64,000 nt of DNA from Theionarchaea archaeon (lineage in GTDB: Archaea; Methanobacteriota_B; Thermococci; Methanofastidiosales; SZ-28-30): assembly GCA_018992685.1 (NCBI GenBank), contig JACVGT010000011.1, positions 62,001 to 126,000 on the forward strand, given 5' to 3'. How positions within the stretch are numbered: the first letter of the stretch is position 1; the number at the start of each line of letters is the position of its first letter. The translations under genes were made by a program, and so were the position numbers. The notes beneath the pieces were generated by a model that saw only the letters and a list, made by a program, of their open reading frames with translations, made no database searches and was not told where the DNA came from. This document shows positions 1 through 64,000 of the stretch, in pieces.

Positions 1-705
1 GCGGCAAAATCTGTGGGAATTGAAGGGAATTTCAGTTTGAGCAATCGGTTGATCTTCATCGTGGCGCAGACAAACCTGGGCAATATCTGGACCATCCCGC
101 GCAGAAGACGATTTGTCATCTATCTTGCCGGCATGGCGTGGGATTCAACATTGGTATTCATCTGTCTAGTACTGCTCTTCTTGTCTGATCATGGAGTGAT
201 AACGCTCTCAGTCCTCTTGTACAAGTTCGTGAAAGCAGTGATTTTTGCCAAGGTGTGGACAATAATCTGGCAGTTTAGATTCAACATGCAGACCGATATC
301 TACTACTCCATTGCCAACTACTTCAGGTGCCGAAATTTATTGGGCGATGCTCAGACCTACATAAAGAATTACAGTTCCAGATTCTATTCCCGAATAAAAG
401 AGGCCGACATGAGCGGCATACCGGGAGATGAAATGAGAGTAATCAAGTGGTATGCTCTTCTCTACTTCGTTGGCACATCCATAACATTGGCCAGCTACTT
501 TCTGAGAAATTTGCCCCTTGTCCTGCTCCAGATAATGAAAGCATTTGATGGACTCGTGATAGGCTACTCAGCAAGCCATGCAGATTTCACTGACGCAGTG
601 GTGCTCATAGTCTTGAATGCCTTCAGATACGGACTCTTAGGATTCGTTATTTTGAGACCAAGATGGAATTGGCTGAAGGAGCGGTTTGCGGGTGCAAGAG
701 CTTGA
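1..705 (+). CDS. C-terminal part of a probable M50-type (site-2 protease-like) membrane protein, cut by the window edge
   Basis: The reading frame is open to the left edge (four codons precede the first possible GTG start), so the gene begins outside the window and only about 234 C-terminal residues are visible. It has several hydrophobic segments, a basic PRRRR stretch followed by an IYLAGMAWD-like motif, and a long hydrophilic helix pair between the membrane segments. That order (RRxR, LAG, D in a helix) recalls the C-terminal half of the M50 'peptide zinc metalloprotease' proteins that often carry PqqD-like domains. The HExxH site would lie upstream and cannot be seen, so the family call is an inference from pattern memory. 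If correct it could process peptides, but it lies 21 kb from the RiPP cluster. Confidence 0.4.
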   Translation, partial: AAKSVGIEGNFSLSNRLIFIVAQTNLGNIWTIPRRRRFVIYLAGMAWDSTLVFICLVLLFLSDHGVITLSVLLYKFVKAVIFAKVWTIIWQFRFNMQTDIYYSIANYFRCRNLLGDAQTYIKNYSSRFYSRIKEADMSGIPGDEMRVIKWYALLYFVGTSITLASYFLRNLPLVLLQIMKAFDGLVIGYSASHADFTDAVVLIVLNAFRYGLLGFVILRPRWNWLKERFAGARA

Positions 706-940
706 AAATCTATACTGCTTTGCCAATACCGGCATTTATATCTTCTTTCGGTCACTGGGTGAGCATAGGTTCTTGATGAGCCTGAAAGCTTGACTCTCAT
801 TCGATGTTAATCTTCGAGAGGTTCCGCACAAGAAGGAGTGGAATCCTGCTGTCTGCGAGGTGACGCTGTGAAATCTCTGGAATATTCAACCTTTTTGCGT
901 ATTCCTAATCAGGTCAAGTGTCCAGCAATTAAACCCAAAT

Positions 941-950
941 GCTTATAAGT
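941..950 (+). promoter_or_regulatory. TATA box for the thiamine operon
   Basis: GCTTATAAGT lies about 40 nt before the thiW start codon. The 706-989 gap has no convincing gene. I looked for a THI-box-like fold between the TATA box and the start codon and saw none; the transcribed leader would be only about 20 nt. Confidence 0.55.
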
Positions 951-989
951 AGATTGTAGTTTCCTAGAACTGAGTAATAGGTGACTCCC

Positions 990-1478
990 ATGAATAGCAG
1001 GCTATTAACCTACATTGCAGTGTTCGGCGCACTGGGCGCTGCCCTTGGATGGATTTCCATTCCAGTAGGACCAACCAAAGTGTTTCCGCTGCAGCATACC
1101 ATAAACGCTGTATCCGGAATACTGATGGGACCGTGGGCTGTCATATCTTCTCTCATTGCAGCCACTGTCAGATTCTCAACCGGAACAGGGAGTATCTATG
1201 CATTCCCTGGAAGCCCTTTTGGGGCTTTGGTAGTCTCCTTGTTGTACAGACTTACAAAGAAAGATCTAGCAGCTCTGACTGAACCCTTGGGAACTGTGGG
1301 GATTGGTGCAACCCTGAGTGCGTTACTCATCGCTCCTTTCATCACAGAGAGTGCGCCCACTCTTTGGTTCTTTTGGACTGCCTTTGCAGCAAGCTGCATT
1401 CCCGGAGCTGTCCTGGGCTACTTCATCCTGAAAATTCTGAGGAGGTCGAATGTGGAGCTTTACAGACCTGGAGAATAA
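990..1478 (+). CDS. thiW: ThiW, thiamine-precursor (hydroxyethylthiazole) ECF transporter S component
   Basis: A 162-residue integral membrane protein with about five hydrophobic segments and the PVGPTKVFPLQH and YAFPGSPFGAL-type motifs typical of the ThiW family, a substrate-binding S component thought to import the thiazole precursor of thiamine. The ATG at 990 is preferred over an in-frame GTG at 981 because GGTGA at 980-984 is then a well-spaced ribosome site. It overlaps the next gene by 29 nt and heads a four-gene operon ending in thiD-thiN, which supports a thiamine-salvage role. No ECF ATPase or T component is nearby, so it either uses shared modules or works with the adjacent P-loop protein. 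Confidence 0.85.
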   Translation: MNSRLLTYIAVFGALGAALGWISIPVGPTKVFPLQHTINAVSGILMGPWAVISSLIAATVRFSTGTGSIYAFPGSPFGALVVSLLYRLTKKDLAALTEPLGTVGIGATLSALLIAPFITESAPTLWFFWTAFAASCIPGAVLGYFILKILRRSNVELYRPGE

Positions 1479-1965
1479 GAAGACTCTTATCACTGGTGAG
1501 GTCCATACGGGGAAAACCTACCTAACCCAGACTCTGCTACAGGAAGCTGAATCCCTAACCAGGGATATAGCCGTCATTGATATGGCTCCGGAACCCACCA
1601 AAGGGGTGGGGGGAAAGCTTCATCCAACGTCATCCGAGACAGAATACTACACAACAGAAATACTAACACCCAGACTCTCAGGGAAAACTGCTCAAGAAGT
1701 CATTCAGCTAGCAGAAACTAACAAGGAACGAATAGATGTCCTTTTTCAGAATTACATCCCGCGTGCCATTCTGTTCATCAACGACGTTTCTATCTATCTC
1801 CAGAGAGGAAGTGTCAGAACTGTTCTTCACACTATATCTTCCTCACGAACTGTCATCATGAATGGGTATCTGGGCACAAGCCTGGGAGAAGACCCATTTT
1901 CTCAGAAGGAGAGAGAATCCATGCTCAATTTACAGAAATCTTGTGATATACTAATCAGGAGGTGA
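1450..1965 (+). CDS. P-loop NTPase of unknown function in the thiamine operon
   Basis: A 171-residue soluble protein with a Walker A motif GEVHTGKT at residues 16-23 and a hydrophobic strand ending in ND (AILFINDV, near residue 113) that may be Walker B. It has no ABC signature (LSGGQ) and so is not an ordinary ECF ATPase. The start ATG is preceded by GAGGAGG and lies inside the end of thiW, implying translational coupling. Four nt separate it from the permease gene. The context points to thiamine-precursor uptake or its control; the exact role is unknown. Confidence 0.7.
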   Translation: MWSFTDLENKKTLITGEVHTGKTYLTQTLLQEAESLTRDIAVIDMAPEPTKGVGGKLHPTSSETEYYTTEILTPRLSGKTAQEVIQLAETNKERIDVLFQNYIPRAILFINDVSIYLQRGSVRTVLHTISSSRTVIMNGYLGTSLGEDPFSQKERESMLNLQKSCDILIRR

Positions 1966-1969
1966 TCTT

Positions 1970-3172
1970 ATGGAAAGAATATCTGCACAGGAGAGAAATT
2001 TCACAGGGCTCGACTTTTTCCTCTTGTGGGGTGGAGCTGGTGTATCTCTGGCTGAAATACTGGCAGGGGGGATACTGGCCCCTCTCGGAGTGGTCACAGG
2101 TGTACTGGTAATCCTTTGTGGTCACATCATTGGAAATACACCGTTGGCTCTCGGTGGAATCATCGGTTCAGAAGAAGGAGTCCCTACAATGGTTTCCACT
2201 CGACCTGCTTTCGGTGTAAAGGGGAGCTACTTGGCTGCTGTGCTCAACATTATCCAGTTGATTGGATGGACAGCTATCATGCTTATAATCTGTGGGGAAG
2301 CAGCCAACACGGTCATGGAAAGCTTTACTGGAGAGTCACACCTATCTGTATTGATCCTCATTTCTGGCATAGTCACTACTGCTTGGGCCCTCGTGGGCCA
2401 CAAGAGCTGGAAGTGGCTGCAACGGATATCTGTCAGTGCGTTACTTATTCTCTGTGTGATCATGACCTATGCTGTTTTCAGACAGGGGGTACCTGAAGCA
2501 CCATCGACACACGAACTGTCTGGTGCTCTAGCTTTGGATCTGGTGATTGCCATGCCCATATCCTGGCTTCCCTTGGTATCAGACTATTCCAGATATGCAA
2601 AGAGTACCAGACCTGCCTTTGCTGGCACCTGGATCGGGTACTTCATCATATCCAGCTGGATGTACGTCCTGGGGTTAGGGGCTGCCATCTACACAGGAAA
2701 TGCAGAACCAGTGCCCATGATGCTGGCATTAGGACTGGGTATTCCTGCGTTACTCATCGTGTTCCTATCCACCTTTACTACGACGTTTCTGGATGTGTAT
2801 TCTACTGCTGTCTCTGCTTTGAATATATCGGAGAACCTCGGTGAGAGAAAAGGTGTTATCATCGGTGGTATCCTGGGGACTGCTCTGGCTCTGGTATTTC
2901 CCATGGCTCGATACGAGTCGTTTCTCTTGTTGATCGGGTCCATGTTCTGCCCCTTGTTTGGCGTGGTGCTCACAGACTACTTTGTCATCAGGAAGACCTA
3001 CCGAGATGATTCGCTCTTTACGGAACGAGCTATCAACTGGATGGCAATTGCAGCCTGGGCTATCGGAGCCGTGGTTTACCAGGTACTGATACATTTAAAT
3101 GTGGGTAGTTCAATACCCAGTATGGTAGTAGCGGCAGCAATCTACTATGGATTGATGAAGGTGAACCCATGA
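1970..3172 (+). CDS. cytX: CytX-like NCS1 permease, probably hydroxymethylpyrimidine uptake
   Basis: A 400-residue protein with about twelve transmembrane segments and NCS1-family features: an N-terminal [17 protein letters not shown] stretch, [13 protein letters not shown], and [13 protein letters not shown]. In bacteria and archaea CytX members cluster with thiamine genes and are predicted to import hydroxymethylpyrimidine. The start is fixed by AGGAGGTGAT upstream. Its stop codon overlaps the thiD-thiN start (ATGA), so the permease and the kinase that would trap its substrate are translationally coupled. Substrate assignment comes from context. Confidence 0.85.
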
Positions 3173-4500
3173 AGGTCGCTCTGACCATTGCAGGATCTGA
3201 TTCAGGTGGCGGTGCAGGGATACAGGCTGATTTGAAGACCTTTGCCGCCTTCAAGGTGTATGGGACCAGTGTCATAACGTCGGTGACAGCTCAGAATACG
3301 GTAGGTGTTTTGGGCATACATGATATGCCTGCTGAATTTGTGGGTGCTCAGATGGATGCAGTTCTGACAGATATCGCGGTCGATGCTTGTAAAACAGGGA
3401 TGCTGTCTAATGCTGACATTATCAAGGTGGTTGCTGAAAGGCTGGAGAAATACAACATGGAGAAGTATGTACTGGACCCTGTCATGGTGGCCAAGAGTGG
3501 AGATGCCTTGCTGCAGCAGGATGCAGTCTCCTCTCTCATTCGGTTCCTGATCCCCAGAAGTCATGTCATAACACCCAACATGGACGAAGCTTCACTGATC
3601 ACAGGGATGTCTATACAGACTGTGGACGACATGAAGGATGCCGCTCTAAAGATCAAAGAGATGGGTGCTCGCGCTGTGGTGGTGAAGGGTGGCCATCTGA
3701 AAGGAGATGCTGTTGATGTCTTTTGTGGAAAAGACATAGAGTTATTGAGCTCAGAGAGGATTGATACTCGCAATACGCACGGAACAGGGTGTACCTTCTC
3801 TTCAGCTATTGCAGCAGGGTTAGCCAGGGGAGATGATTCCCTTACGGCTGTGAAGAGAGCAAAACAGTACATTACCGATGCCATCAGGTATTCATTCCCC
3901 ATAGGGGAGGGACATGGACCTACTAACCATTTTGCTGTATTATACAGGGAAGCAGAGAAGTTTTCGATTGTGAATCAGTTGAGAGAGGGATTCAACCTGG
4001 CTAAATCTTCCGAGATTGCAGATGTCATACCTGAGGTGCAGTCAAACTTGGTGATGGCCCTGTCTGATGCAGATTCTGTTGAGGATGTGGCAGGATTTCC
4101 AGGGAGAATCGTACGATACAAAGAGACTGTAGAAACAGTTGGATGTCCTGAGTTTGGAGCTTCATCACATATGGCGCGAGTGGTCTTGGCAGTCATGACG
4201 TATGATCCTACCATTCGATCTGCCATGAACATTCGTTATGGAGACGATGTCGTGGAAGCAGCTGAAAGAGCAGGGTATACTCTGGGGAAGTTCTCCAGAG
4301 AGGACGAACCACAGCAAATCAGAGAAAAGGAAGGATCTACCTTGGACTGGGGAACCATCACGGCAATACAGGAGTTGGGAAAACCTCCAGATATAATCTA
4401 TGATCTGGGTGGAATTTCTAGGGAAGCCATGATGCGGGTGCTGGGGAAGAACCCATTGGATGTGGTTCAAAAGGTGATAAAAATATCACAGGGTTTGTAA
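3169..4500 (+). CDS. thiDN: ThiD-ThiN fusion: HMP/HMP-P kinase plus archaeal thiamine-phosphate synthase
   Basis: A 443-residue bifunctional enzyme. Residues 1-260 are a ribokinase-fold ThiD domain with the [18 protein letters not shown]-terminal motif and [13 protein letters not shown], whose glycine and cysteine form the anion hole. Residues about 265-443 are the ThiN domain, which in archaea joins HMP-PP and thiazole phosphate to thiamine phosphate in place of ThiE. The order ThiD-ThiN is the usual archaeal fusion. It is the last gene of the thiamine uptake operon, so imported HMP can be phosphorylated and condensed by one protein. The sequence after the stop (4501-4530) forms a weak imperfect hairpin followed by T-rich DNA. 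Confidence 0.93.
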
Positions 4501-4742
4501 GAAGGACGTTCCTGCGTTCTTTTCCCTATTCTCTTCTGGATTTTGTATTTCTATTTTGATCTCACTGTGAGCTGGGTCATGAATGTGGACGGGACTAATC
4601 AGGAGAACGTGTTGGTACTACGTATTGCCCGTCAAGGAAATTCATGCGTGGAACATCAAGAGGTGCATGAAACCCCTGGGGTTCACACCCATGACCAGAG
4701 AATATGGGTAAATGAGAAAGAGAAAAAAATGAGAAAGAAATG

Positions 4743-6107
4743 CTACCAGTACATGCGCACTGTGTAGGTCAGAGTGACCTCACCATCTGCAGCAACTGCT
4801 ACATACCATACTGCAGAGTAGGCATCTTCCTGCTTCCAGTCAAGAGAGGATTCAGTAATCCTCCACTCTCCCCAGAAGTGATCCAGAACAGTGACAGTGA
4901 TGTCTTCGGTCTTGTGATTTCTCAGAGACACCTCATAACTGATCTCTGCCCCACGGGTTCCCAGTTGATTGTACTTGGTCTGCTTCTTCTCTACCACCAC
5001 ATCAAAGGCATCTCCCACGTAGATGCGCACCTTTTCATCTTTTGGTGTGTGGTCAATGGAATCCTCTCCGATAAACTGTAGCTGTCCTTCAGAATCTTTC
5101 TTGTACACTCTGACAATCCCTGCAGGAAGGGGCATCCCCATGTTGTTCTCCGCAGTGTTCTCAAAGACCAGCATGACTTTCACTGCTCCAGCGTTCTGCT
5201 GGTATCCGTATGTATATCCTGGGTCGAACACATACTCTTTCTTCACTGATATGTTCTGCGTTTCGAACAAGGTTACCTGCTTCTGCTGGTTGTCCAGGAC
5301 GTCAGTCTTCCTGTCAAGGGTGTACATGTGGTATTCGAAGAAAGCCTCCTCCTGGAACTGGTCAGGAGCTTTGGCAGCTCCTCGTTCTTCTTCAGCATAG
5401 GCGACCGTTACCTGTGTCTGCACTCTGTGGACTTCACCTGCTATGAGTTTCAGTCGGGCATTCTTGTATGATGCACCACTGTAGTTGGTAAGGGTAACCC
5501 AGCTCATTAAGTCCAGTTCAGTATCATCACTGTTCACCACGGCCACATAGTACGCTTCCCAGTCCAGTCCTGATGTCATGTAGGAGAGCTGCATATCATG
5601 TGCACCTGCCTTCTCTGCATCCAACAGCCATTTCAGGGTGGGTTTGGTGATCAAGCCTTCAGGCAGCTCAGGAAGAGATACCTGTTCTCCTTTCACAATG
5701 TGCACCCCACTATCATTCTGAATGATCAACTCATCTCCAGAATAGCTGAGAAGAGCACCTTTCAATGTATTCCCTTCCTTGTCCAGAACGGTAATATCCT
5801 TTCCCAGGTACTTCTCGTAGATTTTTTCCTTGTTCACGAGATCAAACAGGTAGTTCTGTTCCAGGACATAGGACGCTCCCGTTAGGTCCCTGATGGACAC
5901 TGACGTGGGATCAATGAGTTTTGCGACATCCTGAATCATCACCGTGTTCAACCCCTCCTCCAGGTCGATAGTCCGTACGTCTTTGACTACTCCAAAGTTC
6001 TGGTTGTAGACTGTGATCTCCAATGATGACTGAGCATCTCCGGATACCAGAGTACTGGCCAAGATTACTGCTATTACTCCTGTAATGAGAATGATTCTTT
6101 CTTTCAT
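4743..6107 (-). CDS. Secreted DUF4139-domain protein
   Basis: A 454-residue protein with an N-terminal signal peptide (basic MKER then about 16 hydrophobic residues, cleavage near GDAQ), followed by beta-rich sequence including LTTSGLDW-type and NYSGASYKNARLKLIAGE motifs typical of DUF4139. Family members are extracellular and poorly understood. The stop follows a hydrophobic VTLTYTVRMYW end, so there is no C-terminal anchor and it may be released or held by the signal sequence. It has a clear promoter (TTATATAT at 6137-6144 on this strand) and a GGGAGTGATT ribosome site, and it diverges from the next gene. Confidence 0.7.
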   Translation of the reverse strand: MKERIILITGVIAVILASTLVSGDAQSSLEITVYNQNFGVVKDVRTIDLEEGLNTVMIQDVAKLIDPTSVSIRDLTGASYVLEQNYLFDLVNKEKIYEKYLGKDITVLDKEGNTLKGALLSYSGDELIIQNDSGVHIVKGEQVSLPELPEGLITKPTLKWLLDAEKAGAHDMQLSYMTSGLDWEAYYVAVVNSDDTELDLMSWVTLTNYSGASYKNARLKLIAGEVHRVQTQVTVAYAEEERGAAKAPDQFQEEAFFEYHMYTLDRKTDVLDNQQKQVTLFETQNISVKKEYVFDPGYTYGYQQNAGAVKVMLVFENTAENNMGMPLPAGIVRVYKKDSEGQLQFIGEDSIDHTPKDEKVRIYVGDAFDVVVEKKQTKYNQLGTRGAEISYEVSLRNHKTEDITVTVLDHFWGEWRITESSLDWKQEDAYSAVWYVAVAADGEVTLTYTVRMYW

Positions 6108-6136
6108 GTAATCACTCCCTTTTCTTTTGGTTCAGG

Positions 6137-6144
6137 ATATATAA
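6137..6144 (-). promoter_or_regulatory. TATA box for the DUF4139 gene
   Basis: CTTATATATCC on the minus strand lies about 30 nt upstream of the start codon at 6107. The rest of the 6108-6358 divergent spacer shows no gene. Confidence 0.55.
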
Positions 6145-6358
6145 GGGTTTTCATATGCTTCAAATCATCTTGAAGTTATAACTGAACTGTATTGTGTCGA
6201 AGAATCAAAGAATCAAGGAAGAAAAAGAGGACACACAACCGATCTCAAGAGGCAGCAGCCCGAAGAATCAGATTTACTGCCCGCTGTGTAGGAACAGCAT
6301 GAATCGCTTATTATTCTCAAGCGGAATTCCTAATCGAACACGGTGAAAAAAGAGACGC

Positions 6359-8680
6359 ATGAATGACTCTTCAGGACTGACCTTCAGATTCCATTACCTT
6401 TTTCTATTACGATTTCCTATCATGCTCATGCGTTCCACATGGTTCGGTATCTTCTTCATATCTGCAGGAGCCCTCCTCTTTGAAGTTTCCCTGACCAGGA
6501 TCTTTTCCGTATCCCGCTGGTATCATTTTGCATTCATGGTAGTAAGCATCGCTTTGCTGGGATTTGCTGCCAGTGGTTCTCTGCTGAATCTCTATCCCAC
6601 CCTCAAGAGGAACAGGAATGCTCCCTTTATCTTATCCGTACTATTTTCTCTTTCTGTGGTGGTAAGTTTCTATGTGTCAGACAAGGTTGAAATGGATCCT
6701 TACAGGATCATGCTGGACCCCCTCCGTATCTCATACATCAGCATCTACTACGTGGTGCTGTCACTGCCATTCCTGATGGCGGGCTTGGTTATCAGCCTGT
6801 ATTTATCCACGCATTCTCAGAATGCAGGACAGATCTATGGGTTCAACCTGGCAGGCTCTGCAGCAGGGTGTTTACTGATTTTTGCCTTTTCTGCTGCAGG
6901 CTCAAACATCATCCTGGTAAGTTCTGTACTCGGTGCTGTGGGTTCCCTTTTCTTTGCCAGGAACGTCCAGAAACTTGCCTCACTTCTCGTCATTATTGCG
7001 TTGATTGGTTTACCCGGATCCCTGTTTGAGATCACCATGTCTCCGTACAAGTCGTTGTCCCTGGCTCTGAACTATCCCGAAGCCAGAATTCTGGATACAG
7101 AATGGAATGCAGTCTCCAGAGTGGATGTGGTGGAAAGCCCTTTGCGTCAGGCACCCGGACTCTCTCTGAAGTATGGTGAAGGGCTGGAACCAGCCCTGGG
7201 GACAACCATAGATGGAGATTCCATGTCTTCATTGTCAGAACCGGGTGCATTCGTAGAATATCTCCCCACTGCGGCAGCATACCTGAAAGGCCCCAATACA
7301 ATCCTCATTATTAACCCCCAGGGGGTGGATATCGCTGCGGCCAAGTATTTCAGTGCAGACATCACAGCAGCAGAAGGAAATCCGTTGCCCGTGAGAGCAA
7401 TACAACGATTCAGCAGCCTCTACGATGGCGTGACTGTCATACATGAGAACGGAAGAACGTATCTAGCTTCCACTGATGAACTGTTTGATATAATTCAGAT
7501 CTCCCTATCAGAGAGCATATTTGCCAGCTCTGTTGGGCTGTATGGGTTTAATGAGAGCTATTCCTTCACGGTGGAAGCATTTGAAGAATACTATGCTCAT
7601 TTGACTGAAGAGGGTATGGTGGTCATCACGCGGTGGCTGGTGATTCCTCCTCGAGAATTGCCCAAAGTGATCTCGCTCGTCATAGACACAGTACCTGAAC
7701 CTGAAACCCATCTTGCGGTATTCAGATCGTACTCCACTGTCACAGTACTGGTGAAGAAGACCCCCTTCGCTGAGTATGATGTAGACGGTCTTGCAGCATT
7801 TTGTAGGGATAGAGGATTTGACATGGTGTGGGCACCAGGAATTACTGCAGATGAGGTAAATGTGTATAACCGATTTCCTGAACCATACTTCTATCAGCTA
7901 ACCAAAGAACAACTCGATAACAACGCACAGGTGAAAAAGGACTATCTTTTTGCAGTTGAATCTCCCACTGATGATTCTCCTTTCTTCTTCAATTTCTTTC
8001 AGTGGAGAAAAGTGAACCAGGTAGTGGACTCTCTACAAGGGAAGTGGCAGCCCTTGTTTGAGGGAGGGTTCATGGCTGTGGCCATACTGGGACAGGCTGG
8101 CATCTTGTCTCTGGCCCTGGTTTTCATTCCGGCAAAAAGAGTCGCCTTTTCCCGGTTTACGCTGAGGTACTTTGGGTTAATTGGACTGGGCTTTATGTTC
8201 GTAGAGATCTCGCTCATGCAGCAGTTGATTCTCTTTCTGGGACAGCCGGTGTTCTCTGTCGCTATCGTCTTGTCCTGCATCTTGTTGTTTTCTGGATTGG
8301 GAAGCGTTGTGTCAGGGAGAATCGGGTGGAACAGGGGGTTTGTGGGGCTCTTGGGACTCCTGGCCGTTTTTGCTGTTGGGCTGTCAGCGGGCATTCATGA
8401 GCTGCTGGGAGTCTCCATGGGTTGGAAGATACTCATGACTGTGGGAATTCTGGGGCCTCTTTCTGTCTGCATGGGGATTCCGTTTCCTACAGGCATTGTC
8501 ACCGTTGGCGAGAACCAGGTTCCCTCAGCCTGGTGCATCAATGGATGCGCTTCTGTGTGTGGTTCAGTTCTGGCAATCATTGTGGCTCTGTCATTCGGGT
8601 TCCAGATAGTCTTGGCGTGTGGGGGAGTGTGCTACTTTTTCGCTTTCCTAGTACGGATGATACAGAAGGGCCAGACTTAG
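6359..8680 (+). CDS. Membrane protein with spermidine-synthase-like SAM-binding domain
   Basis: A 773-residue protein: about six or seven membrane helices in the first 230 residues, a soluble Rossmann-like domain (about 235-560) resembling polyamine aminopropyltransferases, with ILIINPQGVD as glycine-poor motif I, DITAAEGNP and a later TEEGMVVITRWL strand, then more membrane helices (about 570-773). Such membrane-embedded 'spermidine synthase-like' proteins are widespread but their reaction is unknown. Motif I lacks the canonical GGGDG, so it may not be a true aminopropyltransferase. GGTGA lies 12 nt upstream of the chosen ATG; an alternative start at 6422 would remove 21 residues and begin just before the first helix. 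Confidence 0.75.
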   Translation: MNDSSGLTFRFHYLFLLRFPIMLMRSTWFGIFFISAGALLFEVSLTRIFSVSRWYHFAFMVVSIALLGFAASGSLLNLYPTLKRNRNAPFILSVLFSLSVVVSFYVSDKVEMDPYRIMLDPLRISYISIYYVVLSLPFLMAGLVISLYLSTHSQNAGQIYGFNLAGSAAGCLLIFAFSAAGSNIILVSSVLGAVGSLFFARNVQKLASLLVIIALIGLPGSLFEITMSPYKSLSLALNYPEARILDTEWNAVSRVDVVESPLRQAPGLSLKYGEGLEPALGTTIDGDSMSSLSEPGAFVEYLPTAAAYLKGPNTILIINPQGVDIAAAKYFSADITAAEGNPLPVRAIQRFSSLYDGVTVIHENGRTYLASTDELFDIIQISLSESIFASSVGLYGFNESYSFTVEAFEEYYAHLTEEGMVVITRWLVIPPRELPKVISLVIDTVPEPETHLAVFRSYSTVTVLVKKTPFAEYDVDGLAAFCRDRGFDMVWAPGITADEVNVYNRFPEPYFYQLTKEQLDNNAQVKKDYLFAVESPTDDSPFFFNFFQWRKVNQVVDSLQGKWQPLFEGGFMAVAILGQAGILSLALVFIPAKRVAFSRFTLRYFGLIGLGFMFVEISLMQQLILFLGQPVFSVAIVLSCILLFSGLGSVVSGRIGWNRGFVGLLGLLAVFAVGLSAGIHELLGVSMGWKILMTVGILGPLSVCMGIPFPTGIVTVGENQVPSAWCINGCASVCGSVLAIIVALSFGFQIVLACGGVCYFFAFLVRMIQKGQT

Positions 8681-8833
8681 AATGTGCCAGAATGGGTTCC
8701 GTTCATGCAGTTTTCCGGATATGTCGTTTCGGTTTTGAGACCAGAAACAGCATGTCATAGCAGCAGCGTACCCGGGGCCTCTTGGCTCGCATCCAGCCAA
8801 AACCTTTTTCTGCCTCTACAATCAGGAACCCCC

Positions 8834-9310
8834 ATGAGAGAAGCCATCGAAACTGGACTGAGCTTTGGACTGACCTCTGGGATCATAACTACCCTGGGGC
8901 TGATGGTTGGACTGCACTCAGGTACTGGATCAGAGGCTGCTGTCATAGGAGGGATCTTGACCATTGCCATTGCAGATGCATTCTCTGACGCTCTGGGCAT
9001 TCACATGTCTGAAGAGACAGAAGGCGACCATACATCTCTTGAAATTTGGGAGGCAACTGTTTCCACGTTTACTTTCAAGTTCTTGTTTGCATCAACGTTC
9101 GTTGTCCCTGTCCTGCTGCTGGAGCTTTCCACAGCAGTTGAAGTCAGTGTTGCATATGGACTGCTCTTGCTGACGCTCCTGAATTTCAGGCTGGCTCGGA
9201 ATCAGAAGATCAGCCCTCTGAAGCCGATTGTGGAGCACTTGACCATAGCCCTGGTGGTGGTTGTACTCACTCACTTTGTGGGAGACTGGATATCTGGGTT
9301 CCTTGGCTGA
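8834..9310 (+). CDS. VIT1/CCC1-like small membrane transporter
   Basis: A 158-residue membrane protein with about five hydrophobic segments. The N-terminal LSFGLTSGIITTLGLMVGL and the DAFSDALGIHMSEETE stretch match the VIT1/CCC1 fold (vacuolar iron/manganese transporter relatives), where the acidic residues bind metal. The start at 8834 is chosen because upstream in-frame sequence back to 8684 has no helix or family similarity. No strong ribosome site is present. The metal substrate cannot be read from the sequence. Confidence 0.65.
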   Translation: MREAIETGLSFGLTSGIITTLGLMVGLHSGTGSEAAVIGGILTIAIADAFSDALGIHMSEETEGDHTSLEIWEATVSTFTFKFLFASTFVVPVLLLELSTAVEVSVAYGLLLLTLLNFRLARNQKISPLKPIVEHLTIALVVVVLTHFVGDWISGFLG

Positions 9311-9411
9311 TCAACGATCACGTGGCCTGTGGGCTTTGCGAGAGATCAGAGACCGCGTGACCTCACCCGTGATGTGGCAACGTTTAAGTAATAGAAAGTA
9401 ATTCCCGGTAC

Positions 9412-10434
9412 ATGACTGATGAAGAACCAGGAGAGACTATTCCAAAATTGGATTCAATAGAATTCTGGTACGTAAATGTGAAGATTTCTATCCTCAGAGC
9501 TGCTCTTGAACTCCACGTATGGGACAAGATAGCCGAGGGCACTACCAATGTAAAGCATATGGCTTCAGAGGAAAAGTGGGATCCTGTTGGTACAACCGTA
9601 CTCCTCGATGCGCTTTGTGGCATGGGGCTGCTTGACAAGAATTCAAAAGGATATTGCCTGACTCCTCTCTCAGATTTCTATCTCGTCAGAACGAGATCTA
9701 CCTATATGGGTGATGTGAGAATGGCACAACTCACGTGGGAGCATCAGGGACGTCTCGCAGACGCCATAAGAAAAGGAAAGAGACCAATAGTGAAAAAATG
9801 GACAGATTCTGAAATGGGAGGAGTATGGGCAGGTCATTCAATTCCCTTTCGTCTTTTTCCAAATCACTACATGGAATACTATGAGACCCTCTGGCAAACG
9901 TTGGGATTTGAAAAAACCCAGACCATGAAGGTACTGGATGTTGCCTGTGGTCCTGCAGCTGAGACTCTGTGCCTCGCTCTTCAAAATCCTTCATCCAAGA
10001 TTACACTTCAGGACTGGCCCAAGGTAGTTGAAGAAGGAGCTCGAATTGCAGACAAATTTGGTGTTGGACCTCAGGTGTCATACGTGCCAGGTGACTGGGA
10101 ATTGGTGGACTTTGGTAGAGACTATGATGTTGTGGTCATGGGGAGTATCGCCCACTTTTACGGTCCTGACGGCGTAGCAAAACTCTTTTCAAAGGCAAGG
10201 GAAGCACTCCGGCTAGGAGGAACTGTCATAGTCAGCGGTCCTTTGCCTGATGAATCCCGATGCAGAGAAGAATTCCCGCTTGTTTCTGCAGTGTGGGTCT
10301 ACGCTACCAGTGAAGAAGGAGCTATGTATACATTCTCAGAGTACAAGGAGTTCTTGGAAAGTGCACAGTTTGAGAACGTAGAATTGCTTGAATACAAGGG
10401 AAACAAGTACATACGAGCACGAAGCCCTCAATGA
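9412..10434 (+). CDS. SAM-dependent O-methyltransferase (acetylserotonin/hydroxyindole O-methyltransferase-like)
   Basis: A 340-residue protein with an N-terminal winged-helix dimerisation domain (about 15-110) and a C-terminal class I methyltransferase domain (about 165-335): motif I VLDVACGPAAET, a motif II strand ITLQDWPKV, and the late motif REALRLGGTVIVSGPLPDE. This is the layout of small-molecule O-methyltransferases. The substrate is unknown. A TATA-like CGTTTAAGTA at 9381-9390 lies about 27 nt before the ATG, implying a leaderless, single-gene mRNA. Confidence 0.8.
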   Translation: MTDEEPGETIPKLDSIEFWYVNVKISILRAALELHVWDKIAEGTTNVKHMASEEKWDPVGTTVLLDALCGMGLLDKNSKGYCLTPLSDFYLVRTRSTYMGDVRMAQLTWEHQGRLADAIRKGKRPIVKKWTDSEMGGVWAGHSIPFRLFPNHYMEYYETLWQTLGFEKTQTMKVLDVACGPAAETLCLALQNPSSKITLQDWPKVVEEGARIADKFGVGPQVSYVPGDWELVDFGRDYDVVVMGSIAHFYGPDGVAKLFSKAREALRLGGTVIVSGPLPDESRCREEFPLVSAVWVYATSEEGAMYTFSEYKEFLESAQFENVELLEYKGNKYIRARSPQ

Positions 10435-10694
10435 TTCTCGTGGAAAACCTCTCATAATATTCCTCATCCTCTGTCGCGCTTTCATGAGATCGTGTTAGAG
10501 CTAAAGTGTTTTCCAGATGGTATTTTTTGACCAGATATTCTTCTTACTGAAGCTGACATCTATCGTAGGTAATATGACAGAAAACTCACTTCAAAGCAGG
10601 GATCATCTTCATGAAGGCTTTTCTGATGCTCAACATTAATTTTACTGTGGTATCTTGGATTTCTCCTTTCAAAATAGTGAAACTGGTTTCACTG
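10435..10694. other. Intergenic stretch without a recognised gene
   Basis: This 260-nt stretch between the methyltransferase and the first Roadblock/V4R promoter holds no plausible reading frame. I see no strong hairpin or repeat. Confidence 0.5.
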
Positions 10695-10730
10695 TTTTTT
10701 TCATATAAACATATAATCAGTGAAAATCCC
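10695..10730 (+). promoter_or_regulatory. Promoter of Roadblock/V4R cassette 1, shared with cassette 2
   Basis: A run of seven T, then CATATAAACATATAATCAG and TGAAAA, 30-65 nt before the start codon. The same arrangement (T7, CATATA, ATTCAGTGAAAA, CCC) occurs at 42721-42755 before cassette 2 at almost the same distance from the gene (33 and 34 nt from the end of CAGTGAAAA), so promoter and gene pair appear to have been duplicated together. Confidence 0.6.
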
Positions 10731-10758
10731 CGTTAACACAAAGAGCAGGTGATAAGAA

Positions 10759-11133
10759 ATGACTGGAAAATCCAAAGTAGAGAAGATGACCGACCTGTTG
10801 AAAGACCTGGAAGGTACAACCCCTGACATCGAAGCATCTGCTATCGTATCAGTAGATGGATTGATGATTGCATCTGCTTTACCTCGAGATGTGGAAGAAG
10901 ATAGAGTGGCTGCCATGTCAGCTGCCATGCTGTCACTGGGTGAACGAACTGCTGGTGAATTGGCAAGAGGTGCGCTTTCTGAAGTGTATGTGAAAGGAGA
11001 AAACGGGTATGTGGTGTTGATGTCTGTAGGAGAAAATGCTGTGTTGACAGCTCTCGCTCGAAAAGATGCCAAACTAGGCCTCGTCTTTCTGGATATGAAG
11101 CGAACCGCTGGAGATGTCGTCAACCTGATATAA
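10759..11133 (+). CDS. Roadblock/LC7-domain protein, copy 1
   Basis: A 124-residue single-domain Roadblock/LC7 protein: TTPDIEASAIVSVDGLMIASALP (strand turn with VxxxDG), the AAMSAAMLSLGER helix, YVVLMSVGENAVLTALA strands, and LGLVFLDMKR at the end. The family forms dimers and in archaea and bacteria often regulates small GTPases or sensory pathways. GGTGAT lies 6 nt before the ATG. It is followed after 9 nt by a V4R-like partner. It is nearly identical over most of its length to the Roadblock genes at 42786 and 51594. No MglA-like GTPase is visible in the window. Confidence 0.9.
   Translation: MTGKSKVEKMTDLLKDLEGTTPDIEASAIVSVDGLMIASALPRDVEEDRVAAMSAAMLSLGERTAGELARGALSEVYVKGENGYVVLMSVGENAVLTALARKDAKLGLVFLDMKRTAGDVVNLI
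11076..11111 (+). repeat. 36-bp exact direct repeat, copy A (end of Roadblock copy 1)
   Basis: This 36-bp stretch encoding the LGLVFLDMKRTAG end of Roadblock copy 1 is repeated without mismatch at 11853-11888. It marks a tandem duplication of the cassette. Confidence 0.9.
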
Positions 11134-11142
11134 GGTGATACA

Positions 11143-11778
11143 ATGGTTAAAGGTAGAAAAACCGACAACCTCACTATGCGGATCTGCCTCGAGGTGGTGG
11201 AGAGAATTGCTGGGCCCAATGGACTAAAATCAGTTCTGAACTATGCACATCTGGAGAAATACATCGAAAACCCTCCTCCTGACAATGATGAAATAGTTGT
11301 TCCCGTTGAAGACGTTAAGACCCTTTACATGTCTCTCATGGAGCTGTTTGGCCAGAAAGGTGCTCGCGGCCTCCAACTTCGTGTTGGAAGAGAGTTCATG
11401 TGCATTGGTCGTGATAAACGCCAAGAGATATCAAAAGATCTCAATGCTTCCCTTCAATCTGCTTCTGCAACAGAAAGGATGAAGTTCACTCTCAAGGTGT
11501 TCACGGAGCAGTTTGAACAGAGATGGACCTCTGGATCAGGCAAGCCTCGCTTTGAATTGCAGGAAGATGTTGACCATATCCTTGTTGTTGACAAGGACAA
11601 TCCTCTGACTGAGGACATTGAGTCTCAAGCCCCCATGTGTTTTGCCACTGTGGGTATGCTCCAAGAGTTATTGAACCGCGCCATGGGGAATCTGCATGAT
11701 GTAGTAGAGGTTGAGTGCAGAGCCATGGGGCATCCGGCTGACGTTTTCAGGATTTCCAAAGCCTGCAATGCGGATTGA
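11143..11778 (+). CDS. V4R-like (4-vinyl-reductase fold) ligand-binding protein, copy 1
   Basis: A 211-residue protein whose C-terminal end, VEVECRAMGHPADVFRISK, is the typical V4R signature (small-molecule or hydrocarbon-binding domain of XylR/BchJ type), and whose N-terminal part GPNGLKSVLNYAHLEKYI matches the start of the copy-2 partner at 43170. It lies 9 nt after Roadblock copy 1. The two presumably act together as ligand sensor and Roadblock adapter; the ligand is unknown. Compared with copy 2 the middle third is divergent while both ends are conserved. Confidence 0.75.
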   Translation: MVKGRKTDNLTMRICLEVVERIAGPNGLKSVLNYAHLEKYIENPPPDNDEIVVPVEDVKTLYMSLMELFGQKGARGLQLRVGREFMCIGRDKRQEISKDLNASLQSASATERMKFTLKVFTEQFEQRWTSGSGKPRFELQEDVDHILVVDKDNPLTEDIESQAPMCFATVGMLQELLNRAMGNLHDVVEVECRAMGHPADVFRISKACNAD

Positions 11779-11848
11779 ATTGCAGGAAGAGGACTGCAGG
11801 AAGAACTCGGGATAGGCCATATGAGTCTGAATCTTCTCCTGTCTGGAA

Positions 11849-12180
11849 AAGAAGGCCTCGTCTTTCTGGATATGAAGCGAACCGCTGGGAAAATTGAACT
11901 GGAGAAATTCATGGAGTAGATGAAGAATAGGCAGATCTCTTCAGGTGACAATCGGATGAAACTGCAGGAAGAAGATGACTGCTTCTTGCTCATTGACAGA
12001 GACTACTTTGAGAGCTCCAGCAGGACTTCGCCGCAGCCACGCTGTTACATGTATATCGGAATGCTTGAAAATCTTATGGAATGGGTCATCGGACACCGCC
12101 ACAAGGTCACCGAAATCAAGTACAGAAGCGTGAGTGATGACGCAGACATCCTTAAGATCTCAAAAAAAGCAGAGAAATAA
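11849..12180 (+). pseudogene. Decayed Roadblock/V4R cassette (deletion remnant)
   Basis: The segment starts with the last residues of a Roadblock protein (GLVFLDMKRTAG, DNA identical to 11076-11111), runs into a stop at 11918-11920, and then encodes a V4R C-terminal half. An 86-codon frame from 11920 reads MKLQEEDDCFLLIDRDYFES, then MYIGMLENLMEWVIGHRHKV, then an altered signature (EIKYRSVSDDADILKISK) in place of CRAMGHPxDVFRISK. The Roadblock N-terminus and V4R N-terminus are gone, so this is a collapsed tandem copy. A T-rich terminator at 12187-12203 follows, identical over 17 nt to the one after cassette 2. It could still express a short V4R fragment. Confidence 0.75.
11853..11888 (+). repeat. 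36-bp exact direct repeat, copy B (in the decayed cassette)
   Basis: Identical to 11076-11111. Perfect identity in a non-functional context suggests recent duplication or gene conversion. Confidence 0.9.
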
Positions 12181-12186
12181 AACATG

Positions 12187-12203
12187 TCACTCTTTTTTTC
12201 TTT
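12187..12203 (+). terminator. Poly-T terminator of the cassette 1 region
   Basis: TCACTCTTTTTTTCTTT directly follows the remnant cassette. The same 17 nt occur at 43810-43826 after cassette 2. T-runs without a strong hairpin are usual archaeal terminators. Confidence 0.6.
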
Positions 12204-12255
12204 ATTGATTCAAGGGATACAAATGGGGCCAGCAAGAACGATGTCCCAGAATGGG

Positions 12256-12777
12256 TTAAGGATAATAATCCGGCACAATGAAAGGTGCCATGGCAAGAAT
12301 AATGCTATGCTCAAGAGCTGCCTGCCGGGTGACGAGATTCCCTGTAAGAGTGCCCACAGCGCCCGCCTTCTGTTTCGTATTGCATTCACCCCGTAGTCGA
12401 TCTATTGTGGGGCCCAGTTCCTTTCCCCTTCTGACTTCGGCAGCTACTGCTTCAGGCAGCAGGAGCTTCCCTCCGCCTCCAATGCCTCTCCGTCCTTTTC
12501 TGTCCTGTATCACAACCCAGCACGAAGCAAACATTCCATAATCAGTATCTACGGTAAACCCTTCTAGTCCAACCCCCATGTCAGCATCCACGTACTCCCG
12601 AGCTTGTCGTGCTCTCTGGTGAGCACCTATGATAGCTTCTTGATCAGAGGTCGGTTGATCATTAATTCCAGAGGAAACTGCAACTGGCAATACCCTGTAA
12701 TCATCCCATATCTGGTTCACCACCACTGAGACTGCATTCACCTTGACAGGATTCTTTGAACCAACTGAAACCAACAT
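12256..12777 (-). CDS. YjjX-like inosine/xanthosine triphosphatase (house-cleaning NTPase)
   Basis: A 173-residue protein with the family's N-terminal SVGSKNPVKVNAV motif, SSGINDQPTSDQEAIIGA in the middle, and VGLEGF and GVGTLTGNLVTR-type motifs later. Members hydrolyse non-canonical purine triphosphates such as ITP and XTP. I chose the internal ATG at 12777: the family motif starts right there, and a TATA-like GGTTTAAAG about 30 nt upstream would give a leaderless mRNA; the reading frame itself extends to 12819 without similarity. Confidence 0.85.
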   Translation of the reverse strand: MLVSVGSKNPVKVNAVSVVVNQIWDDYRVLPVAVSSGINDQPTSDQEAIIGAHQRARQAREYVDADMGVGLEGFTVDTDYGMFASCWVVIQDRKGRRGIGGGGKLLLPEAVAAEVRRGKELGPTIDRLRGECNTKQKAGAVGTLTGNLVTRQAALEHSIILAMAPFIVPDYYP

Positions 12778-12933
12778 ACTCTCACATATCTTCCTCACTT
12801 TAAACCCTTTTCTTTTCACATCACCACATGAATAGGCACCCCACTACCACTTTCTTGGAGCAGAAACATCCCCCCAAGACATGGATTGGAATCTGGGAGA
12901 ATCATATCTCATCGGGTGGAGGACCAGTTTTCG

Positions 12934-13269
12934 TCAATGAGAGCGTATCATGGTAAGAATCATCTTAAACTTGGTGACCGCCTTAACAGCATGGGGTTCA
13001 TGGGCAGGCATGATGATCATTTCGCCTTTTTTCAAGTAGACAGCCTTGCCAGAAATGATGATTTCTGCTTCCCCGTCAGTCACCCAGACCAACGCATCGA
13101 AGGGCGTAGTGTGTTCGCTGAGTTTCTGGCCTTCATCGAATGCGAAAAAGGTCACTGTTCCTGTTGGCTTTTCCATTACTATCCTGCTAACTACCGCACC
13201 TTTCTGGTACACAGCAAGTTCATCTACTGGTAGTGCTGTTGCAGGAACTATTTCAATGTCTTCTTTCAT
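12934..13269 (-). CDS. Small cupin-domain protein
   Basis: A 111-residue single cupin domain: EHTTPFDALVWVTDGEAEI (cupin motif 1, with histidine and acidic metal-binding positions) and PAHEPHAV (motif 2). Such proteins bind a metal and serve as small-molecule-binding or isomerase-like domains. GGAG about 10 nt upstream supports the ATG at 13269. The start overlaps the end of the small reading frame at 13253-13444, suggesting coupling. Confidence 0.8.
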   Translation of the reverse strand: MKEDIEIVPATALPVDELAVYQKGAVVSRIVMEKPTGTVTFFAFDEGQKLSEHTTPFDALVWVTDGEAEIIISGKAVYLKKGEMIIMPAHEPHAVKAVTKFKMILTMIRSH

Positions 13270-13444
13270 TTTTCTCATCTCCTTGCTCGCGAGGCCCCTT
13301 GCGGTCTGTAATCCTGTTGTTCTCCATCTTCTGCATTGGGGAAACCACTGGATCGTAGCCGCTTGGATTCTGCCTGAATGGTTCCTCATTCACTGCGAGG
13401 GTTTCTTCCTTAATCATTATGTTTTGTTGCTCTTGGGAGAACAT
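13253..13444 (-). CDS. Hypothetical 63-residue charged protein upstream of the cupin gene
   Basis: A small hydrophilic protein (MFSQEQQNIMIKEETLAV at the start, KGPREQGDEKNERRH at the end) with no domain that I recognise. A TATA-like TGTATATTG lies about 25 nt before the ATG and its stop overlaps the cupin start by 17 nt. Coding-like composition and coupling favour a real gene, but there is no homology evidence. Confidence 0.35.
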   Translation of the reverse strand: MFSQEQQNIMIKEETLAVNEEPFRQNPSGYDPVVSPMQKMENNRITDRKGPREQGDEKNERRH

Positions 13445-13535
13445 AAGTGTTGTCGTTCCGGTTGAGTCAATATACAAGAAGATTTGCGGAACTGAGTTTC
13501 TCGTGGTTCAGAACTCTGCATGACGCAGAACCTTG

Positions 13536-13645
13536 AAAAAAAGAGTCAGTCCAGAGAAGTGCAAGAGAAATGAAAAGTGCAGAGGACCTGACGGAGGGGT
13601 GAAAGGAGGGCGAAAGATCGTGCATTTACAGGCCCTCTGCTTGAG
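13536..13645 (-). ncRNA. Candidate structured small RNA C
   Basis: On the minus strand GCAGAGGGCCTG (13640-13629) pairs with CAGGTCCTCTGC (13590-13579), a 12-bp stem with one G-U pair. On the plus strand that position is an A-C mismatch, so the minus strand is the likely transcript. The 38-nt loop holds two copies of CUUUC(G/A)CCC. A run of seven T at 13542-13536 could terminate it and a weak TATA-like ACTATACTG precedes it. The C-rich motif recurs in candidates A and B. Confidence 0.4.
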
Positions 13646-14087
13646 GCCATCCGGCGCAGTATAGTGGGGAAGCGTTTGCTTGGTTTGTTGACAGCCTGTG
13701 ATAGGTGCTGTAGATGGAGACAACAAAGAGAATCGTAGCTTCCTTTCTACATTCTCTTCCATAGTACCAGCATCAAATCACTTCCATGTTTCTTTTTGAG
13801 GAAAGAAGTCCCGTTCTTGGAACCTGTACCGGGGGGCATGACACCACAGCGATACAACGTGTTTCTAGCCGGAATTGGACTGTTCTCTCACTGCTGTAAT
13901 CATGAGGAACGGTGTCCATGCCTGGAGTATAGCGCAATTATTTCTGACGAAATCTAAGGGCAGACTGCTAGTTCTGATCCGGGCTATCATTGCCTTCATG
14001 GAAGAGACCGGTTCAAAACCTAACCTCTTTTCACAGCACCAAACAGTCATAGTCTTATTCGCAAAAATACTATTTAAGAGTCTTGTG

Positions 14088-14103
14088 GTGTACAAGTGTA
14101 CAC
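14088..14103. promoter_or_regulatory. Perfect palindrome GTGTACA-AG-TGTACAC, possible operator
   Basis: A 7-bp inverted repeat with a 2-nt spacer begins about 10 nt after a TATA-like element (ACTATTTAAGAG), where a bound repressor would block transcription start. The gene it would control is unclear: the next is the leader peptide and GNAT fusion 110-200 nt downstream, which have their own TATA box at 14183-14190. Confidence 0.45.
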
Positions 14104-14182
14104 GTCAGGAAGTGCTGTTGAGGAGCTGGCATGCAGTGAGGTGGAAGGAAAGCACATAAACCACACGATTAGTAACGAAATG

Positions 14183-14190
14183 TTTATAAA
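14183..14190 (+). promoter_or_regulatory. TATA box of the GNAT fusion/ABC exporter operon
   Basis: TTTATAAA; the predicted transcription start (about 25 nt on) falls on the ATG of the 20-codon leader frame at 14207. Confidence 0.6.
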
Positions 14191-14206
14191 GAAGACTACC
14201 TCTACT

Positions 14207-14269
14207 ATGGGCGGTGCTGCAGATGATTGTGTTTTGACGTGTAATCTGGCATTTCTCTTCGGGTCGTAA
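14207..14269 (+). CDS. Possible leaderless 20-residue leader peptide
   Basis: ATG at the predicted transcription start opens a 20-codon frame (starts MGGAADDC, ends FLFGS) that stops 24 nt before the GNAT fusion gene. It has two cysteines and no homology I recognise. It may be an attenuating leader peptide or chance. Confidence 0.2.
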   Translation: MGGAADDCVLTCNLAFLFGS

Positions 14270-14293
14270 AGCCCAACCCTTTTAGGTGATTTC

Positions 14294-17224
14294 ATGATTA
14301 AAGAATTCCACATTGAAGATGCCCAGAAGCTGGCTGACATGTTGAATAGGAGTGACGAAGCGTGGCCAGGGGGACTCACCCACGGCATAGACTTCACGGC
14401 AAAAAGCGTAATGGAAGATCGAAAAAGAGAGAGTATTCTTGCGACGTACTGTGCATGGGATGATGACAATATCGTGGGACTTACGGAAATCATCGAGTTC
14501 TGGAGAGATACCAATGTCCTGTATATCGACTTTCTCAACGTTGAACCCACCCATCATGGTCGAGGATATGGAAGAGATCTCCTCAAGACCTGTGTTGAGA
14601 AGGCTACTGAGTTGAAAAGTAAGAGACTGGATCTTCATACATGGTCAGGTAACATGAAAGCAGTTCCCCTCTACAAGAAGACAGGGTTTTTCTGGGTTCC
14701 TAAAACGTCTGTGCACATGAAGAATTTCCTCCCCTTGATCCTGAGCCTTCAGGCTGCCAAATTCTTCTTCGAAAAGCACAATTGGTATACTACCTTCAAG
14801 AGAGAACTGAAGGTTGAAGAAGATGACTATGATGGCATATATCCCTACCACTGGGAAGAAGCGGAGGATATCCTCTCTGTGGTGATAGATGCAGAATCAG
14901 GGGGGGTAATCCAGTTCGAAAACAACGATTTTACAGTCTACCAGAAGGTGGAACCCGTATTCGTGGGAGAAAAAGCTTCTGTGACATGGGAGATTAAGAA
15001 TAAGACCCCCACTCCCCTGGAGGTTGCATTGATATCTAGAGGAGAAGACGGTATTGTGATGGATTTCAGGAAATCCTTCACCGTTCAGGATGTCGAGACA
15101 GTGACGGCCACAGTCTCTGTTGACCCAGACATTGAAATCAGGAAAAAAGAGGAGCCTCCTCATCAGCTCTCTACCGACGTCATCATCAATGGAATACTTC
15201 TCCCTCTTGTTTCAGGATTGCGGGTAACTCATGGAGTAGAGGTCTCTACATTTCCCGAGTTTGTGGTGGTTCCTCCAGGCGAGCAGTCTATCATGGTGAT
15301 ACTCAAGAACAATAGGCAGAACCATGTTGAAGGGGTGATTACGTGCCAGAATACCGGTGAATCCCACGAGTTCAGTATAGAACCTGGATACAGCGAAGGT
15401 ATCCCCTTTACTCTGCGTTTGGCACGAGACTGTGAGCTGCGATTTTCCATAGAGGGCGCCCTGCCCATCCACATAGTACCCGTACGGGTGACGACGGGTG
15501 GCGCAGTACTAATGCAGAAAGGGAGAGACGTCATTCTTGAAAATGCTCACGCCAGAATGATTGTTTCGCTGGCGGGAGGGGAAACTTCCATCTTTGTGAA
15601 GAACACTCAAGAAATGGAGATCAAGTACGCCGGTGACGAACTGGGACCTCCGTACTGGCCATCAGAGTTGTTTAAAACATCGTACACGGTAAGAATGAAG
15701 CAGTGCACTGGCAAAGTTAGTGCAGAATTCACTGCCTACTCGAAAAAGTATGACACCACAGTTGTTCGTAAAGTTGAAATGGACGCTGGTCCTTTGATCA
15801 AAATCGAGTATTCCTTCACCCCACAAAGAGATCTTTACGTGCAGTTTGGCGGAGAGGCCAGTTTCGCCGGAGGGCTCTTAACTCTTCCGCTCACAGAGGG
15901 ATTCATTTCAGAACCTACTGTTGATGAGGATTTTCCTCTGGGTCATGGAGACCTTCCTGAAGACTCCACAGCATATGAAGAACAGTGGGCGTGCCACCAG
16001 ATGGGTGACGCAGTCCTCGGTGTCATATGGGAGAAATGCGTGAAAATGAACGTGAGTAGATATTCATTCCCCGGGATCATCCTGGACACCCGGAATCCGC
16101 GTCCATTCTACCTGTACGTGGGAAGAGGGACCTGGAAGGATGTGAGGAACAGCTGGTCTTTGCTGCACAACGTGGCGGTACCACCTGCGGAACCTAAAAG
16201 TGTGTGGGATGTCAGCCCTTCCCTGGTGGTGACTGTCGACGATATGATTACTGAGCAATTCACTCTCAGTAACAGGAGAAAAAGAACTCTGGAAGGGAAC
16301 GTAACCGGGATCCCTTTTAAAGCGGCGAGAGGGTCACCCTTTACCTTTGAAGCTGCCCTTGAGGCTCCAGACGTTGGCATCCACGAACGAGTTCTGCACA
16401 TGGAGACAGATCTCTTTTCCAGAAATATTCCCGTGATGGTTGTCAGAGCAGGAAAAAGGAGTAACGTCGTCGTCCTTGAAGAAGGAGATACCATACAGGT
16501 TAATAATGGATTATACCGGTTTGAAGTTGCTCCATCGTACTATGGATCAGTGGTCTTCTGGGGGGATAACGTGAACCACCTGCTGACCCCATATCCAGAG
16601 ACCACACAGCTTGCCTGGTTCCGCCCCTGGTATGGGGGGATCCATCCAGTCGTCTTTGCTGAAAAAAGAGATTTCCCTGGTCGAATGCATAAAGAAGCTT
16701 TCAGCTGCGCTATTGCAGAAAGAAAAACACACGGTATTTCATGGAAGGGCGTTACCGTGACATCTACCCTCCAGGAGATTAAGGGAATCGGCCTGGAAAC
16801 TTCCTACCTGACAGCAGGACACAGCAATCTTCTGGTCATCTGCCACACACTGAAGAATCTGACATCTGCCCCCCGTTCTGTGTATTCAGGAATGACATTT
16901 TTTGTACAGCCAGACGGTTCTCTAACAGATTCCACCTTGTACTACCGCAGCCCTCAATTGGTTCAAAGAAGACGAACCTCCTATGGAGGGCTATCAGCGG
17001 GCAGGGAATGGGCTGCGGTCCAAGGAACATCAACATTCCTCACCGTTGTGGCAGACAGTATTCATGCACTTGATCTGGGAAGAGAGGGCGCTCATATATT
17101 CAGCGCCAGAAAACGGGACATTCCCCCACACGGTTCTGTCACTGAATTCCAGTATTTAGTGGCAGCACACTCTCTGGAAGAATCGCAGGCATATAAGAGT
17201 TTGAGGGGATTGCAGTGGATCTAG
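14294..17224 (+). CDS. GNAT acetyltransferase fused to a very large beta-rich region
   Basis: A 976-residue protein. Residues 1-150 are a GNAT N-acetyltransferase domain with FLNVEPTHHGRGYGRDLL (acetyl-CoA loop HGRGYG, residues 88-93) and a C-terminal LYKKTGF motif. Residues about 150-976 are soluble, mostly beta-strand in character with many aromatic residues, and include a stretch near 560-640 reminiscent of carbohydrate-active or mutarotase-like beta-sandwiches. I do not recognise the family. GGTGATTTC before the ATG fixes the start. The stop overlaps the ABC ATPase start by 10 nt, so this enzyme is translated together with an exporter, suggesting that it modifies or recognises the exported substrate or a surface glycan. 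Confidence 0.75.
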   Translation: MIKEFHIEDAQKLADMLNRSDEAWPGGLTHGIDFTAKSVMEDRKRESILATYCAWDDDNIVGLTEIIEFWRDTNVLYIDFLNVEPTHHGRGYGRDLLKTCVEKATELKSKRLDLHTWSGNMKAVPLYKKTGFFWVPKTSVHMKNFLPLILSLQAAKFFFEKHNWYTTFKRELKVEEDDYDGIYPYHWEEAEDILSVVIDAESGGVIQFENNDFTVYQKVEPVFVGEKASVTWEIKNKTPTPLEVALISRGEDGIVMDFRKSFTVQDVETVTATVSVDPDIEIRKKEEPPHQLSTDVIINGILLPLVSGLRVTHGVEVSTFPEFVVVPPGEQSIMVILKNNRQNHVEGVITCQNTGESHEFSIEPGYSEGIPFTLRLARDCELRFSIEGALPIHIVPVRVTTGGAVLMQKGRDVILENAHARMIVSLAGGETSIFVKNTQEMEIKYAGDELGPPYWPSELFKTSYTVRMKQCTGKVSAEFTAYSKKYDTTVVRKVEMDAGPLIKIEYSFTPQRDLYVQFGGEASFAGGLLTLPLTEGFISEPTVDEDFPLGHGDLPEDSTAYEEQWACHQMGDAVLGVIWEKCVKMNVSRYSFPGIILDTRNPRPFYLYVGRGTWKDVRNSWSLLHNVAVPPAEPKSVWDVSPSLVVTVDDMITEQFTLSNRRKRTLEGNVTGIPFKAARGSPFTFEAALEAPDVGIHERVLHMETDLFSRNIPVMVVRAGKRSNVVVLEEGDTIQVNNGLYRFEVAPSYYGSVVFWGDNVNHLLTPYPETTQLAWFRPWYGGIHPVVFAEKRDFPGRMHKEAFSCAIAERKTHGISWKGVTVTSTLQEIKGIGLETSYLTAGHSNLLVICHTLKNLTSAPRSVYSGMTFFVQPDGSLTDSTLYYRSPQLVQRRRTSYGGLSAGREWAAVQGTSTFLTVVADSIHALDLGREGAHIFSARKRDIPPHGSVTEFQYLVAAHSLEESQAYKSLRGLQWI

Positions 17225-18225
17225 CACCAGAGCATGCTATAATAGCAAAGGGTGTTGTAAAGACATTCAGGAAAAAGGGACGTCGGAAATATGGGATAGG
17301 TCCGAAGATAACCCCGGATGAACTCATTTATGCAGTGAACGGTGTTGATCTTACCGTACGCAGGGGAGAACTTTTTGGGTTGTTGGGCCCCAATGGTGCG
17401 GGGAAAACCACTCTCGTAAAGTGTTTGTCCACCCTTCTCCTTCCCAACAAGGGGACTGCCATCATCAGTGGGCATGACATTATCAATGATCCTATTGCTG
17501 CCAGGGAGTGCATAGGGATTACCACAGGGGGAGAAAGGACATTGTACTGGAAGTTGTCAGGAAGAGATAATCTCAGATACTTTGCTGCCTTGTATGGACT
17601 CTCAAGCGAGGAAGCAGATAGGCGGATCAGCTACCTCATGAAGATCATGGGCCTGGAAGATAGGCAGTATGAACGCATTGAAAAATATTCCACAGGGATG
17701 CGCCAGAAAGTGTCCATTTCAAGAGCTCTGATCCATGATCCACCTGTTCTGCTGCTGGATGAGCCAACTCTGGGCCTTGATCCCTCGTTTTCTCGGTTCA
17801 TACGTTCTTTCATCAAGAAAGATTTGAACCAGAAGCAGAAAAAGACCATTATTCTTACCACGCACTATATGGACGAGGCAGATCAGCTGTGTGACCGTAT
17901 TGCCATTATGAATGAGGGGAAAATAGTGGCTGTGGATACACCCGAAGTCCTGAAGAGAAGGATACCCCAAGACGAGGTCCTGGAGGTCAGATGTCTGGGA
18001 CATGCTGATTTCTCCGGGATTGGACAGAGAGTGTATGCAGATTCTGTAGAAGGAGTGACCATATACCGAATTCATGCAGAAAATGTGGAAGATATCATGT
18101 CACAGGTGATACAGGCTGCTCACTCAGCAAAGATTCTCTCCATGAATGTTACCAAGCCCACCTTGGAGGATGTATTCATACATCTGACAGGGGCACGCCT
18201 GACAGGTGAGGACAATGAGCAGTGA
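17215..18225 (+). CDS. ABC-2 type exporter ATPase (DrrA-like)
   Basis: A 336-residue ATPase with Walker A GPNGAGKTT (58-66), signature YSTGMRQKVSISRAL, Walker B VLLLDEP and H-loop TTHYMDEA, plus a 100-residue C-terminal extension typical of DrrA/CcmA-type drug or polysaccharide exporters. An insertion (KKGRRKYGIGPK) precedes Walker A, as in ATPases that carry a longer first strand loop. It starts with GTG after GGGGAT inside the end of the GNAT fusion gene and overlaps the first permease by 11 nt. Every catalytic motif is intact. Confidence 0.92.
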   Translation: MDLAPEHAIIAKGVVKTFRKKGRRKYGIGPKITPDELIYAVNGVDLTVRRGELFGLLGPNGAGKTTLVKCLSTLLLPNKGTAIISGHDIINDPIAARECIGITTGGERTLYWKLSGRDNLRYFAALYGLSSEEADRRISYLMKIMGLEDRQYERIEKYSTGMRQKVSISRALIHDPPVLLLDEPTLGLDPSFSRFIRSFIKKDLNQKQKKTIILTTHYMDEADQLCDRIAIMNEGKIVAVDTPEVLKRRIPQDEVLEVRCLGHADFSGIGQRVYADSVEGVTIYRIHAENVEDIMSQVIQAAHSAKILSMNVTKPTLEDVFIHLTGARLTGEDNEQ

Positions 18226-19036
18226 ATTGTTTCTGGTGAAAGAAGAAATCAAGAAAAATATTAAGATACTGTTGTGCTACCCAGTGGAGATCATGTTCTG
18301 GGCCATTTTTCCCATCCTGTGGGTTATCCCCTTTATTTTTCAGGGCGAGGCACTGGTGGGAGGTTCTACCAGTTCTCAATTCAAGGAATTGGCAGGGACG
18401 GAGCAATTCATCCCTTTTGTGTTGATAGGAGCTATCATATCTACATATTTGTTCTCCTCTCTGTATGGGATGGGAGGAAGTATTCGCATGGAATCGTACT
18501 GGGGTACCCTGGAGTACATTCTGGGGAGCCCTGCTCGCAAGATCTCTGTGCTCATGGGGAAAGCTCTCAGCGAGTCGATTTCTTCCACGTTCTTTGTGGC
18601 CACCCAGGTTCTCATATGCGTATTCGGGTTCGGGCTGAAACTAACGGTAGCAAAGGTTTTGCCGATCCTCCTGGTGCTGCTTCTGCTGGTGGCGGGATTG
18701 TACGGGATGGCTATTGCCCTTGCAGGAGTGACGCTGCAGATAAAGGAAAGCAGATCACTGGTCCATACCATAGAATATTTATTCTATCTGTTCTCGCCCA
18801 TCAGGTATCCCGTGGGAATAAACCCAGTGATTGCCACTGTTTCACTGGTGATACCCCTGACGTATGCCTTGATTGCAATCAGAGGGATATGGCTCCTAAA
18901 CCAGCCTATGTCAACCTTGTGGGGATACGTTGGGCTGCTGGCTCTCTTAGATGTGATATTCATTGGCGTGGGATATACAATCTTTTACTACATGGAAAAA
19001 AGGGTGAGGAAAAGTGGATCTGTTTCCCAGTACTAG
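18215..19036 (+). CDS. ABC-2 type permease, first subunit
   Basis: A 273-residue membrane protein with six predicted helices and the ABC-2 pattern (YWGTLEYILGSPARKISVLMGK coupling region; EYLFYLFSPIRYPV before the last helices). ATG at 18215 is selected because GGTGAGG lies 5 nt upstream; an earlier GTG at 18206 sits inside that site. It overlaps both neighbours and probably forms a heterodimer with the next permease. Confidence 0.88.
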   Translation: MSSELFLVKEEIKKNIKILLCYPVEIMFWAIFPILWVIPFIFQGEALVGGSTSSQFKELAGTEQFIPFVLIGAIISTYLFSSLYGMGGSIRMESYWGTLEYILGSPARKISVLMGKALSESISSTFFVATQVLICVFGFGLKLTVAKVLPILLVLLLLVAGLYGMAIALAGVTLQIKESRSLVHTIEYLFYLFSPIRYPVGINPVIATVSLVIPLTYALIAIRGIWLLNQPMSTLWGYVGLLALLDVIFIGVGYTIFYYMEKRVRKSGSVSQY

Positions 19037-19865
19037 CCGGATTCTGCGGTATCTGCGCGGCATGAATGCTGAGAATGTAAAAGAATGGAAGATTGAGCTA
19101 ACGTACAGGGCAGATTTTATCAGGGGAATGCTGGAGCCCTTGATTTTTGTATTTCCCTTCGTGCTATTTGCCATGTCGCTCATGGGTGGAAGGACATCCT
19201 CCGTTCTGGAAGGGCTGACTGGCGTGTCTGATGGTATCACCTACACCATCATTGGATACATCTTCATGGGATTTCTGAATACTGCAGTCTGGGGCATGGG
19301 ATTTGCCCTCAGGAAGGAACAATGGTACGGGACCCTGGAGTCTATATTTGTTGCCCCTGTTCCCAGATGGGTATATGTTCTGGGAATGGCCCTCCATTCT
19401 ACTGTCCATCAGGGGATCATATTGTTCTTCCAGATCCTGGTAGTCTACGTCTTATTCGGTGTGATACTCAATGTCCAGGGAGTTCTGCCTGTTCTTGTGT
19501 TCATTGCTCTCATGTTGATATCGTTGGTGGGGCTGGGGCTCATGGTTTCTGGGCTGGCCCTCATATTCAAAGAAGGATGGATTGTCTCAGAAGTCTTGTA
19601 CTCTTTGATTACTATTGTGACACCAATTGCATATCCTCTGGCCGTGCTTCCCCCTTTGCTCCAGAAGATATCTCTGACCATGCCCACGACGTATGCCATT
19701 ACGGGGATCCGTCACTTCTTGATTGATGAGAATATGGGAGTGGGATTGTTGGATTCATACTCCCGGCTGATTATCATCGGAGTGTGCTGGATTATCACGG
19801 GATTGCTTATATTTCAGATAGTGGACAGAAAAGTGAGAAGGGAAGGGACTCTGGCAGAGTACTAG
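19014..19865 (+). CDS. ABC-2 type permease, second subunit
   Basis: A 283-residue six-helix permease with the coupling region QWYGTLESIFVAPVPRWVYVLG and a PIAYPLAVLPPLLQK loop before the final helices. It is paralogous to the preceding permease. GTG at 19014 follows GGGTGAGG at 5 nt spacing and overlaps the first permease by 23 nt. An internal ATG at 19062 lacks such a site. Confidence 0.88.
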   Translation: MDLFPSTSRILRYLRGMNAENVKEWKIELTYRADFIRGMLEPLIFVFPFVLFAMSLMGGRTSSVLEGLTGVSDGITYTIIGYIFMGFLNTAVWGMGFALRKEQWYGTLESIFVAPVPRWVYVLGMALHSTVHQGIILFFQILVVYVLFGVILNVQGVLPVLVFIALMLISLVGLGLMVSGLALIFKEGWIVSEVLYSLITIVTPIAYPLAVLPPLLQKISLTMPTTYAITGIRHFLIDENMGVGLLDSYSRLIIIGVCWIITGLLIFQIVDRKVRREGTLAEY

Positions 19866-20019
19866 TGGAACAACGACCACGGTTCTCCTTCTTTCAGTAC
19901 TGGATGTTCACCATCAGCCAGACATATTACCCCCTTCTTGTTAATTATTTGCTGCCCTTGAGATTATCAACAGTGGACTTGAACAATAATCTTATATATG
20001 ACTGCATGATGGTACCAGT

Positions 20020-21123
20020 ATGGCAGACATAAGAATGGAACGACTGGCAGATCTCATTGTCAATTATTCGGTGAGTGCACAGAAAGGACAGGAAATTTTC
20101 ATCATTGGGCCAACCATCTCCTACCCCATGATTGAACAGCTGTACAAATATGTTCTGCTGGCAAAAGCATATCCCACCGTGATTTTCCTGGATGAACGGC
20201 TGGATGATATTCAGTTTCGTTACGGGGAGGATCACCAGCTGCAGCATGTTCCCTTGCTTTCCAGGCATGCAGTGGAGGAAGCAGACATTCTGATCAGGGT
20301 AAAAGCAGAGCGGAACCCCAGACACTTGGCGAATGTGGAAACAGGGAAAATAGCTAAAAATGTTGCATCAAGGAGGGAAATTTCTGACATCATGTCGGAA
20401 CGAATTAGAAAGGGAGAACTGTCCTGGAACCTGGTGCCCTTCCCCACGGAATCAATGGCACAGGAAGGTTCCATGAATCTTATGGACTATGAAGACTTCG
20501 TTTATAAGGCCTGCTTTGCTCATGTCGATGAACCCAAGAAGGAATGGATGAAAGTCTCTGAACATCAGCAAAAAATCGTCGACTACCTTGGCAGGAAATC
20601 AGAACTTCGATACGTAGGAGAAGACACAGATATTACCTTTGCCATCAAGGGACGCATCTGGATAAATGCAGACGGGAAAAAGAACATGCCTGATGGCGAA
20701 GTGTTCACTGGTCCACTTGAGGATTCAGCAGAAGGTACCATCAGGTTCACATATCCTGCAATCTATAGCGGCAATGAAGTAGAAGACATCAGATTGACCT
20801 TCAAGAAAGGAGTAGTCACAGAGGCCAGAGCCAGGAAAGGCGAAGAACTGCTTCGCCAGATGGTGGGACTGGACGAAGGATCAAACAGAGTTGGCGAAGT
20901 GGCTATCGGAACCAATTATGAGGTTACTCAGTTCACCAAGGACATGCTCTTTGACGAGAAGATGGGCGGAACCATCCACATGGCGCTAGGAAGAGGAATA
21001 CCAGAGACCGGCAGTGAAATCATGTCAGCCATACACTGGGATATGTTGAAGGACATGAGAAAGGGCGGGAAAATCTTTGCCGACGGAGAATTGTTCTACG
21101 AAAATGGGAAATTCCTAATCTAA
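20020..21123 (+). CDS. M29-family metallo-aminopeptidase
   Basis: A 367-residue protein matching the thermophilic aminopeptidase M29 family: N-terminal LADLIVNYSVSAQKGQEIFI, IKGRIWINADGKKNMPDGEVFTGP (metal-binding region), and C-terminal GIPETGSEIMSAIHWDMLKDM with the HWD metal-ligand motif. It removes N-terminal residues from peptides. TATATATG about 25 nt upstream suggests a leaderless mRNA starting at this ATG. It is 2.2 kb before the RiPP precursor on the same strand, but nothing links the two beyond proximity. Confidence 0.88.
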   Translation: MADIRMERLADLIVNYSVSAQKGQEIFIIGPTISYPMIEQLYKYVLLAKAYPTVIFLDERLDDIQFRYGEDHQLQHVPLLSRHAVEEADILIRVKAERNPRHLANVETGKIAKNVASRREISDIMSERIRKGELSWNLVPFPTESMAQEGSMNLMDYEDFVYKACFAHVDEPKKEWMKVSEHQQKIVDYLGRKSELRYVGEDTDITFAIKGRIWINADGKKNMPDGEVFTGPLEDSAEGTIRFTYPAIYSGNEVEDIRLTFKKGVVTEARARKGEELLRQMVGLDEGSNRVGEVAIGTNYEVTQFTKDMLFDEKMGGTIHMALGRGIPETGSEIMSAIHWDMLKDMRKGGKIFADGELFYENGKFLI

Positions 21124-21231
21124 TCATTGTCATGGTGGTTCACTCACTACAGAGTGCGTGGTCTCTCTGCCATGCACTCACCTTTTTCTGCTTGGCTTTC
21201 CATGAAGTAATTCGTGTACGGAGGAATTTGT

Positions 21232-21891
21232 ATGGCAGATCAAACCTTGGAGATAACCTACTGGGAATCCGCCGGAGAAGTCAACACGGATAACCTCCTC
21301 AAAATCGTCAGAGAATGCGCCCTCCAACGTGATATTCCAGTAATAGTAGCCTCAGAAACTGGAAAGAGTGCATTGAGAGCACTCCAAATATTCAAAGACA
21401 CATCAATTCGCATGGTGGTGGTCACCCATTTCCCCGCCACGACGTGGGGGCCCAAGGGGAATATTCCTATTGGGCTTTTGAGAAATGAATACACAGAAGC
21501 AAGGAAAACGCTCCTGGACCACAATATTACCATAGTCCAGGGCACAAGGCCTTTTGCTCCCCCTTCCCGATCCATTGAGTGGGGATATCCAACGCCCGAA
21601 GCTGTAATGGATAAGACACTTGAACTCTTCGGGGCGGGAACTAAAATCGCTATTGAAGCTGCAATCATGGCTACAGATTCTGGAGCGGTCACTGACGGAG
21701 AGGAAGTCCTCTCCTGTGCAGGAACGTTCAAGGGATTGGATTGCGCTCTCATAGTAAAGACTACCTACAGCATGAATGTCTTCAGTCAGTTTGAAGTGCG
21801 GGAAGTCCTTGCCAAGCCCCGATATAGAGTAACGCAGCTTCCTGAATACACCTTTGACCATTGGAAGGGTGATCTTGAGCAGTATTACTGA
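21232..21891 (+). CDS. Pyruvate-kinase C-terminal (alpha/beta) domain-like protein
   Basis: A 219-residue stand-alone version of the pyruvate kinase C-terminal domain: IVASETGKSALRALQIF near the start and AIMATDSGAVTDGEEVLSCAGTFKGLDCALIV later. It lacks the catalytic barrel and so is probably a ligand-binding protein or an unrelated enzyme. ATG at 21232 is chosen because GGAGG is 7 nt upstream; the frame also opens at 21214. Confidence 0.7.
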   Translation: MADQTLEITYWESAGEVNTDNLLKIVRECALQRDIPVIVASETGKSALRALQIFKDTSIRMVVVTHFPATTWGPKGNIPIGLLRNEYTEARKTLLDHNITIVQGTRPFAPPSRSIEWGYPTPEAVMDKTLELFGAGTKIAIEAAIMATDSGAVTDGEEVLSCAGTFKGLDCALIVKTTYSMNVFSQFEVREVLAKPRYRVTQLPEYTFDHWKGDLEQYY

Positions 21892-22159
21892 CTATTATTA
21901 ATCGGCGTGAATGAGGTATGTCAGTCTTCAATAAAAAAGAGAAAGGAGGATGATATGGCGCAATACTATTATTAATCAATAGTATATAAAGCTTTCGGTT
22001 CATGACTCATATTTCGTCCTGATCACTTCACTTCATAAGCACATTCATTCAACCATTGCACGAAGTGGGACCTTCTCCTATGGAAAAACTCCTGAAATCC
22101 CCTCTTATTTTTTTCATCATCCATTCTCATTATTACACGACAGTTTAAATAGAAACCTT
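21892..22159. other. Intergenic stretch before the RiPP precursor
   Basis: It holds a perfect Shine-Dalgarno (AAAGGAGG, 21942-21949) followed by only a six-codon frame (MAQYYY, 21955-21975), a palindromic TATTATTAATCAATAG region and T-rich DNA. No ordinary gene is present. Confidence 0.5.
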
Positions 22160-22167
22160 TTTAAATA
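22160..22167 (+). promoter_or_regulatory. TATA box of the RiPP precursor gene
   Basis: TTTAAATA in a CCTTTTTAAATAATCC context. Transcription should start near 22188, giving a short leader with the ribosome site AAAGGAGGTG (22195-22204) 6 nt before the ATG. A second TATA-like TTTAAATAG lies at 22144-22152. Confidence 0.65.
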
Positions 22168-22210
22168 ATCCATATCATAAGTAATAGATAAGCTAAAGGA
22201 GGTGTAACAA

Positions 22211-22351
22211 ATGATAAATGTGCCTATGGTATTTGAGGGTCCTGCCCTGCTGGCCAACACAATGGTTCCGTTAGGGCGGGGGACTAATGTCTGCTGCTAC
22301 AATGATACTGATGGAGACTACTACTGCTGCATCAAGACTGAAGTCCTATAA
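22211..22351 (+). CDS. RiPP precursor peptide with paired cysteines (46 residues)
   Basis: A 46-codon gene with an optimal Shine-Dalgarno, its own TATA box and its own terminator, immediately before two radical-SAM SPASM enzymes and a PqqD-like protein. The N-terminal half (MINVPMVFEGPALLANTMVP, then LGRG) looks like a leader with a GRG border at residues 22-24. The C-terminal half has Cys28-Cys29-Tyr-Asn, an acidic DTDGD turn, then Tyr37-Tyr38-Cys39-Cys40 and a short tail ending EVL. The near-symmetrical CC/CC arrangement around the acidic turn is what one expects of a core for thioether cross-links. I know of no described family with this sequence. Function (signal, antimicrobial, cofactor) is unknown. 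Confidence 0.85.
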   Translation: MINVPMVFEGPALLANTMVPLGRGTNVCCYNDTDGDYYCCIKTEVL

Positions 22352-22357
22352 AGAATT

Positions 22358-22385
22358 GTTTTTTCTCTTTTTTTGTCTTTTTCCG
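22358..22385 (+). terminator. Poly-T terminator behind the precursor gene
   Basis: GTTTTTTCTCTTTTTTTGTCTTTTT begins 7 nt after the precursor stop. It would end most transcripts there, so the precursor can be made in excess of its enzymes, as is usual for RiPP clusters. From here to 22591 no gene is seen. Confidence 0.75.
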
Positions 22386-22591
22386 ATTTGGGAAATACGT
22401 TGTGAATGGGGAGGTTGTGCTAGTGTCATTCAAAAGTCGTCTATCTTGTCAGGGTGAGATTATACATTCATATGCAATCAGACGGTCATGTGATTGCCAT
22501 GGAAGCAGAATCAGAATCGTACCTTGTGTCATAAGAGTCCAGTGGTTCTCTTCGTATCCCTTTTGTCCCCTCTCCACAGAGACGTGGTAGC

Positions 22592-23680
22592 ATGCTGGCA
22601 AAAGTGGAATTGACGGCCCGCTGCAATTTGAACTGTATGCACTGCAGCGCATCCATTTATAGACCCTCTCCAGAATGGAAGACAAGCCAATTACTAGGGC
22701 TACTTGAACAGCTCATAGATAATGGATATGATAGCTTCGATCTCAAAGGGGGTGAACCGTTTATCCGTTCTGACATATTCGAGATATTGGATTTCCTGGA
22801 ACGACACGATGCTTCATTCTTTCTTTCCACCAATGGACTTCTTCTTGATGAAGAAAAGATACGCAGGGTGCTCTCCTATCAGAGGCTTTCGACCTTCACT
22901 GTCAGTCTTGACGGCGCAACGAAAGAGACACACGAGGCCATGAGAGGAAAGGGCACATTTCATCCAACTCTAGAAATCATTAGGAGGATCGCTGAAACAA
23001 GAGAAATGCTAGGTTCACAGATACGGTTTGGTCTCAACTATGCCCTGACAAAGGTCAACTACCAGGAAATCAAAGATGTCTTTCACCTTGCAGATGAGCT
23101 TGGATTCAGTGCAGTGTTTGTTCTCTGCCTGTCTCTTATCGGCAACGCTCTTGAACATAAGGGTGACCTGTTCTTGCTAGAAAGAGACGAGCTTGCTGCG
23201 CTGAAGGAAGGAGCCACTGTTCTGAGGAAGATAGATATTGCTCGTCAGATCAGAGGGCTGTCTCCACTCGAATTCAACGTTGAGTTGTTCCCCTATAAAT
23301 GGAAGTGCCGGCTGATGAAATGGTCAGGACATTACAAAGGTTTCATAACAAAGAACCAGTGTAGTGCTGGGGTCAGCGAAATATATGTCGGAGCCGACGG
23401 TACAATCTATCCGTGTGAAGGAGTGAGAGTCTTTCTGAAGATGGTGGAAGAGGAAGTTGGACATTACACACGACCAAGTGTTTGGAATTATACAATCAAT
23501 GAGGCGAGACAGGAGGAATCTTTCAAGAAGATTGTAGACTTCCTCCATGATTACGACCGATTGTTTGAGTCCATAGAGCCCTGCAACACATGCGAACACC
23601 TCAGAAAATGTACAATATGTCCCCTGTTTGCCCGGGCAGACGGAAAGGTGAATAGATGCACAGAAGAGGTGTTGATTTGA
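22592..23680 (+). CDS. Radical SAM/SPASM RiPP maturase 1
   Basis: A 362-residue enzyme. The radical-SAM cluster motif CNLNCMHC (Cys11, 15, 18) sits at the very N-terminus, followed by KGGEPFI (SAM-binding GGE), a conserved FFLSTNG strand and FTVSLDG. The C-terminal SPASM domain has Cys in NQCSAG and GTIYPCEG, then CNTCEHLRKCTIC and a final RCTEE, seven cysteines enough for two auxiliary Fe-S clusters. SPASM enzymes make thioether or carbon-carbon links in peptide cores. It has no N-terminal RRE of its own, consistent with the stand-alone PqqD-like protein two genes on. The ribosome site is weak; the start is set by distance to the cluster motif. Confidence 0.88.
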   Translation: MLAKVELTARCNLNCMHCSASIYRPSPEWKTSQLLGLLEQLIDNGYDSFDLKGGEPFIRSDIFEILDFLERHDASFFLSTNGLLLDEEKIRRVLSYQRLSTFTVSLDGATKETHEAMRGKGTFHPTLEIIRRIAETREMLGSQIRFGLNYALTKVNYQEIKDVFHLADELGFSAVFVLCLSLIGNALEHKGDLFLLERDELAALKEGATVLRKIDIARQIRGLSPLEFNVELFPYKWKCRLMKWSGHYKGFITKNQCSAGVSEIYVGADGTIYPCEGVRVFLKMVEEEVGHYTRPSVWNYTINEARQEESFKKIVDFLHDYDRLFESIEPCNTCEHLRKCTICPLFARADGKVNRCTEEVLI

Positions 23681-23771
23681 TGTATTATTTCGAGATCTTT
23701 TCACGCGAGCAAAGACGTTGGATGAATGGAGCTGGAGTACTCTTCAGAAGATCTGGAATCTGGGTGACGTC

Positions 23772-24893
23772 ATGAAGGTGAGACTTGACATTACAACTCG
23801 GTGTAACCTCAATTGCCTCCATTGTGGAGCGACGGAATTCAAGACAGAGAGAGAATGGACAACTGAGGAAGCACTCCAAGCTTTTGAGAGCATGATTTCT
23901 TATGGTATAGACCACTTTGATTTTCTAGGCGGAGAGCCATTTATTCGCAAGGACATCCTGGAACTTTTCTCCCATTTGAGTGATCAAGGCGCGAGGATTC
24001 TCGTGGTTACCAATGGTCTACTCCTGAATGAGGAAATTATTGATTTTCTGGCCAATCTGGAAACCTTCTCCGGAATTTCTGTGAGCATTGATGGGGCATC
24101 AAGAGAAGTGCATGAGACTATTCGCGGCAAAAATACATTTGACCGTACTGTAGCGAATGTACAGGCCCTGTTATCCAGAAGAAATAGGAGAACCCCATCG
24201 TTCACTGTTGGCCTTACCTGTGTTTTGAATCGGATGAATGTTCTGGAATCTGGCGCAATGATGGAACTGGCGGATCAGATTGATGTGGATAGTGTTTCAT
24301 TCACACCTATGGGATGGATTGGCAATGCCAGGAAAAACAAAGATGACCTGTATATAGACCCCCAGGAAGAGTTCACCGCCTATGATAAGGCAATTCGCAG
24401 AGTAATCCAGATTAACAGAGTTCGTGCAATTAAGGGAAAACATCCTTTACGGTTTCCTATCGATAGCATACCTTTCACCTGGAAATATCACTTTGTGAAA
24501 AAGTATCCCTTGGTTCACCAGATAAGTGGTAAATTCAAGTGCTTGGCTGGAACGGGGACATTTCACGTGGACGGTTCAGGAGTGTTGTACCCCTGCGAGG
24601 CTGTCAAAATTCATAGAGCATCAATAGAGTCTGAGATCGGGGAGTACAGGAGCATGTCTCTGCCCGAGTACACCTTTGAAGAGATTGTCAAGAGTGGATT
24701 TTTCAAGAAAACTGTAGCATACATAAGAGATAGACATCATCTGACCGAGAACGTTGTACCATGTAAAGACTGCAAGTACGGTGATGGATGCAGCGTCTGC
24801 CCACTTCATGCGAGGTCTGAAGGAATCGTCCGTAATTGTGTGGAAGATACCATGAAGGGTGTAGTTGAAAGAGGTGATCTGCTTGAATCCTGA
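23772..24893 (+). CDS. Radical SAM/SPASM RiPP maturase 2
   Basis: A 373-residue paralogue of the preceding enzyme: CNLNCLHC at residues 11-18, LGGEPFI, ILVVTNG, GISVSIDG, and a SPASM domain with KCLAG, GVLYPCEA, CKDCKYGDGCSVC and NCVED (seven cysteines). I chose ATG 23772: GGTGA is 4 nt upstream and the distance to the first cysteine equals that of maturase 1; the frame also opens at 23718. Two such enzymes for one precursor suggest two different modifications, or one acting on each CC pair. It overlaps the RRE gene by 11 nt. Confidence 0.88.
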   Translation: MKVRLDITTRCNLNCLHCGATEFKTEREWTTEEALQAFESMISYGIDHFDFLGGEPFIRKDILELFSHLSDQGARILVVTNGLLLNEEIIDFLANLETFSGISVSIDGASREVHETIRGKNTFDRTVANVQALLSRRNRRTPSFTVGLTCVLNRMNVLESGAMMELADQIDVDSVSFTPMGWIGNARKNKDDLYIDPQEEFTAYDKAIRRVIQINRVRAIKGKHPLRFPIDSIPFTWKYHFVKKYPLVHQISGKFKCLAGTGTFHVDGSGVLYPCEAVKIHRASIESEIGEYRSMSLPEYTFEEIVKSGFFKKTVAYIRDRHHLTENVVPCKDCKYGDGCSVCPLHARSEGIVRNCVEDTMKGVVERGDLLES

Positions 24894-25497
24894 AACAACA
24901 TATGTACACTTAGGTGAAGACGTCTACTGGCACAGGGATGTTTCAAGAGTGTATATTTTCTCTGAGAAGACAGGAGAATCCATGCAAGGAAACATGACAG
25001 CAGGTAGAATCATGGAGCTCTCCGATGGAACCCGCTCTGTTGAAGAGATCGGGAAAACACTCCTGAGAGAGTTCACAGAAGGTCCGAGCTTTGAGGAGAT
25101 TCTAGAATTGGTCACTGACTTCCTCCTAGAATGTGAAAACAGAGGGTTTGTAGAACTACGAGCATCCCCGGCAGAGAAGCCTTCCTCCAGAGATCTCAAG
25201 GAATTTACACACGCTGATGTTGAAAGACTTCTCGAGGACAATGCTGTTCTGATCATAGATGAGACGGCATCTTTTGAGCTCAAAGAAGACGACAGTCTGA
25301 TTACGTACAGCGCCAGGGATGGCGAGTACCTGAAGCTCAGTAAAGAAGAGAAAGAAATCCTCACAATAATGCTGGAGGAGAAACCACTTCAGGAGGTACT
25401 CTCCGATTTTTCACAAGAGCACAAGGAAGGGTCCAGAGATATTCTCGTGGAATTCGCAACACAGTTGCTTAACAGGGGATTGGCAAGAATACAGTGA
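24883..25497 (+). CDS. Tandem PqqD-like RiPP recognition element (RRE) protein
   Basis: A 204-residue soluble protein with two winged-helix units. The first (about 1-85) has the PqqD pattern: strand turn YVHLGEDVYWHR, MTAGRIMELSDGTRSVEEI and a helix ending FLLECENRGFVEL. The second (about 105-204) repeats it: YLKLSKEEKEILTIMLEEKP, then FATQLLNRGLARIQ. RREs bind leader peptides and deliver them to the maturases. TTG 24883 is preferred because GAGGTGAT is 4 nt upstream; another TTG lies at 24865. Translation is coupled to maturase 2. A double RRE is unusual and may bridge two enzymes. Confidence 0.75.
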   Translation: MNPETTYVHLGEDVYWHRDVSRVYIFSEKTGESMQGNMTAGRIMELSDGTRSVEEIGKTLLREFTEGPSFEEILELVTDFLLECENRGFVELRASPAEKPSSRDLKEFTHADVERLLEDNAVLIIDETASFELKEDDSLITYSARDGEYLKLSKEEKEILTIMLEEKPLQEVLSDFSQEHKEGSRDILVEFATQLLNRGLARIQ

Positions 25498-25525
25498 AGG
25501 AGTGTGTTGTGAACTGCTCTCTTCT

Positions 25526-25555
25526 CAAGTCTCGGTTATCACCTCCAAGTCTCGG
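25526..25555. repeat. Two 10-bp direct repeats spaced two helical turns apart, possible operator
   Basis: CAAGTCTCGG occurs at 25526-25535 and 25546-25555, exactly 20 bp apart, in the 137-nt spacer before the B12 radical-SAM gene. The spacing puts both on the same face of DNA, as for a cooperative regulator. No TATA box is obvious between it and the gene, although TCTTAAGATC at 25587-25596 could serve. Confidence 0.45.
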
Positions 25556-25634
25556 AAAGAACAGATGGACCGGCTTAACCGAAAGATTCTTAAGATCTCA
25601 CACAACCCTTCTATAATGAGAAGGAGGCTGCCCC

Positions 25635-27455
25635 ATGATCCTGCAGAGCACAGTACCTTATAGAGAAGACATTCCTAATGCTGCATTAGGATATCTCAAA
25701 GGGTTTCTCACAGCAGAAGGCATTCCTGTCACTGCTCTTTACTGGAACCTCATTCTGGCCCGCAAGATTTCGGAATTTTACAGAGTACTGGCAGATTATT
25801 CGAAGGAGATGGGATTGTTTCATCCCGAGTCCGTTGGGCTATATATTTGCAGGAATCTGCTGACTGACCATTCTGATAATTCCAACCCAACAAAATTTGA
25901 TCTGATTTTCTCATCGATTTTTTCAAGAGAAGAGAGATCAGAGATGATCAGCTCAATACAGGATGAGATTTATCAGTATATCCAGAGGAACAGATTGCAT
26001 GAGGTACCTGTTGTTGGATTCACCTTGAAGACATATCAATGGATGCTGGGTTCCTACTTGATCCAGTGTTTCAAAGAGATGAACACTGATGTCACTATTG
26101 TGATAGGTGGGATTACTGATGAGTCCCAGGCAATCACCTACATGAAGATATTTGAATTGGCTGATTTTGCCATCTGGGGAGAGGGTGAATTCCCACTGGT
26201 GCACCTCGTGAGAACTCTGGAAGAAGGTACAGACGTTTCCGGAGTGCCTAACCTTGTATATCGGAGTGATAAGACCATTCTTTCGACAAAAGTATTTGGT
26301 GACTCGTACTCCCTCCTTGATTCATATCCTTTTGCAGATCACTCTGATTATTTTGAAACTGTGAGGAGGTTCGATCCTTTCAGGAAATACGTCACTATTC
26401 CCATATGGGGAAGCAGGGGCTGCCCATGGGACAGATGCAAATTCTGCACTTCGAGCGGAGGATACAAGTATCGCTTCCGCTCACCGGAAAACATTGTTGA
26501 AGAGATAGAGGTCCAGTCAAAAAAACACCGTGCGGACGACTTCATTTTCGTGGATACTGAACTTGCAGGCAACAAGAAGAGATTCTTGAGTCTTCTGAGA
26601 CTGCTCATGCAGAGTATCGTCAGTAGAAAAAGACCATATCGACTGAGTGGGGAAATATCTCCTCTTTCAATAGACAGAGAGACGGCGCAATACATAAAGC
26701 GTGCGGGATTCGTCAGCCTGCAGATTGGATTTGAGGCAGTCACTGACACACTCTTGAGAAAGATGCAGAAGAGGCAGATGATTGTTCACAACATTGAGAC
26801 ACTAAAGATCGGAGGTCAACATTCGCTACCTCTGAGAGGTCTCAACATCATTAGGGGAATTCCAACAGAAACCGCAGGCGATGTTCTGGAAAGTTGTATT
26901 AATTTGAAATTTTGGCGGTTCCTTCTATCTGATTTTCGTATCAGGCCCACTTTCTTCTTGCTGCACAAGAGATCTCTCTTTGACAGAGAGATGGCAGAAG
27001 AGGAAAAAGAGAAATGGAAGGCGGATTCACTCTGGGATGAGATTGTTCCAGCCCGTCTCGTGCCTGAATCTGATCGATTTGAATTCTCAAGTTTTCGAAG
27101 GGATCGGTTTGACCACCATCACCTGTGGGATATTTTTGAAGATCTCTTGATGTTCTATACAAAACAGAAAAGTTCCTATGAATGGATTGAATACCCAGAT
27201 GGTTCTCTTGTCGAAGAAAAAGGATTCAGAACCCACAAGCTCGCACTCAATCGAGAGCAGACAGATATTTTGGCTTTCTGCGATTCAGTAAAATCACTGT
27301 GTGATGTGGAAGAGAAATTCTCTCACTTGTGTGAGAATGAACTCTTTGAACTTTTAAATGGTCTGAAGACTTTGGGATTACTCTATTACGATAAGGAAAG
27401 CGGCAAGGCCATTTCGATTCTCGACACATCTAAAAGAAGAACTGAAGCGGGCTGA
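25635..27455 (+). CDS. B12-binding radical SAM RiPP-maturation-type enzyme
   Basis: A 606-residue class B-type enzyme. Residues about 1-230 are a cobalamin-binding Rossmann domain (VVGFTLKTYQW, VTIVIGGITDE, WGEGEFPLVHLV, GVPNLVYR). The radical-SAM domain (about 250-450) has GSRGCPWDRCKFC, whose cysteines 263, 268 and 271 make CX4CX2C in place of the usual CX3CX2C, then FVDTELAGNK and GFVSLQIGFEA. The last 90 residues (LALNREQTDILAFCDSV, then GLKTLGLLYYDKE) look like another PqqD-type winged helix. Such enzymes often methylate unactivated carbons. AGGAGG 7 nt before the ATG fixes the start. It ends the cluster. Confidence 0.85.
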   Translation: MILQSTVPYREDIPNAALGYLKGFLTAEGIPVTALYWNLILARKISEFYRVLADYSKEMGLFHPESVGLYICRNLLTDHSDNSNPTKFDLIFSSIFSREERSEMISSIQDEIYQYIQRNRLHEVPVVGFTLKTYQWMLGSYLIQCFKEMNTDVTIVIGGITDESQAITYMKIFELADFAIWGEGEFPLVHLVRTLEEGTDVSGVPNLVYRSDKTILSTKVFGDSYSLLDSYPFADHSDYFETVRRFDPFRKYVTIPIWGSRGCPWDRCKFCTSSGGYKYRFRSPENIVEEIEVQSKKHRADDFIFVDTELAGNKKRFLSLLRLLMQSIVSRKRPYRLSGEISPLSIDRETAQYIKRAGFVSLQIGFEAVTDTLLRKMQKRQMIVHNIETLKIGGQHSLPLRGLNIIRGIPTETAGDVLESCINLKFWRFLLSDFRIRPTFFLLHKRSLFDREMAEEEKEKWKADSLWDEIVPARLVPESDRFEFSSFRRDRFDHHHLWDIFEDLLMFYTKQKSSYEWIEYPDGSLVEEKGFRTHKLALNREQTDILAFCDSVKSLCDVEEKFSHLCENELFELLNGLKTLGLLYYDKESGKAISILDTSKRRTEAG

Positions 27456-27560
27456 TCCTGGCTGGCTGGAACCTTTGAGTCAGAATACACAGAGTCTGGA
27501 AAGAGAGTCTGGAGGCGCAGAAAGGAAAAGAGGTATGAAGTAGTACTGCGGTATTGAAAG

Positions 27561-29411
27561 CTATTCGGGTGCGATTTTTCTTATTTCTGCTGTTAGAATA
27601 TCGTTAATCAGCTTTCCATCCGCCTTCCCTCTTAGTTCTTTCATGCATACTCCCATCAGAGGAGCAACTGCTCGCATACCCTTCTCTTTTATTGTATCTC
27701 TGTTTTCTGCTACTATCTTCCGTACTATGTCTTCAACATCTTCTCGGGAAACTGGTTCCACTGTAATATCCTTGATCTTCTTTCCTTCTGCTATTTTTAG
27801 AAGAATATCATCCAGTGCTTCTTTTACTATTTGATGGTTGGCCAGTCTCTCGAGACAGAGTCTCAATTCATGTTCATCTTCAATGTATTTTCCCTCGTGT
27901 TCCAGTGCCTTGAGGATGTCAACCACTTTGATGAAGAGTGTTGGCTTGAGGTTCATGGTCTGGGTTTCTTCAAATACGTTCTCATATCCAGAATTGAGTA
28001 TTTTTTCTGCATGCTCCGGGGTCAGTGCGTACTCAGTGATGAACCGCTTGAGTTTTACATGAGGCAGCTCCGGCAGCTCTTTGTGGATACCTTCAATCCG
28101 TTCTCCTGAAATGACCAGTGAAGGGATATCTGTTTCTGGATACATTCGTTCTGCTCCCGGAAGAGGACGGGCATATCTGGTGTTCCCATCAGGGAGTGGT
28201 TCTCTGGTTTCTTCAGGTACTCCGGTTAGAGCCTCCTGAGCTCTGACTAACACTTCTTCAAGTGCTCTCCTTGACTTTTCTTCTTCATCAACTACCAGCA
28301 CAAAGGCGTCTTCTCCTTTCCTGTCCAATCTCTGACTGACTGCCGAAACCTCCTGGTCTGTAATTCCGTATGCGGGGAGTTCATCCGAATGGAAAATCCC
28401 TCCCACCCCCACCACTTTCGCCCTGTCAGAAAACTCGGTACCAAGCCGGCGACCTGGCTGTATCTCCTGTCCTACCAGGCCGCAGAATCCAGGAAGGATG
28501 ATACCAAGGACTCTTCCTCCTCTTTCCAGGATATTCTTGATGATTTTTGCCTTTGTGTCTGAGAAGCAGTCAGTCACATCTATAATTCCTTCATGTACAG
28601 AGGCTTTCCTCATTTCCAGCTCTCTCCGTATTTCTACAAGAGCAAGCTGCCTCTGCACTTCTCTTTCAATGTAAACAGCAATCAGATCCAGCTGCTGGAC
28701 ACCCTTGATCTCGCAGCGGGACCCCTCTTTTATAGAGATATTGAGGTCTTCCCTGATGGTGCCAAGTCCCCGCTTCACCTTGAGGGTGGCTCTCAGTACC
28801 TGTCCAATGGCAAGAGCAATATCTCTGGCTTCTTCTGGAGTTCTAATATCAGGATCTGTGGCCACTTCTATCAAGGGAATTCCCAGACGATCTAGCCTGT
28901 ATACCTTCTCTTCTCCCCTTGTTTCTATGATGCGGGCTGCATCTTCCTCTAGACAGACGGTAGGTATCCCATACTGCTTTCCTTCTACGTGCAGGACCCC
29001 ATGAGTGGCCAGGAGCAGTGTTCTTTGAAATCCAGAGGTGTTGGACCCATCGATGACAATCTTTCTCATGGTGTGCACTTCGTCTACAGGGCGTGCTCGT
29101 AGCAAGAGAGAAACTGCAAGACCTGTATCAACAGCTTCATTGCTGAGAGGGTGAGGGGGTTCTTCATCCAGTTCCACAAGGCATACGCTGTCATATCCCT
29201 GGTACACGAATGTTAGTCCCTTCTTGACCTCTGCTAAGGCTGCCTGATCGATTTTCCCTTTTTCGGAGAAAGATGGCCTTAATCTCCTTTTAATTTCGAA
29301 TTGAGGCTCATCTGTACGGAGTACTGTCGGACAGTGGCAGAAAAGCTTTCTCCCTGTATCCAACTGTTGATGGATTTCCAGCCCTACCTTCAATCCAATC
29401 TCCTCATACAT
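27561..29411 (-). CDS. gatE: Glu-tRNA(Gln) amidotransferase subunit E
   Basis: A 616-residue archaeal GatE: N-terminal GLEIHQQLDTGRKLFCHCP, the cradle domain with LDEEPPHPL and RKIVIDGSNTSGFQRT, the AspRS-like insertion (GGIFHSDELPAYGI), and the C-terminal helical and tail domains (RGKADGKLINDIL). With GatD it converts Glu-tRNA(Gln) to Gln-tRNA(Gln), a strictly archaeal enzyme. ATG 29411 is chosen over GTG 29420 because GGTGA is correctly spaced for it. It lies at the end of a minus-strand operon in which a membrane protein gene separates it from gatD. Confidence 0.96.
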   Translation of the reverse strand: MYEEIGLKVGLEIHQQLDTGRKLFCHCPTVLRTDEPQFEIKRRLRPSFSEKGKIDQAALAEVKKGLTFVYQGYDSVCLVELDEEPPHPLSNEAVDTGLAVSLLLRARPVDEVHTMRKIVIDGSNTSGFQRTLLLATHGVLHVEGKQYGIPTVCLEEDAARIIETRGEEKVYRLDRLGIPLIEVATDPDIRTPEEARDIALAIGQVLRATLKVKRGLGTIREDLNISIKEGSRCEIKGVQQLDLIAVYIEREVQRQLALVEIRRELEMRKASVHEGIIDVTDCFSDTKAKIIKNILERGGRVLGIILPGFCGLVGQEIQPGRRLGTEFSDRAKVVGVGGIFHSDELPAYGITDQEVSAVSQRLDRKGEDAFVLVVDEEEKSRRALEEVLVRAQEALTGVPEETREPLPDGNTRYARPLPGAERMYPETDIPSLVISGERIEGIHKELPELPHVKLKRFITEYALTPEHAEKILNSGYENVFEETQTMNLKPTLFIKVVDILKALEHEGKYIEDEHELRLCLERLANHQIVKEALDDILLKIAEGKKIKDITVEPVSREDVEDIVRKIVAENRDTIKEKGMRAVAPLMGVCMKELRGKADGKLINDILTAEIRKIAPE

Positions 29412-29420
29412 GAGAGTCAC

Positions 29421-30437
29421 CTACATTGACAGTAAAAGCCAGAACACTGCACCCAGGGCAATGCTTCCGATGCCGATAAGCCCGTGATACACTGATCTCT
29501 TTTCTGAGCCTACTGCATACATCACCATCAATGTAACACCTGCAGCCCCGTTGAATGCTGCCAGATACGCAATCCTGTGCACAAAGCCCAGGGACAGAAT
29601 GTTGAACACTGCCAGAAGATAGATCCCCAGACTGAATGCCAGTGATGCCAGACAGCTCCCGACCCCTGCAAAGAATAGACTGATTCCATCACCTTCTGCA
29701 GTCAGGTCATCGAGCGCAGTCCTGATTTTCGAGGGCACAGGGAGTCTGCTGACCACCCCAGTTCCAAGAGAGAGTACTCCGAGGGCTACAGCCACCACTG
29801 CCAGTGGGAATTCCAGAGGCACTATCATATTGGCCAGAAACACTACCGTTGACAGAGCTGTACAGAAGATGAGGCTGGTGATTATGTACGCTCCGAAAAA
29901 CGGTACACCTTTCCCTTTGACTCGTGAAACAATGTGTGAATTCAGAGGCGTTAGCCCAGATATGAGTCCTGCAATCATCAGAAAAGGGAGCAGAAAAGTC
30001 TTTCCCGAAACCTGAGGAGTTGCCGTATGATCATACACGACAATGCAATCCCTGTGCTCACACAAAGCGATGTTGCAGCCACTTTCAGAACACGTTTCAA
30101 TCTTCTTCCTGATTAGTTGATGGGAGGTAGGCCCATACCCCCCAAAGTGATCCTTCCCAATGAATACCATGGGAGTGCTGTACCCTTTGAAATCCAGGTT
30201 GTACACCTGTTTGAAGAGATCATAGAGTTTTTTGCTCTCCTCTTCTGAGATCTCGTACCGGTGAATCACCATGGTAGGATACTCCAGAGATAGTTCTTGT
30301 AAGAACTCATTCATGGAGCTGCATCCTCCACAGTATTCTGATTCAAAAATAAATACATCTATGAATTTTGTGGGGATTCCGTACAGCAGAGGTACTGCAA
30401 TGATTGCCATTAACATAATAAGTACGACTTTTTTCAT
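29421..30437 (-). CDS. Thioredoxin-like domain fused to a DsbD/CcdA-type membrane domain
   Basis: A 338-residue protein: signal anchor (1-22), a glutaredoxin/thioredoxin-like domain with EYCGGCSSM (redox CxxC) and TPMVFIG (cis-proline loop), a small CNIALCEHRDC cysteine segment, then about six helices (150-338) resembling CcdA/DsbD electron-transfer membrane domains. It probably passes reducing power across the membrane or acts on extracellular disulfides. It sits between gatE and gatD (1 nt after gatD's stop, 9 nt before the gatE start), so it is co-transcribed with translation genes for no obvious reason. Confidence 0.75.
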   Translation of the reverse strand: MKKVVLIMLMAIIAVPLLYGIPTKFIDVFIFESEYCGGCSSMNEFLQELSLEYPTMVIHRYEISEEESKKLYDLFKQVYNLDFKGYSTPMVFIGKDHFGGYGPTSHQLIRKKIETCSESGCNIALCEHRDCIVVYDHTATPQVSGKTFLLPFLMIAGLISGLTPLNSHIVSRVKGKGVPFFGAYIITSLIFCTALSTVVFLANMIVPLEFPLAVVAVALGVLSLGTGVVSRLPVPSKIRTALDDLTAEGDGISLFFAGVGSCLASLAFSLGIYLLAVFNILSLGFVHRIAYLAAFNGAAGVTLMVMYAVGSEKRSVYHGLIGIGSIALGAVFWLLLSM

Positions 30438-30438
30438 T

Positions 30439-31716
30439 CTACCACCTCTCTAGGAGAGAACGCATCGTTATCTCTCCAGCATAGTTGTGTAGCATCATCC
30501 GGCGAATCTCCTCTTCATTCTCTGTGTGACCTAAGACCCAGGCCAGTTTCAAGAACGCAACTTCGGGCAGCATGTCTTCAGCATATAGTACCCCTAGGTT
30601 GAACATTATTCGGCCGTTGGTGTATACATATGGGTTGACCCTTCCATACAGGCACTGGGTGGCAAAGGCGATGGCTACTCCCTCTTCCCTAGCCCTCTTT
30701 ATAGCTGAAATCCACGAATACTCTGGATTCACAGTATCTGTGGGCAAATGCCCCAGGGCGGTGGCTTCAATCAAGACTCCTTTATAGTGGTTATCCACCA
30801 GATAGTTCAGCAGTTCAGGGTTACAGTTGGGGTGCGCTTTAAGTAGAGCCACTTTCTCCTGGAGAGCAGTGTCTGCATGAACATCAGTGTCCTCCCGGGC
30901 TCTGTAGTCGGAAAGGTATTCAATACTGCCTGAGGGCCACACCCTGCCCAGCTCTCTTCCATTTATGGGCTGAAATGCATCCCTTCGAGTGGTGTGCATC
31001 TTTCTCACCTTGGTTCCCCGCAGCACGGAGCAGTATGTATCAGATGTTTCTCCATGCATGACGATGACCACTTCACCAATGTCAGAGAATCCTGCAGTTA
31101 TTGCTGAACAGATCAAGTTCATGGCGCCATCAAAGCTCCCTCTATCGGGAGAGCGTTGAGCACCCACCAGACACACTGGTTTCTTCAGGCCCTGGAGCAT
31201 GAAAGACAGTATGGCAGCAGTGTAGTGAAGCGTGTCTGTGCCATGTGTAACCACGACTCCTGCGACTCCCTCATTTAACTCTTTGGCCGCCAGTTCTGCT
31301 ATGATTGGATATTCCTTGAAGGTCATGGATTCAGACCCTACTCTGAAGGGAGACACCACTTTCTTGAGGGAGACGAGTTCTGCTAGCTCAGGGGTGGTGA
31401 AGAATATTTCCCTGGGCTCCATCAACATATGTACTCCGCCTGTCCTGTAATCTAATCGGGATGCTATAGTTCCCCCAGTGGCGATCATGGAAATTTCAGG
31501 AAGACCTTCTTTCTTCTCCAATTCGATCTCAGGAAAAACCTGCAGGTGTTCTTCTTCTCCCAGAACTTCAGTTCGTCCTCCCCTGAGGCCGATGTTGTAG
31601 CCATTGTCCAGTTTTATGGTAATGTGATCTTCATCTTCCAGTTCAGATCGAGGAAGGAGGATGCCCTCAAATGTCTGTGTTTCAGTTGTCACTCTGATGC
31701 GGTCTCCTGGATTCAT
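30439..31716 (-). CDS. gatD: Glu-tRNA(Gln) amidotransferase subunit D
   Basis: A 425-residue asparaginase-like GatD: N-terminal SH3-like domain (about 1-75), then MIATGGTIASR and VVTHGTDTLHYTA, the two threonine motifs of the asparaginase active site, and GAQRSPDRGSFDGAMNL. It releases ammonia from glutamine or asparagine for GatE. ATG 31716 follows GGTGG and overlaps the stop of the upstream methyltransferase-HTH gene (ATGA); the frame itself extends to 31749. Confidence 0.96.
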   Translation of the reverse strand: MNPGDRIRVTTETQTFEGILLPRSELEDEDHITIKLDNGYNIGLRGGRTEVLGEEEHLQVFPEIELEKKEGLPEISMIATGGTIASRLDYRTGGVHMLMEPREIFFTTPELAELVSLKKVVSPFRVGSESMTFKEYPIIAELAAKELNEGVAGVVVTHGTDTLHYTAAILSFMLQGLKKPVCLVGAQRSPDRGSFDGAMNLICSAITAGFSDIGEVVIVMHGETSDTYCSVLRGTKVRKMHTTRRDAFQPINGRELGRVWPSGSIEYLSDYRAREDTDVHADTALQEKVALLKAHPNCNPELLNYLVDNHYKGVLIEATALGHLPTDTVNPEYSWISAIKRAREEGVAIAFATQCLYGRVNPYVYTNGRIMFNLGVLYAEDMLPEVAFLKLAWVLGHTENEEEIRRMMLHNYAGEITMRSLLERW

Positions 31717-31991
31717 GGTACCACCCTGTAGGTCGGGGGATCTATCCATTCAGAATTGCAGTTAGGGCACTTGCTGGGTTCTTTAATGACGGTCAGCTTA
31801 AAAGTAAATCCACAGTGGTTGCACACGGGCATTTTCACTGTGAGGTCTCCATTTCTGTTCCGGAGACTTCTGCTAATGTGCTGCAAATCTGATAGAACAG
31901 TCTTCTTGGGGATCTTGAAATGATGAGCGAGCTCCAGGGAAGTCATCTCAGCATCCTGGAGAAGCTGGACGATTTCTTCACGTCTGGTCAT
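31713..31991 (-). CDS. Possible internally initiated HTH/zinc-ribbon regulator (C-terminal part of the fusion)
   Basis: Inside the longer gene an in-frame ATG at 31991 is preceded by AAAAGGAGG at 7 nt, the strongest ribosome site of this operon. Translation there would yield a 92-residue protein with an ArsR-like winged helix (EEIVQLLQDAEMTSLELAHHF) and a zinc ribbon (CNHCGF, then CPNCNSEW), which as a separate gene is the archaeal COG3357-type predicted regulator. The fusion may have arisen by loss of the upstream stop. Confidence 0.5.
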   Translation of the reverse strand: MTRREEIVQLLQDAEMTSLELAHHFKIPKKTVLSDLQHISRSLRNRNGDLTVKMPVCNHCGFTFKLTVIKEPSKCPNCNSEWIDPPTYRVVP

Positions 31992-32597
31992 ACAATTCCT
32001 CCTTTTCGATTCTGAAAGTTGAATCTCGGACTTTGAATGTTGAATTCTGAACACAACCAATTCCTCAAAAAACAACCGTGTCCTGACTAGTATGGTGCAG
32101 TCAAACTTCCTGGCCTCAAGATATGTTCTGGTCTGAGCGAGGTTTGAGAGAGAGGATTGAAGAAGGTAAACCCTCCCTTCAGGACTCAGAAACCCATTGA
32201 ACTGGGAAAGAAATGCATCAATGGTGTTTCTTCCGTCAGGTCCTCCATCACAGGAAAAATCCTGGATTGAAAGTTCGTCTGAGGGGCAGTAGGGGGGGTT
32301 GAAAATGATGACGTCAAAGGCCCCCGAGACTGATGAGAAGAGATCACTGCAGTGAAATTGTACATTGGTTACACCATTTTCTTCTGCGTTGTATTCAGCC
32401 AGAGCCACAGCCCGAGGGTCGATATCCACGCCCACCATCTCCTGGAACCGGTGGGCCAGGTTCAGGGTGATCACTCCTGTACCCACTCCTATCTCGAGTG
32501 CCCGTCCTGACAATTCCTCATCAACCAGAGCATCCAGCAGGAGAAAGGTATCTTCCCGAGGACCATACACCTCAGGATCAGTGGTAATGGTGAACAT
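31713..32597 (-). CDS. Mtq2/HemK-like methyltransferase fused to an HTH/zinc-ribbon domain
   Basis: A 294-residue protein. Residues 1-190 are a small class I methyltransferase with ALEIGVGTGVITLNL (motif I) and the catalytic NPPY at residues 100-103 that marks N5-glutamine methyltransferases; the archaeal homologue modifies release factor aRF1. Residues 203-294 are a winged helix plus zinc ribbon. The join (about 186-202, SKSEIQLSESKRR) is low-complexity, with an imperfect ATTCAA-type repeat in the DNA. CTTTATAACC about 25-30 nt upstream gives a leaderless start. It leads the operon that contains gatD and gatE. Confidence 0.85.
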   Translation of the reverse strand: MFTITTDPEVYGPREDTFLLLDALVDEELSGRALEIGVGTGVITLNLAHRFQEMVGVDIDPRAVALAEYNAEENGVTNVQFHCSDLFSSVSGAFDVIIFNPPYCPSDELSIQDFSCDGGPDGRNTIDAFLSQFNGFLSPEGRVYLLQSSLSNLAQTRTYLEARKFDCTILVRTRLFFEELVVFRIQHSKSEIQLSESKRRNCMTRREEIVQLLQDAEMTSLELAHHFKIPKKTVLSDLQHISRSLRNRNGDLTVKMPVCNHCGFTFKLTVIKEPSKCPNCNSEWIDPPTYRVVP

Positions 32598-32673
32598 TGG
32601 TGTTCTCTCTTCTGCTGGTTATAAAGACTTTGTGGTCCTGGGGGGCATGTCTGTCGGGCAACAAGAGAAACAG

Positions 32674-33057
32674 CTACTGGTGGATTGTCATGAAATGAAC
32701 CTTCCGTTTCCGCGGACCATCAAACTCACAGAAGAACAACCGTTGCCAGGTTCCCAGACTCAGCCTACCGTTTTCCATGGGGATAATGGCAGAGTTTCCA
32801 ATGAGGATTGCCTTTAGATGTGAGTCTGCATTGTTGTCCACCCTATCATGTTTGTACGACCCGTGAGATACCAGGGTTTCCAGCAACACCACGATGTCTT
32901 CCTTCAATCCCGATTCGTTCTCATTGACACATATTCCTGCAGTTGTGTGGGTGCAGTATACCGCAAGCAGTCCTGTATTATTCTCCAGAATGCTCTGTGC
33001 CCTCTCTGTAATATCAATCAGTTCAACTCTTTGGCTCGTCCTTATCTCAATTTCCAT
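32674..33057 (-). CDS. YjbQ-family protein (secondary thiamine-phosphate synthase-like)
   Basis: A 127-residue UPF0047/YjbQ protein with CTHTTAGICVNENE and ENGRLSLGTWQRLFFCEFDGPRKR, the conserved metal/phosphate site region. Members show weak thiamine-phosphate synthase activity but the real role is unsettled. ATG 33057 is chosen: CTTTTATAGG about 30 nt upstream fits a leaderless mRNA, and upstream frame sequence is unrelated to the family. Confidence 0.88.
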   Translation of the reverse strand: MEIEIRTSQRVELIDITERAQSILENNTGLLAVYCTHTTAGICVNENESGLKEDIVVLLETLVSHGSYKHDRVDNNADSHLKAILIGNSAIIPMENGRLSLGTWQRLFFCEFDGPRKRKVHFMTIHQ

Positions 33058-33231
33058 ACGGAAGACTATGTGTAACCTATAAAAGAATTTTCTGTGGCGT
33101 GAGAGTAGTATGTAATAGGTGATGCCTCTCCTGGCCCGCCTAGGAAATATTCTGTACAAAGCCTGTATTGTCATAAGAGTTTCAAGGTGTGAATAGCTTG
33201 GAAAGGAACCTCCCAAAAAAAGGGAGAGGAA

Positions 33232-34653
33232 TTACTTTTTCCTCATTCCAACAAAAATTCCAGTTACTATCAGTCCTGCTAGAATTAATGTTCCCAGGCA
33301 GGGTCCATCCACCTCAGGCTCTTCCTGCTGTTCTTGTTGTTCTCCACCTTTTTCTTGTTCTTGCTCTTGCTCCTGTTCACATGTGGAAATCCATTCTTCA
33401 CATTCTCTGATTCTCTCTTCATCTCCCAGGTCTCTGTACAAGGCGAGGGCTTTCTCGAAGCTGGCCTTGGCACTCTCGTAGTCCTGGAGTTCAAGGTATT
33501 CAATTCCCTCCTTCAAGGCGATGTCAGCATCAACTGCCTTCATGCAGGCATCAATCATGTCCTGGGCCTTTTGAGAGCCCGCAGCATCGTTTATTTCATC
33601 GTACAGTGTCTTGCTGTTCTTGAATTGTTCCAGAGCCTTTTCGTAGTCTCTCTCTCCGTAACGTTCTGTACCATTGATATATGACATGCCTGCTTCAATG
33701 CCCTTCTCACACTGAGCAATTGGGTCCTCCATGTCAGACACTCTTGTTTCAATGCCTAAATCCTTGTAGGAATCCAAAGCTTTCTCAAAGGCATCTTTCG
33801 CACTTGTGTATTCTCCCTGAGAGAAGAGGTCGTATCCCTGTGAAGCCAATGCATCCGGCTCAGATGTATCAACTTTGGGAATATACGGCTGGGCAGCCCA
33901 CATGAACATGTTCAGCGCCAGTCTCCTGTCGTCTTCGTAGGAAAGATAGCTCATGTCCTCAATGGCCACGAGAAAGTCGTAGTCTCCCATGGCTACCACT
34001 CTTCCTCTTCCGGATTCAGCAGCAGCCAGAACCACAACCTCTTTTCCCTTTTTTTCATTGGCATAACTTGTAGGATTCCCGAATGCCAATGGTATGGCGG
34101 GAGGCTTCAGAGTGAGTGAACATCCCCAGAGAAATGCAATGGTCTCTACGCCCTCTGTCACAGGGTGGCTAGCAAAGACCCGAATAATCGGATTGCTGTC
34201 CAGTGCTCTCAGTTGATCCACAGGGTCATTCACTTCATCCTGATTAAACTGAATCCCGAACATTGTAGACACCTGGTTTATGGCCCTTGTTATTCCAAGT
34301 TCACGCATCCTGTCACCGCCGTCTGAGAACATGATCAGGCCTCCTCCTTCTTCAACAAAGGTTCTGATGGTTGTTATTTCCTCATCAGAGTATTCGTTAC
34401 GAGGGGCAAACAACACCAGAGCGTCATAGTTCTCCTTTGAGAGAGTGAGAGGATCTATGCGTTCTTCCAGAAGTTCAATGGAAAACCCTTCTTTTTCCAG
34501 CTCCGCAACCAACTCAGAGAATTTACTTGCTTTTGCTGATGCATGGTATTCATCAATGAGCAGTCTTCGTTGCTTTTCACTCGATATTTCGGTGGGGAGA
34601 AGACACACCAGGAGGCAGATGAAACAACAGACAATTGCCATTCTATTCCTCAT
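33232..34653 (-). CDS. Secreted, membrane-anchored GATase-like/TPR protein
   Basis: A 473-residue exported protein: signal peptide (about 1-25), a class I glutamine-amidotransferase-like domain of the DUF4350/IFT52 type (about 30-265: LLIDEYHASAKASKF, ALVLFAPRNEYSDEE, VEEGGGLIMFSDGGDR, VVAMGDYDFL), then TPR-like helical repeats (ALASQGYDLFSQGEY, then EGIEYLELQDYESAKASFEKAL), a Glu/Gln-rich linker and a C-terminal membrane helix followed by MRKK. The GATase-like part lacks an obvious Cys-His dyad and so probably binds ligands. A TATA-like TATTTATGG lies about 40 nt upstream. The cell-surface role is unknown. Confidence 0.75.
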   Translation of the reverse strand: MRNRMAIVCCFICLLVCLLPTEISSEKQRRLLIDEYHASAKASKFSELVAELEKEGFSIELLEERIDPLTLSKENYDALVLFAPRNEYSDEEITTIRTFVEEGGGLIMFSDGGDRMRELGITRAINQVSTMFGIQFNQDEVNDPVDQLRALDSNPIIRVFASHPVTEGVETIAFLWGCSLTLKPPAIPLAFGNPTSYANEKKGKEVVVLAAAESGRGRVVAMGDYDFLVAIEDMSYLSYEDDRRLALNMFMWAAQPYIPKVDTSEPDALASQGYDLFSQGEYTSAKDAFEKALDSYKDLGIETRVSDMEDPIAQCEKGIEAGMSYINGTERYGERDYEKALEQFKNSKTLYDEINDAAGSQKAQDMIDACMKAVDADIALKEGIEYLELQDYESAKASFEKALALYRDLGDEERIRECEEWISTCEQEQEQEQEKGGEQQEQQEEPEVDGPCLGTLILAGLIVTGIFVGMRKK

Positions 34654-34900
34654 AGCACAGCACCTCAGCTCTTGACTGAATCCAGCCATAAATACCTTTG
34701 GTATTGAGGTGTTTTTTGTGGTGACGGAAATCTTGAGTTAGCAGGAAAAGACCACCGGGAATGCAGATCCTTCGATGGGCTCTGAAACCAGAATGTACCC
34801 AAATGAGAAATGAGACCAGAATGTTGATATCCATATTCTTCCAGATACTCTGGATTTCAGGAGAAGAGAAATGATTGAAAGGAGTATGTAGGGAGTCAAG

Positions 34901-35566
34901 GTGACTGTTCTTGTCAAGGATATGCCACTGAATACCTTACATCCCACTGAGATGACAAAAATCCTTTTAATAGACTACCCCCATGTCTGTGGTATGGCTG
35001 AAGGACTGTGGACCTGGAACCAATGCGGGTCGCAAATACTCACTCTAAAGCACAGGCTCGGGTTTGGTGACACCATAGAATTCCTCAAGTATACCGTGGA
35101 AGATACTGGCATTATCCGCGACACCATGACTGACACTCACACTGAGGATATAGAGCTCATGTACTGGATTTTGGCTACCTATTCCAGAGCTACACAGATC
35201 ACACTAAATCACGAACTGGTCCCCTATGACAAACTCCCTGGTGGGTATGCCTTTTTTGGGGCATTTCGGAACCTGGCAATCAATCCTCTCTTACCTGTTT
35301 TCGGCAGTAATACTGACATATTTGAAGAATGCTGTTCGTATTTTGAAGGAGAAAGACAATCCTTTGGAGATGCGTCATTCACGATACGTGCCCTTCCCTT
35401 GGTGCCCATTACTCTTGTTTTGTGGAAAAGGAGTGACGAGTTCCCTCCCCGCTGTTCAATACTGTATGACACATCTGCCTCACAGGTTCTGGCCACCGAA
35501 GCCCTGGCCCACCTGGGGGAACTTCTGTCCCATCGGCTGATACAAGCATCTGAGGTGATCCTGTGA
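34901..35566 (+). CDS. DUF3786-domain protein
   Basis: A 221-residue soluble protein with the DUF3786 pattern: LKHRLGFGD, HELVPYDKLPGGYAFFGAFR, FGDASFTIRALPLVPITLVLWKRSDEFPP and HRLIQASEV. Homologues occur in anaerobes, often beside corrinoid or Fe-S proteins; function is unknown. It starts with GTG after GGGAG. It overlaps the next gene by 4 nt, and that overlaps the Fe-S protein gene, making a tight three-gene operon. Confidence 0.75.
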   Translation: MTVLVKDMPLNTLHPTEMTKILLIDYPHVCGMAEGLWTWNQCGSQILTLKHRLGFGDTIEFLKYTVEDTGIIRDTMTDTHTEDIELMYWILATYSRATQITLNHELVPYDKLPGGYAFFGAFRNLAINPLLPVFGSNTDIFEECCSYFEGERQSFGDASFTIRALPLVPITLVLWKRSDEFPPRCSILYDTSASQVLATEALAHLGELLSHRLIQASEVIL

Positions 35567-35814
35567 TTGAAATCGAAGTGGTCAGAATCCTGGAAGGCGG
35601 GGCTTGTCCTTTTGGATTCAAGCCAGGTGATATCTTTCAGATTGACGAGAACCCACCCGCTGAATTATGCCATTGGGCATACCTGGTTATTCTGCCTTTC
35701 GCTACGGCATTGCGATTTGGTGGAGATATTCCCTGGGAAGAAAAGGGTATATGCAGTGTATGCTGCCCGGATCCCAAGAATCCTGTAGTATTTGAAATTC
35801 GAAGGGTGAAATAA
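35563..35814 (+). CDS. TIGR04076-family small protein
   Basis: An 83-residue protein with GGACPFGFKPGDIF, LCHWAYLVILPFATALRFGGDIPWEE and CCPDPKNPVVFEIRR, matching TIGR04076. Several cysteines suggest metal binding. GTG start with AGGTGAT upstream. It sits between DUF3786 and a QueG-like Fe-S protein. Confidence 0.78.
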   Translation: MIEIEVVRILEGGACPFGFKPGDIFQIDENPPAELCHWAYLVILPFATALRFGGDIPWEEKGICSVCCPDPKNPVVFEIRRVK

Positions 35815-36518
35815 TGTTAGAAGATGTTGAGAATCTATTCCATGAGTTAATCAAGGGGAAAGAAGGAATAATTGGAGCCTGCCCCTATGATGCTGTTCTT
35901 GAAAGGTTAGTGCCTGTACAGCAGAATGTCCTGACTTCCTTGGGTACAGGGAAATCTCTGATTGTTTTCGGTGTCTTTCACTCTCCTCACGCTCTCTCCT
36001 CCATCAACCTGAAGAAAAACGGAAAGACCGATTATGCCTCCTGGAATATCTATGCACGGGAATACCGCCAGCTGAACACGCTCTTGAACAGCATCGCAGA
36101 CGCAATAGCCAAATACGTAGAAGGTGTTCCTGTTCCGGCTACCACGCAGGGTGTGGCCACCACCATTGACCGGGTGGAAGACTACTATACAGGGTGTGTC
36201 TCCCACAGGGTGGGTGCTGAACTGGCAGGACTGGGGTGGAGGGGAAAGAATGAGCTCATTGTTACACGTGACAAGGGGTGCGCTGTCCGGTTTGCTTCCG
36301 TCATCTGCCCTTCCAGTCTAGAGTACGGAAGCAGAGTGGAAAACAACTGTCATGATTGCACTTCCTGCCTGGACGTGTGCTCTATCTTGAGAAAAAAGAC
36401 TATTCTCAAAAACTACCGTGAACAATGCAGACGTTTTATTGTGAGGTTAAACCTTGAAGGAGATGTGTGCGGGAAATGTGTCAAAGCATGTTACAATCAT
36501 TGGACTCTCCAGCGCTAA
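35814..36518 (+). CDS. QueG-like 4Fe-4S protein (epoxyqueuosine reductase-related)
   Basis: A 234-residue protein with an N-terminal part recalling the B12-binding domain of QueG and reductive dehalogenases (VFGVFHSPHAL; AELAGLGWRGKNELIVTRDKG) and two C-terminal 4Fe-4S motifs (CHDCTSCLDVC and CGKCVKAC). It is shorter than QueG (about 350-380) and lacks the catalytic acid region that I would expect, so it is likely a reductase or activation protein for a different substrate. Start overlaps the previous stop (TAATG). Confidence 0.7.
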   Translation: MLEDVENLFHELIKGKEGIIGACPYDAVLERLVPVQQNVLTSLGTGKSLIVFGVFHSPHALSSINLKKNGKTDYASWNIYAREYRQLNTLLNSIADAIAKYVEGVPVPATTQGVATTIDRVEDYYTGCVSHRVGAELAGLGWRGKNELIVTRDKGCAVRFASVICPSSLEYGSRVENNCHDCTSCLDVCSILRKKTILKNYREQCRRFIVRLNLEGDVCGKCVKACYNHWTLQR

Positions 36519-36548
36519 TCGTCAACAACACTGGAATCTCTCTGTAAT

Positions 36549-36634
36549 AAATGTAAGAAGGGGCCAGGGGAAAGTCCCCAGGCCGTTCAAAGAAGGGGGG
36601 GGTGAAAGATCGCATTCCGGACACAAATGCACTC
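36549..36634 (-). ncRNA. Candidate structured small RNA B
   Basis: On the minus strand a strong TATA box (AAAGTTTATATAG, 36664-36657) is followed about 25 nt later by a hairpin (GCATT/AATGC), a single-stranded CUUUCACCCCCCCC tract and a GC-rich terminator-like hairpin (GGCCTGGGGA/TCCCCTGGCC, 36584-36562) with CCTTCTT after it. No reading frame fits. Promoter and C-rich tract resemble candidate A. Confidence 0.5.
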
Positions 36635-36656
36635 AAGCTTTACTACAACTTTCTAC

Positions 36657-36664
36657 TATATAAA
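36657..36664 (-). promoter_or_regulatory. TATA box for RNA candidate B
   Basis: TTTATATA on the minus strand in the same AAAGTTTATATAG context as the promoter of RNA candidate A. Confidence 0.55.
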
Positions 36665-36768
36665 CTTTGGGCTTTTTAAAGGCCCATACTCTCCGAAGTT
36701 TCCATCTAATCTCATTCCTTTCTGTGTTTCTTAACAAAGGCAGAGACAACCCTTTCCAGGAGGGCTCT

Positions 36769-37773
36769 TCAGTCTTCCACAATGCTCTTCAGAGTCTTGA
36801 TAATGTACGTTTTCCCATGTTTAGTACGGGATATAATTCGTTTATTCTCTAGTTCACTTATGATTCGAGTAATTTTCGGTCTTGAGAATCCAGTAATATC
36901 TGGAAGTTCCTCTTGCTTAATACCTTCTCCAATGGCTTCCATCACCTTTTGCTCATCTTCATCCAGCACAAAAATGGGAATCTCCCTTCTCTGTACTTTT
37001 TTTACTCCTTTAAATAGGAAATACCCAGCTACCAATCCCACCAGTGCCCCCACAGTGAGAGGGACGGGTCTATATATGAGGGGAATAACAGGCTCTTCCC
37101 TGATTACAGGGATCTCCTTGATCTCAATATCTTTGCCCACTCTCCTGACTTCCAACCCCTTTTCCTGCAGGATGGTTTCTATTTCTCCAGAAATCTTAGG
37201 GCCTACGAGGTACGCTTTCTGCACCTGCAGAACTTCCAGAGCCTGTATGGTGGTTGCTGGCAGTTCATCTTCCTTTGTCAGAAGGATGGGGGCCTGTAAA
37301 TTGATAGAAATACTGGAGGCAATCAAGTACGACTCAGTTACATCTGCATGAGCGATGACTGCAGCTTCAGAAGAGTCCCACAACTCAATAGCCACCCTGG
37401 CAGCTGTACCGATTCTATCCCAATCCCACAGCCGATTCACCTGGAACCCCATCTCTTTGAGCTCCCCTTCCACGTCAGCAGAAATAGCTGTATCTGCTCC
37501 GCCAATAATGAGAACAGTGGCTGCACCCTGTCCCCTGTAGCCCAGAAGTTCTCTGCGTACTGTTTCTGTCAGGAAGAGAGGATCAGTTGTAATAATTGGT
37601 ATTCCTTCCTTGTGAGAATATGCCTGAGCTATAACATAATCGATGGGCAGATCTGCTCTGACAAGAATCACATCATAAGACTTCTCAATTGCGTCTGCCA
37701 GGAAAACCATGGGAATGGCTGTGACTGCAACCGCCAGTATGAGAAAACTCCGCTGAAAAAGGGTGGTTTTCAT
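36769..37773 (-). CDS. Extracytoplasmic cell-wall-binding-like domain, membrane helix and cytoplasmic winged helix
   Basis: A 334-residue protein: signal anchor at the N-terminus, an extracellular region (about 25-220) with cell-wall-binding-repeat-2-like units (DVILVRADLPIDYVIAQAY, ATVLIIGGADTAIS, KAYLVGPKISGEIETIL), one helix (PLTVGALVGLVAGYFLF), then about 65 cytoplasmic residues forming a MarR-like winged helix (EEQKVMEAIGEGIKQEELPDITGFSRPKITRIISELE). This is the plan of a one-protein surface sensor that may act on DNA from the membrane. ATG 37773 has CACTTAAAT about 30 nt upstream (leaderless); the frame opens at 37812. Confidence 0.75.
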   Translation of the reverse strand: MKTTLFQRSFLILAVAVTAIPMVFLADAIEKSYDVILVRADLPIDYVIAQAYSHKEGIPIITTDPLFLTETVRRELLGYRGQGAATVLIIGGADTAISADVEGELKEMGFQVNRLWDWDRIGTAARVAIELWDSSEAAVIAHADVTESYLIASSISINLQAPILLTKEDELPATTIQALEVLQVQKAYLVGPKISGEIETILQEKGLEVRRVGKDIEIKEIPVIREEPVIPLIYRPVPLTVGALVGLVAGYFLFKGVKKVQRREIPIFVLDEDEQKVMEAIGEGIKQEELPDITGFSRPKITRIISELENKRIISRTKHGKTYIIKTLKSIVED

Positions 37774-37975
37774 GTATCTACATACAAAGCACCACAATTT
37801 AAGTGTTTCCACTATCTTTCCTTTTCTTCTACTTTCTTAGAGTTGATTTCTCCTAAAAACGATAGGAACGAAAATACAAGAAATGGGGATACTGAAGTGA
37901 GCACCTACTCGATTCACTGTGCACTGAACCATGCGTGAGTAAACCTTTTAAGCGCATCATAGACATTCTGTACAC

Positions 37976-38221
37976 ATGAGCGAGGAACCACCGAAAAAGA
38001 AGATTCAACTGGTGCTTCAGTATTATTCTGCATGTGACATCTGTCAGAGGGACAAGACCAAGCTTTGCGAGCAACGGATTCCCGAAGACGTCAGGCAGAC
38101 GTACTTCATGACCATTCTTCCTCGGTGGGAAGACGATATTACAAAACGGTGCAAGCATTTTAGACTGCACAAAGGTAGAATGGAGAAACTCCTGGAGAGG
38201 ATCAGTAGGAGTGAATGGTAA
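37976..38221 (+). CDS. Hypothetical 81-residue cysteine-containing protein
   Basis: A small charged protein with SACDICQRDKTKLCEQR and KRCKHFRLHKG: four cysteines and nearby histidines that could bind zinc or an Fe-S cluster. CCTTTTAAGC about 26 nt before the ATG indicates a leaderless single-gene mRNA. I do not recognise the family. Confidence 0.6.
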   Translation: MSEEPPKKKIQLVLQYYSACDICQRDKTKLCEQRIPEDVRQTYFMTILPRWEDDITKRCKHFRLHKGRMEKLLERISRSEW

Positions 38222-38263
38222 CCTGCGAGAAAGAGGGCTTTTAAGTTCTCATATCAGAGTCTT

Positions 38264-39070
38264 TCACCGAACGCTGACATCGAACACAATGTGCCACACA
38301 CCGGGCGAATATTTCTTTATCCTTCGCATGCCCTCAATGGTTATTTCTTTTCCTATTTTTCCGGCCGTGTCTGCCAGTCTTTCCGTGGCTCTGTCGATTC
38401 TCCCCTCCGGAACAAATTCATGGTACACAAGGACCCCGCGATCCACCAGGGTAAATGCCTTTTCGAGGTATGTATGTGCCTTGGGATGGCCCATTATCAC
38501 CCTGTCTGCTGAACCTTCGTATTCATTGCAGTCTGTGAGATGCGGAGTCACCAGATGAGTTACTCTGTTCAGAGCAACGTTCTCACACAGAAAATGGTAG
38601 GCATGTTCGTTCTTCTCCAGAGCTTGAACCCGGGAATGGCAGTACTTGGCTATGGGTAGTGTAAAATATCCTATCCCTGCAAACATGTCCACCACCTCTT
38701 CATCCCGAGGGAAGGTGGATACTCGAATTCTCTCATGGATATTTCCCGAACAAAACATGACCTTTGATAGGTCCAAGTGGTACAGAATATTGTTTTCCTT
38801 GTGAATCGTCATCGTTTCAGTGCCAGCAATAATCTTGAAGTCTGGAATACGATATTCGCCATGAATTCTTCCTTTTCGCAAGACTGTCTGTACGCCAAAA
38901 GCGCGTTTGTACGCCTCTCCGATCTCGGACTCAAAGGGTGTATGGTGAGACTTCAAGTGTATGACAAGGATGTCTCCGATCTTCTCAAAGGATTCAGGAA
39001 GATCTTGGAGTACGGGGACAGGAAGAGAACTCAAGGAGTGACGGATGGTTCTCCTCGTTTCAGGCTCCAT
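38264..39070 (-). CDS. Trm5/Taw2-family tRNA enzyme, probably Taw2 (wybutosine pathway)
   Basis: A 268-residue protein with a small N-terminal domain, VVDMFAGIGYFTLPIAKY (SAM-binding motif I) and RVIMGHPKAHTYLEKAF where Trm5 methylases have an NLP motif. That substitution favours Taw2, which transfers the aminocarboxypropyl group of SAM in wyosine synthesis at tRNA-Phe G37. CTTTTTTATA about 25 nt upstream gives a leaderless start. Taw2 is the likelier call; an alternative Trm5 role is not excluded. Confidence 0.8.
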   Translation of the reverse strand: MEPETRRTIRHSLSSLPVPVLQDLPESFEKIGDILVIHLKSHHTPFESEIGEAYKRAFGVQTVLRKGRIHGEYRIPDFKIIAGTETMTIHKENNILYHLDLSKVMFCSGNIHERIRVSTFPRDEEVVDMFAGIGYFTLPIAKYCHSRVQALEKNEHAYHFLCENVALNRVTHLVTPHLTDCNEYEGSADRVIMGHPKAHTYLEKAFTLVDRGVLVYHEFVPEGRIDRATERLADTAGKIGKEITIEGMRRIKKYSPGVWHIVFDVSVR

Positions 39071-39327
39071 ACCAGACCTGAAGATTCAGTATAAAAAAGG
39101 TTTGGACATGAGCGCCAGCGGTGCATCCGCCCACCAACAGGGTGTGCACCTCTCCTGCAAACATACCAAAGAAGATATTCTTCTTCCCGTATTCTGGATT
39201 CTAAACGATTTAGAGTGAGCTGAATAGAGCCCATGACAAAAGGAGAGGCCTTGGGACGAATGGATTCGCAAGATACGATCTTAAATCCTTGCCACACTTC
39301 CACTAAAAGTATTTAAGAACCAATAAG

Positions 39328-39335
39328 TATAAATA
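39328..39335 (+). promoter_or_regulatory. TATA box for tRNA(CAU)
   Basis: TATAAATA, 24-31 nt before the mature tRNA 5' end. Confidence 0.7.
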
Positions 39336-39358
39336 CGATACTGTAGCAATGAGGCCGA

Positions 39359-39432
39359 GGGCCTGTAGCTTAGTTTGGTAGAGCGCCTGGCTCATAACCA
39401 GGCGGTCAGGGGTTCAAATCCCCCCAGGCCCA
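39359..39432 (+). tRNA. tRNA with CAU anticodon (elongator Met or Ile2)
   Basis: A complete 74-nt cloverleaf: acceptor GGGCCTG/CAGGCCC with discriminator A, D arm GCTT-AGTTTGGTA-GAGC, anticodon stem CCTGG/CCAGG with loop CTCATAA, and T arm AGGGG-TTCAAAT-CCCC(C). The anticodon stem lacks the three G-C pairs of initiators. The GGGCC acceptor resembles archaeal tRNA-Ile(CAU), read AUA after lysidine-like modification, but an elongator Met is possible. No intron and no encoded CCA. Confidence 0.95.
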
Positions 39433-39466
39433 TTGAATTCTCCAGAGTTCCTCTCGGGTTTTGACT

Positions 39467-39838
39467 CTAGTCTTCCAGATTGGATTGTCCAGAGGGATGG
39501 CTGCGCGCTGTAGAAGGACACCTCCCCTTCTTTTCATTCCACCAATCCTCTTTCCTCTGGTTTCCAGCGTCGAGAACACGTAGCACATTCTGGAGGAATC
39601 TGTGACGCTGCCCACATTTAACCCACATGGAACCCCTCTTTGCCTTAGAACCTTCCACATTTCGTGCAAGTTTCTCTTCCTGGGTGCGAGACGACTTTCT
39701 TACCAGATCGTCAATGACGGTTATCCGATTCACTCTTCTGTCTACACATATCACGTGCTTTTTCATTTTGCTTTTCAAGATTCTGCGGATATTGGCACTC
39801 CTCCATTCCTGAGTCTCCCACGAAGAACATTCAGACAT
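39467..39838 (-). CDS. Hypothetical basic protein, doubtful
   Basis: A 123-residue frame rich in Arg and Lys (KSKMKKHVICVDRRVNRI near residue 25) with scattered cysteines and no domain that I recognise. Its only support is a palindromic TATATATA (39859-39872) about 25-30 nt before the ATG, which can also serve the divergent PAS gene. If it is not a gene, 39433-39929 holds nothing else that I can name. Confidence 0.25.
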   Translation of the reverse strand: MSECSSWETQEWRSANIRRILKSKMKKHVICVDRRVNRITVIDDLVRKSSRTQEEKLARNVEGSKAKRGSMWVKCGQRHRFLQNVLRVLDAGNQRKEDWWNEKKGRCPSTARSHPSGQSNLED

Positions 39839-39929
39839 GTTGGTTACATAACCAGTCTCAAATTTTATATATATAGGAAAGAGAAGGAATCTGGAGTTAG
39901 CAGGCCATTTCTGACTGAAAGGTGAAACC

Positions 39930-42635
39930 ATGTCTGGAATGCTAGAAAGATTGGACATGAAAGAAATCATCGATATCCTGAAGAGTATGGATGTCATACC
40001 CCAGGAGTCACTGGCCACGGGAGAACACAGAAATCCCTCTTTAGACCTTGATCACGGTTTGAATGAGACACTTGGAGATCTGCACAAGAATATTTTTGGA
40101 ACGTTGGAAAATGCAAAGATTGGCATTTCTGTCATTGGGAGGGACAATCTTGTTCTGTACCAGAACGAAACGGTGAAGAGAGATTTCGGTGACGTCGTGG
40201 GGTGCATCTGTTACAGTGCTTTCGCAGATTCAAGTGAACCGTGCCCCTCATGTCCTGTATATGAGTGCATGGATGAAGGTAGAGTAAGGACTGGCTACAT
40301 GTTGACCAAGAGCCAGAAAAAAATGGAGCTGATTGCAGTTCCCTTCCCTATTGGCGGGCCTGCTGACAGAGCTATTGTCGTTATGATTGACACGGCCTAT
40401 CGATTCAAGGCTGAAGATGCAGCCCAGGAATCAGAGGAGAAATACCGCTGCCTTTTTGAAAGTTCCATAGAAGGAGTATGTGTGGCTAGGGGCTACCAGA
40501 TTGTCTCTGCCAATAGATCAGCTCTTGACATTCTGGGCTATGAGACACTGGAAGAATTGGCTAAAATATCCTTACTGGACCACGTAGCTCCAGAATGCAG
40601 ACACACAATAGAAGATAGAAGAGTAAAGAGAGCACAAGGAAAAGAGCTCTCAACTTCTCTTGATATTCGTGTTCTATGCAAGGATAGAAGAAAAAAACAT
40701 ATTGAAGTATCTACCACAACCCTCATGATCGGAAATGAAACCTATACCATGGCTTCCTTCAGGGACATTACAGAACGCACAAGAATGGAAAGAGCATTGC
40801 GAAAGAGCGAGGAAAAGTACAGGACTCTTGCAGAGAACATTAATGTGGGAGTGTACAGAAATGCAGGGTTCGATGGCAGATTCATTGAAGTGAACCCTGC
40901 CATGCTGAGAATCTTTGGCTATGAAACAAAAGAAGAGTTCATGGAACGAAATATCATAGAATTGTTCCAGTATGTGCCTGACTGCATACGATTAATCTGC
41001 CAAATGGAACAGAATGGATTTGTGAAAGATGAAGAACTGAGATTGAAAAAGAAAGATGGAACCCCCTTTTTTGCATCAATGTCTGCTGTGGCAGTAACAG
41101 ACAGCATGGGCATTTTCAAGCATTTTGATGGGATTGTTGAGGACATAACTGAACGTAAAAGGGCAGAACAGGAACTAAGAGAGTCAGAAGAGAAGTACAG
41201 GAACATCCTGGAGAGCATCGAGGATGGCTATTTTGAAGTTGATCTTGCTGGCAATTTCGTTTTTTTCAATGATTCATTGAGCCACATTCTAGGATATTCT
41301 GGGGCAGAACTGGAGGGTATGAATTACAGAGAACTCCTGGATGAGAAAACAGGAAGAGCAGTTTATGAGGGATTCAACAGAGTTCTCACAGGGAAAACCT
41401 CTGAAAGGGCACTTGATTGGGAGGTAACCAGGGGTGATGGGGAGAAGAGATCCATTGAGGCTTCCATGTCCCTCATACGTGATTCTGAAGGGGACCCTGT
41501 TGGATTTCGAGGCATAGCTCGCGATGTCACTGAACGGAAAGAAGCTGAACGAGAGTTGACCCTTCTATCCACAGCCGTGAAAATGTCAAATGAATGCATT
41601 TTGATTACCGATGCAACAGGGAAGATTGTGGATGCTAACGACGCCACTTTGAAACTGTACGGAGGGCTTCAGAAGGGGGACTTGCTGGACAAGAACGGAC
41701 TGATATTTGTCGCGCCTGAGGATCGTAGAAAAGTACAGGCCGCCTTCAATGAAATGCTGGAGGACGAATTTCAAGGAACACACGAATTCGATGTAATTCT
41801 GAGAAACGAAAACAGAATTACCCTTGAAACAAACATTACCATTCTGAAAGATGATCAAGGAGCCATAAAAGGAGTCATTATTACAGCACGAGATATTACT
41901 GAACGAAAGAAAGCCGAAAGAAACATGAAAAGGAGGCTGATGAAGTATGACCTGGAAGAAGGGAATTTGTATTCTTACCAGGAGGATGCTCCTGAAATCA
42001 CACTTGAAGCCTTCAAGGATCTGCTCAAGGTAGGTTACCATGGGCTGATCATTTCCAGAGACCCCCGTGCCAGATTTGAAAACAGAATTGAGAATGGATT
42101 CGACTACTTGTGGCTTGCAGAGAGGAATCACGAAGCTGTAATGACCCATAACCTTGAAGATATCAAGAAGAGAATTGGCTCATTAAGAACGGCCAGTACT
42201 GTTCTGATAGATAGGGTTGACTATCTCATTTTCAAGAATGGATTTGAGAAAACCTTCTCGCTTGTGTGTGATCTGAGAGAGATGGCATACCTTCACAACC
42301 ACGTCATCATATTTTCTGTTGATCCTTCAACTATGGCTGAGAAGGAATTGAAGCAATTCATGAAGGAGACCATGAAGATTGTATCCATCGAGAAGGAAGA
42401 AATCCCTGAAAATCTCTTCGAGTTCCTAAGGGCGATTCGTAGGGAAAACATTGTTGGAAAAAACCCTTCCTATACTGAGGCAGGAGAAAAGGTCGGTGTC
42501 AGCAAACCAACGGCCAGAAGGAGGATCAGAATCCTCTTGAACAGGGGGTACTTGAGGGAACTGAAAAGAGGCAGAAAGAAAGTTCTTGAACTGACAGAAA
42601 AGGCGAGAGCTACTTTGGGAATTCCAATACCATGA
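39930..42635 (+). CDS. Multi-PAS sensor with DUF835 and C-terminal winged helix
   Basis: A 901-residue soluble sensor: about five PAS/PAC units (about 55-150, 165-280, 290-410, 415-535, 540-665), each later one ending in an RDITER-like linker; a DUF835 domain (about 670-830; YDLEEGNLYSYQED, LIISRDPRA, STVLIDRVDYLI, HVIIFSVDP); and a DNA-binding-like winged helix (SYTEAGEKVGVSKPTARRRIRILLNRGYL). The first PAS has a cysteine cluster (CICYSAF, then CPSCPVYEC) that may bind a metal or sense redox state. No kinase domain is present, so it may signal directly to DNA or through DUF835. GGTGA precedes the ATG. It lies 150 nt before Roadblock/V4R cassette 2. Confidence 0.88.
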   Translation: MSGMLERLDMKEIIDILKSMDVIPQESLATGEHRNPSLDLDHGLNETLGDLHKNIFGTLENAKIGISVIGRDNLVLYQNETVKRDFGDVVGCICYSAFADSSEPCPSCPVYECMDEGRVRTGYMLTKSQKKMELIAVPFPIGGPADRAIVVMIDTAYRFKAEDAAQESEEKYRCLFESSIEGVCVARGYQIVSANRSALDILGYETLEELAKISLLDHVAPECRHTIEDRRVKRAQGKELSTSLDIRVLCKDRRKKHIEVSTTTLMIGNETYTMASFRDITERTRMERALRKSEEKYRTLAENINVGVYRNAGFDGRFIEVNPAMLRIFGYETKEEFMERNIIELFQYVPDCIRLICQMEQNGFVKDEELRLKKKDGTPFFASMSAVAVTDSMGIFKHFDGIVEDITERKRAEQELRESEEKYRNILESIEDGYFEVDLAGNFVFFNDSLSHILGYSGAELEGMNYRELLDEKTGRAVYEGFNRVLTGKTSERALDWEVTRGDGEKRSIEASMSLIRDSEGDPVGFRGIARDVTERKEAERELTLLSTAVKMSNECILITDATGKIVDANDATLKLYGGLQKGDLLDKNGLIFVAPEDRRKVQAAFNEMLEDEFQGTHEFDVILRNENRITLETNITILKDDQGAIKGVIITARDITERKKAERNMKRRLMKYDLEEGNLYSYQEDAPEITLEAFKDLLKVGYHGLIISRDPRARFENRIENGFDYLWLAERNHEAVMTHNLEDIKKRIGSLRTASTVLIDRVDYLIFKNGFEKTFSLVCDLREMAYLHNHVIIFSVDPSTMAEKELKQFMKETMKIVSIEKEEIPENLFEFLRAIRRENIVGKNPSYTEAGEKVGVSKPTARRRIRILLNRGYLRELKRGRKKVLELTEKARATLGIPIP

Positions 42636-42720
42636 GTGAGGGATTGGGGTAGGAGAGTTGAAGTTTCTCTCAGGCTCAGAGTCCTTTTCTGGTCAACAAT
42701 GGTGAAACCCTCTTTCACTC

Positions 42721-42755
42721 TTTTTTTCATATACCTATTTATTCAGTGAAAACCC
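42721..42755 (+). promoter_or_regulatory. Promoter of Roadblock/V4R cassette 2
   Basis: T7-CATATACCTATTTATTCAGTGAAAACC, closely matching 10695-10730 before cassette 1. The gene pair therefore has its own promoter despite following the PAS gene. Confidence 0.6.
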
Positions 42756-42785
42756 GGTCGAATGCAAAGTGCAGGAGGAAAAAAA

Positions 42786-43160
42786 ATGGCAGGGAAATCA
42801 AAAGTGGAGGAGCTGACCACCGTATTAAAGGATCTTGAAAGTACCACTCCCGACATTGAAGCGTTTGCTGTGGTTTCAGTAGATGGGTTGATGATTGCTT
42901 CTGCTCTACCACGAGACGTGGAAGAAGATAGAGTAGCTGCCATGTCAGCTGCCATGCTGTCACTGGGTGAGAGGACAGCCAAAGAACTGGCCAGAGGAGA
43001 CCTATCAGAGGTGTATGTCAAGGGAGAGACTGGATACATCGTGTTGATTGCTGCAGGTGAGAATGCAGTACTGACAGCTCTTGCCAGAAAAGACGCGAAA
43101 CTGGGATTGGTGTTTCTCGACATGAAAAGAGCAGCTGAAGCAGTGGCAGTTTTGGTTTAG
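42786..43160 (+). CDS. Roadblock/LC7-domain protein, copy 2
   Basis: A 124-residue Roadblock protein almost identical to copies 1 and 3: the LMIASALPRDVEEDRVAAM core is unchanged in all three. AGGAGG 8 nt before ATG 42786 decides the start; an upstream ATG at 42762 lies before that site. It is followed by a V4R partner after 9 nt. Near-identity of three Roadblock copies beside divergent V4R partners suggests a shared downstream target with different inputs. Confidence 0.9.
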   Translation: MAGKSKVEELTTVLKDLESTTPDIEAFAVVSVDGLMIASALPRDVEEDRVAAMSAAMLSLGERTAKELARGDLSEVYVKGETGYIVLIAAGENAVLTALARKDAKLGLVFLDMKRAAEAVAVLV

Positions 43161-43169
43161 GTGGGCTCA

Positions 43170-43796
43170 ATGACTGAAAAGATGATTGACACCTTCCTCA
43201 TGAGAACCTACTTGGAGACCGTCGAGAACATTGTGGGACCTAATGGTCTCAAATCGGTTCTAAACTTTGCCCACCTTGAGAAGTACATTGACAATTTCCC
43301 TTCAAAAAACGGAGGATTGACAGTTCCTGTTAAGGATACCCAGGAACTGTTTCATGCTCTGAAAGAAGTATTTGGTGAAAAGGGGACCCGCAGTTTCTCA
43401 CTTCGAGTCGGTAGAGGATTTGCCCGCTTAGCAACCGAAGGGCTGTCTGACATGGCAAAAGCCCTGCAGGTGGTGGCTCGCCTCCTCCCTGAAGGTAAGA
43501 AGATGCGTGTGATGTTGGAAAAGATAATAGAACAAAATTACAAAATGTATACCGTCACCCCAGGTACTCCGACCATTACTATTGAGGAAACCGAGGATTC
43601 GTTTCTATTCATTCATAGGGATCGCTTTGAGAGCGAAGGAATGCACTCTGAAAAGCCCGTCTGCAACATCTACGTGGGTATGGTTGAGTATTTCATTGAG
43701 TGGATTACTGGACACCGTCATGAAGTCAAGGAAATCAAATGCAGGGCAATGGGACACCCTACTGATGTGTTCAGAATCTCAAAACAGAAGCAGTAG
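43170..43796 (+). CDS. V4R-like ligand-binding protein, copy 2
   Basis: A 208-residue partner of Roadblock copy 2. N-terminal GPNGLKSVLNFAHLEKYI and C-terminal IKCRAMGHPTDVFRISK match copy 1; the middle (about 90-150) differs. ATG 43170 follows GGTGG; the frame opens at 43161. The V4R signature suggests binding of a small hydrophobic molecule. Confidence 0.75.
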   Translation: MTEKMIDTFLMRTYLETVENIVGPNGLKSVLNFAHLEKYIDNFPSKNGGLTVPVKDTQELFHALKEVFGEKGTRSFSLRVGRGFARLATEGLSDMAKALQVVARLLPEGKKMRVMLEKIIEQNYKMYTVTPGTPTITIEETEDSFLFIHRDRFESEGMHSEKPVCNIYVGMVEYFIEWITGHRHEVKEIKCRAMGHPTDVFRISKQKQ

Positions 43797-43809
43797 TCCA
43801 TGAATGAAA

Positions 43810-43826
43810 TCACTCTTTTTTTCTTT
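43810..43826 (+). terminator. Poly-T terminator of cassette 2
   Basis: TCACTCTTTTTTTCTTT, identical to 12187-12203 after the cassette 1 region. Confidence 0.6.
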
Positions 43827-43956
43827 GAAGCAGCAATTGACGGTCCATAATGGAGCGAATCCGTTGTGCATGATCGAGGATATTGGGCAACCTACCGTCA
43901 CTAGATTGCCCAAACCTTTATAAAGTATAACAGTGTTATATTTTCAGGAGATCGTC

Positions 43957-44331
43957 ATGTACTCACAACAGGTTATAGATCATTTTAACAACCCGCGTAA
44001 CCAGGGTCGCATGGAGAATCCAGACGGAGTGGGAAAAGTGGGAAACCCTGTGTGCGGAGATGTCATGTATATCTACATTAAGGTAAAGGATGATGTCATA
44101 CAGGACATTTCTTGGGAAACGATGGGGTGTGCTGCGGCTATTGCAACTTCCTCTATGATCAGTGAACTGGCCAAGGGCAAAACACTGGATGAAGCAGAGA
44201 AGATCACTAGGGGTGACGTGGCAGATGCGTTACAGGGATTGCCTTCAGTGAAGATGCACTGTTCAAACCTGGCGGCTGATGGTCTCCGGAAAGCAATTGA
44301 GGACTACCGGAACAGGAGGGGAATGGCATGA
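43957..44331 (+). CDS. iscU: IscU/NifU-like Fe-S cluster scaffold
   Basis: A 124-residue scaffold protein with the three cluster cysteines in GNPVCGD, MGCAAAIATSS and KMHCSNLA and the YSQQVIDHFNNPRNQG N-terminus. The second motif reads GCAAAIA where many IscU have GCGSAIA. ATG 43957 has GGAG upstream and a strong TATA (CTTTATAAAG, 43915-43924) about 35-40 nt away. Its end overlaps iscS, so both are made together. Confidence 0.92.
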   Translation: MYSQQVIDHFNNPRNQGRMENPDGVGKVGNPVCGDVMYIYIKVKDDVIQDISWETMGCAAAIATSSMISELAKGKTLDEAEKITRGDVADALQGLPSVKMHCSNLAADGLRKAIEDYRNRRGMA

Positions 44332-45500
44332 GACAGGTTTATCTGGATCATTCTGCAACCAGTGCAGTAGATCCCCGGGTCATTGAAGTCATGATGCCTT
44401 TCTTCGACGTGAGATATGGGAATGCTTCGTCTCTGCACACAATGGGACAGGAAGCCAACAGAGCATTGGAGGATGCCCGAAAAACTGTGGCCCAGAAGCT
44501 GCACTGTACCCCTGAAGAGATAATTTTTACCTCAGGCGGGACAGAATCCAATAATGCAGCATTCAAAGGCGCAGCCTTCACTCGGTTGAGAAAAGGGAAG
44601 AAGGGGCACATTATCACCTCTACCATTGAGCATGATTGTGTGCTGAACACATGCCAGTGGCTGGAGAGTCTGGGGTTTTCTGTCACATATTTGCCGGTGG
44701 ATAACTATGGATTGGTTTCTCCTGAGTCTCTGGAAGATGCCATCACGGGAGACACCATCCTGGTCTCCATCATGCACGCGAACAACGAAATTGGAACCAT
44801 ACAGGATATCAGAGAACTGGCCCACATTGCTCATGAACGCGACGTCTTGTTCCATACTGATGCAGTCCAGAGTGTTACTAAGGTGCCTGTTGATGTACAG
44901 GAGATTGGTGTAGACCTGCTTTCAGTGTCCTCTCACAAGATTCATGGACCCAAGGGTGTGGGTTGCCTCTATGTTAAGAAGGGGACGACTGTTGATCCTC
45001 TACTGCACGGGGGAGGGCATGAAAAAGGGTTCAGATCTGGAACGGAAAATATCCCCGGTATTGTGGGATTTTCAGAGGCTCTTGCCATTGGTGAAGAGGA
45101 AAGACCCAGAGAGATGCCCAGAATTGAAAGATTACGCGATGAGCTGATAGATGGTGTTTCAATCATAGAGAATTCCTGGTTGAATGGACACCCGAAAAGG
45201 AGACTCCCAATCAATGCACACTTCTGCTTTAGATTCATTGAAGGGGAGAGTCTTGTTCTTCGATTGAGCGGGAAGGGTATTTATGCTTCTACAGGCTCAG
45301 CCTGTTCCTCAAAATCGCTGAAGCCCAGTCATGTACTTCTGGCCATTGGGCTCCCGCCTGAAGATGCGCACAGCTCTTTGCGGCTAACTCTGGGGAGAGA
45401 CAACACTGAGGGCGATATTCAGTATACACTGAAAGTATTGCCTGAAGTAGTAACTGATCTGAGAAAAATCAGTCCATTCAAGGCTTCATTTCAAGAGTAA
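44328..45500 (+). CDS. iscS: Cysteine desulfurase IscS/NifS
   Basis: A 390-residue PLP enzyme: VYLDHSATSAVDPRVIEVM, SGGTESNN, DAVQSVTKVP, SVSSHKIHGPKGVGCLYV (PLP lysine) and STGSACSSKSLKPSHVL (catalytic cysteine in GSACSS). It supplies sulfur to IscU. The start overlaps the iscU stop (ATGA). All catalytic residues are present. Confidence 0.95.
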   Translation: MRQVYLDHSATSAVDPRVIEVMMPFFDVRYGNASSLHTMGQEANRALEDARKTVAQKLHCTPEEIIFTSGGTESNNAAFKGAAFTRLRKGKKGHIITSTIEHDCVLNTCQWLESLGFSVTYLPVDNYGLVSPESLEDAITGDTILVSIMHANNEIGTIQDIRELAHIAHERDVLFHTDAVQSVTKVPVDVQEIGVDLLSVSSHKIHGPKGVGCLYVKKGTTVDPLLHGGGHEKGFRSGTENIPGIVGFSEALAIGEEERPREMPRIERLRDELIDGVSIIENSWLNGHPKRRLPINAHFCFRFIEGESLVLRLSGKGIYASTGSACSSKSLKPSHVLLAIGLPPEDAHSSLRLTLGRDNTEGDIQYTLKVLPEVVTDLRKISPFKASFQE

Positions 45501-45583
45501 CACGATCGTATTTTTGGTGAAAATCACAATTAACAATGAAAATATTACAATCAATTCGGAAAAAAATGATGACAACCGAAAAG

Positions 45584-45591
45584 TTTATATA
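45584..45591 (+). promoter_or_regulatory. TATA box for RNA candidate A
   Basis: TTTATATA in AAAGTTTATATAGG, matching the promoter of RNA candidate B. Transcription is expected to start near 45612. Confidence 0.6.
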
Positions 45592-45611
45592 GGGGTATAC
45601 CTGTAGTAGAT

Positions 45612-45799
45612 CATAGCACAGCCAACACTGCAAGCAGGAGCCAACATTTCCTCCTTGATCGTTGGTTCTTTCGCCACCCCCGAATTGGCTAACAAGAAGA
45701 GCATTTGAAAACACGATCCAGCCAATCTCTGAAGGGGTGGTGAAAGACCAAGAAGTCGTGGCTCAGAACCTCCGGGCCACGACTCAACTTCCTTTTTTT
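45612..45799 (+). ncRNA. Candidate structured small RNA A (about 185 nt)
   Basis: A strong TATA box, a very long hairpin and a terminator stem with no credible reading frame. TTGGT-CTTTCGCCACCCC-ATTGGCT (45662-45690) pairs with AGCCAAT-GGGGTGGTGAAAG-ACCAA (45720-45751) in 25 bp with one bulge, one G-U pair and an internal loop. A second stem GTCGTGGC/GCCACGAC (45755-45783) is followed by a T7 run. Upstream, two AGCCAAC copies could pair alternatively with GTTGG. It is not RNase P, SRP or 5S RNA by their motifs. Being next to iscS may be coincidence. Confidence 0.6.
45755..45799 (+). terminator. Hairpin plus T-run ending RNA candidate A
   Basis: An 8-bp GC-rich stem (GTCGTGGC/GCCACGAC) followed within 10 nt by seven T. 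Confidence 0.6.
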
Positions 45800-46146
45800 C
45801 TGAACGATTGAATTTTATGTGATTGATCTTTGCGAGAATAATTTTCAATACACATTGTCTTGTCTGACATGAATGGAACTCTGGAGAATTCTATGTTGCT
45901 CAAAATTCCTTTGTCAAAACTCAGACATCTCCCTAAATAGGGAAGGTGAAAGAGATTTATAAACAGAAAAAGAACGTGGGCCGTAACAGAAGGTTTAAAT
46001 GCAAAATGAGAGAAAAAGAAAACTGAATCCCATTTACCTTAACTGAATCTGTGAAATCACCATCTGAAAGTACTGGAACAACATTTCCGCTCCCTCTTCT
46101 GGAATCTTCTTACTTGGATATGGTGAAGCTCAAGAGATTGAAATAA
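45800..46146. other. Intergenic stretch without a recognised gene
   Basis: AT-rich with two TATA-like elements (GATTTATAAAC at 45954-45964 and GGTTTAAATGC at 45992-46002) but no reading frame or strong hairpin. Together with 46147-46415 it looks like decayed DNA behind the caspase fusion gene. Confidence 0.4.
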
Positions 46147-46293
46147 CAAGGTCATGACCTAGCGTGTCACCTTGGATACGAGAGCTGGATTGAGTGGATC
46201 GAGGTGCCGGGAAACATTATTGATGTTGATGTCCTAGAGAGAAGGGTCAAATGCCCATATAGCCACATGAAACGTGTTAAAGGACGAAAGTAG
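46147..46293 (+). pseudogene. Possible gene fragment
   Basis: A 48-codon stop-to-stop frame without an early start codon, with protein-like composition (HDLACHLGYESWIEWIEVPG, later VKCPYSHMKR). I cannot assign it. It may be the remnant of a gene lost downstream of the caspase fusion, or chance. Confidence 0.2.
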
Positions 46294-46415
46294 ATGTAGC
46301 ATCTGGGAGATGGGTTTCTGAGACTGTGGGCCCTGCAAACAGAGATACTGGCGGCTTCATGGACATGGTTTCGGAGAGTGCAGCGGAAGATTTGCGGAAC
46401 TAGAGAAAACTGTGG

Positions 46416-48056
46416 TTAAACCATATAAGCCAGCCATTTGGCTGTTTCGGCGTCTGTAATCAGTGTTCTCACCAATCCTCCTCTAATAGCACCAAGTATT
46501 GCTTCCTTCTTTTCCTTTCCTCCTGCAATAGCGATGAGATTGACGCCAGGTCTTTCTGCAACTTCCTTCAGATCTTCAGCACTAAACGCGAAAAACTGAT
46601 CATAGTACTGTCCCAAGTACTCCCTCTGATCCTCTGATAGACTGTCTTTCATGAGGAACTGGCCGTCTTTGTTATACAGATGGAAGTTGATTTCTCCGAC
46701 AACGTCCATTTCCTTTAGCTTGTCTGGAGTTAGATTAGCCTTATCAAGAACGTAGGCAACGTTTGCACTTGTAGTAGTCGGCTGTCCAATTCCAAGGAGA
46801 AAGATGTCAGATCTCTTGGCCAATTCGAACGTCTTGCTGGCTTCCTTTCGAGCTGCATCAATGACCTTCCCACGGATTTCAGGCTCGAATACAGTAGGAT
46901 CAAGGTTAGGAAGGCGGTGAGCAAGAATGTTATCTCCAGTTATCTTTATCCTCAGCGGATCTGTCAACATATTGGCATCTATAGGTTGGGCAATATCGGA
47001 GAGGAATGCATTTAGTGGAAACACATCGATGTTATGCAATTCGCTTTTGTTCATCTGTGATATCGTATTGTACAAAGTTCTTCCGCAGCTAATCGAAATC
47101 TTGAAACAATTCTTGAGCTGCTGGTCTAAATACCTTGCTGCCTCAAATGCAAGGCTTTCAAAAGATGAGTCATTGGCAATTCTGACCACTTGAAGTCGGT
47201 AATTCGAATATTTCTTGGCAAGATCACTTTCAATTTTCTTCTTTTTTTCTTCAGTGAGAATTTCGACTCCCGAATGGGTCAAAGCAAGACTCGGTCCTCT
47301 CAGCCAACCTATCAGGACTGGATGCTGTTCATCATTGGATATTTTGGGAATTTCATTTGACAAGTAAAGCCAGAGTTCGTCTAGATCAACGGCTTCGTCG
47401 TCTCGAAGATCTGCTTTGCCCGTGAGTCCCTCAATCAAACAATGGCTTAGAATCCCATGGCCAATTCTACTGCTTTCTTTTGCCAGTTCATTGCACTCGC
47501 ATGCGGTAATAATTGCTCTTCCAACTCCAAAGGCATCCCGAAGGAATGATTCTCCAACTGGGTATCTCTCAACTTCCCTATACCCATCTTTTAGGAAAGT
47601 TCGTCCGCCAGCTGCACCACTATAACAGCAATCAAGTGTTACAATCGTCTTTTCTGATCTTATTCTGTCGAGTTGAGCTGCAAAGAACTTGAAATCTATT
47701 GCAGACGCAATGAGATTGTCAACATCTGTGTCACAGGGCGCAAGATACTTTGAAAGGCGATCATCTTGATATCCCTGAACTTCATCATGTTCATGGCAAC
47801 CGTGACCTGAAAAATGGATCAAGACTGTGTCGTTTTCTTGTACGCTACGTTGCATTTCTCTAATTTTTCTCAGTATGTTCCCCCTTGTAGCATTTTCGTC
47901 CACAAGAAGCGTAACATTTTCTGGAGAGATGCGCCAATAGCTCAAGTCATTAAGTACCTCATGGAGCATCTTGGCATCCTCTCTCGCCCAACTAAGAGAA
48001 GGAATTCTCTTATCTTTGTATTGATCTATTCCTATGATTAAAGCATATTCTCCCAT
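46416..48056 (-). CDS. Caspase-like protease (C14) fused to a SorC-type sugar-phosphate-binding domain
   Basis: A 546-residue protein. Residues 1-250 are a metacaspase-type p20-like domain: ALIIGIDQYKD, LIHFSGHGCHEHDE (catalytic His85) and TLDCCYSGAAGG (catalytic Cys144). Residues about 275-546 match the SorC/DeoR-type effector domain (PF04198): a helix-rich entry, ISISCGRTLYNTIS, SDIFLLGIGQPTTTS, VVGEINFHLYNKDG, and VNLIAIAGGKEKKEAILGAIRGG with LITDAETAKWL. The DNA-binding domain normally in front of this domain is replaced by the protease. AAAGGAGG 7 nt before the ATG fixes the start. Inference: a phosphosugar or related nucleotide ligand switches the protease. It stands alone, with decayed DNA on both sides, which suggests transfer. 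Confidence 0.88.
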   Translation of the reverse strand: MGEYALIIGIDQYKDKRIPSLSWAREDAKMLHEVLNDLSYWRISPENVTLLVDENATRGNILRKIREMQRSVQENDTVLIHFSGHGCHEHDEVQGYQDDRLSKYLAPCDTDVDNLIASAIDFKFFAAQLDRIRSEKTIVTLDCCYSGAAGGRTFLKDGYREVERYPVGESFLRDAFGVGRAIITACECNELAKESSRIGHGILSHCLIEGLTGKADLRDDEAVDLDELWLYLSNEIPKISNDEQHPVLIGWLRGPSLALTHSGVEILTEEKKKKIESDLAKKYSNYRLQVVRIANDSSFESLAFEAARYLDQQLKNCFKISISCGRTLYNTISQMNKSELHNIDVFPLNAFLSDIAQPIDANMLTDPLRIKITGDNILAHRLPNLDPTVFEPEIRGKVIDAARKEASKTFELAKRSDIFLLGIGQPTTTSANVAYVLDKANLTPDKLKEMDVVGEINFHLYNKDGQFLMKDSLSEDQREYLGQYYDQFFAFSAEDLKEVAERPGVNLIAIAGGKEKKEAILGAIRGGLVRTLITDAETAKWLAYMV

Positions 48057-48084
48057 TTCAATGCCTCCTTTGGGACCAATCTGT

Positions 48085-48213
48085 TCATATTTGCGTTGCT
48101 TTGTGCACTACTCTGAATTCTGGAAACAGATTTTCCCTCATACCCAACAACCTTTTCATCACTTCTCGAGTATCGAGAATTGATTTGGCGCATTCTTTGT
48201 TTTGCTCAAGATT
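48085..48213 (-). pseudogene. Possible short upstream reading frame or gene remnant
   Basis: A 42-codon frame ending 29 nt before the caspase fusion start, coding-like in composition (LEQNKECAKSILDTREVMKR, then LLGMRENLFPEFRVVHKATQ) but without a ribosome site. CCTTATAAG about 60 nt further upstream (minus strand, near 48270) would transcribe it as part of the leader. It may be the tail of a lost partner gene or an upstream ORF. Confidence 0.3.
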
Positions 48214-48570
48214 CTACTTCTTCGTGTTTTTAGGCGTCTTTTTTGCCCTGTTCTTATTTGAATGTATTGTCTTATAAGGCTTTCTATGCACTTCCTGCAG
48301 ATTTTTTGAGTGTCTTTTTATCTATTCAATGATCTTAGATCTTACATCGATATGAAAGAATAATCCTCAGGTACCAGAAACAGCTTTAGGATATACAAAG
48401 CAGACTGAACGAATAGAAGACAAATAGAAATGACAAAAGGAAGAATTTTGATCCAGATGGTGCCAAAGAAGAAGAAAACAAACAAGTTCCTTCAGCACGA
48501 GATCTCTTGAAATTTTCGCCCCTGTCTGTTCGTCTGAACTTGCTGGGTTACCTCCCTATCTTTTCAGCTT
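48214..48570. other. Intergenic stretch without a recognised gene
   Basis: AT-rich spacer between the caspase fusion leader and the EamA gene. Apart from the minus-strand TATA-like CCTTATAAG I see nothing in it. Confidence 0.45.
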
Positions 48571-49419
48571 TTACTTCTTGATAACCAGATATATCCCCAC
48601 AATTACCAAAGTGCCCCCGACACCAATGAGTAGTGTGGGAACTTCTTTCAAAAACATCACTGCCAACAGGGTAGCTCCCACAGGCTCTCCCAATATTGCC
48701 ACACTTACTACACCTGCCTTCAAATACTTCAGACAGTAATTGTACAGCGTATGCCCCAACCCCGAAGAGACCACTCCCAGCGCTGCAAATACGACATACT
48801 GCCACACGGAATATCCCGTCAGGGCATGTCCAAATCCCAGTGAAGTGACCAGTAGGAATCCAAAAGAAATGCAGTACACCCCGGACACGTAACTGAATGT
48901 GTCCAGATTCCTTCTCAAATCTCTTCCGATCACCAAATACCCCGCAAGCCCTACAGCGCCCACCAGAGCCAGTAGAATCCCCATCATGTTCTGTGAGACA
49001 GGGTTATTCAGTCCAATCAACACCGCACCTATCATGGAGATGATAATTCCAGCTACTGCTCTTCCGCTCAACGTTTCCTTCAAGAACACATACGATAACC
49101 CAGCCACAAATAAGGGAGAAGAATCCACAATGATGACGCTGGTGGCTACTGTCGTATAGAATAGTGAGGTGATCCAGGTGGCAAAGTGTACGTACAGAAA
49201 GAACCCTGACAGTATCAATGCAACCATATCCCTCTTGCCCAGCCCGAAAAGCTGATGGATCTGACCCCGGCCTACTGCGAGCACAACCATGCACATACTG
49301 GCAATTCCCAGTCTGTACGTAGCAATTACCAGAGGAGGCGCCTCACTCATTCTGATGAGAATAGATGCTGAGGACACAGCACAAATAGCCGTAAGTAGGG
49401 CCAGACGTGGGGACAGCAT
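48571..49419 (-). CDS. EamA/DMT-family transporter
   Basis: A 282-residue membrane protein with ten helices in two EamA repeats (SPLFVAGLSYVFLKETLSG closing the first; EPVGATLLAVMFLKEVPT in the second). These export metabolites or take up amino acids and nucleotide sugars. ATG 49419 is chosen because a TATA-like CTTTTTATGG about 25-30 nt upstream predicts a leaderless start there; in-frame ATGs lie upstream at 49443 and the frame opens at 49488. Confidence 0.85.
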   Translation of the reverse strand: MLSPRLALLTAICAVSSASILIRMSEAPPLVIATYRLGIASMCMVVLAVGRGQIHQLFGLGKRDMVALILSGFFLYVHFATWITSLFYTTVATSVIIVDSSPLFVAGLSYVFLKETLSGRAVAGIIISMIGAVLIGLNNPVSQNMMGILLALVGAVGLAGYLVIGRDLRRNLDTFSYVSGVYCISFGFLLVTSLGFGHALTGYSVWQYVVFAALGVVSSGLGHTLYNYCLKYLKAGVVSVAILGEPVGATLLAVMFLKEVPTLLIGVGGTLVIVGIYLVIKK

Positions 49420-49503
49420 TACATACCATCTTAGAATGTCCATAAAAAGGTGTCGCACTCCCCTTTCAGTACGCAACCATCTCCTCAAAAAAGGAAGAAG
49501 AAA

Positions 49504-50625
49504 TCATTCCTTTTTTTTCTTTTCAATAGTCACCAATTCGTACTCCAGTTCTCCAACCCCCAGATCAGCCGCCGCTGTCACATGGATATATGGATTCCGT
49601 TTTGTCACCCGTTCAAGCAGCCCTTTCCCAGGCTCCATGCCTTCTGCTGCAGAATCAGCCAGAGGGTTCTTACTCTCGATGATGTCTAATGCAGCCTTGT
49701 CAATTGCCACAGGATCATCTCCCGCCAGTATCCCCTGATCATTGATAATGGCTGTATCTGCGTGAGGATGGCAGTCACAGTGCGGCATGATATCAGTCAT
49801 AAAGGATATATAGAAGATCTTCCCCTTTTCAAAGGTTGAAATGGCAGCTTTAGCAGCCTCTGCCAGTCCTCTTTGCATTCTCTCCTCATCCTGTTCCATT
49901 CCTAACGCTTTATTCTCGCATGCTTCAACACACCGTCCGCATTTGACACACTTTGCACCGTCCAGTTCGAAAGTATCTTCAACTGTTATAGCACCGTGAT
50001 CACAGGCTTCAGCACAGTTCCCACACAGAATGCACTTATCCTGGAAGTGGATAATTGACACTCTGGCTAGGGCATGGATTTTTCCCCTCTCAGAGGTACC
50101 CTCCCTGTTCCGTGAAGATATGGCACCCATTCCCAGGTTCTTGATGGCTCCTCCAAATCCAGCCTGAATATGTCCCTTGCAATGTGTAACAACAATCATG
50201 GCCTGGGCGTCGTAGATCTCAGCAGCAATACCAATCTCATTCAATGACTCTCCTGCAGGAACCCGCACGTAATTCCTCCCGAAGAGCCCGTCAGCCAGCA
50301 CCACCGGGCACCCCACAGATAAGTGATTGTACCCCTGCATGTTGGCAATCTCCAGGTAATCCAGTCCCTTGGGTCTTACCGTATCCGTCAGAAAAGGGTT
50401 TCCACCCGCGGCTTTCACCGCCTCTACAATTTTCCTCAGGAAAATCGGCCGTAACCCTTTGTGTCCTCCCCGTGATCCAAAGTGGATTTTAATGGCGACG
50501 TAATCTCCTTCTTTGATGTAGTGAGAAAGATCTGCCTCTTTCAGGATTTGCTCCAATTTGGCCACCATAGAAACTTCATAACTAATCTCACGAGTACGTG
50601 CATCAGCAAAATACAACTTCTTCAT
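49504..50625 (-). CDS. DUF362 protein with two 4Fe-4S clusters
   Basis: A 373-residue protein with the DUF362 N-terminal part (VAIKIHFGSRGGHKGLRP, THCKGHIQAGFGGAIKNLGMG) and an inserted 2[4Fe-4S] ferredoxin unit (CILCGNCAEACDHGA and CVKCGRCVEACENKA), then CDCHPHADTAIIND and PVAIDKAAL. Widespread in anaerobes; the redox partner is unknown. ATG 50625 follows CTTTTAAATAAC at a leaderless distance; the frame opens at 50640. Confidence 0.85.
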   Translation of the reverse strand: MKKLYFADARTREISYEVSMVAKLEQILKEADLSHYIKEGDYVAIKIHFGSRGGHKGLRPIFLRKIVEAVKAAGGNPFLTDTVRPKGLDYLEIANMQGYNHLSVGCPVVLADGLFGRNYVRVPAGESLNEIGIAAEIYDAQAMIVVTHCKGHIQAGFGGAIKNLGMGAISSRNREGTSERGKIHALARVSIIHFQDKCILCGNCAEACDHGAITVEDTFELDGAKCVKCGRCVEACENKALGMEQDEERMQRGLAEAAKAAISTFEKGKIFYISFMTDIMPHCDCHPHADTAIINDQGILAGDDPVAIDKAALDIIESKNPLADSAAEGMEPGKGLLERVTKRNPYIHVTAAADLGVGELEYELVTIEKKKKE

Positions 50626-50891
50626 AGGAAAGCATGGCACATGAGTTATTTAAAAGTTGTTGTCTGAATTGCACAAGATATCCAGCAGCGTTTCATTCCC
50701 AGGATATGTCCTCCTCTTCCTTTCTCCTCTTTTATACTCTGAATACGTCTGTAGGATATCCCATAACTTTGCATTCTCTCTTCTACCTTATGATTATGCC
50801 CCATAATCATTTTCAGTGGACATCGCAGTGGTCGCCTCGTCAAGAATACCAGATCTTCATGGGCCAATGCTGAGTCCCTTCTGAAGAATTG

Positions 50892-51584
50892 TTATACTGA
50901 CAGATCTTCTGGCTTGAGATCGTCAACTTTTCTTCCCTGGGAAAGCAGCACCTGAAGCATTTGGAGCCTCTGTACTATAGTATTTCTGTGACTCATGAGA
51001 AATGTACATTTCTCGTCACCCTGTGCCTTGCACGTTACTTCTCTGGCTTCCAAGGGGACACCGAAAGACTCCGCACACCATCCTGCAGAATACCCTGCGT
51101 TGATATGGCAGATAGGTCTGTCTGTTTTCTCCTTTGAAGCCAGAAAGTGTTCCGCTTCAAACGAGCCAGGATGGTGGTATGTCAAGAGATAGGATTCATC
51201 TGAACTCGGTGCAGAAGCCGGAAGGATATTGACGAAGGCCCATCCACTATACGAGAAGTATACAGGGCCTGCTGAGAGTTTCTCTAGAGGATCCTTAATG
51301 CCGAATTTCCTGTGAAACTTCCTTGCTTCTTGTTCACCCACAGCCTTTCCGAGTTTGTAGAGGATCTGATCGGCTCCCTTCTCTCCATATACCTCTTCAA
51401 GAACATCCCTGAAAAACGCCAGGGAATCTGCACGCACCCACATATATCGATCTTTGTCTATTTCAATTCTTCCTCTCTCAGGAAGGTATGTCACATTCCC
51501 AAAGAATTCAGAAATGGTGACTTCTGCCTTTTTGAATGTGTCCACCATTTCTGGTGGGACTCCCGCCGCTTTGAATTCTGTCAT
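50892..51584 (-). CDS. V4R-domain protein, copy 3
   Basis: A 230-residue protein with a full V4R domain: FFRDVLEEVYGEKGADQILYKLG, HINAGYSAGWCAESFGVPLEA and VTCKAQGDEKCTFLMSH, the cysteine-containing signature of the XylR/BchJ type. It differs strongly from the partners of copies 1 and 2. GAGGTG before the ATG and a 9-nt gap to the Roadblock gene upstream keep the same cassette order. Confidence 0.85.
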   Translation of the reverse strand: MTEFKAAGVPPEMVDTFKKAEVTISEFFGNVTYLPERGRIEIDKDRYMWVRADSLAFFRDVLEEVYGEKGADQILYKLGKAVGEQEARKFHRKFGIKDPLEKLSAGPVYFSYSGWAFVNILPASAPSSDESYLLTYHHPGSFEAEHFLASKEKTDRPICHINAGYSAGWCAESFGVPLEAREVTCKAQGDEKCTFLMSHRNTIVQRLQMLQVLLSQGRKVDDLKPEDLSV

Positions 51585-51593
51585 TTGCGCACC

Positions 51594-51965
51594 TCATACC
51601 ACGGATGCAATCTCATGAGCAGTTCGCTTCATATCCAGGAAGACCAGGCCGAGCTTTGCATCCTTTCTTGCCAGAGCAGTCAGTACTGCATTCTCGCCTG
51701 CAGCCATTAAGACAACGAATCCAGTCTCTCCCTTGACATACACCTCTGATAGGTCTCCTCTAGCCAGTTCTTTGGCTGTCCTCTCACCCAGTGAGAGCAT
51801 AGCAGCAGACATAGCAGCAACCCTATCCTCTTCCACGTCTCGAGGTAGAGCGGAGGCAATCATCAATCCATCCACAGAAACAACGGCAGACGCTTCAATA
51901 TCGGGAGTAGTCCCCTCCAAGTCCTTTAACAGAGCGTTGAGCTCTTCAGTCTTCGTTTTCGCCAT
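51594..51965 (-). CDS. Roadblock/LC7-domain protein, copy 3
   Basis: A 123-residue Roadblock protein nearly identical to copies 1 and 2 apart from the first ten and last eight residues. ATG 51965 follows GAGGTG; the frame opens at 52013. A minus-strand TATA box (52061-52054) lies 90 nt upstream, leaving a leader of about 65 nt that contains an inverted repeat (TGCAC...GTGCA). Confidence 0.9.
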   Translation of the reverse strand: MAKTKTEELNALLKDLEGTTPDIEASAVVSVDGLMIASALPRDVEEDRVAAMSAAMLSLGERTAKELARGDLSEVYVKGETGFVVLMAAGENAVLTALARKDAKLGLVFLDMKRTAHEIASVV

Positions 51966-52062
51966 TTTCAAGACACCTCTCATCTCTATATCAAGTGCAC
52001 TGTTTTCTTCCAAAAAATGCGTGCATCCACCCTCTCTTTTAGAGCTATCAATCTATATAAAA

Positions 52063-52450
52063 TCTGTCTTTGTTAATTGAAGCAGAATGTAGAATTACTA
52101 CTCCTGTCTGAAATCATATGAAGCTGAAATGACGGGACGTGCCTTTCCTAGAGAATGATTGTACTACGTGGCTTACCCTGTCTATCCACATACCCCGGTG
52201 TTTCGAGTACATTTTCAAAGTTTCCCCTGCTCTTCAAGCTCTTCTGCATCCTCTACGGATATCTCCTGCTCACAATTGTCTACTTCGTAAATCAATCATC
52301 ATATCCTGGGGCAATTTCGACCTCAGATCAACAAGAAAGGAGTTTTGATTCTGAAAACTAAGGACTTGCTAAGAATATTAGACAATTCTTACCGTGGATA
52401 CCCACTGCCATTAACAACACCTTTAAATGGATGGATGGCTCATTACTCCC
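52063..52450. other. Intergenic stretch without a recognised gene
   Basis: Between Roadblock copy 3 and the acyl-CoA synthetase. One 68-codon frame (52155-52361) has no ribosome site or recognisable content. CCTTTAAATGG at 52419-52429 is the probable TATA box of the synthetase. Confidence 0.45.
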
Positions 52451-54073
52451 ATGAACCCCATTGATTATGAAAAAGAAATGAAAGAGTTTCAATGGGATGT
52501 CCCAGAAACCTATGACATTGCATCAGTGGTTGATTCTCATGCTCGGGATCATCCCTCCCACCCTGCCATTTTGTACGAGGATGAAGAGGGGAAAACCCGC
52601 ACTCTGACATACCATGACCTTATGGTGCAGTCTAGCAAGTTTGCCAACGTGCTCACATCTCTGGGAGTCGGGACAGGGAACCCTGTTTTGATCATGCTTC
52701 CTCGAATTCCCGAAACATACATCGCACAGTTAGGCACCATAAAGACAGGGAGTATTATCACACCAGCAGTGGAAATGCTTCGGTCAAGGAATGTGGTTTA
52801 CAGGGCAAATGACTGCCAGGCTAGGGCTGTCATAACCAATGAGAGTGGATCAGACATTGTGGATGAAGTTCGTTCGCAGTTGGATAGTATTACGAGTTAT
52901 ATCCTGGTTGATGGAGAGAAAAAAGGATGGATCTCCTATGAACAGGAGATGAAGAAGGCTTCTTCGGAATTCAAGACGCATCCCAAGAAGAGCGAAGATA
53001 TCTTTTATATTTCATACACATCAGGAACTACAGGACTGCCAAAAGGAGTCGTACACCAGAACAGCTGGATGTATGCATTCAAGAAGATTAATGTGCCATA
53101 CTGGTATGGGGCTCAAAGGAACGATGTCATCTGGGCCACCACCTCCCCTGGGTGGGCAAAGTGGTTCTGGACACACCTTGGTGTCACCATGAATGTTGGG
53201 GCAACAGATCTTCTGTACAACGGACGGTTTAACCCTGAACGCTACTTCAGGCTGTTGCAGACGCATAAGGTCACTGTTTGCTGTCTGACCCCTACTGAAC
53301 TCAGAATCATGATCAAGGTGCCACATGTAACTCAGTATGATCTGGGCAGTATCCGCAGTTTCTTGTCTGCAGGTGAACCCCTGAATAAGGATGTTATTGA
53401 TTTTTTCAGGGAGAAATTCGGCATCACGATTCGCGAAGGGTATGGCCAAACGGAAACAGTCTGTCTGGTATGCAACTATGTGGGTATCACGGTAAAACCA
53501 GGGAGTATGGGAAAACCCATGCCCGGTCAGGATGTTAGAATTCTGAACGACAAGAATGAGGAGGCCAGCCCAGGAGAGGTAGGTGAGGTTACCACCAAGT
53601 TCGGATTGCCATCTCTGTTCAAGGAGTACTACAAGATGCCTGAGAAAATGAAAGAAGTGGTGAGGGATGGCAGGTACTACACGGGTGATCTCTGCAAAAT
53701 GGATGAGGAGGGATACTACTGGTTTGAGGGGCGAGCAGACGATGTGATCTTAAGTGCCGGGTACAGGATCGGTCCCTTTGAGGTGGAGGATGCACTGCTG
53801 ACTCATCCTGCGGTGCTGGAGTGCGCTGCTGTGGGATCTCCCCATCCGGATCGTGGTGAGATTGTCAAGGCATTTGTGGTCTTGAATCGAGGATGGACTC
53901 CATCTGAAGCCTTGAAAGCAGAACTGCAGAATCACACCAAACAGGTGACAGCCCCTTACAAGTACCCGAGAGAAATTGAGTTTGTGGAAGGTCTGCCCAA
54001 GACCATGAGCGGAAAGATCAAGAGAGCAGAACTGAAACGCATGGAATACGAGAGAAAGCAAGCCAAGGAATAA
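52451..54073 (+). CDS. AMP-forming acyl-CoA synthetase
   Basis: A 540-residue ANL-family enzyme with YTSGTTGLPKGV (A3, phosphate loop), REGYGQTE (A5), YYTGDLCKMDEEGYYWFEGRADD (A7/A8) and PKTMSGKIKR (A10 lysine). It activates a carboxylic acid to the CoA thioester. The layout is closest to medium-chain acyl-CoA synthetases; the chain length cannot be read. ATG 52451 lies about 25-30 nt after the TATA box; the frame opens at 52427. Confidence 0.9.
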   Translation: MNPIDYEKEMKEFQWDVPETYDIASVVDSHARDHPSHPAILYEDEEGKTRTLTYHDLMVQSSKFANVLTSLGVGTGNPVLIMLPRIPETYIAQLGTIKTGSIITPAVEMLRSRNVVYRANDCQARAVITNESGSDIVDEVRSQLDSITSYILVDGEKKGWISYEQEMKKASSEFKTHPKKSEDIFYISYTSGTTGLPKGVVHQNSWMYAFKKINVPYWYGAQRNDVIWATTSPGWAKWFWTHLGVTMNVGATDLLYNGRFNPERYFRLLQTHKVTVCCLTPTELRIMIKVPHVTQYDLGSIRSFLSAGEPLNKDVIDFFREKFGITIREGYGQTETVCLVCNYVGITVKPGSMGKPMPGQDVRILNDKNEEASPGEVGEVTTKFGLPSLFKEYYKMPEKMKEVVRDGRYYTGDLCKMDEEGYYWFEGRADDVILSAGYRIGPFEVEDALLTHPAVLECAAVGSPHPDRGEIVKAFVVLNRGWTPSEALKAELQNHTKQVTAPYKYPREIEFVEGLPKTMSGKIKRAELKRMEYERKQAKE

Positions 54074-54117
54074 TCCATGTCTCCTTTTCAGAAACAGCAG
54101 AGACACGATGATCAGTG

Positions 54118-55446
54118 TCAGTAACGCCTCTCGCCCTCAGGACTGACGCTGATTGATGTGGGTTCTGTAGGGCAGTGACGTTCACAAGCACCGCATCCTG
54201 CACACAGTGACCTGTTCACCGTGGGACCCCATCTTCCACTCCCATTCCGTCCTCTCCCGCCACTCTCTATGACATCCACAGCTTGGTACGGACACACCTC
54301 CTGGCACACCAGGCACGGCTGTTCATTTCTCCATTCCAGACAGGTGTTCCTGTCGACGGTAGCAGTTCCCAGTTTCATCTCTGCAGGGTCCACCTCCACC
54401 AGGGCACCTGTGGGGCACACCTGCCAGCACAGCATACACAACTGGCACTCACCGATTCTTGGGACCAAATGGGGTGTATAAAAATCGAACAATGATCCCT
54501 CCAAGAGGACTGGTCTCAGCCCCTGGGAGGGACATACCCGCATGCATTCCCCGCACCTCACACATACAGACAGGAAGTTCTCTTCTTTCAGAGCACCTGG
54601 TGGCCTGATGACCGTATTCCTGGTAGATGTTAGCCCCCCCCGGCTCAGGAGTGGTGATAACGCCAAAGCCGCTCCTGCTGCTGCTCCTGCCTTCAGAAAG
54701 GTTCTCCGTGACTCAAACCCCACATTCTGCTGGGTTCTGCCCAGAGTAAAAGTCAGTGCTCCCCGGCGGCATCTATCCACACAGAGCATACACAGGGTAC
54801 ATTCCGTGGCTTTCACCCTAGAACTCTGGATGGCGTCCATGGGGCAGACTCTGCTGCAGAGCCCGCACTCAGTGCAGGAATCTCCTGCCCGTATCCCGAT
54901 TGGCTTGAAAAAAGAAGCAGCCCCCAGTAAGGCTCCCAAGGGACACACAACTCTGCACCAGAAACGTTCTCCAAGAACCAGAACCAATATCACAATCAGA
55001 ATGAGCATCATGGGTACTGTCCTCTGAGTAACAAATGTGAGTGAACGGGTAAAAATGACCAGAGGGTCAGATATAACGAGGACCTGAATTCCAAAGATAG
55101 CAAGGACTATTGAAAAAATCAGGAAATAATATTTGATCCTATATAGGGATACGAGTCTTTTCTTTGCTTTTGGCAAGAGATCTGAAACAGTTCCCACAGG
55201 GCACATCCAGCCGCAGAAGAACCGACCCAGGAATACCGTGGCAACCAACAGGAAGAGGGCAGGAAGAAGCCGTGTAAAGACAGATCTGGTCGTTAAGGTG
55301 TTGATGATAAGTATGAAAGGAGACAACCTCACGAATACATTGGTATGGGTGAAATCCAGCGGATAACTCGTAAAGTAGAACAACGTTACGAAGAGTGCCA
55401 GAAAGAAGATCTGGCTTGTTCTCCTCCACAGTGATAAAGAACCCAT
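54118..55446 (-). CDS. NapH-NapG-like membrane polyferredoxin fusion
   Basis: A 442-residue protein. The N-terminal half has four to five helices and the two NapH/RdxA-type motifs (CGWMCPVGT; CRVVCPLGA), then two ferredoxin motifs (CTECGLCSRVCP, CTLCMLCVDRC). An internal SRRTFLKAGAAAGAALALSP matches a twin-arginine signal with its hydrophobic stretch, and four more ferredoxin-type motifs follow (CVRCGECMRVCP, CQLCMLCWQVCP, CLVCQEVCP, CAGCGACERHCP). This equals NapH followed by Tat-exported NapG in one chain, so it likely moves electrons from quinol or a cytoplasmic donor to the outside. ATG 55446 follows CTTTATATG; the frame opens at 55557. Confidence 0.88.
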   Translation of the reverse strand: MGSLSLWRRTSQIFFLALFVTLFYFTSYPLDFTHTNVFVRLSPFILIINTLTTRSVFTRLLPALFLLVATVFLGRFFCGWMCPVGTVSDLLPKAKKRLVSLYRIKYYFLIFSIVLAIFGIQVLVISDPLVIFTRSLTFVTQRTVPMMLILIVILVLVLGERFWCRVVCPLGALLGAASFFKPIGIRAGDSCTECGLCSRVCPMDAIQSSRVKATECTLCMLCVDRCRRGALTFTLGRTQQNVGFESRRTFLKAGAAAGAALALSPLLSRGGLTSTRNTVIRPPGALKEENFLSVCVRCGECMRVCPSQGLRPVLLEGSLFDFYTPHLVPRIGECQLCMLCWQVCPTGALVEVDPAEMKLGTATVDRNTCLEWRNEQPCLVCQEVCPYQAVDVIESGGRGRNGSGRWGPTVNRSLCAGCGACERHCPTEPTSISVSPEGERRY

Positions 55447-55574
55447 AGTCTCTATCGTCTCAAATACATATAAAGTGTTCGCTGGGCGATTGATTATGCC
55501 ATTCACTGAGTGGATTTCTGCAGCTCTGGTCGGTTTAGAGGTCTTCTTATGCTGCACCCCACGAATACGACATT

Positions 55575-56536
55575 CTACTCCAATCTCGTCAGTATTTCCT
55601 CTCTATGGAAGGTGATTGTGCTCACGTAAAAGAGAACTACATCCGCAATGGCGATAACAGCTGAAATCAACAATAAATTGGTTGTAGCAAACGGAATAAT
55701 ATTCGCATTAAACAGAATAAGAATAGTCGCAAAGGGCACCAATATAACTGATGCAAGGTGGTATGCAGTCCTTAAATCATTGACCCGTGAAGATATGACC
55801 ACACTCAATTGAGTACTCAGCATACATGTAATCGGAATAATCAACAGCAGAATAACCGTCATTTTCTCATTTGGATAGTAATAATAACCAAGTATATCGT
55901 GTGTCAGTAAATCTGCAAGGGGCATAAATATTGCTGCACCAATGTATGTCGCAGCGATGGATGGTAGAAATGTTGCAAGGCTCTTTCCAAACAGGAGTTC
56001 ACTATCTGTTATGGGGGCTGCAAGAAGTGGTTCAAGGCTTTTCTCAATCTTCTCGCCCACAATACTGTGAGTTGCGAGAGCGATGGGGAGAAGGTATGAG
56101 CTATGGCAAGCTTTTGCCTCATGCCTTTGGAAAGTGTTCCTGCTGGCTGCTCTCTCTTGTCCCAGAGCCCCATCACTTTGAGGAAGTACTCGATCCTTTC
56201 ACTCCTCAGTTCTTTGGGAGTTTTATACAGTCGTCCGGAAAAATCGAAGTTCTGATAAGCGTTCAGATTGCTATATAATCCAACATTCTCAGGCAACAGC
56301 CCGATCATTCTTCTGATCTCCTGTGAATCCGGGCTGTTTCCAACTTCGTAATCACCTATCCACGCCCTGCCACTGGTTTTCGAAATCAAGCAGCTGAGCA
56401 TCCTCACTGTGGTGATTTTTCCTGAACCATTCGGTCCGAGGAACCCGAAAACCTCTCCTTCATCAATACGCAGAGTTACATCCTCTACTGCTGCAAGAGC
56501 GCCAAATTTCTTTGTTAAATTTTCAGTATCAATCAT
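55575..56536 (-). pseudogene. ABC exporter pseudogene: ATPase and permease joined by internal deletion
   Basis: From 56536 down to about 56100 an ABC ATPase is encoded: the N-terminal half with GPNGSGKIT, where a Walker A threonine has become isoleucine, through the signature LSKGMRQKLAIAH. The frame then breaks into unrelated residues and stops at 56009. From 56060 to 55575 another frame encodes the middle and end of an ABC-2 permease (GEKIEKSLEPLLAAPITDSELLFGK, five helices). Walker B, the H-loop and the permease N-terminus are missing, so a deletion of roughly one gene length near 56070-56100 fused the two. It is not functional as an ABC transporter. Confidence 0.85.
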
Positions 56537-56642
56537 TGTACAGTGTCATCTCTGAAAAGTTATAAGAGTTTCGTTTCATGCAGGGCTGTCTCATGATTCT
56601 TACTCACACAAAACCTTTTTCTCTTATGTGCAATGTCAACTT

Positions 56643-56933
56643 ATGGAATTGCATGTATTTCAACGGTTGATGAAGGAGTTATATTTCCCTCGTGATGTGC
56701 AAAGAGGGGTGGAGAAGACATTCATGTGGTTAACTGAGGAAGTGGGAGAATTGGGAAGAGCTATCAGGACACAGGATGAAGAAGGAATCCGTGAGGAGAT
56801 GGCAGACATTCTGGCATGGCTGTGTTCTCTGGGGAATGTCCTGGACGTTGACATTGAGGAGGCAGCTCTGGGCAAATACAATGAGGTATGCCCTCGATGC
56901 GGGAAGATACCTTGTGAATGCTCCCTGCAGTGA
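56643..56933 (+). CDS. MazG-like nucleotide pyrophosphohydrolase with a small zinc ribbon
   Basis: A 96-residue MazG-fold protein with WLTEEVGELGRAI and REEMADILAWLCSLGN, the EExxE...ExxD metal site, and a C-terminal CPRCGKIPCEC that should bind zinc. It removes pyrophosphate from aberrant nucleotides. ATG 56643 is chosen over GTG 56628 because the family begins there. Confidence 0.88.
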   Translation: MELHVFQRLMKELYFPRDVQRGVEKTFMWLTEEVGELGRAIRTQDEEGIREEMADILAWLCSLGNVLDVDIEEAALGKYNEVCPRCGKIPCECSLQ

Positions 56934-56968
56934 GCGTGATTGGCAACTCGGGTGCTAGCCCGCAAAGA

Positions 56969-56976
56969 TTTATAAG
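56969..56976 (+). promoter_or_regulatory. TATA box for tRNA-Glu
   Basis: TTTATAAG, 23-30 nt before the tRNA 5' end. Confidence 0.75.
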
Positions 56977-56998
56977 GGTAGAATCTGCTTTTTTGCTA

Positions 56999-57073
56999 GC
57001 TCCGATAGTGTAGACCGGTCAATCATTCCGGCCTTTCGAGCCGGCGACCCGGGTTCAAATCCCGGTCGGAGCA
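56999..57073 (+). tRNA. tRNA-Glu (UUC anticodon)
   Basis: A complete 75-nt cloverleaf: acceptor GCTCCGA/TCGGAGC with discriminator A, D arm region GTGTAGACCGGTCAATCAT as in archaeal tRNA-Glu, anticodon stem CCGGC/GCCGG with loop CTTTCGA (TTC), T arm CCGGG-TTCAAAT-CCCGG. No intron. It supplies the Glu-charged tRNA pool and, in archaea, tRNA-Gln is charged via GatDE. Followed by a T-run (CTCTTTTTTT, 57096-57105) that may terminate it. Confidence 0.96.
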
Positions 57074-57105
57074 TGTTTTCCGTGGCTTTGATGCCCTTCT
57101 CTTTT

Positions 57106-57490
57106 TTTATGCATTTTAATGCCGTGGAGCTTTTGCAGAAAGTTTTGATCGCTTACAGAAAGTTTTACAAGCCAAAAAATGTTATAATATGATATTCTCG
57201 TATTTTTCTATTGAGAAATAGAGGGTGAAATTCACGTCGATTTTTTGATTAAGAGAAATCATATTGTCTTGATGAGATTAATTTGCTTTGATTTCATGAT
57301 CTGTTTATTATTTGAAATTCTGATATTTTTTTGACTTAATTGTCAGATACATCATTGAAAAAATAATCTTTTCTTCTTTTTATCATTCAAAATTGAAGAT
57401 GAGATCAAATTGATGGGCAGAAAAGTGGGGGGTTTGAAATTATCAACAATGCTGGGTTCGAGACAGAGAACCTGTTCGGAAAATTAATAC
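57106..57490. other. Very AT-rich spacer
   Basis: This stretch is visibly poorer in G and C than the rest of the window and full of T/A runs with no reading frame. It begins the accessory-looking right-hand region directly behind a tRNA gene, a common integration site, but I find no repeat of the tRNA 3' end. Confidence 0.45.
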
Positions 57491-57784
57491 ATGAGGAGGA
57501 AATCAACCATTTCAAAGGAAGGGAGATTCATCAAACAATACGCCAAGAGAATACATGAGAAGACAGTTCTCCGCACGGAAGTATCTTCCGAAGGTGAATT
57601 TGATGATGTTGTACAAAGACTGGAAGAAAGCGTGGAAAAGGAGGAATTATGGGAAAAAATCAAATCAAAGGAGAGGATAATTGAGGAATTGAAGAAGAAC
57701 TATAGGATTTCATTGGATAGGAAACAACTGAAAAAGGAAAATCAGCAACTAGGAAAAGGGAAAGCAGAACTGAAAGGCTGTTAG
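57491..57784 (+). CDS. Hypothetical coiled-coil protein
   Basis: A 97-residue, highly charged protein with heptad-like Lys/Glu/Leu pattern (EESVEKEELWEKIKSKERI, then KQLKKENQQLGKGKAELKG). No ribosome site or clear TATA box is seen. Codon use is A-rich like the spacer before it, so it may be foreign or decayed. I do not recognise it. Confidence 0.4.
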   Translation: MRRKSTISKEGRFIKQYAKRIHEKTVLRTEVSSEGEFDDVVQRLEESVEKEELWEKIKSKERIIEELKKNYRISLDRKQLKKENQQLGKGKAELKGC

Positions 57785-57998
57785 AACGAGTATCGGTATA
57801 CTAGATGTATAGGAAACACATTTCAACAATCTCATCCTTGACAGAATGCATATTTCGACTTCATGTATTACCTTTTGACCCTTTTGTCAAAGTCTAAAAG
57901 CATTCAGCCGGCTTCACACCATCCCAGTTAAAGCGATCTTCTTGTCCAGAAATAAGTGGTCACTCTCCAGAATGACGCTGGCAAGTCTGTTGTCTTCA

Positions 57999-59849
57999 TT
58001 ATTGTTTTGAGGACTTCCCGGGTCTAAAGAAGATGATTGTAGAGGTGATAACTGCAAAAATGATGATTATTAACAGGAAAGTGGAAAGATATTCTGTCGA
58101 GGGAGTGGGTTCTGTCGAGGGAGTGGGTTCTGTCGAGGGAGTGGGTTCTGTCGAGCAAGTGAGCTCTTCTGTACTGAGTGAATAACAGCACCATGAAGGA
58201 CACCAATCGATTGCTGGGTTATTGGTTAGATTTTTTTGGTCAGTCCCGTCGGAATTCATTACATAGATTTCTTCATTTCCATCCCTATCTGAAGAAAAAA
58301 GAATTTTCTTCCCATCAGGTGACCACGTGGCATACATATCCTTAGCAGGGTTCGTAGTTAACTGCACCACATTACTTCCGTCTGCATCCATCACATAAAT
58401 ATCATAATCTCCTCGTCTAAGTGAACAAAAGAGGATCTTCTTCCCATCAGGTGACCAGGAAGGACCCCATTCGCCTGAAGGGTAATCTGTGAGTCTTTCT
58501 ACATTGCTTCCATCAACATTCATAACAAAGATGCCCTCAGCTGAAAAGGCAATCCGTGTCCCATCAGGTGACCATGCGGGACAATTCTCATAATCAGGGC
58601 TGTTTGTCAGGTTTACCAGGTCATTCCCATCAATATTTATGATATAAATATCAGAGTTTCCACTCATATTTGAAGAAAAAGCAATCCGTGTCCCGTCAGG
58701 TGACCATGCAGGGTTCAAGTCCGCTGCATTGCTGTTAGTCAGATTTACCAGGTTACTCCCATCGGCATTCATGACACAGATATCTGGGGTCCTGAACTCC
58801 CCGCTCGTATCCAGCTCAAGTGCAATTTTCGTTCCATCTGGAGACCACACTGGACAAAGGTGTGAAAGAGGGATATTGGATATTCTCATCTGATTTTTTC
58901 CATCACTATCCATTGTATACACCTGGTATCCCCAATCATTACACGAACAAAAGATAATCTTTTCACCATCAGGAGACCACGAAGGACCGAAATCCACTGT
59001 ATCAGTATATGTAAGCCTTGTTCGGTTTCCTCCATCACTATCCATGAGAAAAATATTACTACCATCCTCATTTGAATCAAAGGCAATCAGTGATCCGTCA
59101 GGAGACCAATTAGGACGAGAATCCATATGTTGATTATGTGTTAACCTTCTCACATTTTCCCCATTACTATTCATAGTATATATCCCCCAATTTCTATCTC
59201 TGTCTGATACAAAGGCAATCATTGATCCATCAGAAGACCAAGCAGGGTGTAAATCCAAGGCCGAGTTATTACTTACATTTTCTTGGCTACTACCATCAGC
59301 GTTCATGACATAGATTTCATCTTTCCAATCCCTATCTGAGACAAATGCAATTTTCGTTCCATCTGGCGACCATGTAGGTTCCTCATCATTAAATGGATTA
59401 TTGGTTACGTTCACTTGGTTACTGCCATCAGTGTTCATGACATAAATCTCCTCATTTCCATCCCTATCCGAGACAAATGCAATTTTCGTTCCATCTGGCG
59501 ACCATGCTGGAGACACATCTGAAGCAGGATCATAGGTAAGCCTTTTCACCTGTTCTCCATTATTATCCATGACATAAATTTCCTCATTTCCATCCCTCTC
59601 TGATACAAAGGCAATCATTGATCCGTCAGGAGACCATGAGGGATTCGAGTCATTAGTAAAATTATCAGTAAGTCCTCTTATATTACTTCCATCAGAATCC
59701 ATTATTTTGATTTCCCAATCACAATCTCTACTTGACACAAAAGCAATTCTTCCATAATTTTCTGGCCCCATAAGAAGAGGGGAGAGAACAACTAGAAAGA
59801 GGCATATCATCAAAGAGACTGCAACTACTCTACATTTTGTATTCATCAT
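57999..59849 (-). CDS. Surface PD40/TolB-like beta-propeller protein with C-terminal anchor
   Basis: A 616-residue exported protein: signal peptide (basic MMNTKCR, then a hydrophobic stretch), about twelve PD40 (WD40-like TolB) repeats each with xPxWSPDGxxIAF and IYVMNxDGSN motifs, enough for two six-bladed propellers, then a STEPTP repeat linker (58093-58155) and a C-terminal membrane helix followed by RPGKSSKQ. It should project a long propeller pair from the cell surface. Start at 59849 is set by GAGGTGA 6 nt upstream; the frame opens at 59894. The fourth repeat reads WSSDG and the last is truncated (SWCC). Confidence 0.85.
   Translation of the reverse strand: MMNTKCRVVAVSLMICLFLVVLSPLLMGPENYGRIAFVSSRDCDWEIKIMDSDGSNIRGLTDNFTNDSNPSWSPDGSMIAFVSERDGNEEIYVMDNNGEQVKRLTYDPASDVSPAWSPDGTKIAFVSDRDGNEEIYVMNTDGSNQVNVTNNPFNDEEPTWSPDGTKIAFVSDRDWKDEIYVMNADGSSQENVSNNSALDLHPAWSSDGSMIAFVSDRDRNWGIYTMNSNGENVRRLTHNQHMDSRPNWSPDGSLIAFDSNEDGSNIFLMDSDGGNRTRLTYTDTVDFGPSWSPDGEKIIFCSCNDWGYQVYTMDSDGKNQMRISNIPLSHLCPVWSPDGTKIALELDTSGEFRTPDICVMNADGSNLVNLTNSNAADLNPAWSPDGTRIAFSSNMSGNSDIYIINIDGNDLVNLTNSPDYENCPAWSPDGTRIAFSAEGIFVMNVDGSNVERLTDYPSGEWGPSWSPDGKKILFCSLRRGDYDIYVMDADGSNVVQLTTNPAKDMYATWSPDGKKILFSSDRDGNEEIYVMNSDGTDQKNLTNNPAIDWCPSWCCYSLSTEELTCSTEPTPSTEPTPSTEPTPSTEYLSTFLLIIIIFAVITSTIIFFRPGKSSKQ
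58093..58155. repeat. Three perfect 18-bp tandem repeats (STEPTP linker)
   Basis: The unit TCTGTCGAGGGAGTGGGT (plus strand) is repeated three times without change (58093-58146) with a fourth partial copy. It encodes Ser-Thr-Glu-Pro-Thr-Pro units in the surface protein. Perfect identity points to recent slippage, so length may vary between strains. Confidence 0.9.
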
Positions 59850-60038
59850 TTCATTCACCTCGAGTTCTGATTTCATCTGAATCCACCCAGTCAAAGGAGG
59901 AAATATACTCCAAAGAACTGGTCAATTCTTCCATTACGGGACTTATATGGTTATTGGTTAGACGTTAGACGAATATTGCAGCTCAATGAGAGTCCTGAAG
60001 AGCTTCATTTATGGATATATAGATACAAAGGGATTATT

Positions 60039-60290
60039 CTAAAGAGATTTTATCTCCCACCTATATCCAACCAGATGTTCCACCTGAACTGGCTGTATTG
60101 TAAGTGGACACTTTCTAGTAGGTCGTATGACACCTCCGCTGTGTGTTGTGATAACAATCAGTATTGCAAGTACTAGTACTTCTTTTATCAGAGAAGTACA
60201 AAAAAGAAATATTCTTCCCAAAATAGCCACGATTGGCAAATCCAATGTTGAGAGTTGAAGAATCTCCTTCCAAGCCCTCCACAATTTCAT
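60039..60290 (-). CDS. Possible small membrane protein
   Basis: An 83-residue frame with one or two hydrophobic segments (LPIVAILGRIFLFC, then EVLVLAILIVITTH). A palindromic TATA box (GGGTATATAAAG on this strand, near 60335-60345) shared with the divergent ICMT gene could drive it; GGAGG is 14 nt upstream, too far to be convincing. No homology recognised. Confidence 0.25.
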   Translation of the reverse strand: MKLWRAWKEILQLSTLDLPIVAILGRIFLFCTSLIKEVLVLAILIVITTHSGGVIRPTRKCPLTIQPVQVEHLVGYRWEIKSL

Positions 60291-60363
60291 AAAACGGTTA
60301 GAGAGACCTCCACAGAACACTAACAAACGAAGACTTTATATACCCAGTTATCTTTTCCTGTAT

Positions 60364-61005
60364 GTGAAGGACGTTAATAAAGAAGGGAAAGAAGGCCTTG
60401 TAAGGGAAATACTAGAGGGAGGCGACCTCACGGAAGCAGATATAAAGGAGCAACTGAAGAGAAGGGGGATTTCCTTCGTGAAGAGGTACAACCAAAAATA
60501 TTCAGCTCTCGTATTGGTGTCCGTTGTCGTCTGGCTTCTCCCCACCCTCGCTAAAGTTTCTGGCCTGAGCGCCTTGGAGGGCCTCTCTCAGTTGACAAAG
60601 ATACGTTTTCCCGTGCCCGTATTAGTCGTCTCTGTAGCCCTGTTTGTGATAGCACTGGTTATTGAGGTCAAGGTCGTCTCCATGAGGTCGAGGCTCGGAG
60701 GATTAGATGACGCCCACGAGTCCCTTGTCATCATCAGGGAGGGACCGTACGCCGTCATAAGGCACCCAGGGTACCTTGCGGAGGTGGTTTACTTCACTCT
60801 CTTACCAGTGGTACTGAGCGAGTGGATAAGCTTTACCATACTTGCGATCGTCCACATCGCCGTAGTCTTAGTCAGTTTCTCATACCTCATTCGCGTCGAG
60901 GACAATTTTAACGTAGCGAAATGGGGCGATGAATACCGGCGTTACATGGACGAGCTACCTGCTATTAACTTTCTCAATTGGCTATGGAATTACTTTAAAA
61001 AGTGA
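60364..61005 (+). CDS. ICMT/phospholipid-methyltransferase-like membrane protein
   Basis: A 213-residue protein: a soluble N-terminal 45 residues, three to four helices, then REGPYAVIRHPGYLAEVVYF and RVEDNFNVAKWGDEYRRYMDELPAINFL, the SAM-binding core of isoprenylcysteine carboxyl methyltransferases and related membrane methylases. It begins with GTG about 25 nt after CTTTATATAC, hence leaderless. Codon use (AGG, GTC, GCC) is more G/C-rich than its neighbours, which hints at transfer. The substrate (lipid or small molecule) is unknown. Confidence 0.8.
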   Translation: MKDVNKEGKEGLVREILEGGDLTEADIKEQLKRRGISFVKRYNQKYSALVLVSVVVWLLPTLAKVSGLSALEGLSQLTKIRFPVPVLVVSVALFVIALVIEVKVVSMRSRLGGLDDAHESLVIIREGPYAVIRHPGYLAEVVYFTLLPVVLSEWISFTILAIVHIAVVLVSFSYLIRVEDNFNVAKWGDEYRRYMDELPAINFLNWLWNYFKK

Positions 61006-61105
61006 TGAAAACCTGAATTTCTTTTCAGAGAATTTTCTGTCGAACCCACACAAAACCGTTGATGTAGAAAAATATATTAATAAGACACTATGAAGAAGAA
61101 TCACG

Positions 61106-61900
61106 ATGTTCGGTCGACTACTTCGAAATAAAACGGGAAATGTCAGAACATATTGGAATCTGTTCATACTGGCCTTCTCCGTGTTGGCAGTAATTGTCTT
61201 GAATCGCATAATCCTGATACTGATTGGTCTACTCAATGATACCACCAGCTCGCAGATAATTTCAGGTATCATGGACCTAGTAGCAGTAATAGGGTTGATA
61301 TATGTGCTTACAACCAAGTTAGACAGAAGAGATTTCAGCTGGGCTGAAATCGGCTTGTCACGGAACCTCAACATATTCATCTTTTTCGGCGGAGGCGTAA
61401 TCCTTGGCGGGTTTCTGGAACTCTTCTCCTGGGGGCTGGGCATCGCACGAGGGGCTGTTGAAATGCCCATGATGCCAAGTATTGTCCCAATTGCAGTCTT
61501 GGCAGGAACAACCGCAGCTATGTTAAATAGCTTCTGGCAGGAAATCGCATTCAGGGGGTATCTGCAAACGAGGTTCGTGGAGAGTTATGGCGCAGTAATT
61601 GGAATTCCAGTGGTCGCTGTTTCCTTCGTCCTCCTTCATCTATTGTTTCGTCCACTGTCACCACTTGAAGTATTGACTGGCATCATTCTGTTTCTTCTCG
61701 TAGGGTTACTGTACCATCTGACACGGTCTCTTTATCTAGTTGGCGCACTACATGGAACTCTGAACTATATCCCGATCCTGCTGGAAAAATGGTCACAACC
61801 ATTAGACAGAGCAATCGTGTACGGACTCGCACTGGGGTTAGTGCTCCTGTTAGCACACGTACTGCGCAGAAACAAAGATAAAGCTAGAGATCTCAAGTAG
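61106..61900 (+). CDS. CPBP-family intramembrane metalloprotease
   Basis: A 264-residue membrane protein with eight helices and the CPBP (CAAX protease and bacteriocin-processing) motifs: FWQEIAFRGYLQ (EExxxR-like with Glu from QE), FVLLHLLF (H) and LVGALHGTLNY (HxxxN). The first motif has QE where EE is usual. An AAATATATTAA TATA-like element lies about 40 nt upstream. In bacteria this family processes or confers immunity to peptides. It is 39 kb from the RiPP cluster. Confidence 0.85.
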   Translation: MFGRLLRNKTGNVRTYWNLFILAFSVLAVIVLNRIILILIGLLNDTTSSQIISGIMDLVAVIGLIYVLTTKLDRRDFSWAEIGLSRNLNIFIFFGGGVILGGFLELFSWGLGIARGAVEMPMMPSIVPIAVLAGTTAAMLNSFWQEIAFRGYLQTRFVESYGAVIGIPVVAVSFVLLHLLFRPLSPLEVLTGIILFLLVGLLYHLTRSLYLVGALHGTLNYIPILLEKWSQPLDRAIVYGLALGLVLLLAHVLRRNKDKARDLK

Positions 61901-62155
61901 AGATCGAATTTCCTGATCTGCAGGGTTTCTTTTCTGTCTCCCGAACCAACTATTAGAGGTTTTTCTTTGGATCTTTTGTCGAGGATTCCGATCTTAAGGT
62001 AATCTCTGATCCCTGCCAATTTGATCTTCGACAGAACTTCTGGTAGGATAAACCCATACCAACCTCTTATTATTAGAGAGAGCTCAAAGATTCTGTTCTG
62101 ACGTTATTCTTCATTCCTCTGACAACTCTTAAGTGCGACCTGATCAATATAGAGC

Positions 62156-63031
62156 ATGAACCCTCTATCCGTAAGATGCATCCTTTTGGTCATTTTGGTT
62201 TTGGGTTGTGTGAGTGCGCCTCCTCCAACTCCAGAGTCTCCAGCACCTGCTACACCAACCTTGACTCCTGCTCCTGGGGTGAACCCTGAAAGAGCCCAAA
62301 ATGCGCCAGGTATCTTTTACTCACACACTGTTCAAGACAATTTCACAATCTATGTCGGACTCCCCAGTAACTATGATCCAGAGAGTTCTGACCAGTATCA
62401 TACCATATATTTGCTGGATGGGGACTGGTATTTTGATGGTTCACACTGGAGAATGCCTGATAATGGTGTCAAGGGGATTGTACGCACTTTAAGTTACCAG
62501 GGGTTGATACCTGAATCCATTGTCGTAGGAATTGGATACCCAGAAGAGAATAATCGGGGGAGGGACTTTCTCTGGGACTACAACAATTTTTATGTATTTT
62601 TGAAAAATGAACTCATTCCGTCCATAGATGAGAATTACAACACTGATGTCACGAGAAGAACATTAATAGGTCACTCAGATGGTGCATTCTTTACGTTACA
62701 TGCCCTTTTCCAGTGTGGTAAGCCAGACAATCCTTTCACGAATTTTATCGCTGTCAGCGGTGATTTCACCAAGGTAAATGGTGTATTGTCTGCTGAGGAG
62801 ATGGCGTTACACCAGCGGAATAGAAGTGTACCTGCTTCATTGTTCATGGCGGTGGGCGGGCAGGAAGAAGAACGGTTCATATCAAGCAACAGGCAAATGG
62901 CAGAGATTCTAGAAAAGAGGGATTACACAGATTTCAGGGTTATCTTTAGGGAGTACTACGGACTGAATCACGGCAACATTGTGAGTGTTGCTATTCAGGA
63001 TGGATTATTATGGATTTTTTCAGATGAATAA
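62156..63031 (+). CDS. Lipoprotein alpha/beta hydrolase (esterase, Fes/IroE-like)
   Basis: A 291-residue protein: lipoprotein signal with LVLGC (cysteine 18), a Pro/Thr-rich linker (about 22-45), then an alpha/beta hydrolase domain of the siderophore-esterase/esterase D type (IYVGLPSNYDPES, HTIYLLDGDWY, IGHSDGAFFT nucleophile elbow with serine, and a late YYGLNHGN histidine). It should hydrolyse an ester at the cell surface. No ribosome site is visible; the ATG probably is at the transcript start. Confidence 0.82.
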   Translation: MNPLSVRCILLVILVLGCVSAPPPTPESPAPATPTLTPAPGVNPERAQNAPGIFYSHTVQDNFTIYVGLPSNYDPESSDQYHTIYLLDGDWYFDGSHWRMPDNGVKGIVRTLSYQGLIPESIVVGIGYPEENNRGRDFLWDYNNFYVFLKNELIPSIDENYNTDVTRRTLIGHSDGAFFTLHALFQCGKPDNPFTNFIAVSGDFTKVNGVLSAEEMALHQRNRSVPASLFMAVGGQEEERFISSNRQMAEILEKRDYTDFRVIFREYYGLNHGNIVSVAIQDGLLWIFSDE

Positions 63032-63203
63032 TGACTGCCCCCTAGTTCTCAGCATCCTCCTGGTCATGAATGGGCTGATAGGTGACTATGAAATCAATGA
63101 GCCAGTTCTGTTGATAGAGAGCATATCGGGATCTTTTGCCTGCAATTGCCTGTACGATTCCCCAAAGAATTTATCAACGGTCATCATTAAACATTTGATC
63201 ATA

Positions 63204-64000
63204 TCACGAGATTAGAGAGGCTTCTCTGAGCTTCACTTCGACGTCTTCGAGACCAAGGTTGCGTAGTGTTTCTGGTTTTGGCACACCATTCTCGTTCCAG
63301 CCAGCGGCATTAAAATATTCAAGCTTTGACTTCTCAAATGCAGTTCTGTCCAGGGATCTTCCCTTGTCAGGTCCTGAGGGTAATGGCTCCCAGAACCGTG
63401 GCGGAAGCTCATCATCGAGGTTCGGTTTCCATGTGATGTCAGGTCCACCCAGGAGGAGCATAGCCCTCTGCAGCTGTAGAATTCTCAGAGCTTTTTCTTG
63501 ATACCATTCCTCTTCTGTCAGTTCCCATCCTGTTACTGCTTCGTAGAAGTTGAAGATGTCTCTATTATCAAGTGCCATTGCAGCAAAAAAGCAATAGACA
63601 GCTGAGTCTCCCATGATTGAGAACAACTCGCTATGCCTGTGGCCAATCGGGAGATCAGCCCCTGACGTGTGGTCTCCTGCCTGGACTGAACATGCATACG
63701 CAATTGGGTTCGTTGTTACATAGTCTCTTCCACTTCTAATGCCGTGTGCCCCAATAGCTACACCCTTTTCGTGAATAGCATATTTAAGCACATCAAGACC
63801 TTTCATTTCACTAATCTTCACAGCAGCTCGATAGATCCCCTCACTTAAAATATCACCAATTCCCTGTCTCGTGGCTATTCTCTCAGCCAGGGCTGCGAAG
63901 GCTTCAACATCCCCCCACTCAAGAGCTATTCCATCGAGATCCTCTCGTGTGAGTATTCCCTTTTGGTACAGTTCTGCTGCGAATCCGAGAACTGCTCCAC
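63204..64000 (-). CDS. aor: Aldehyde:ferredoxin oxidoreductase, C-terminal part, cut by the window edge
   Basis: On the minus strand the frame runs without stop from the right edge to 63204. Typical AOR features: GALEWGD-like LALEWGDVEAF at the edge, GIRSGRDYVTTNPIAYACSVQAGDHTSG (the last a family hallmark) and a C-terminal region with GWELTEEEWYQ and LNLGLEDV-type helices. AOR is a tungsten enzyme that oxidises aldehydes to acids with ferredoxin. Only the last 265 or so residues are visible; the tungstopterin and first Fe-S motifs lie outside. Confidence 0.9.
   Translation of the reverse strand, partial: GAVLGFAAELYQKGILTREDLDGIALEWGDVEAFAALAERIATRQGIGDILSEGIYRAAVKISEMKGLDVLKYAIHEKGVAIGAHGIRSGRDYVTTNPIAYACSVQAGDHTSGADLPIGHRHSELFSIMGDSAVYCFFAAMALDNRDIFNFYEAVTGWELTEEEWYQEKALRILQLQRAMLLLGGPDITWKPNLDDELPPRFWEPLPSGPDKGRSLDRTAFEKSKLEYFNAAGWNENGVPKPETLRNLGLEDVEVKLREASLIS

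Follow-up and report, generated by a model that had tools for sequence, protein, structure and literature searches.

The window, a 64,000-nt stretch of contig C3 from a genome of 3.03 Mb in 45 contigs, carries on its forward strand, between positions 22211 and 27455, a 46-codon gene, two radical-SAM/SPASM genes (SPASM1 and SPASM2), a gene for a tandem PqqD-like (RRE) protein, and a B12-type radical-SAM gene, in that order (Table 1). It can be taken as archaeal because GatE, at 784.9 bits, and GatD, at 462.9 bits, both encoded just downstream of this cassette, exceed their archaeal equivalog thresholds of 319.55 and 324. A preliminary description of the locus had placed five co-oriented genes within 5.3 kb, the first of them with a Shine-Dalgarno sequence, a TATA box, and a terminator; all of these could be located. 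The start codons of SPASM2 (23772) and the tandem RRE gene (24883) were set by eye from the sequence. The latter is likely a TTG, 3′ of AGAGGTGATC and inside the 3′ end of SPASM2, in agreement with the overlap already described.

Table 1. Features of the cassette, in window coordinates.
Feature	Position	Strand	Basis or remarks
TATA-like promoter element, precursor gene	~22158..22167	+	TTTAAATA / CTTTTTAAATAA, ~45-53 nt 5′ of ATG
Shine-Dalgarno sequence, precursor gene	22196..22204	+	AAGGAGGTG, 9-nt match, spacing 6 nt
46-aa RiPP precursor (predicted)	22211..22351	+	codon use, leader motif; sequence MINVPMVFEGPALLANTMVPLGRGTNVCCYNDTDGDYYCCIKTEVL
T-rich terminator or attenuator, precursor/enzyme gap	22352..22385	+	T-runs of 6, 7, 5
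SPASM1, radical-SAM/SPASM, 362 aa	22592..23680	+	PF04055 4.5e-21; CNLNCMHC, 7-Cys SPASM pattern
SPASM2, radical-SAM/SPASM, 373 aa from likely ATG 23772	23772..24893 (ORF 23718-24893)	+	PF04055 2.5e-25
Tandem RRE, two PqqD-like domains	24883..25497 (ORF 24865-25497)	+	PF05402 first half; profile/fold second half
Cobalamin-type radical-SAM enzyme, 606 aa	25635..27455	+	TIGR03975 full length, CX4CX2C, predicted fold
Whole cassette	22006..27573		segment absent at syntenic site of sister genome G001

The codon usage of the 46-codon ORF scores 0.157 bits per codon; windows of equal length from real genes fall below this value in 61% of cases, and open non-coding stretches rise above it in only 0.4%. 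Small ORFs overlapping or following it score zero or below. By this measure it is a coding-like small gene. (An ORF at 22423-22590 was considered as a second precursor, and ruled out by its codon use.) The predicted peptide has a four-cysteine core, CCYNDTDGDYYCC, at residues 28-40. Elsewhere in the genus, several precursor genes have TATA-like elements at similar distances 5′ of them. Among candidate precursor genes of the genus, 11 of 16 have a T-run of at least six after them, vs. 23 of 369 ordinary genes. No homologue of the precursor was found in genomes G000 and G001, so conservation cannot serve as evidence for the 46-mer; library searches with it, including one against the ScmA model, gave no match.

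The precursor starts with MINVPMVFE, of which residues 2-9 (INVPMVFE) are the putative leader motif; this start agrees with the hxxPxh motif to which PqqD- and lasso-type RREs bind. According to a published survey, the RREs PqqD, FusE, McjB, and StsC have a W/Y/LxxP-type recognition sequence (PMC12710340), and YxxPxL is a leader motif of this recognition type (PMC10368454). A stricter form, defined after the peptides had been seen (hydrophobic-x-x-P-x-hydrophobic-x-D/E near the N-terminus), is present in 5 of 17 hand-picked, non-redundant precursors vs. 1 of 446 gene N-termini. Elsewhere in the genus it occurs at loci L045 and L063 (MYAKP[M/R]LEE), L070 (MFGTPIFIE), L072 (MYKPPMMVD), and L056 (MKYVEPEVFE).

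The first half of the tandem RRE matches PqqD (PF05402) at 33.6 bits, above the cut-off of 23.4 (4.9e-8). The second is more diverged, and the window's own copy has no direct PqqD match, but four of five homologous second halves do match PqqD, and profiles of the two halves match each other at 97.8% probability. A PDB sequence search with the protein gave no match. The best PDB matches to its AF2 model (mean pLDDT 78.6, with low confidence at residues 139-154) include TbiB1 and TfuB1, which were solved with their leaders; PqqD is lower in the list. At several paralogous loci the radical-SAM enzymes have an N-terminal extension of ~90-190 residues before CX3CX2C, vs. 10-28 residues in SPASM1 and SPASM2. 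As a separate protein, the tandem RRE probably takes the place of the built-in N-terminal domains of those paralogous enzymes.

SPASM1 and SPASM2 each have the CX3CX2C motif and the seven-cysteine SPASM pattern, and at 35% identity are each other's closest relatives, so that their description as paralogous radical-SAM/SPASM genes is upheld. Their Pfam SPASM scores (19.0 and 15.8 bits) are under the gathering cut-off of 21.5, and the SPASM label is kept because all seven cysteines are present. Neither enzyme reaches any NCBIfam equivalog: their best scores are ~102 bits, where the cut-offs run to several hundred. A search of 396 archaeal genomes with SPASM2 at E < 1e-30 returned a single other match, from the same genus and at 29% identity, and a genome-contig search returned only distant relatives.

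The B12 enzyme was identified less directly. Its Radical_SAM match is clear (Pfam, 3.3e-15), but the B12-binding domain of the preliminary description scores 15.7 bits, below the Pfam cut-off of 32.1, and a PDB sequence search gave no match. The cobalamin class is assigned because the predicted fold matches it: the closest folds to the AF2 model (pLDDT 83.7) are TsrM (E = 3.2e-16), OxsB, MgmA, TokK, and CysS. Its best NCBIfam family is TIGR03975, aligned over the full length at 156.3 bits (cut-off 281.85), and the CX4CX2C motif is common to all nine paralogues. The last 80 residues are predicted to have a three-strand, three-helix, RRE-like topology; with RRE-profile probabilities of 41-48% and no PqqD match, this is suggestive of an RRE-like C-terminal domain.

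A comparison with one sister genome, G001 (88% complete), delimits the cassette. There the order of the flanking genes is conserved (74-91% identity), and within a single contig ~313 bp separate the M29 peptidase gene from GatE. A 111-bp piece of this spacer is kept in the window at 92% identity (21895-22005), shortly 5′ of the precursor promoter, and alignment resumes at ~27574, in the 3′ end of GatE. The intervening ~5.55 kb, present in the window and absent from G001, holds just the five genes; because exactly this segment is missing, they can be considered one unit. The pattern as read from the alignment fits gain or loss alike. The cassette itself includes neither a protease nor an exporter. 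The ABC transporter and M29 peptidase upstream were rejected as export or processing partners, as G001 retains both (88-91% identity) without the cassette. A PK_C gene at 21214-21891 was also rejected as a member: it is a separate indel, beyond the conserved 111-bp spacer.

Full-length relatives of the B12 enzyme, at 33-52% identity, number four more in this genome and four in G001; there are none in the other 394 of the 396 archaeal genomes searched. Most of these eight adjoin SPASM-type radical-SAM genes (L043, L044, L045, L047, L048, L049); one comes from a contig of 3.4 kb. At several of the loci there are, in addition, tiny ORFs whose ribosome sites are good. The tiny peptides of L044 and L047 are orthologues between the species, with one residue different (MNMTILIEAEEQIMEPLCITEGTGSWCC[R/K]ICHPYV); L048 has two MKFNVKKVE…CL peptides, and L045 has one beginning MRMESL and ending KCGGCACGCFVVNCMGLSAC. 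Two genomes of the genus have 22 and 33 SPASM domains, vs. 0-9 in 149 other archaea. In script-based counts covering selected loci of the genus, a tiny ORF with a strong Shine-Dalgarno sequence lies 5′ of 10 of 68 radical-SAM genes vs. 5 of 341 other genes (p = 1.3e-5), although some such ORFs are not precursors, for example one for an 89-aa protein in L043. Very probably, this cassette is one among dozens of similar ones that the genus, unlike its relatives, has accumulated.

By curated cut-offs the cassette belongs to no named NCBIfam system; SynChlorMet (TIGR04248-TIGR04252: ScmD, ScmE, ScmF, ScmA), for which an open-literature search under that name found no paper, is the nearest by gene content. 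Like the window, it has two SPASM enzymes and a PqqD-like protein along with a short precursor; the window differs in its tandem RRE and its additional B12 radical-SAM enzyme. SPASM1 and SPASM2 score only ~90-96 bits against ScmE (best 95.8), where the ScmE and ScmF cut-off is 400, and the precursor does not match ScmA. Locus L072 of G001 is a closer case, with an ScmA-like precursor (18.6 bits vs. a cut-off of 35, E = 0.0017), an ScmF-like enzyme (192 bits vs. 400), a PqqD-like gene, and two SPASM genes. The earlier claim that no archaeal family has this gene set or precursor therefore holds in part: no library model names the cluster or the precursor, and full-length B12 relatives were lacking in the other archaeal genera searched, but loci with B12, SPASM, and tiny-peptide genes recur within the genus, and SynChlorMet is a named precedent for a precursor with a PqqD-like protein and a pair of SPASM enzymes.

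Partial resemblances extend to other systems. TIGR03975 comprises RiPP maturation radical-SAM C-methyltransferases, but the window enzyme, besides scoring below the cut-off, is found alongside two SPASM enzymes and an RRE. Among sactipeptides and ranthipeptides, for which thuricin CD is a two-enzyme case (PMC12093266), there are likewise systems that have two SPASM-type radical-SAM enzymes and cysteine-containing precursors. In the window, however, the RRE is discrete and tandem, a B12 enzyme is added, and scores fall below the cut-offs of known maturases; these classes are defined by thioethers from cysteine to C-alpha or beta/gamma carbons, and the predicted core encoded in the window has four cysteines. 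The hxxP-type leader motif and RRE fold are shared with PQQ and lasso peptide leader recognition (PqqD, TbiB1, TfuB1), from which the window differs in having two RREs in one protein and no lasso cyclase, PqqE, or PqqC genes. The cassette thus appears to work like a SPASM RiPP system, without being established as sactipeptide, ranthipeptide, or PQQ-type.

A short encoded precursor with a leader motif adjoins modifying enzymes here, as in RiPP loci generally, and the reading of the locus as a RiPP cluster of precursor, tandem RRE, two SPASM enzymes, and B12 enzyme is well supported by codon use, the leader motif, the RRE fold match, presence or absence as one block, and the paralogous loci. It is very likely that the five genes are an archaeal radical-SAM RiPP cassette that acts broadly as follows; the genes and their order, the leader motif, the predicted folds, and the cassette boundaries are read from the sequence itself, while the chemistry, the order of its steps, and the role of the product are proposed. 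The precursor, with its own promoter and a strong ribosome site, would be made in excess, and the T-rich attenuator would hold enzyme expression lower. The tandem RRE would bind the leader through its hxxPxh(h)E motif (residues 2-9) and present the core (approximately GTNVCCYNDTDGDYYCCIKTEVL) to both SPASM enzymes. These may be paired crosslinkers of a core that is roughly symmetrical, and the likeliest outcome is thioether rings that link the CC…CC cysteines to nearby residues. The B12 enzyme would then alter an unactivated carbon. OxsB contracts a ring, and enzymes of this fold class do more than methylate, so C-methylation is the likeliest reading but not the only one. Leader removal and any export would depend on proteins encoded elsewhere.

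Two roles are conceivable for the product, as a secreted peptide or as a cofactor inside the cell. Secretion is favored because the precursors are diverse and the cassette is found in one species only; the lack of an exporter leaves room for a peptide-derived redox cofactor on the logic of PQQ or mycofactocin, with core residues crosslinked and reworked and the remaining peptide degraded. Such a cofactor would be in keeping with the PqqD-type RRE, with a leader motif like those that PqqD recognises, and with the absence of a dedicated peptidase, the neighboring transporter and peptidase being kept by a genome that has no cassette. That reading is nevertheless unlikely: a sibling species does without the cassette, the precursors of the genus are diverse and often cysteine-rich, unlike a conserved cofactor precursor, and scores against the PqqE and mycofactocin maturase equivalogs (65-84 bits) are far under the cut-offs of 381 and 265.

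That the radical-SAM RiPP system is real but the 46-mer is not its substrate, another peptide (or several in trans) being modified instead, is improbable. Some precursors of the genus do lie apart from their enzymes, or in multiple copies near them (L048, L076, L079), but the segment opens with the gene for the 46-mer, which has the strongest Shine-Dalgarno sequence, coding-like codon use, and a leader motif, and the segment's other small ORF looks non-coding. Still harder to credit is that the substrate of the enzymes is a tetrapyrrole or another small molecule, in the manner of AhbD, NirJ, or BchE, and that the small ORF is incidental. Heme b synthase AhbD (for SPASM1, 101.9 bits) and BchE (for the B12 enzyme, 81.4 bits) are among the best NCBIfam matches, but far below cut-offs of 500 and 481; the family that best matches the B12 enzyme over its full length is related to RiPPs, and tiny peptides accompany the same enzymes at paralogous loci. 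The tandem RRE also speaks against this reading, as does a precursor that is coding-like and bears a leader motif of the RRE type.

In the literature surveyed, characterised archaeal RiPPs are lanthipeptides, and archaeal radical-SAM RiPPs are genome predictions (PMC12144867). As a radical-SAM RiPP system the cassette is of a kind already known; a genus-wide radiation is what makes it notable. Such a radiation can tentatively be envisaged, with tens of SPASM enzymes per genome, diverse precursors, an endemic B12 branch with its own C-terminal RRE-like domain, a new crosslinked and C-methylated archaeal class, and cassettes gained and lost as units, but this broader picture is possible rather than probable. 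For one cassette, the two sister genomes provide an occupied and an empty site, and with many tiny-peptide genes adjoining radical-SAM genes and a recurring leader motif, the genus offers ready precursor-enzyme pairs. Crosslinked, C-methylated peptides in archaea, and the service of several enzymes by one tandem RRE, are directly testable with these. A search of viral contigs for homologues of the B12 enzyme gave none; those on plasmids are distant bacterial C-methyltransferases, at ~27-30% identity.

A tiny peptide, MKFNVRKLETVSTTVAAADDVVPWKEAKLQCL, preceded by a Shine-Dalgarno (SD) sequence, heads a trio of radical-SAM/SPASM (SPASM) genes near the window, in locus L051. Relatives with the pattern MKFNVKKVE...W(K/M)E(T/S)K..CL are found in L048 (two), L053, and L061, and these peptides together are a putative precursor family of their own.

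Other loci of the two genomes carry different peptides. In L079, two precursors share the conserved leader MKAISLNKKLW.DV.M..LDFVSPDC..PL..GCG, but their Cys-rich cores are unrelated; SPASM genes lie near both, and a tandem-RRE gene also near one. The L052 and L067 peptides lack Cys, and their C-terminal portions are identical across species while the N-termini diverge. In L076, two nearly identical peptides lie directly past a four-gene run of SPASM-type genes. The L044 enzyme scores 383 bits (cut-off 600) against CefB, the maturase of Cys-every-fifth peptides, but the L044 peptide lacks that spacing.

Features in the window and in loci of the two genomes (L numbers, own coordinates)
Feature	Location	Strand	Remark
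Three successive SPASM genes, tiny peptide gene	G000:C3:57200-61500 = L051 7030-11462		between about 0.5 and 5 kb before the window's first base
Two 24-25-aa peptides (MEPRVEDYLDATCVASTGGKME..)	L076 4358-4435; 4650-4724		perfect SD
Two paralogous precursors	L079 16243-16410; upstream of L079 10322		near SPASM genes
Orthologous 31-aa peptides (..RTIVIGSVNPIVFPKGGIVWAP)	L052 7715-7810; L067 3419-3514		SPASM gene immediately after
SPASM enzyme, C13 locus	L044 9711-11054	-	below the CefB cut-off
Pyruvate-kinase C-terminal-domain-like gene	window 21214-21891		
~28-bp motif TAATCAATA(G/C)TATATAAAGCTTTCGGTT	window 21967-22003		promoter-like

The pyruvate-kinase C-terminal-domain-like gene is missing from the syntenic, cassette-free spacer of the sister genome (G001), which has related copies at other positions. 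The ~28-bp motif, about 210 bp upstream of the precursor ATG in the window, is retained at that empty site; about 13 further sites occur across G000 (the window's genome) and G001, where the downstream genes seem unrelated.
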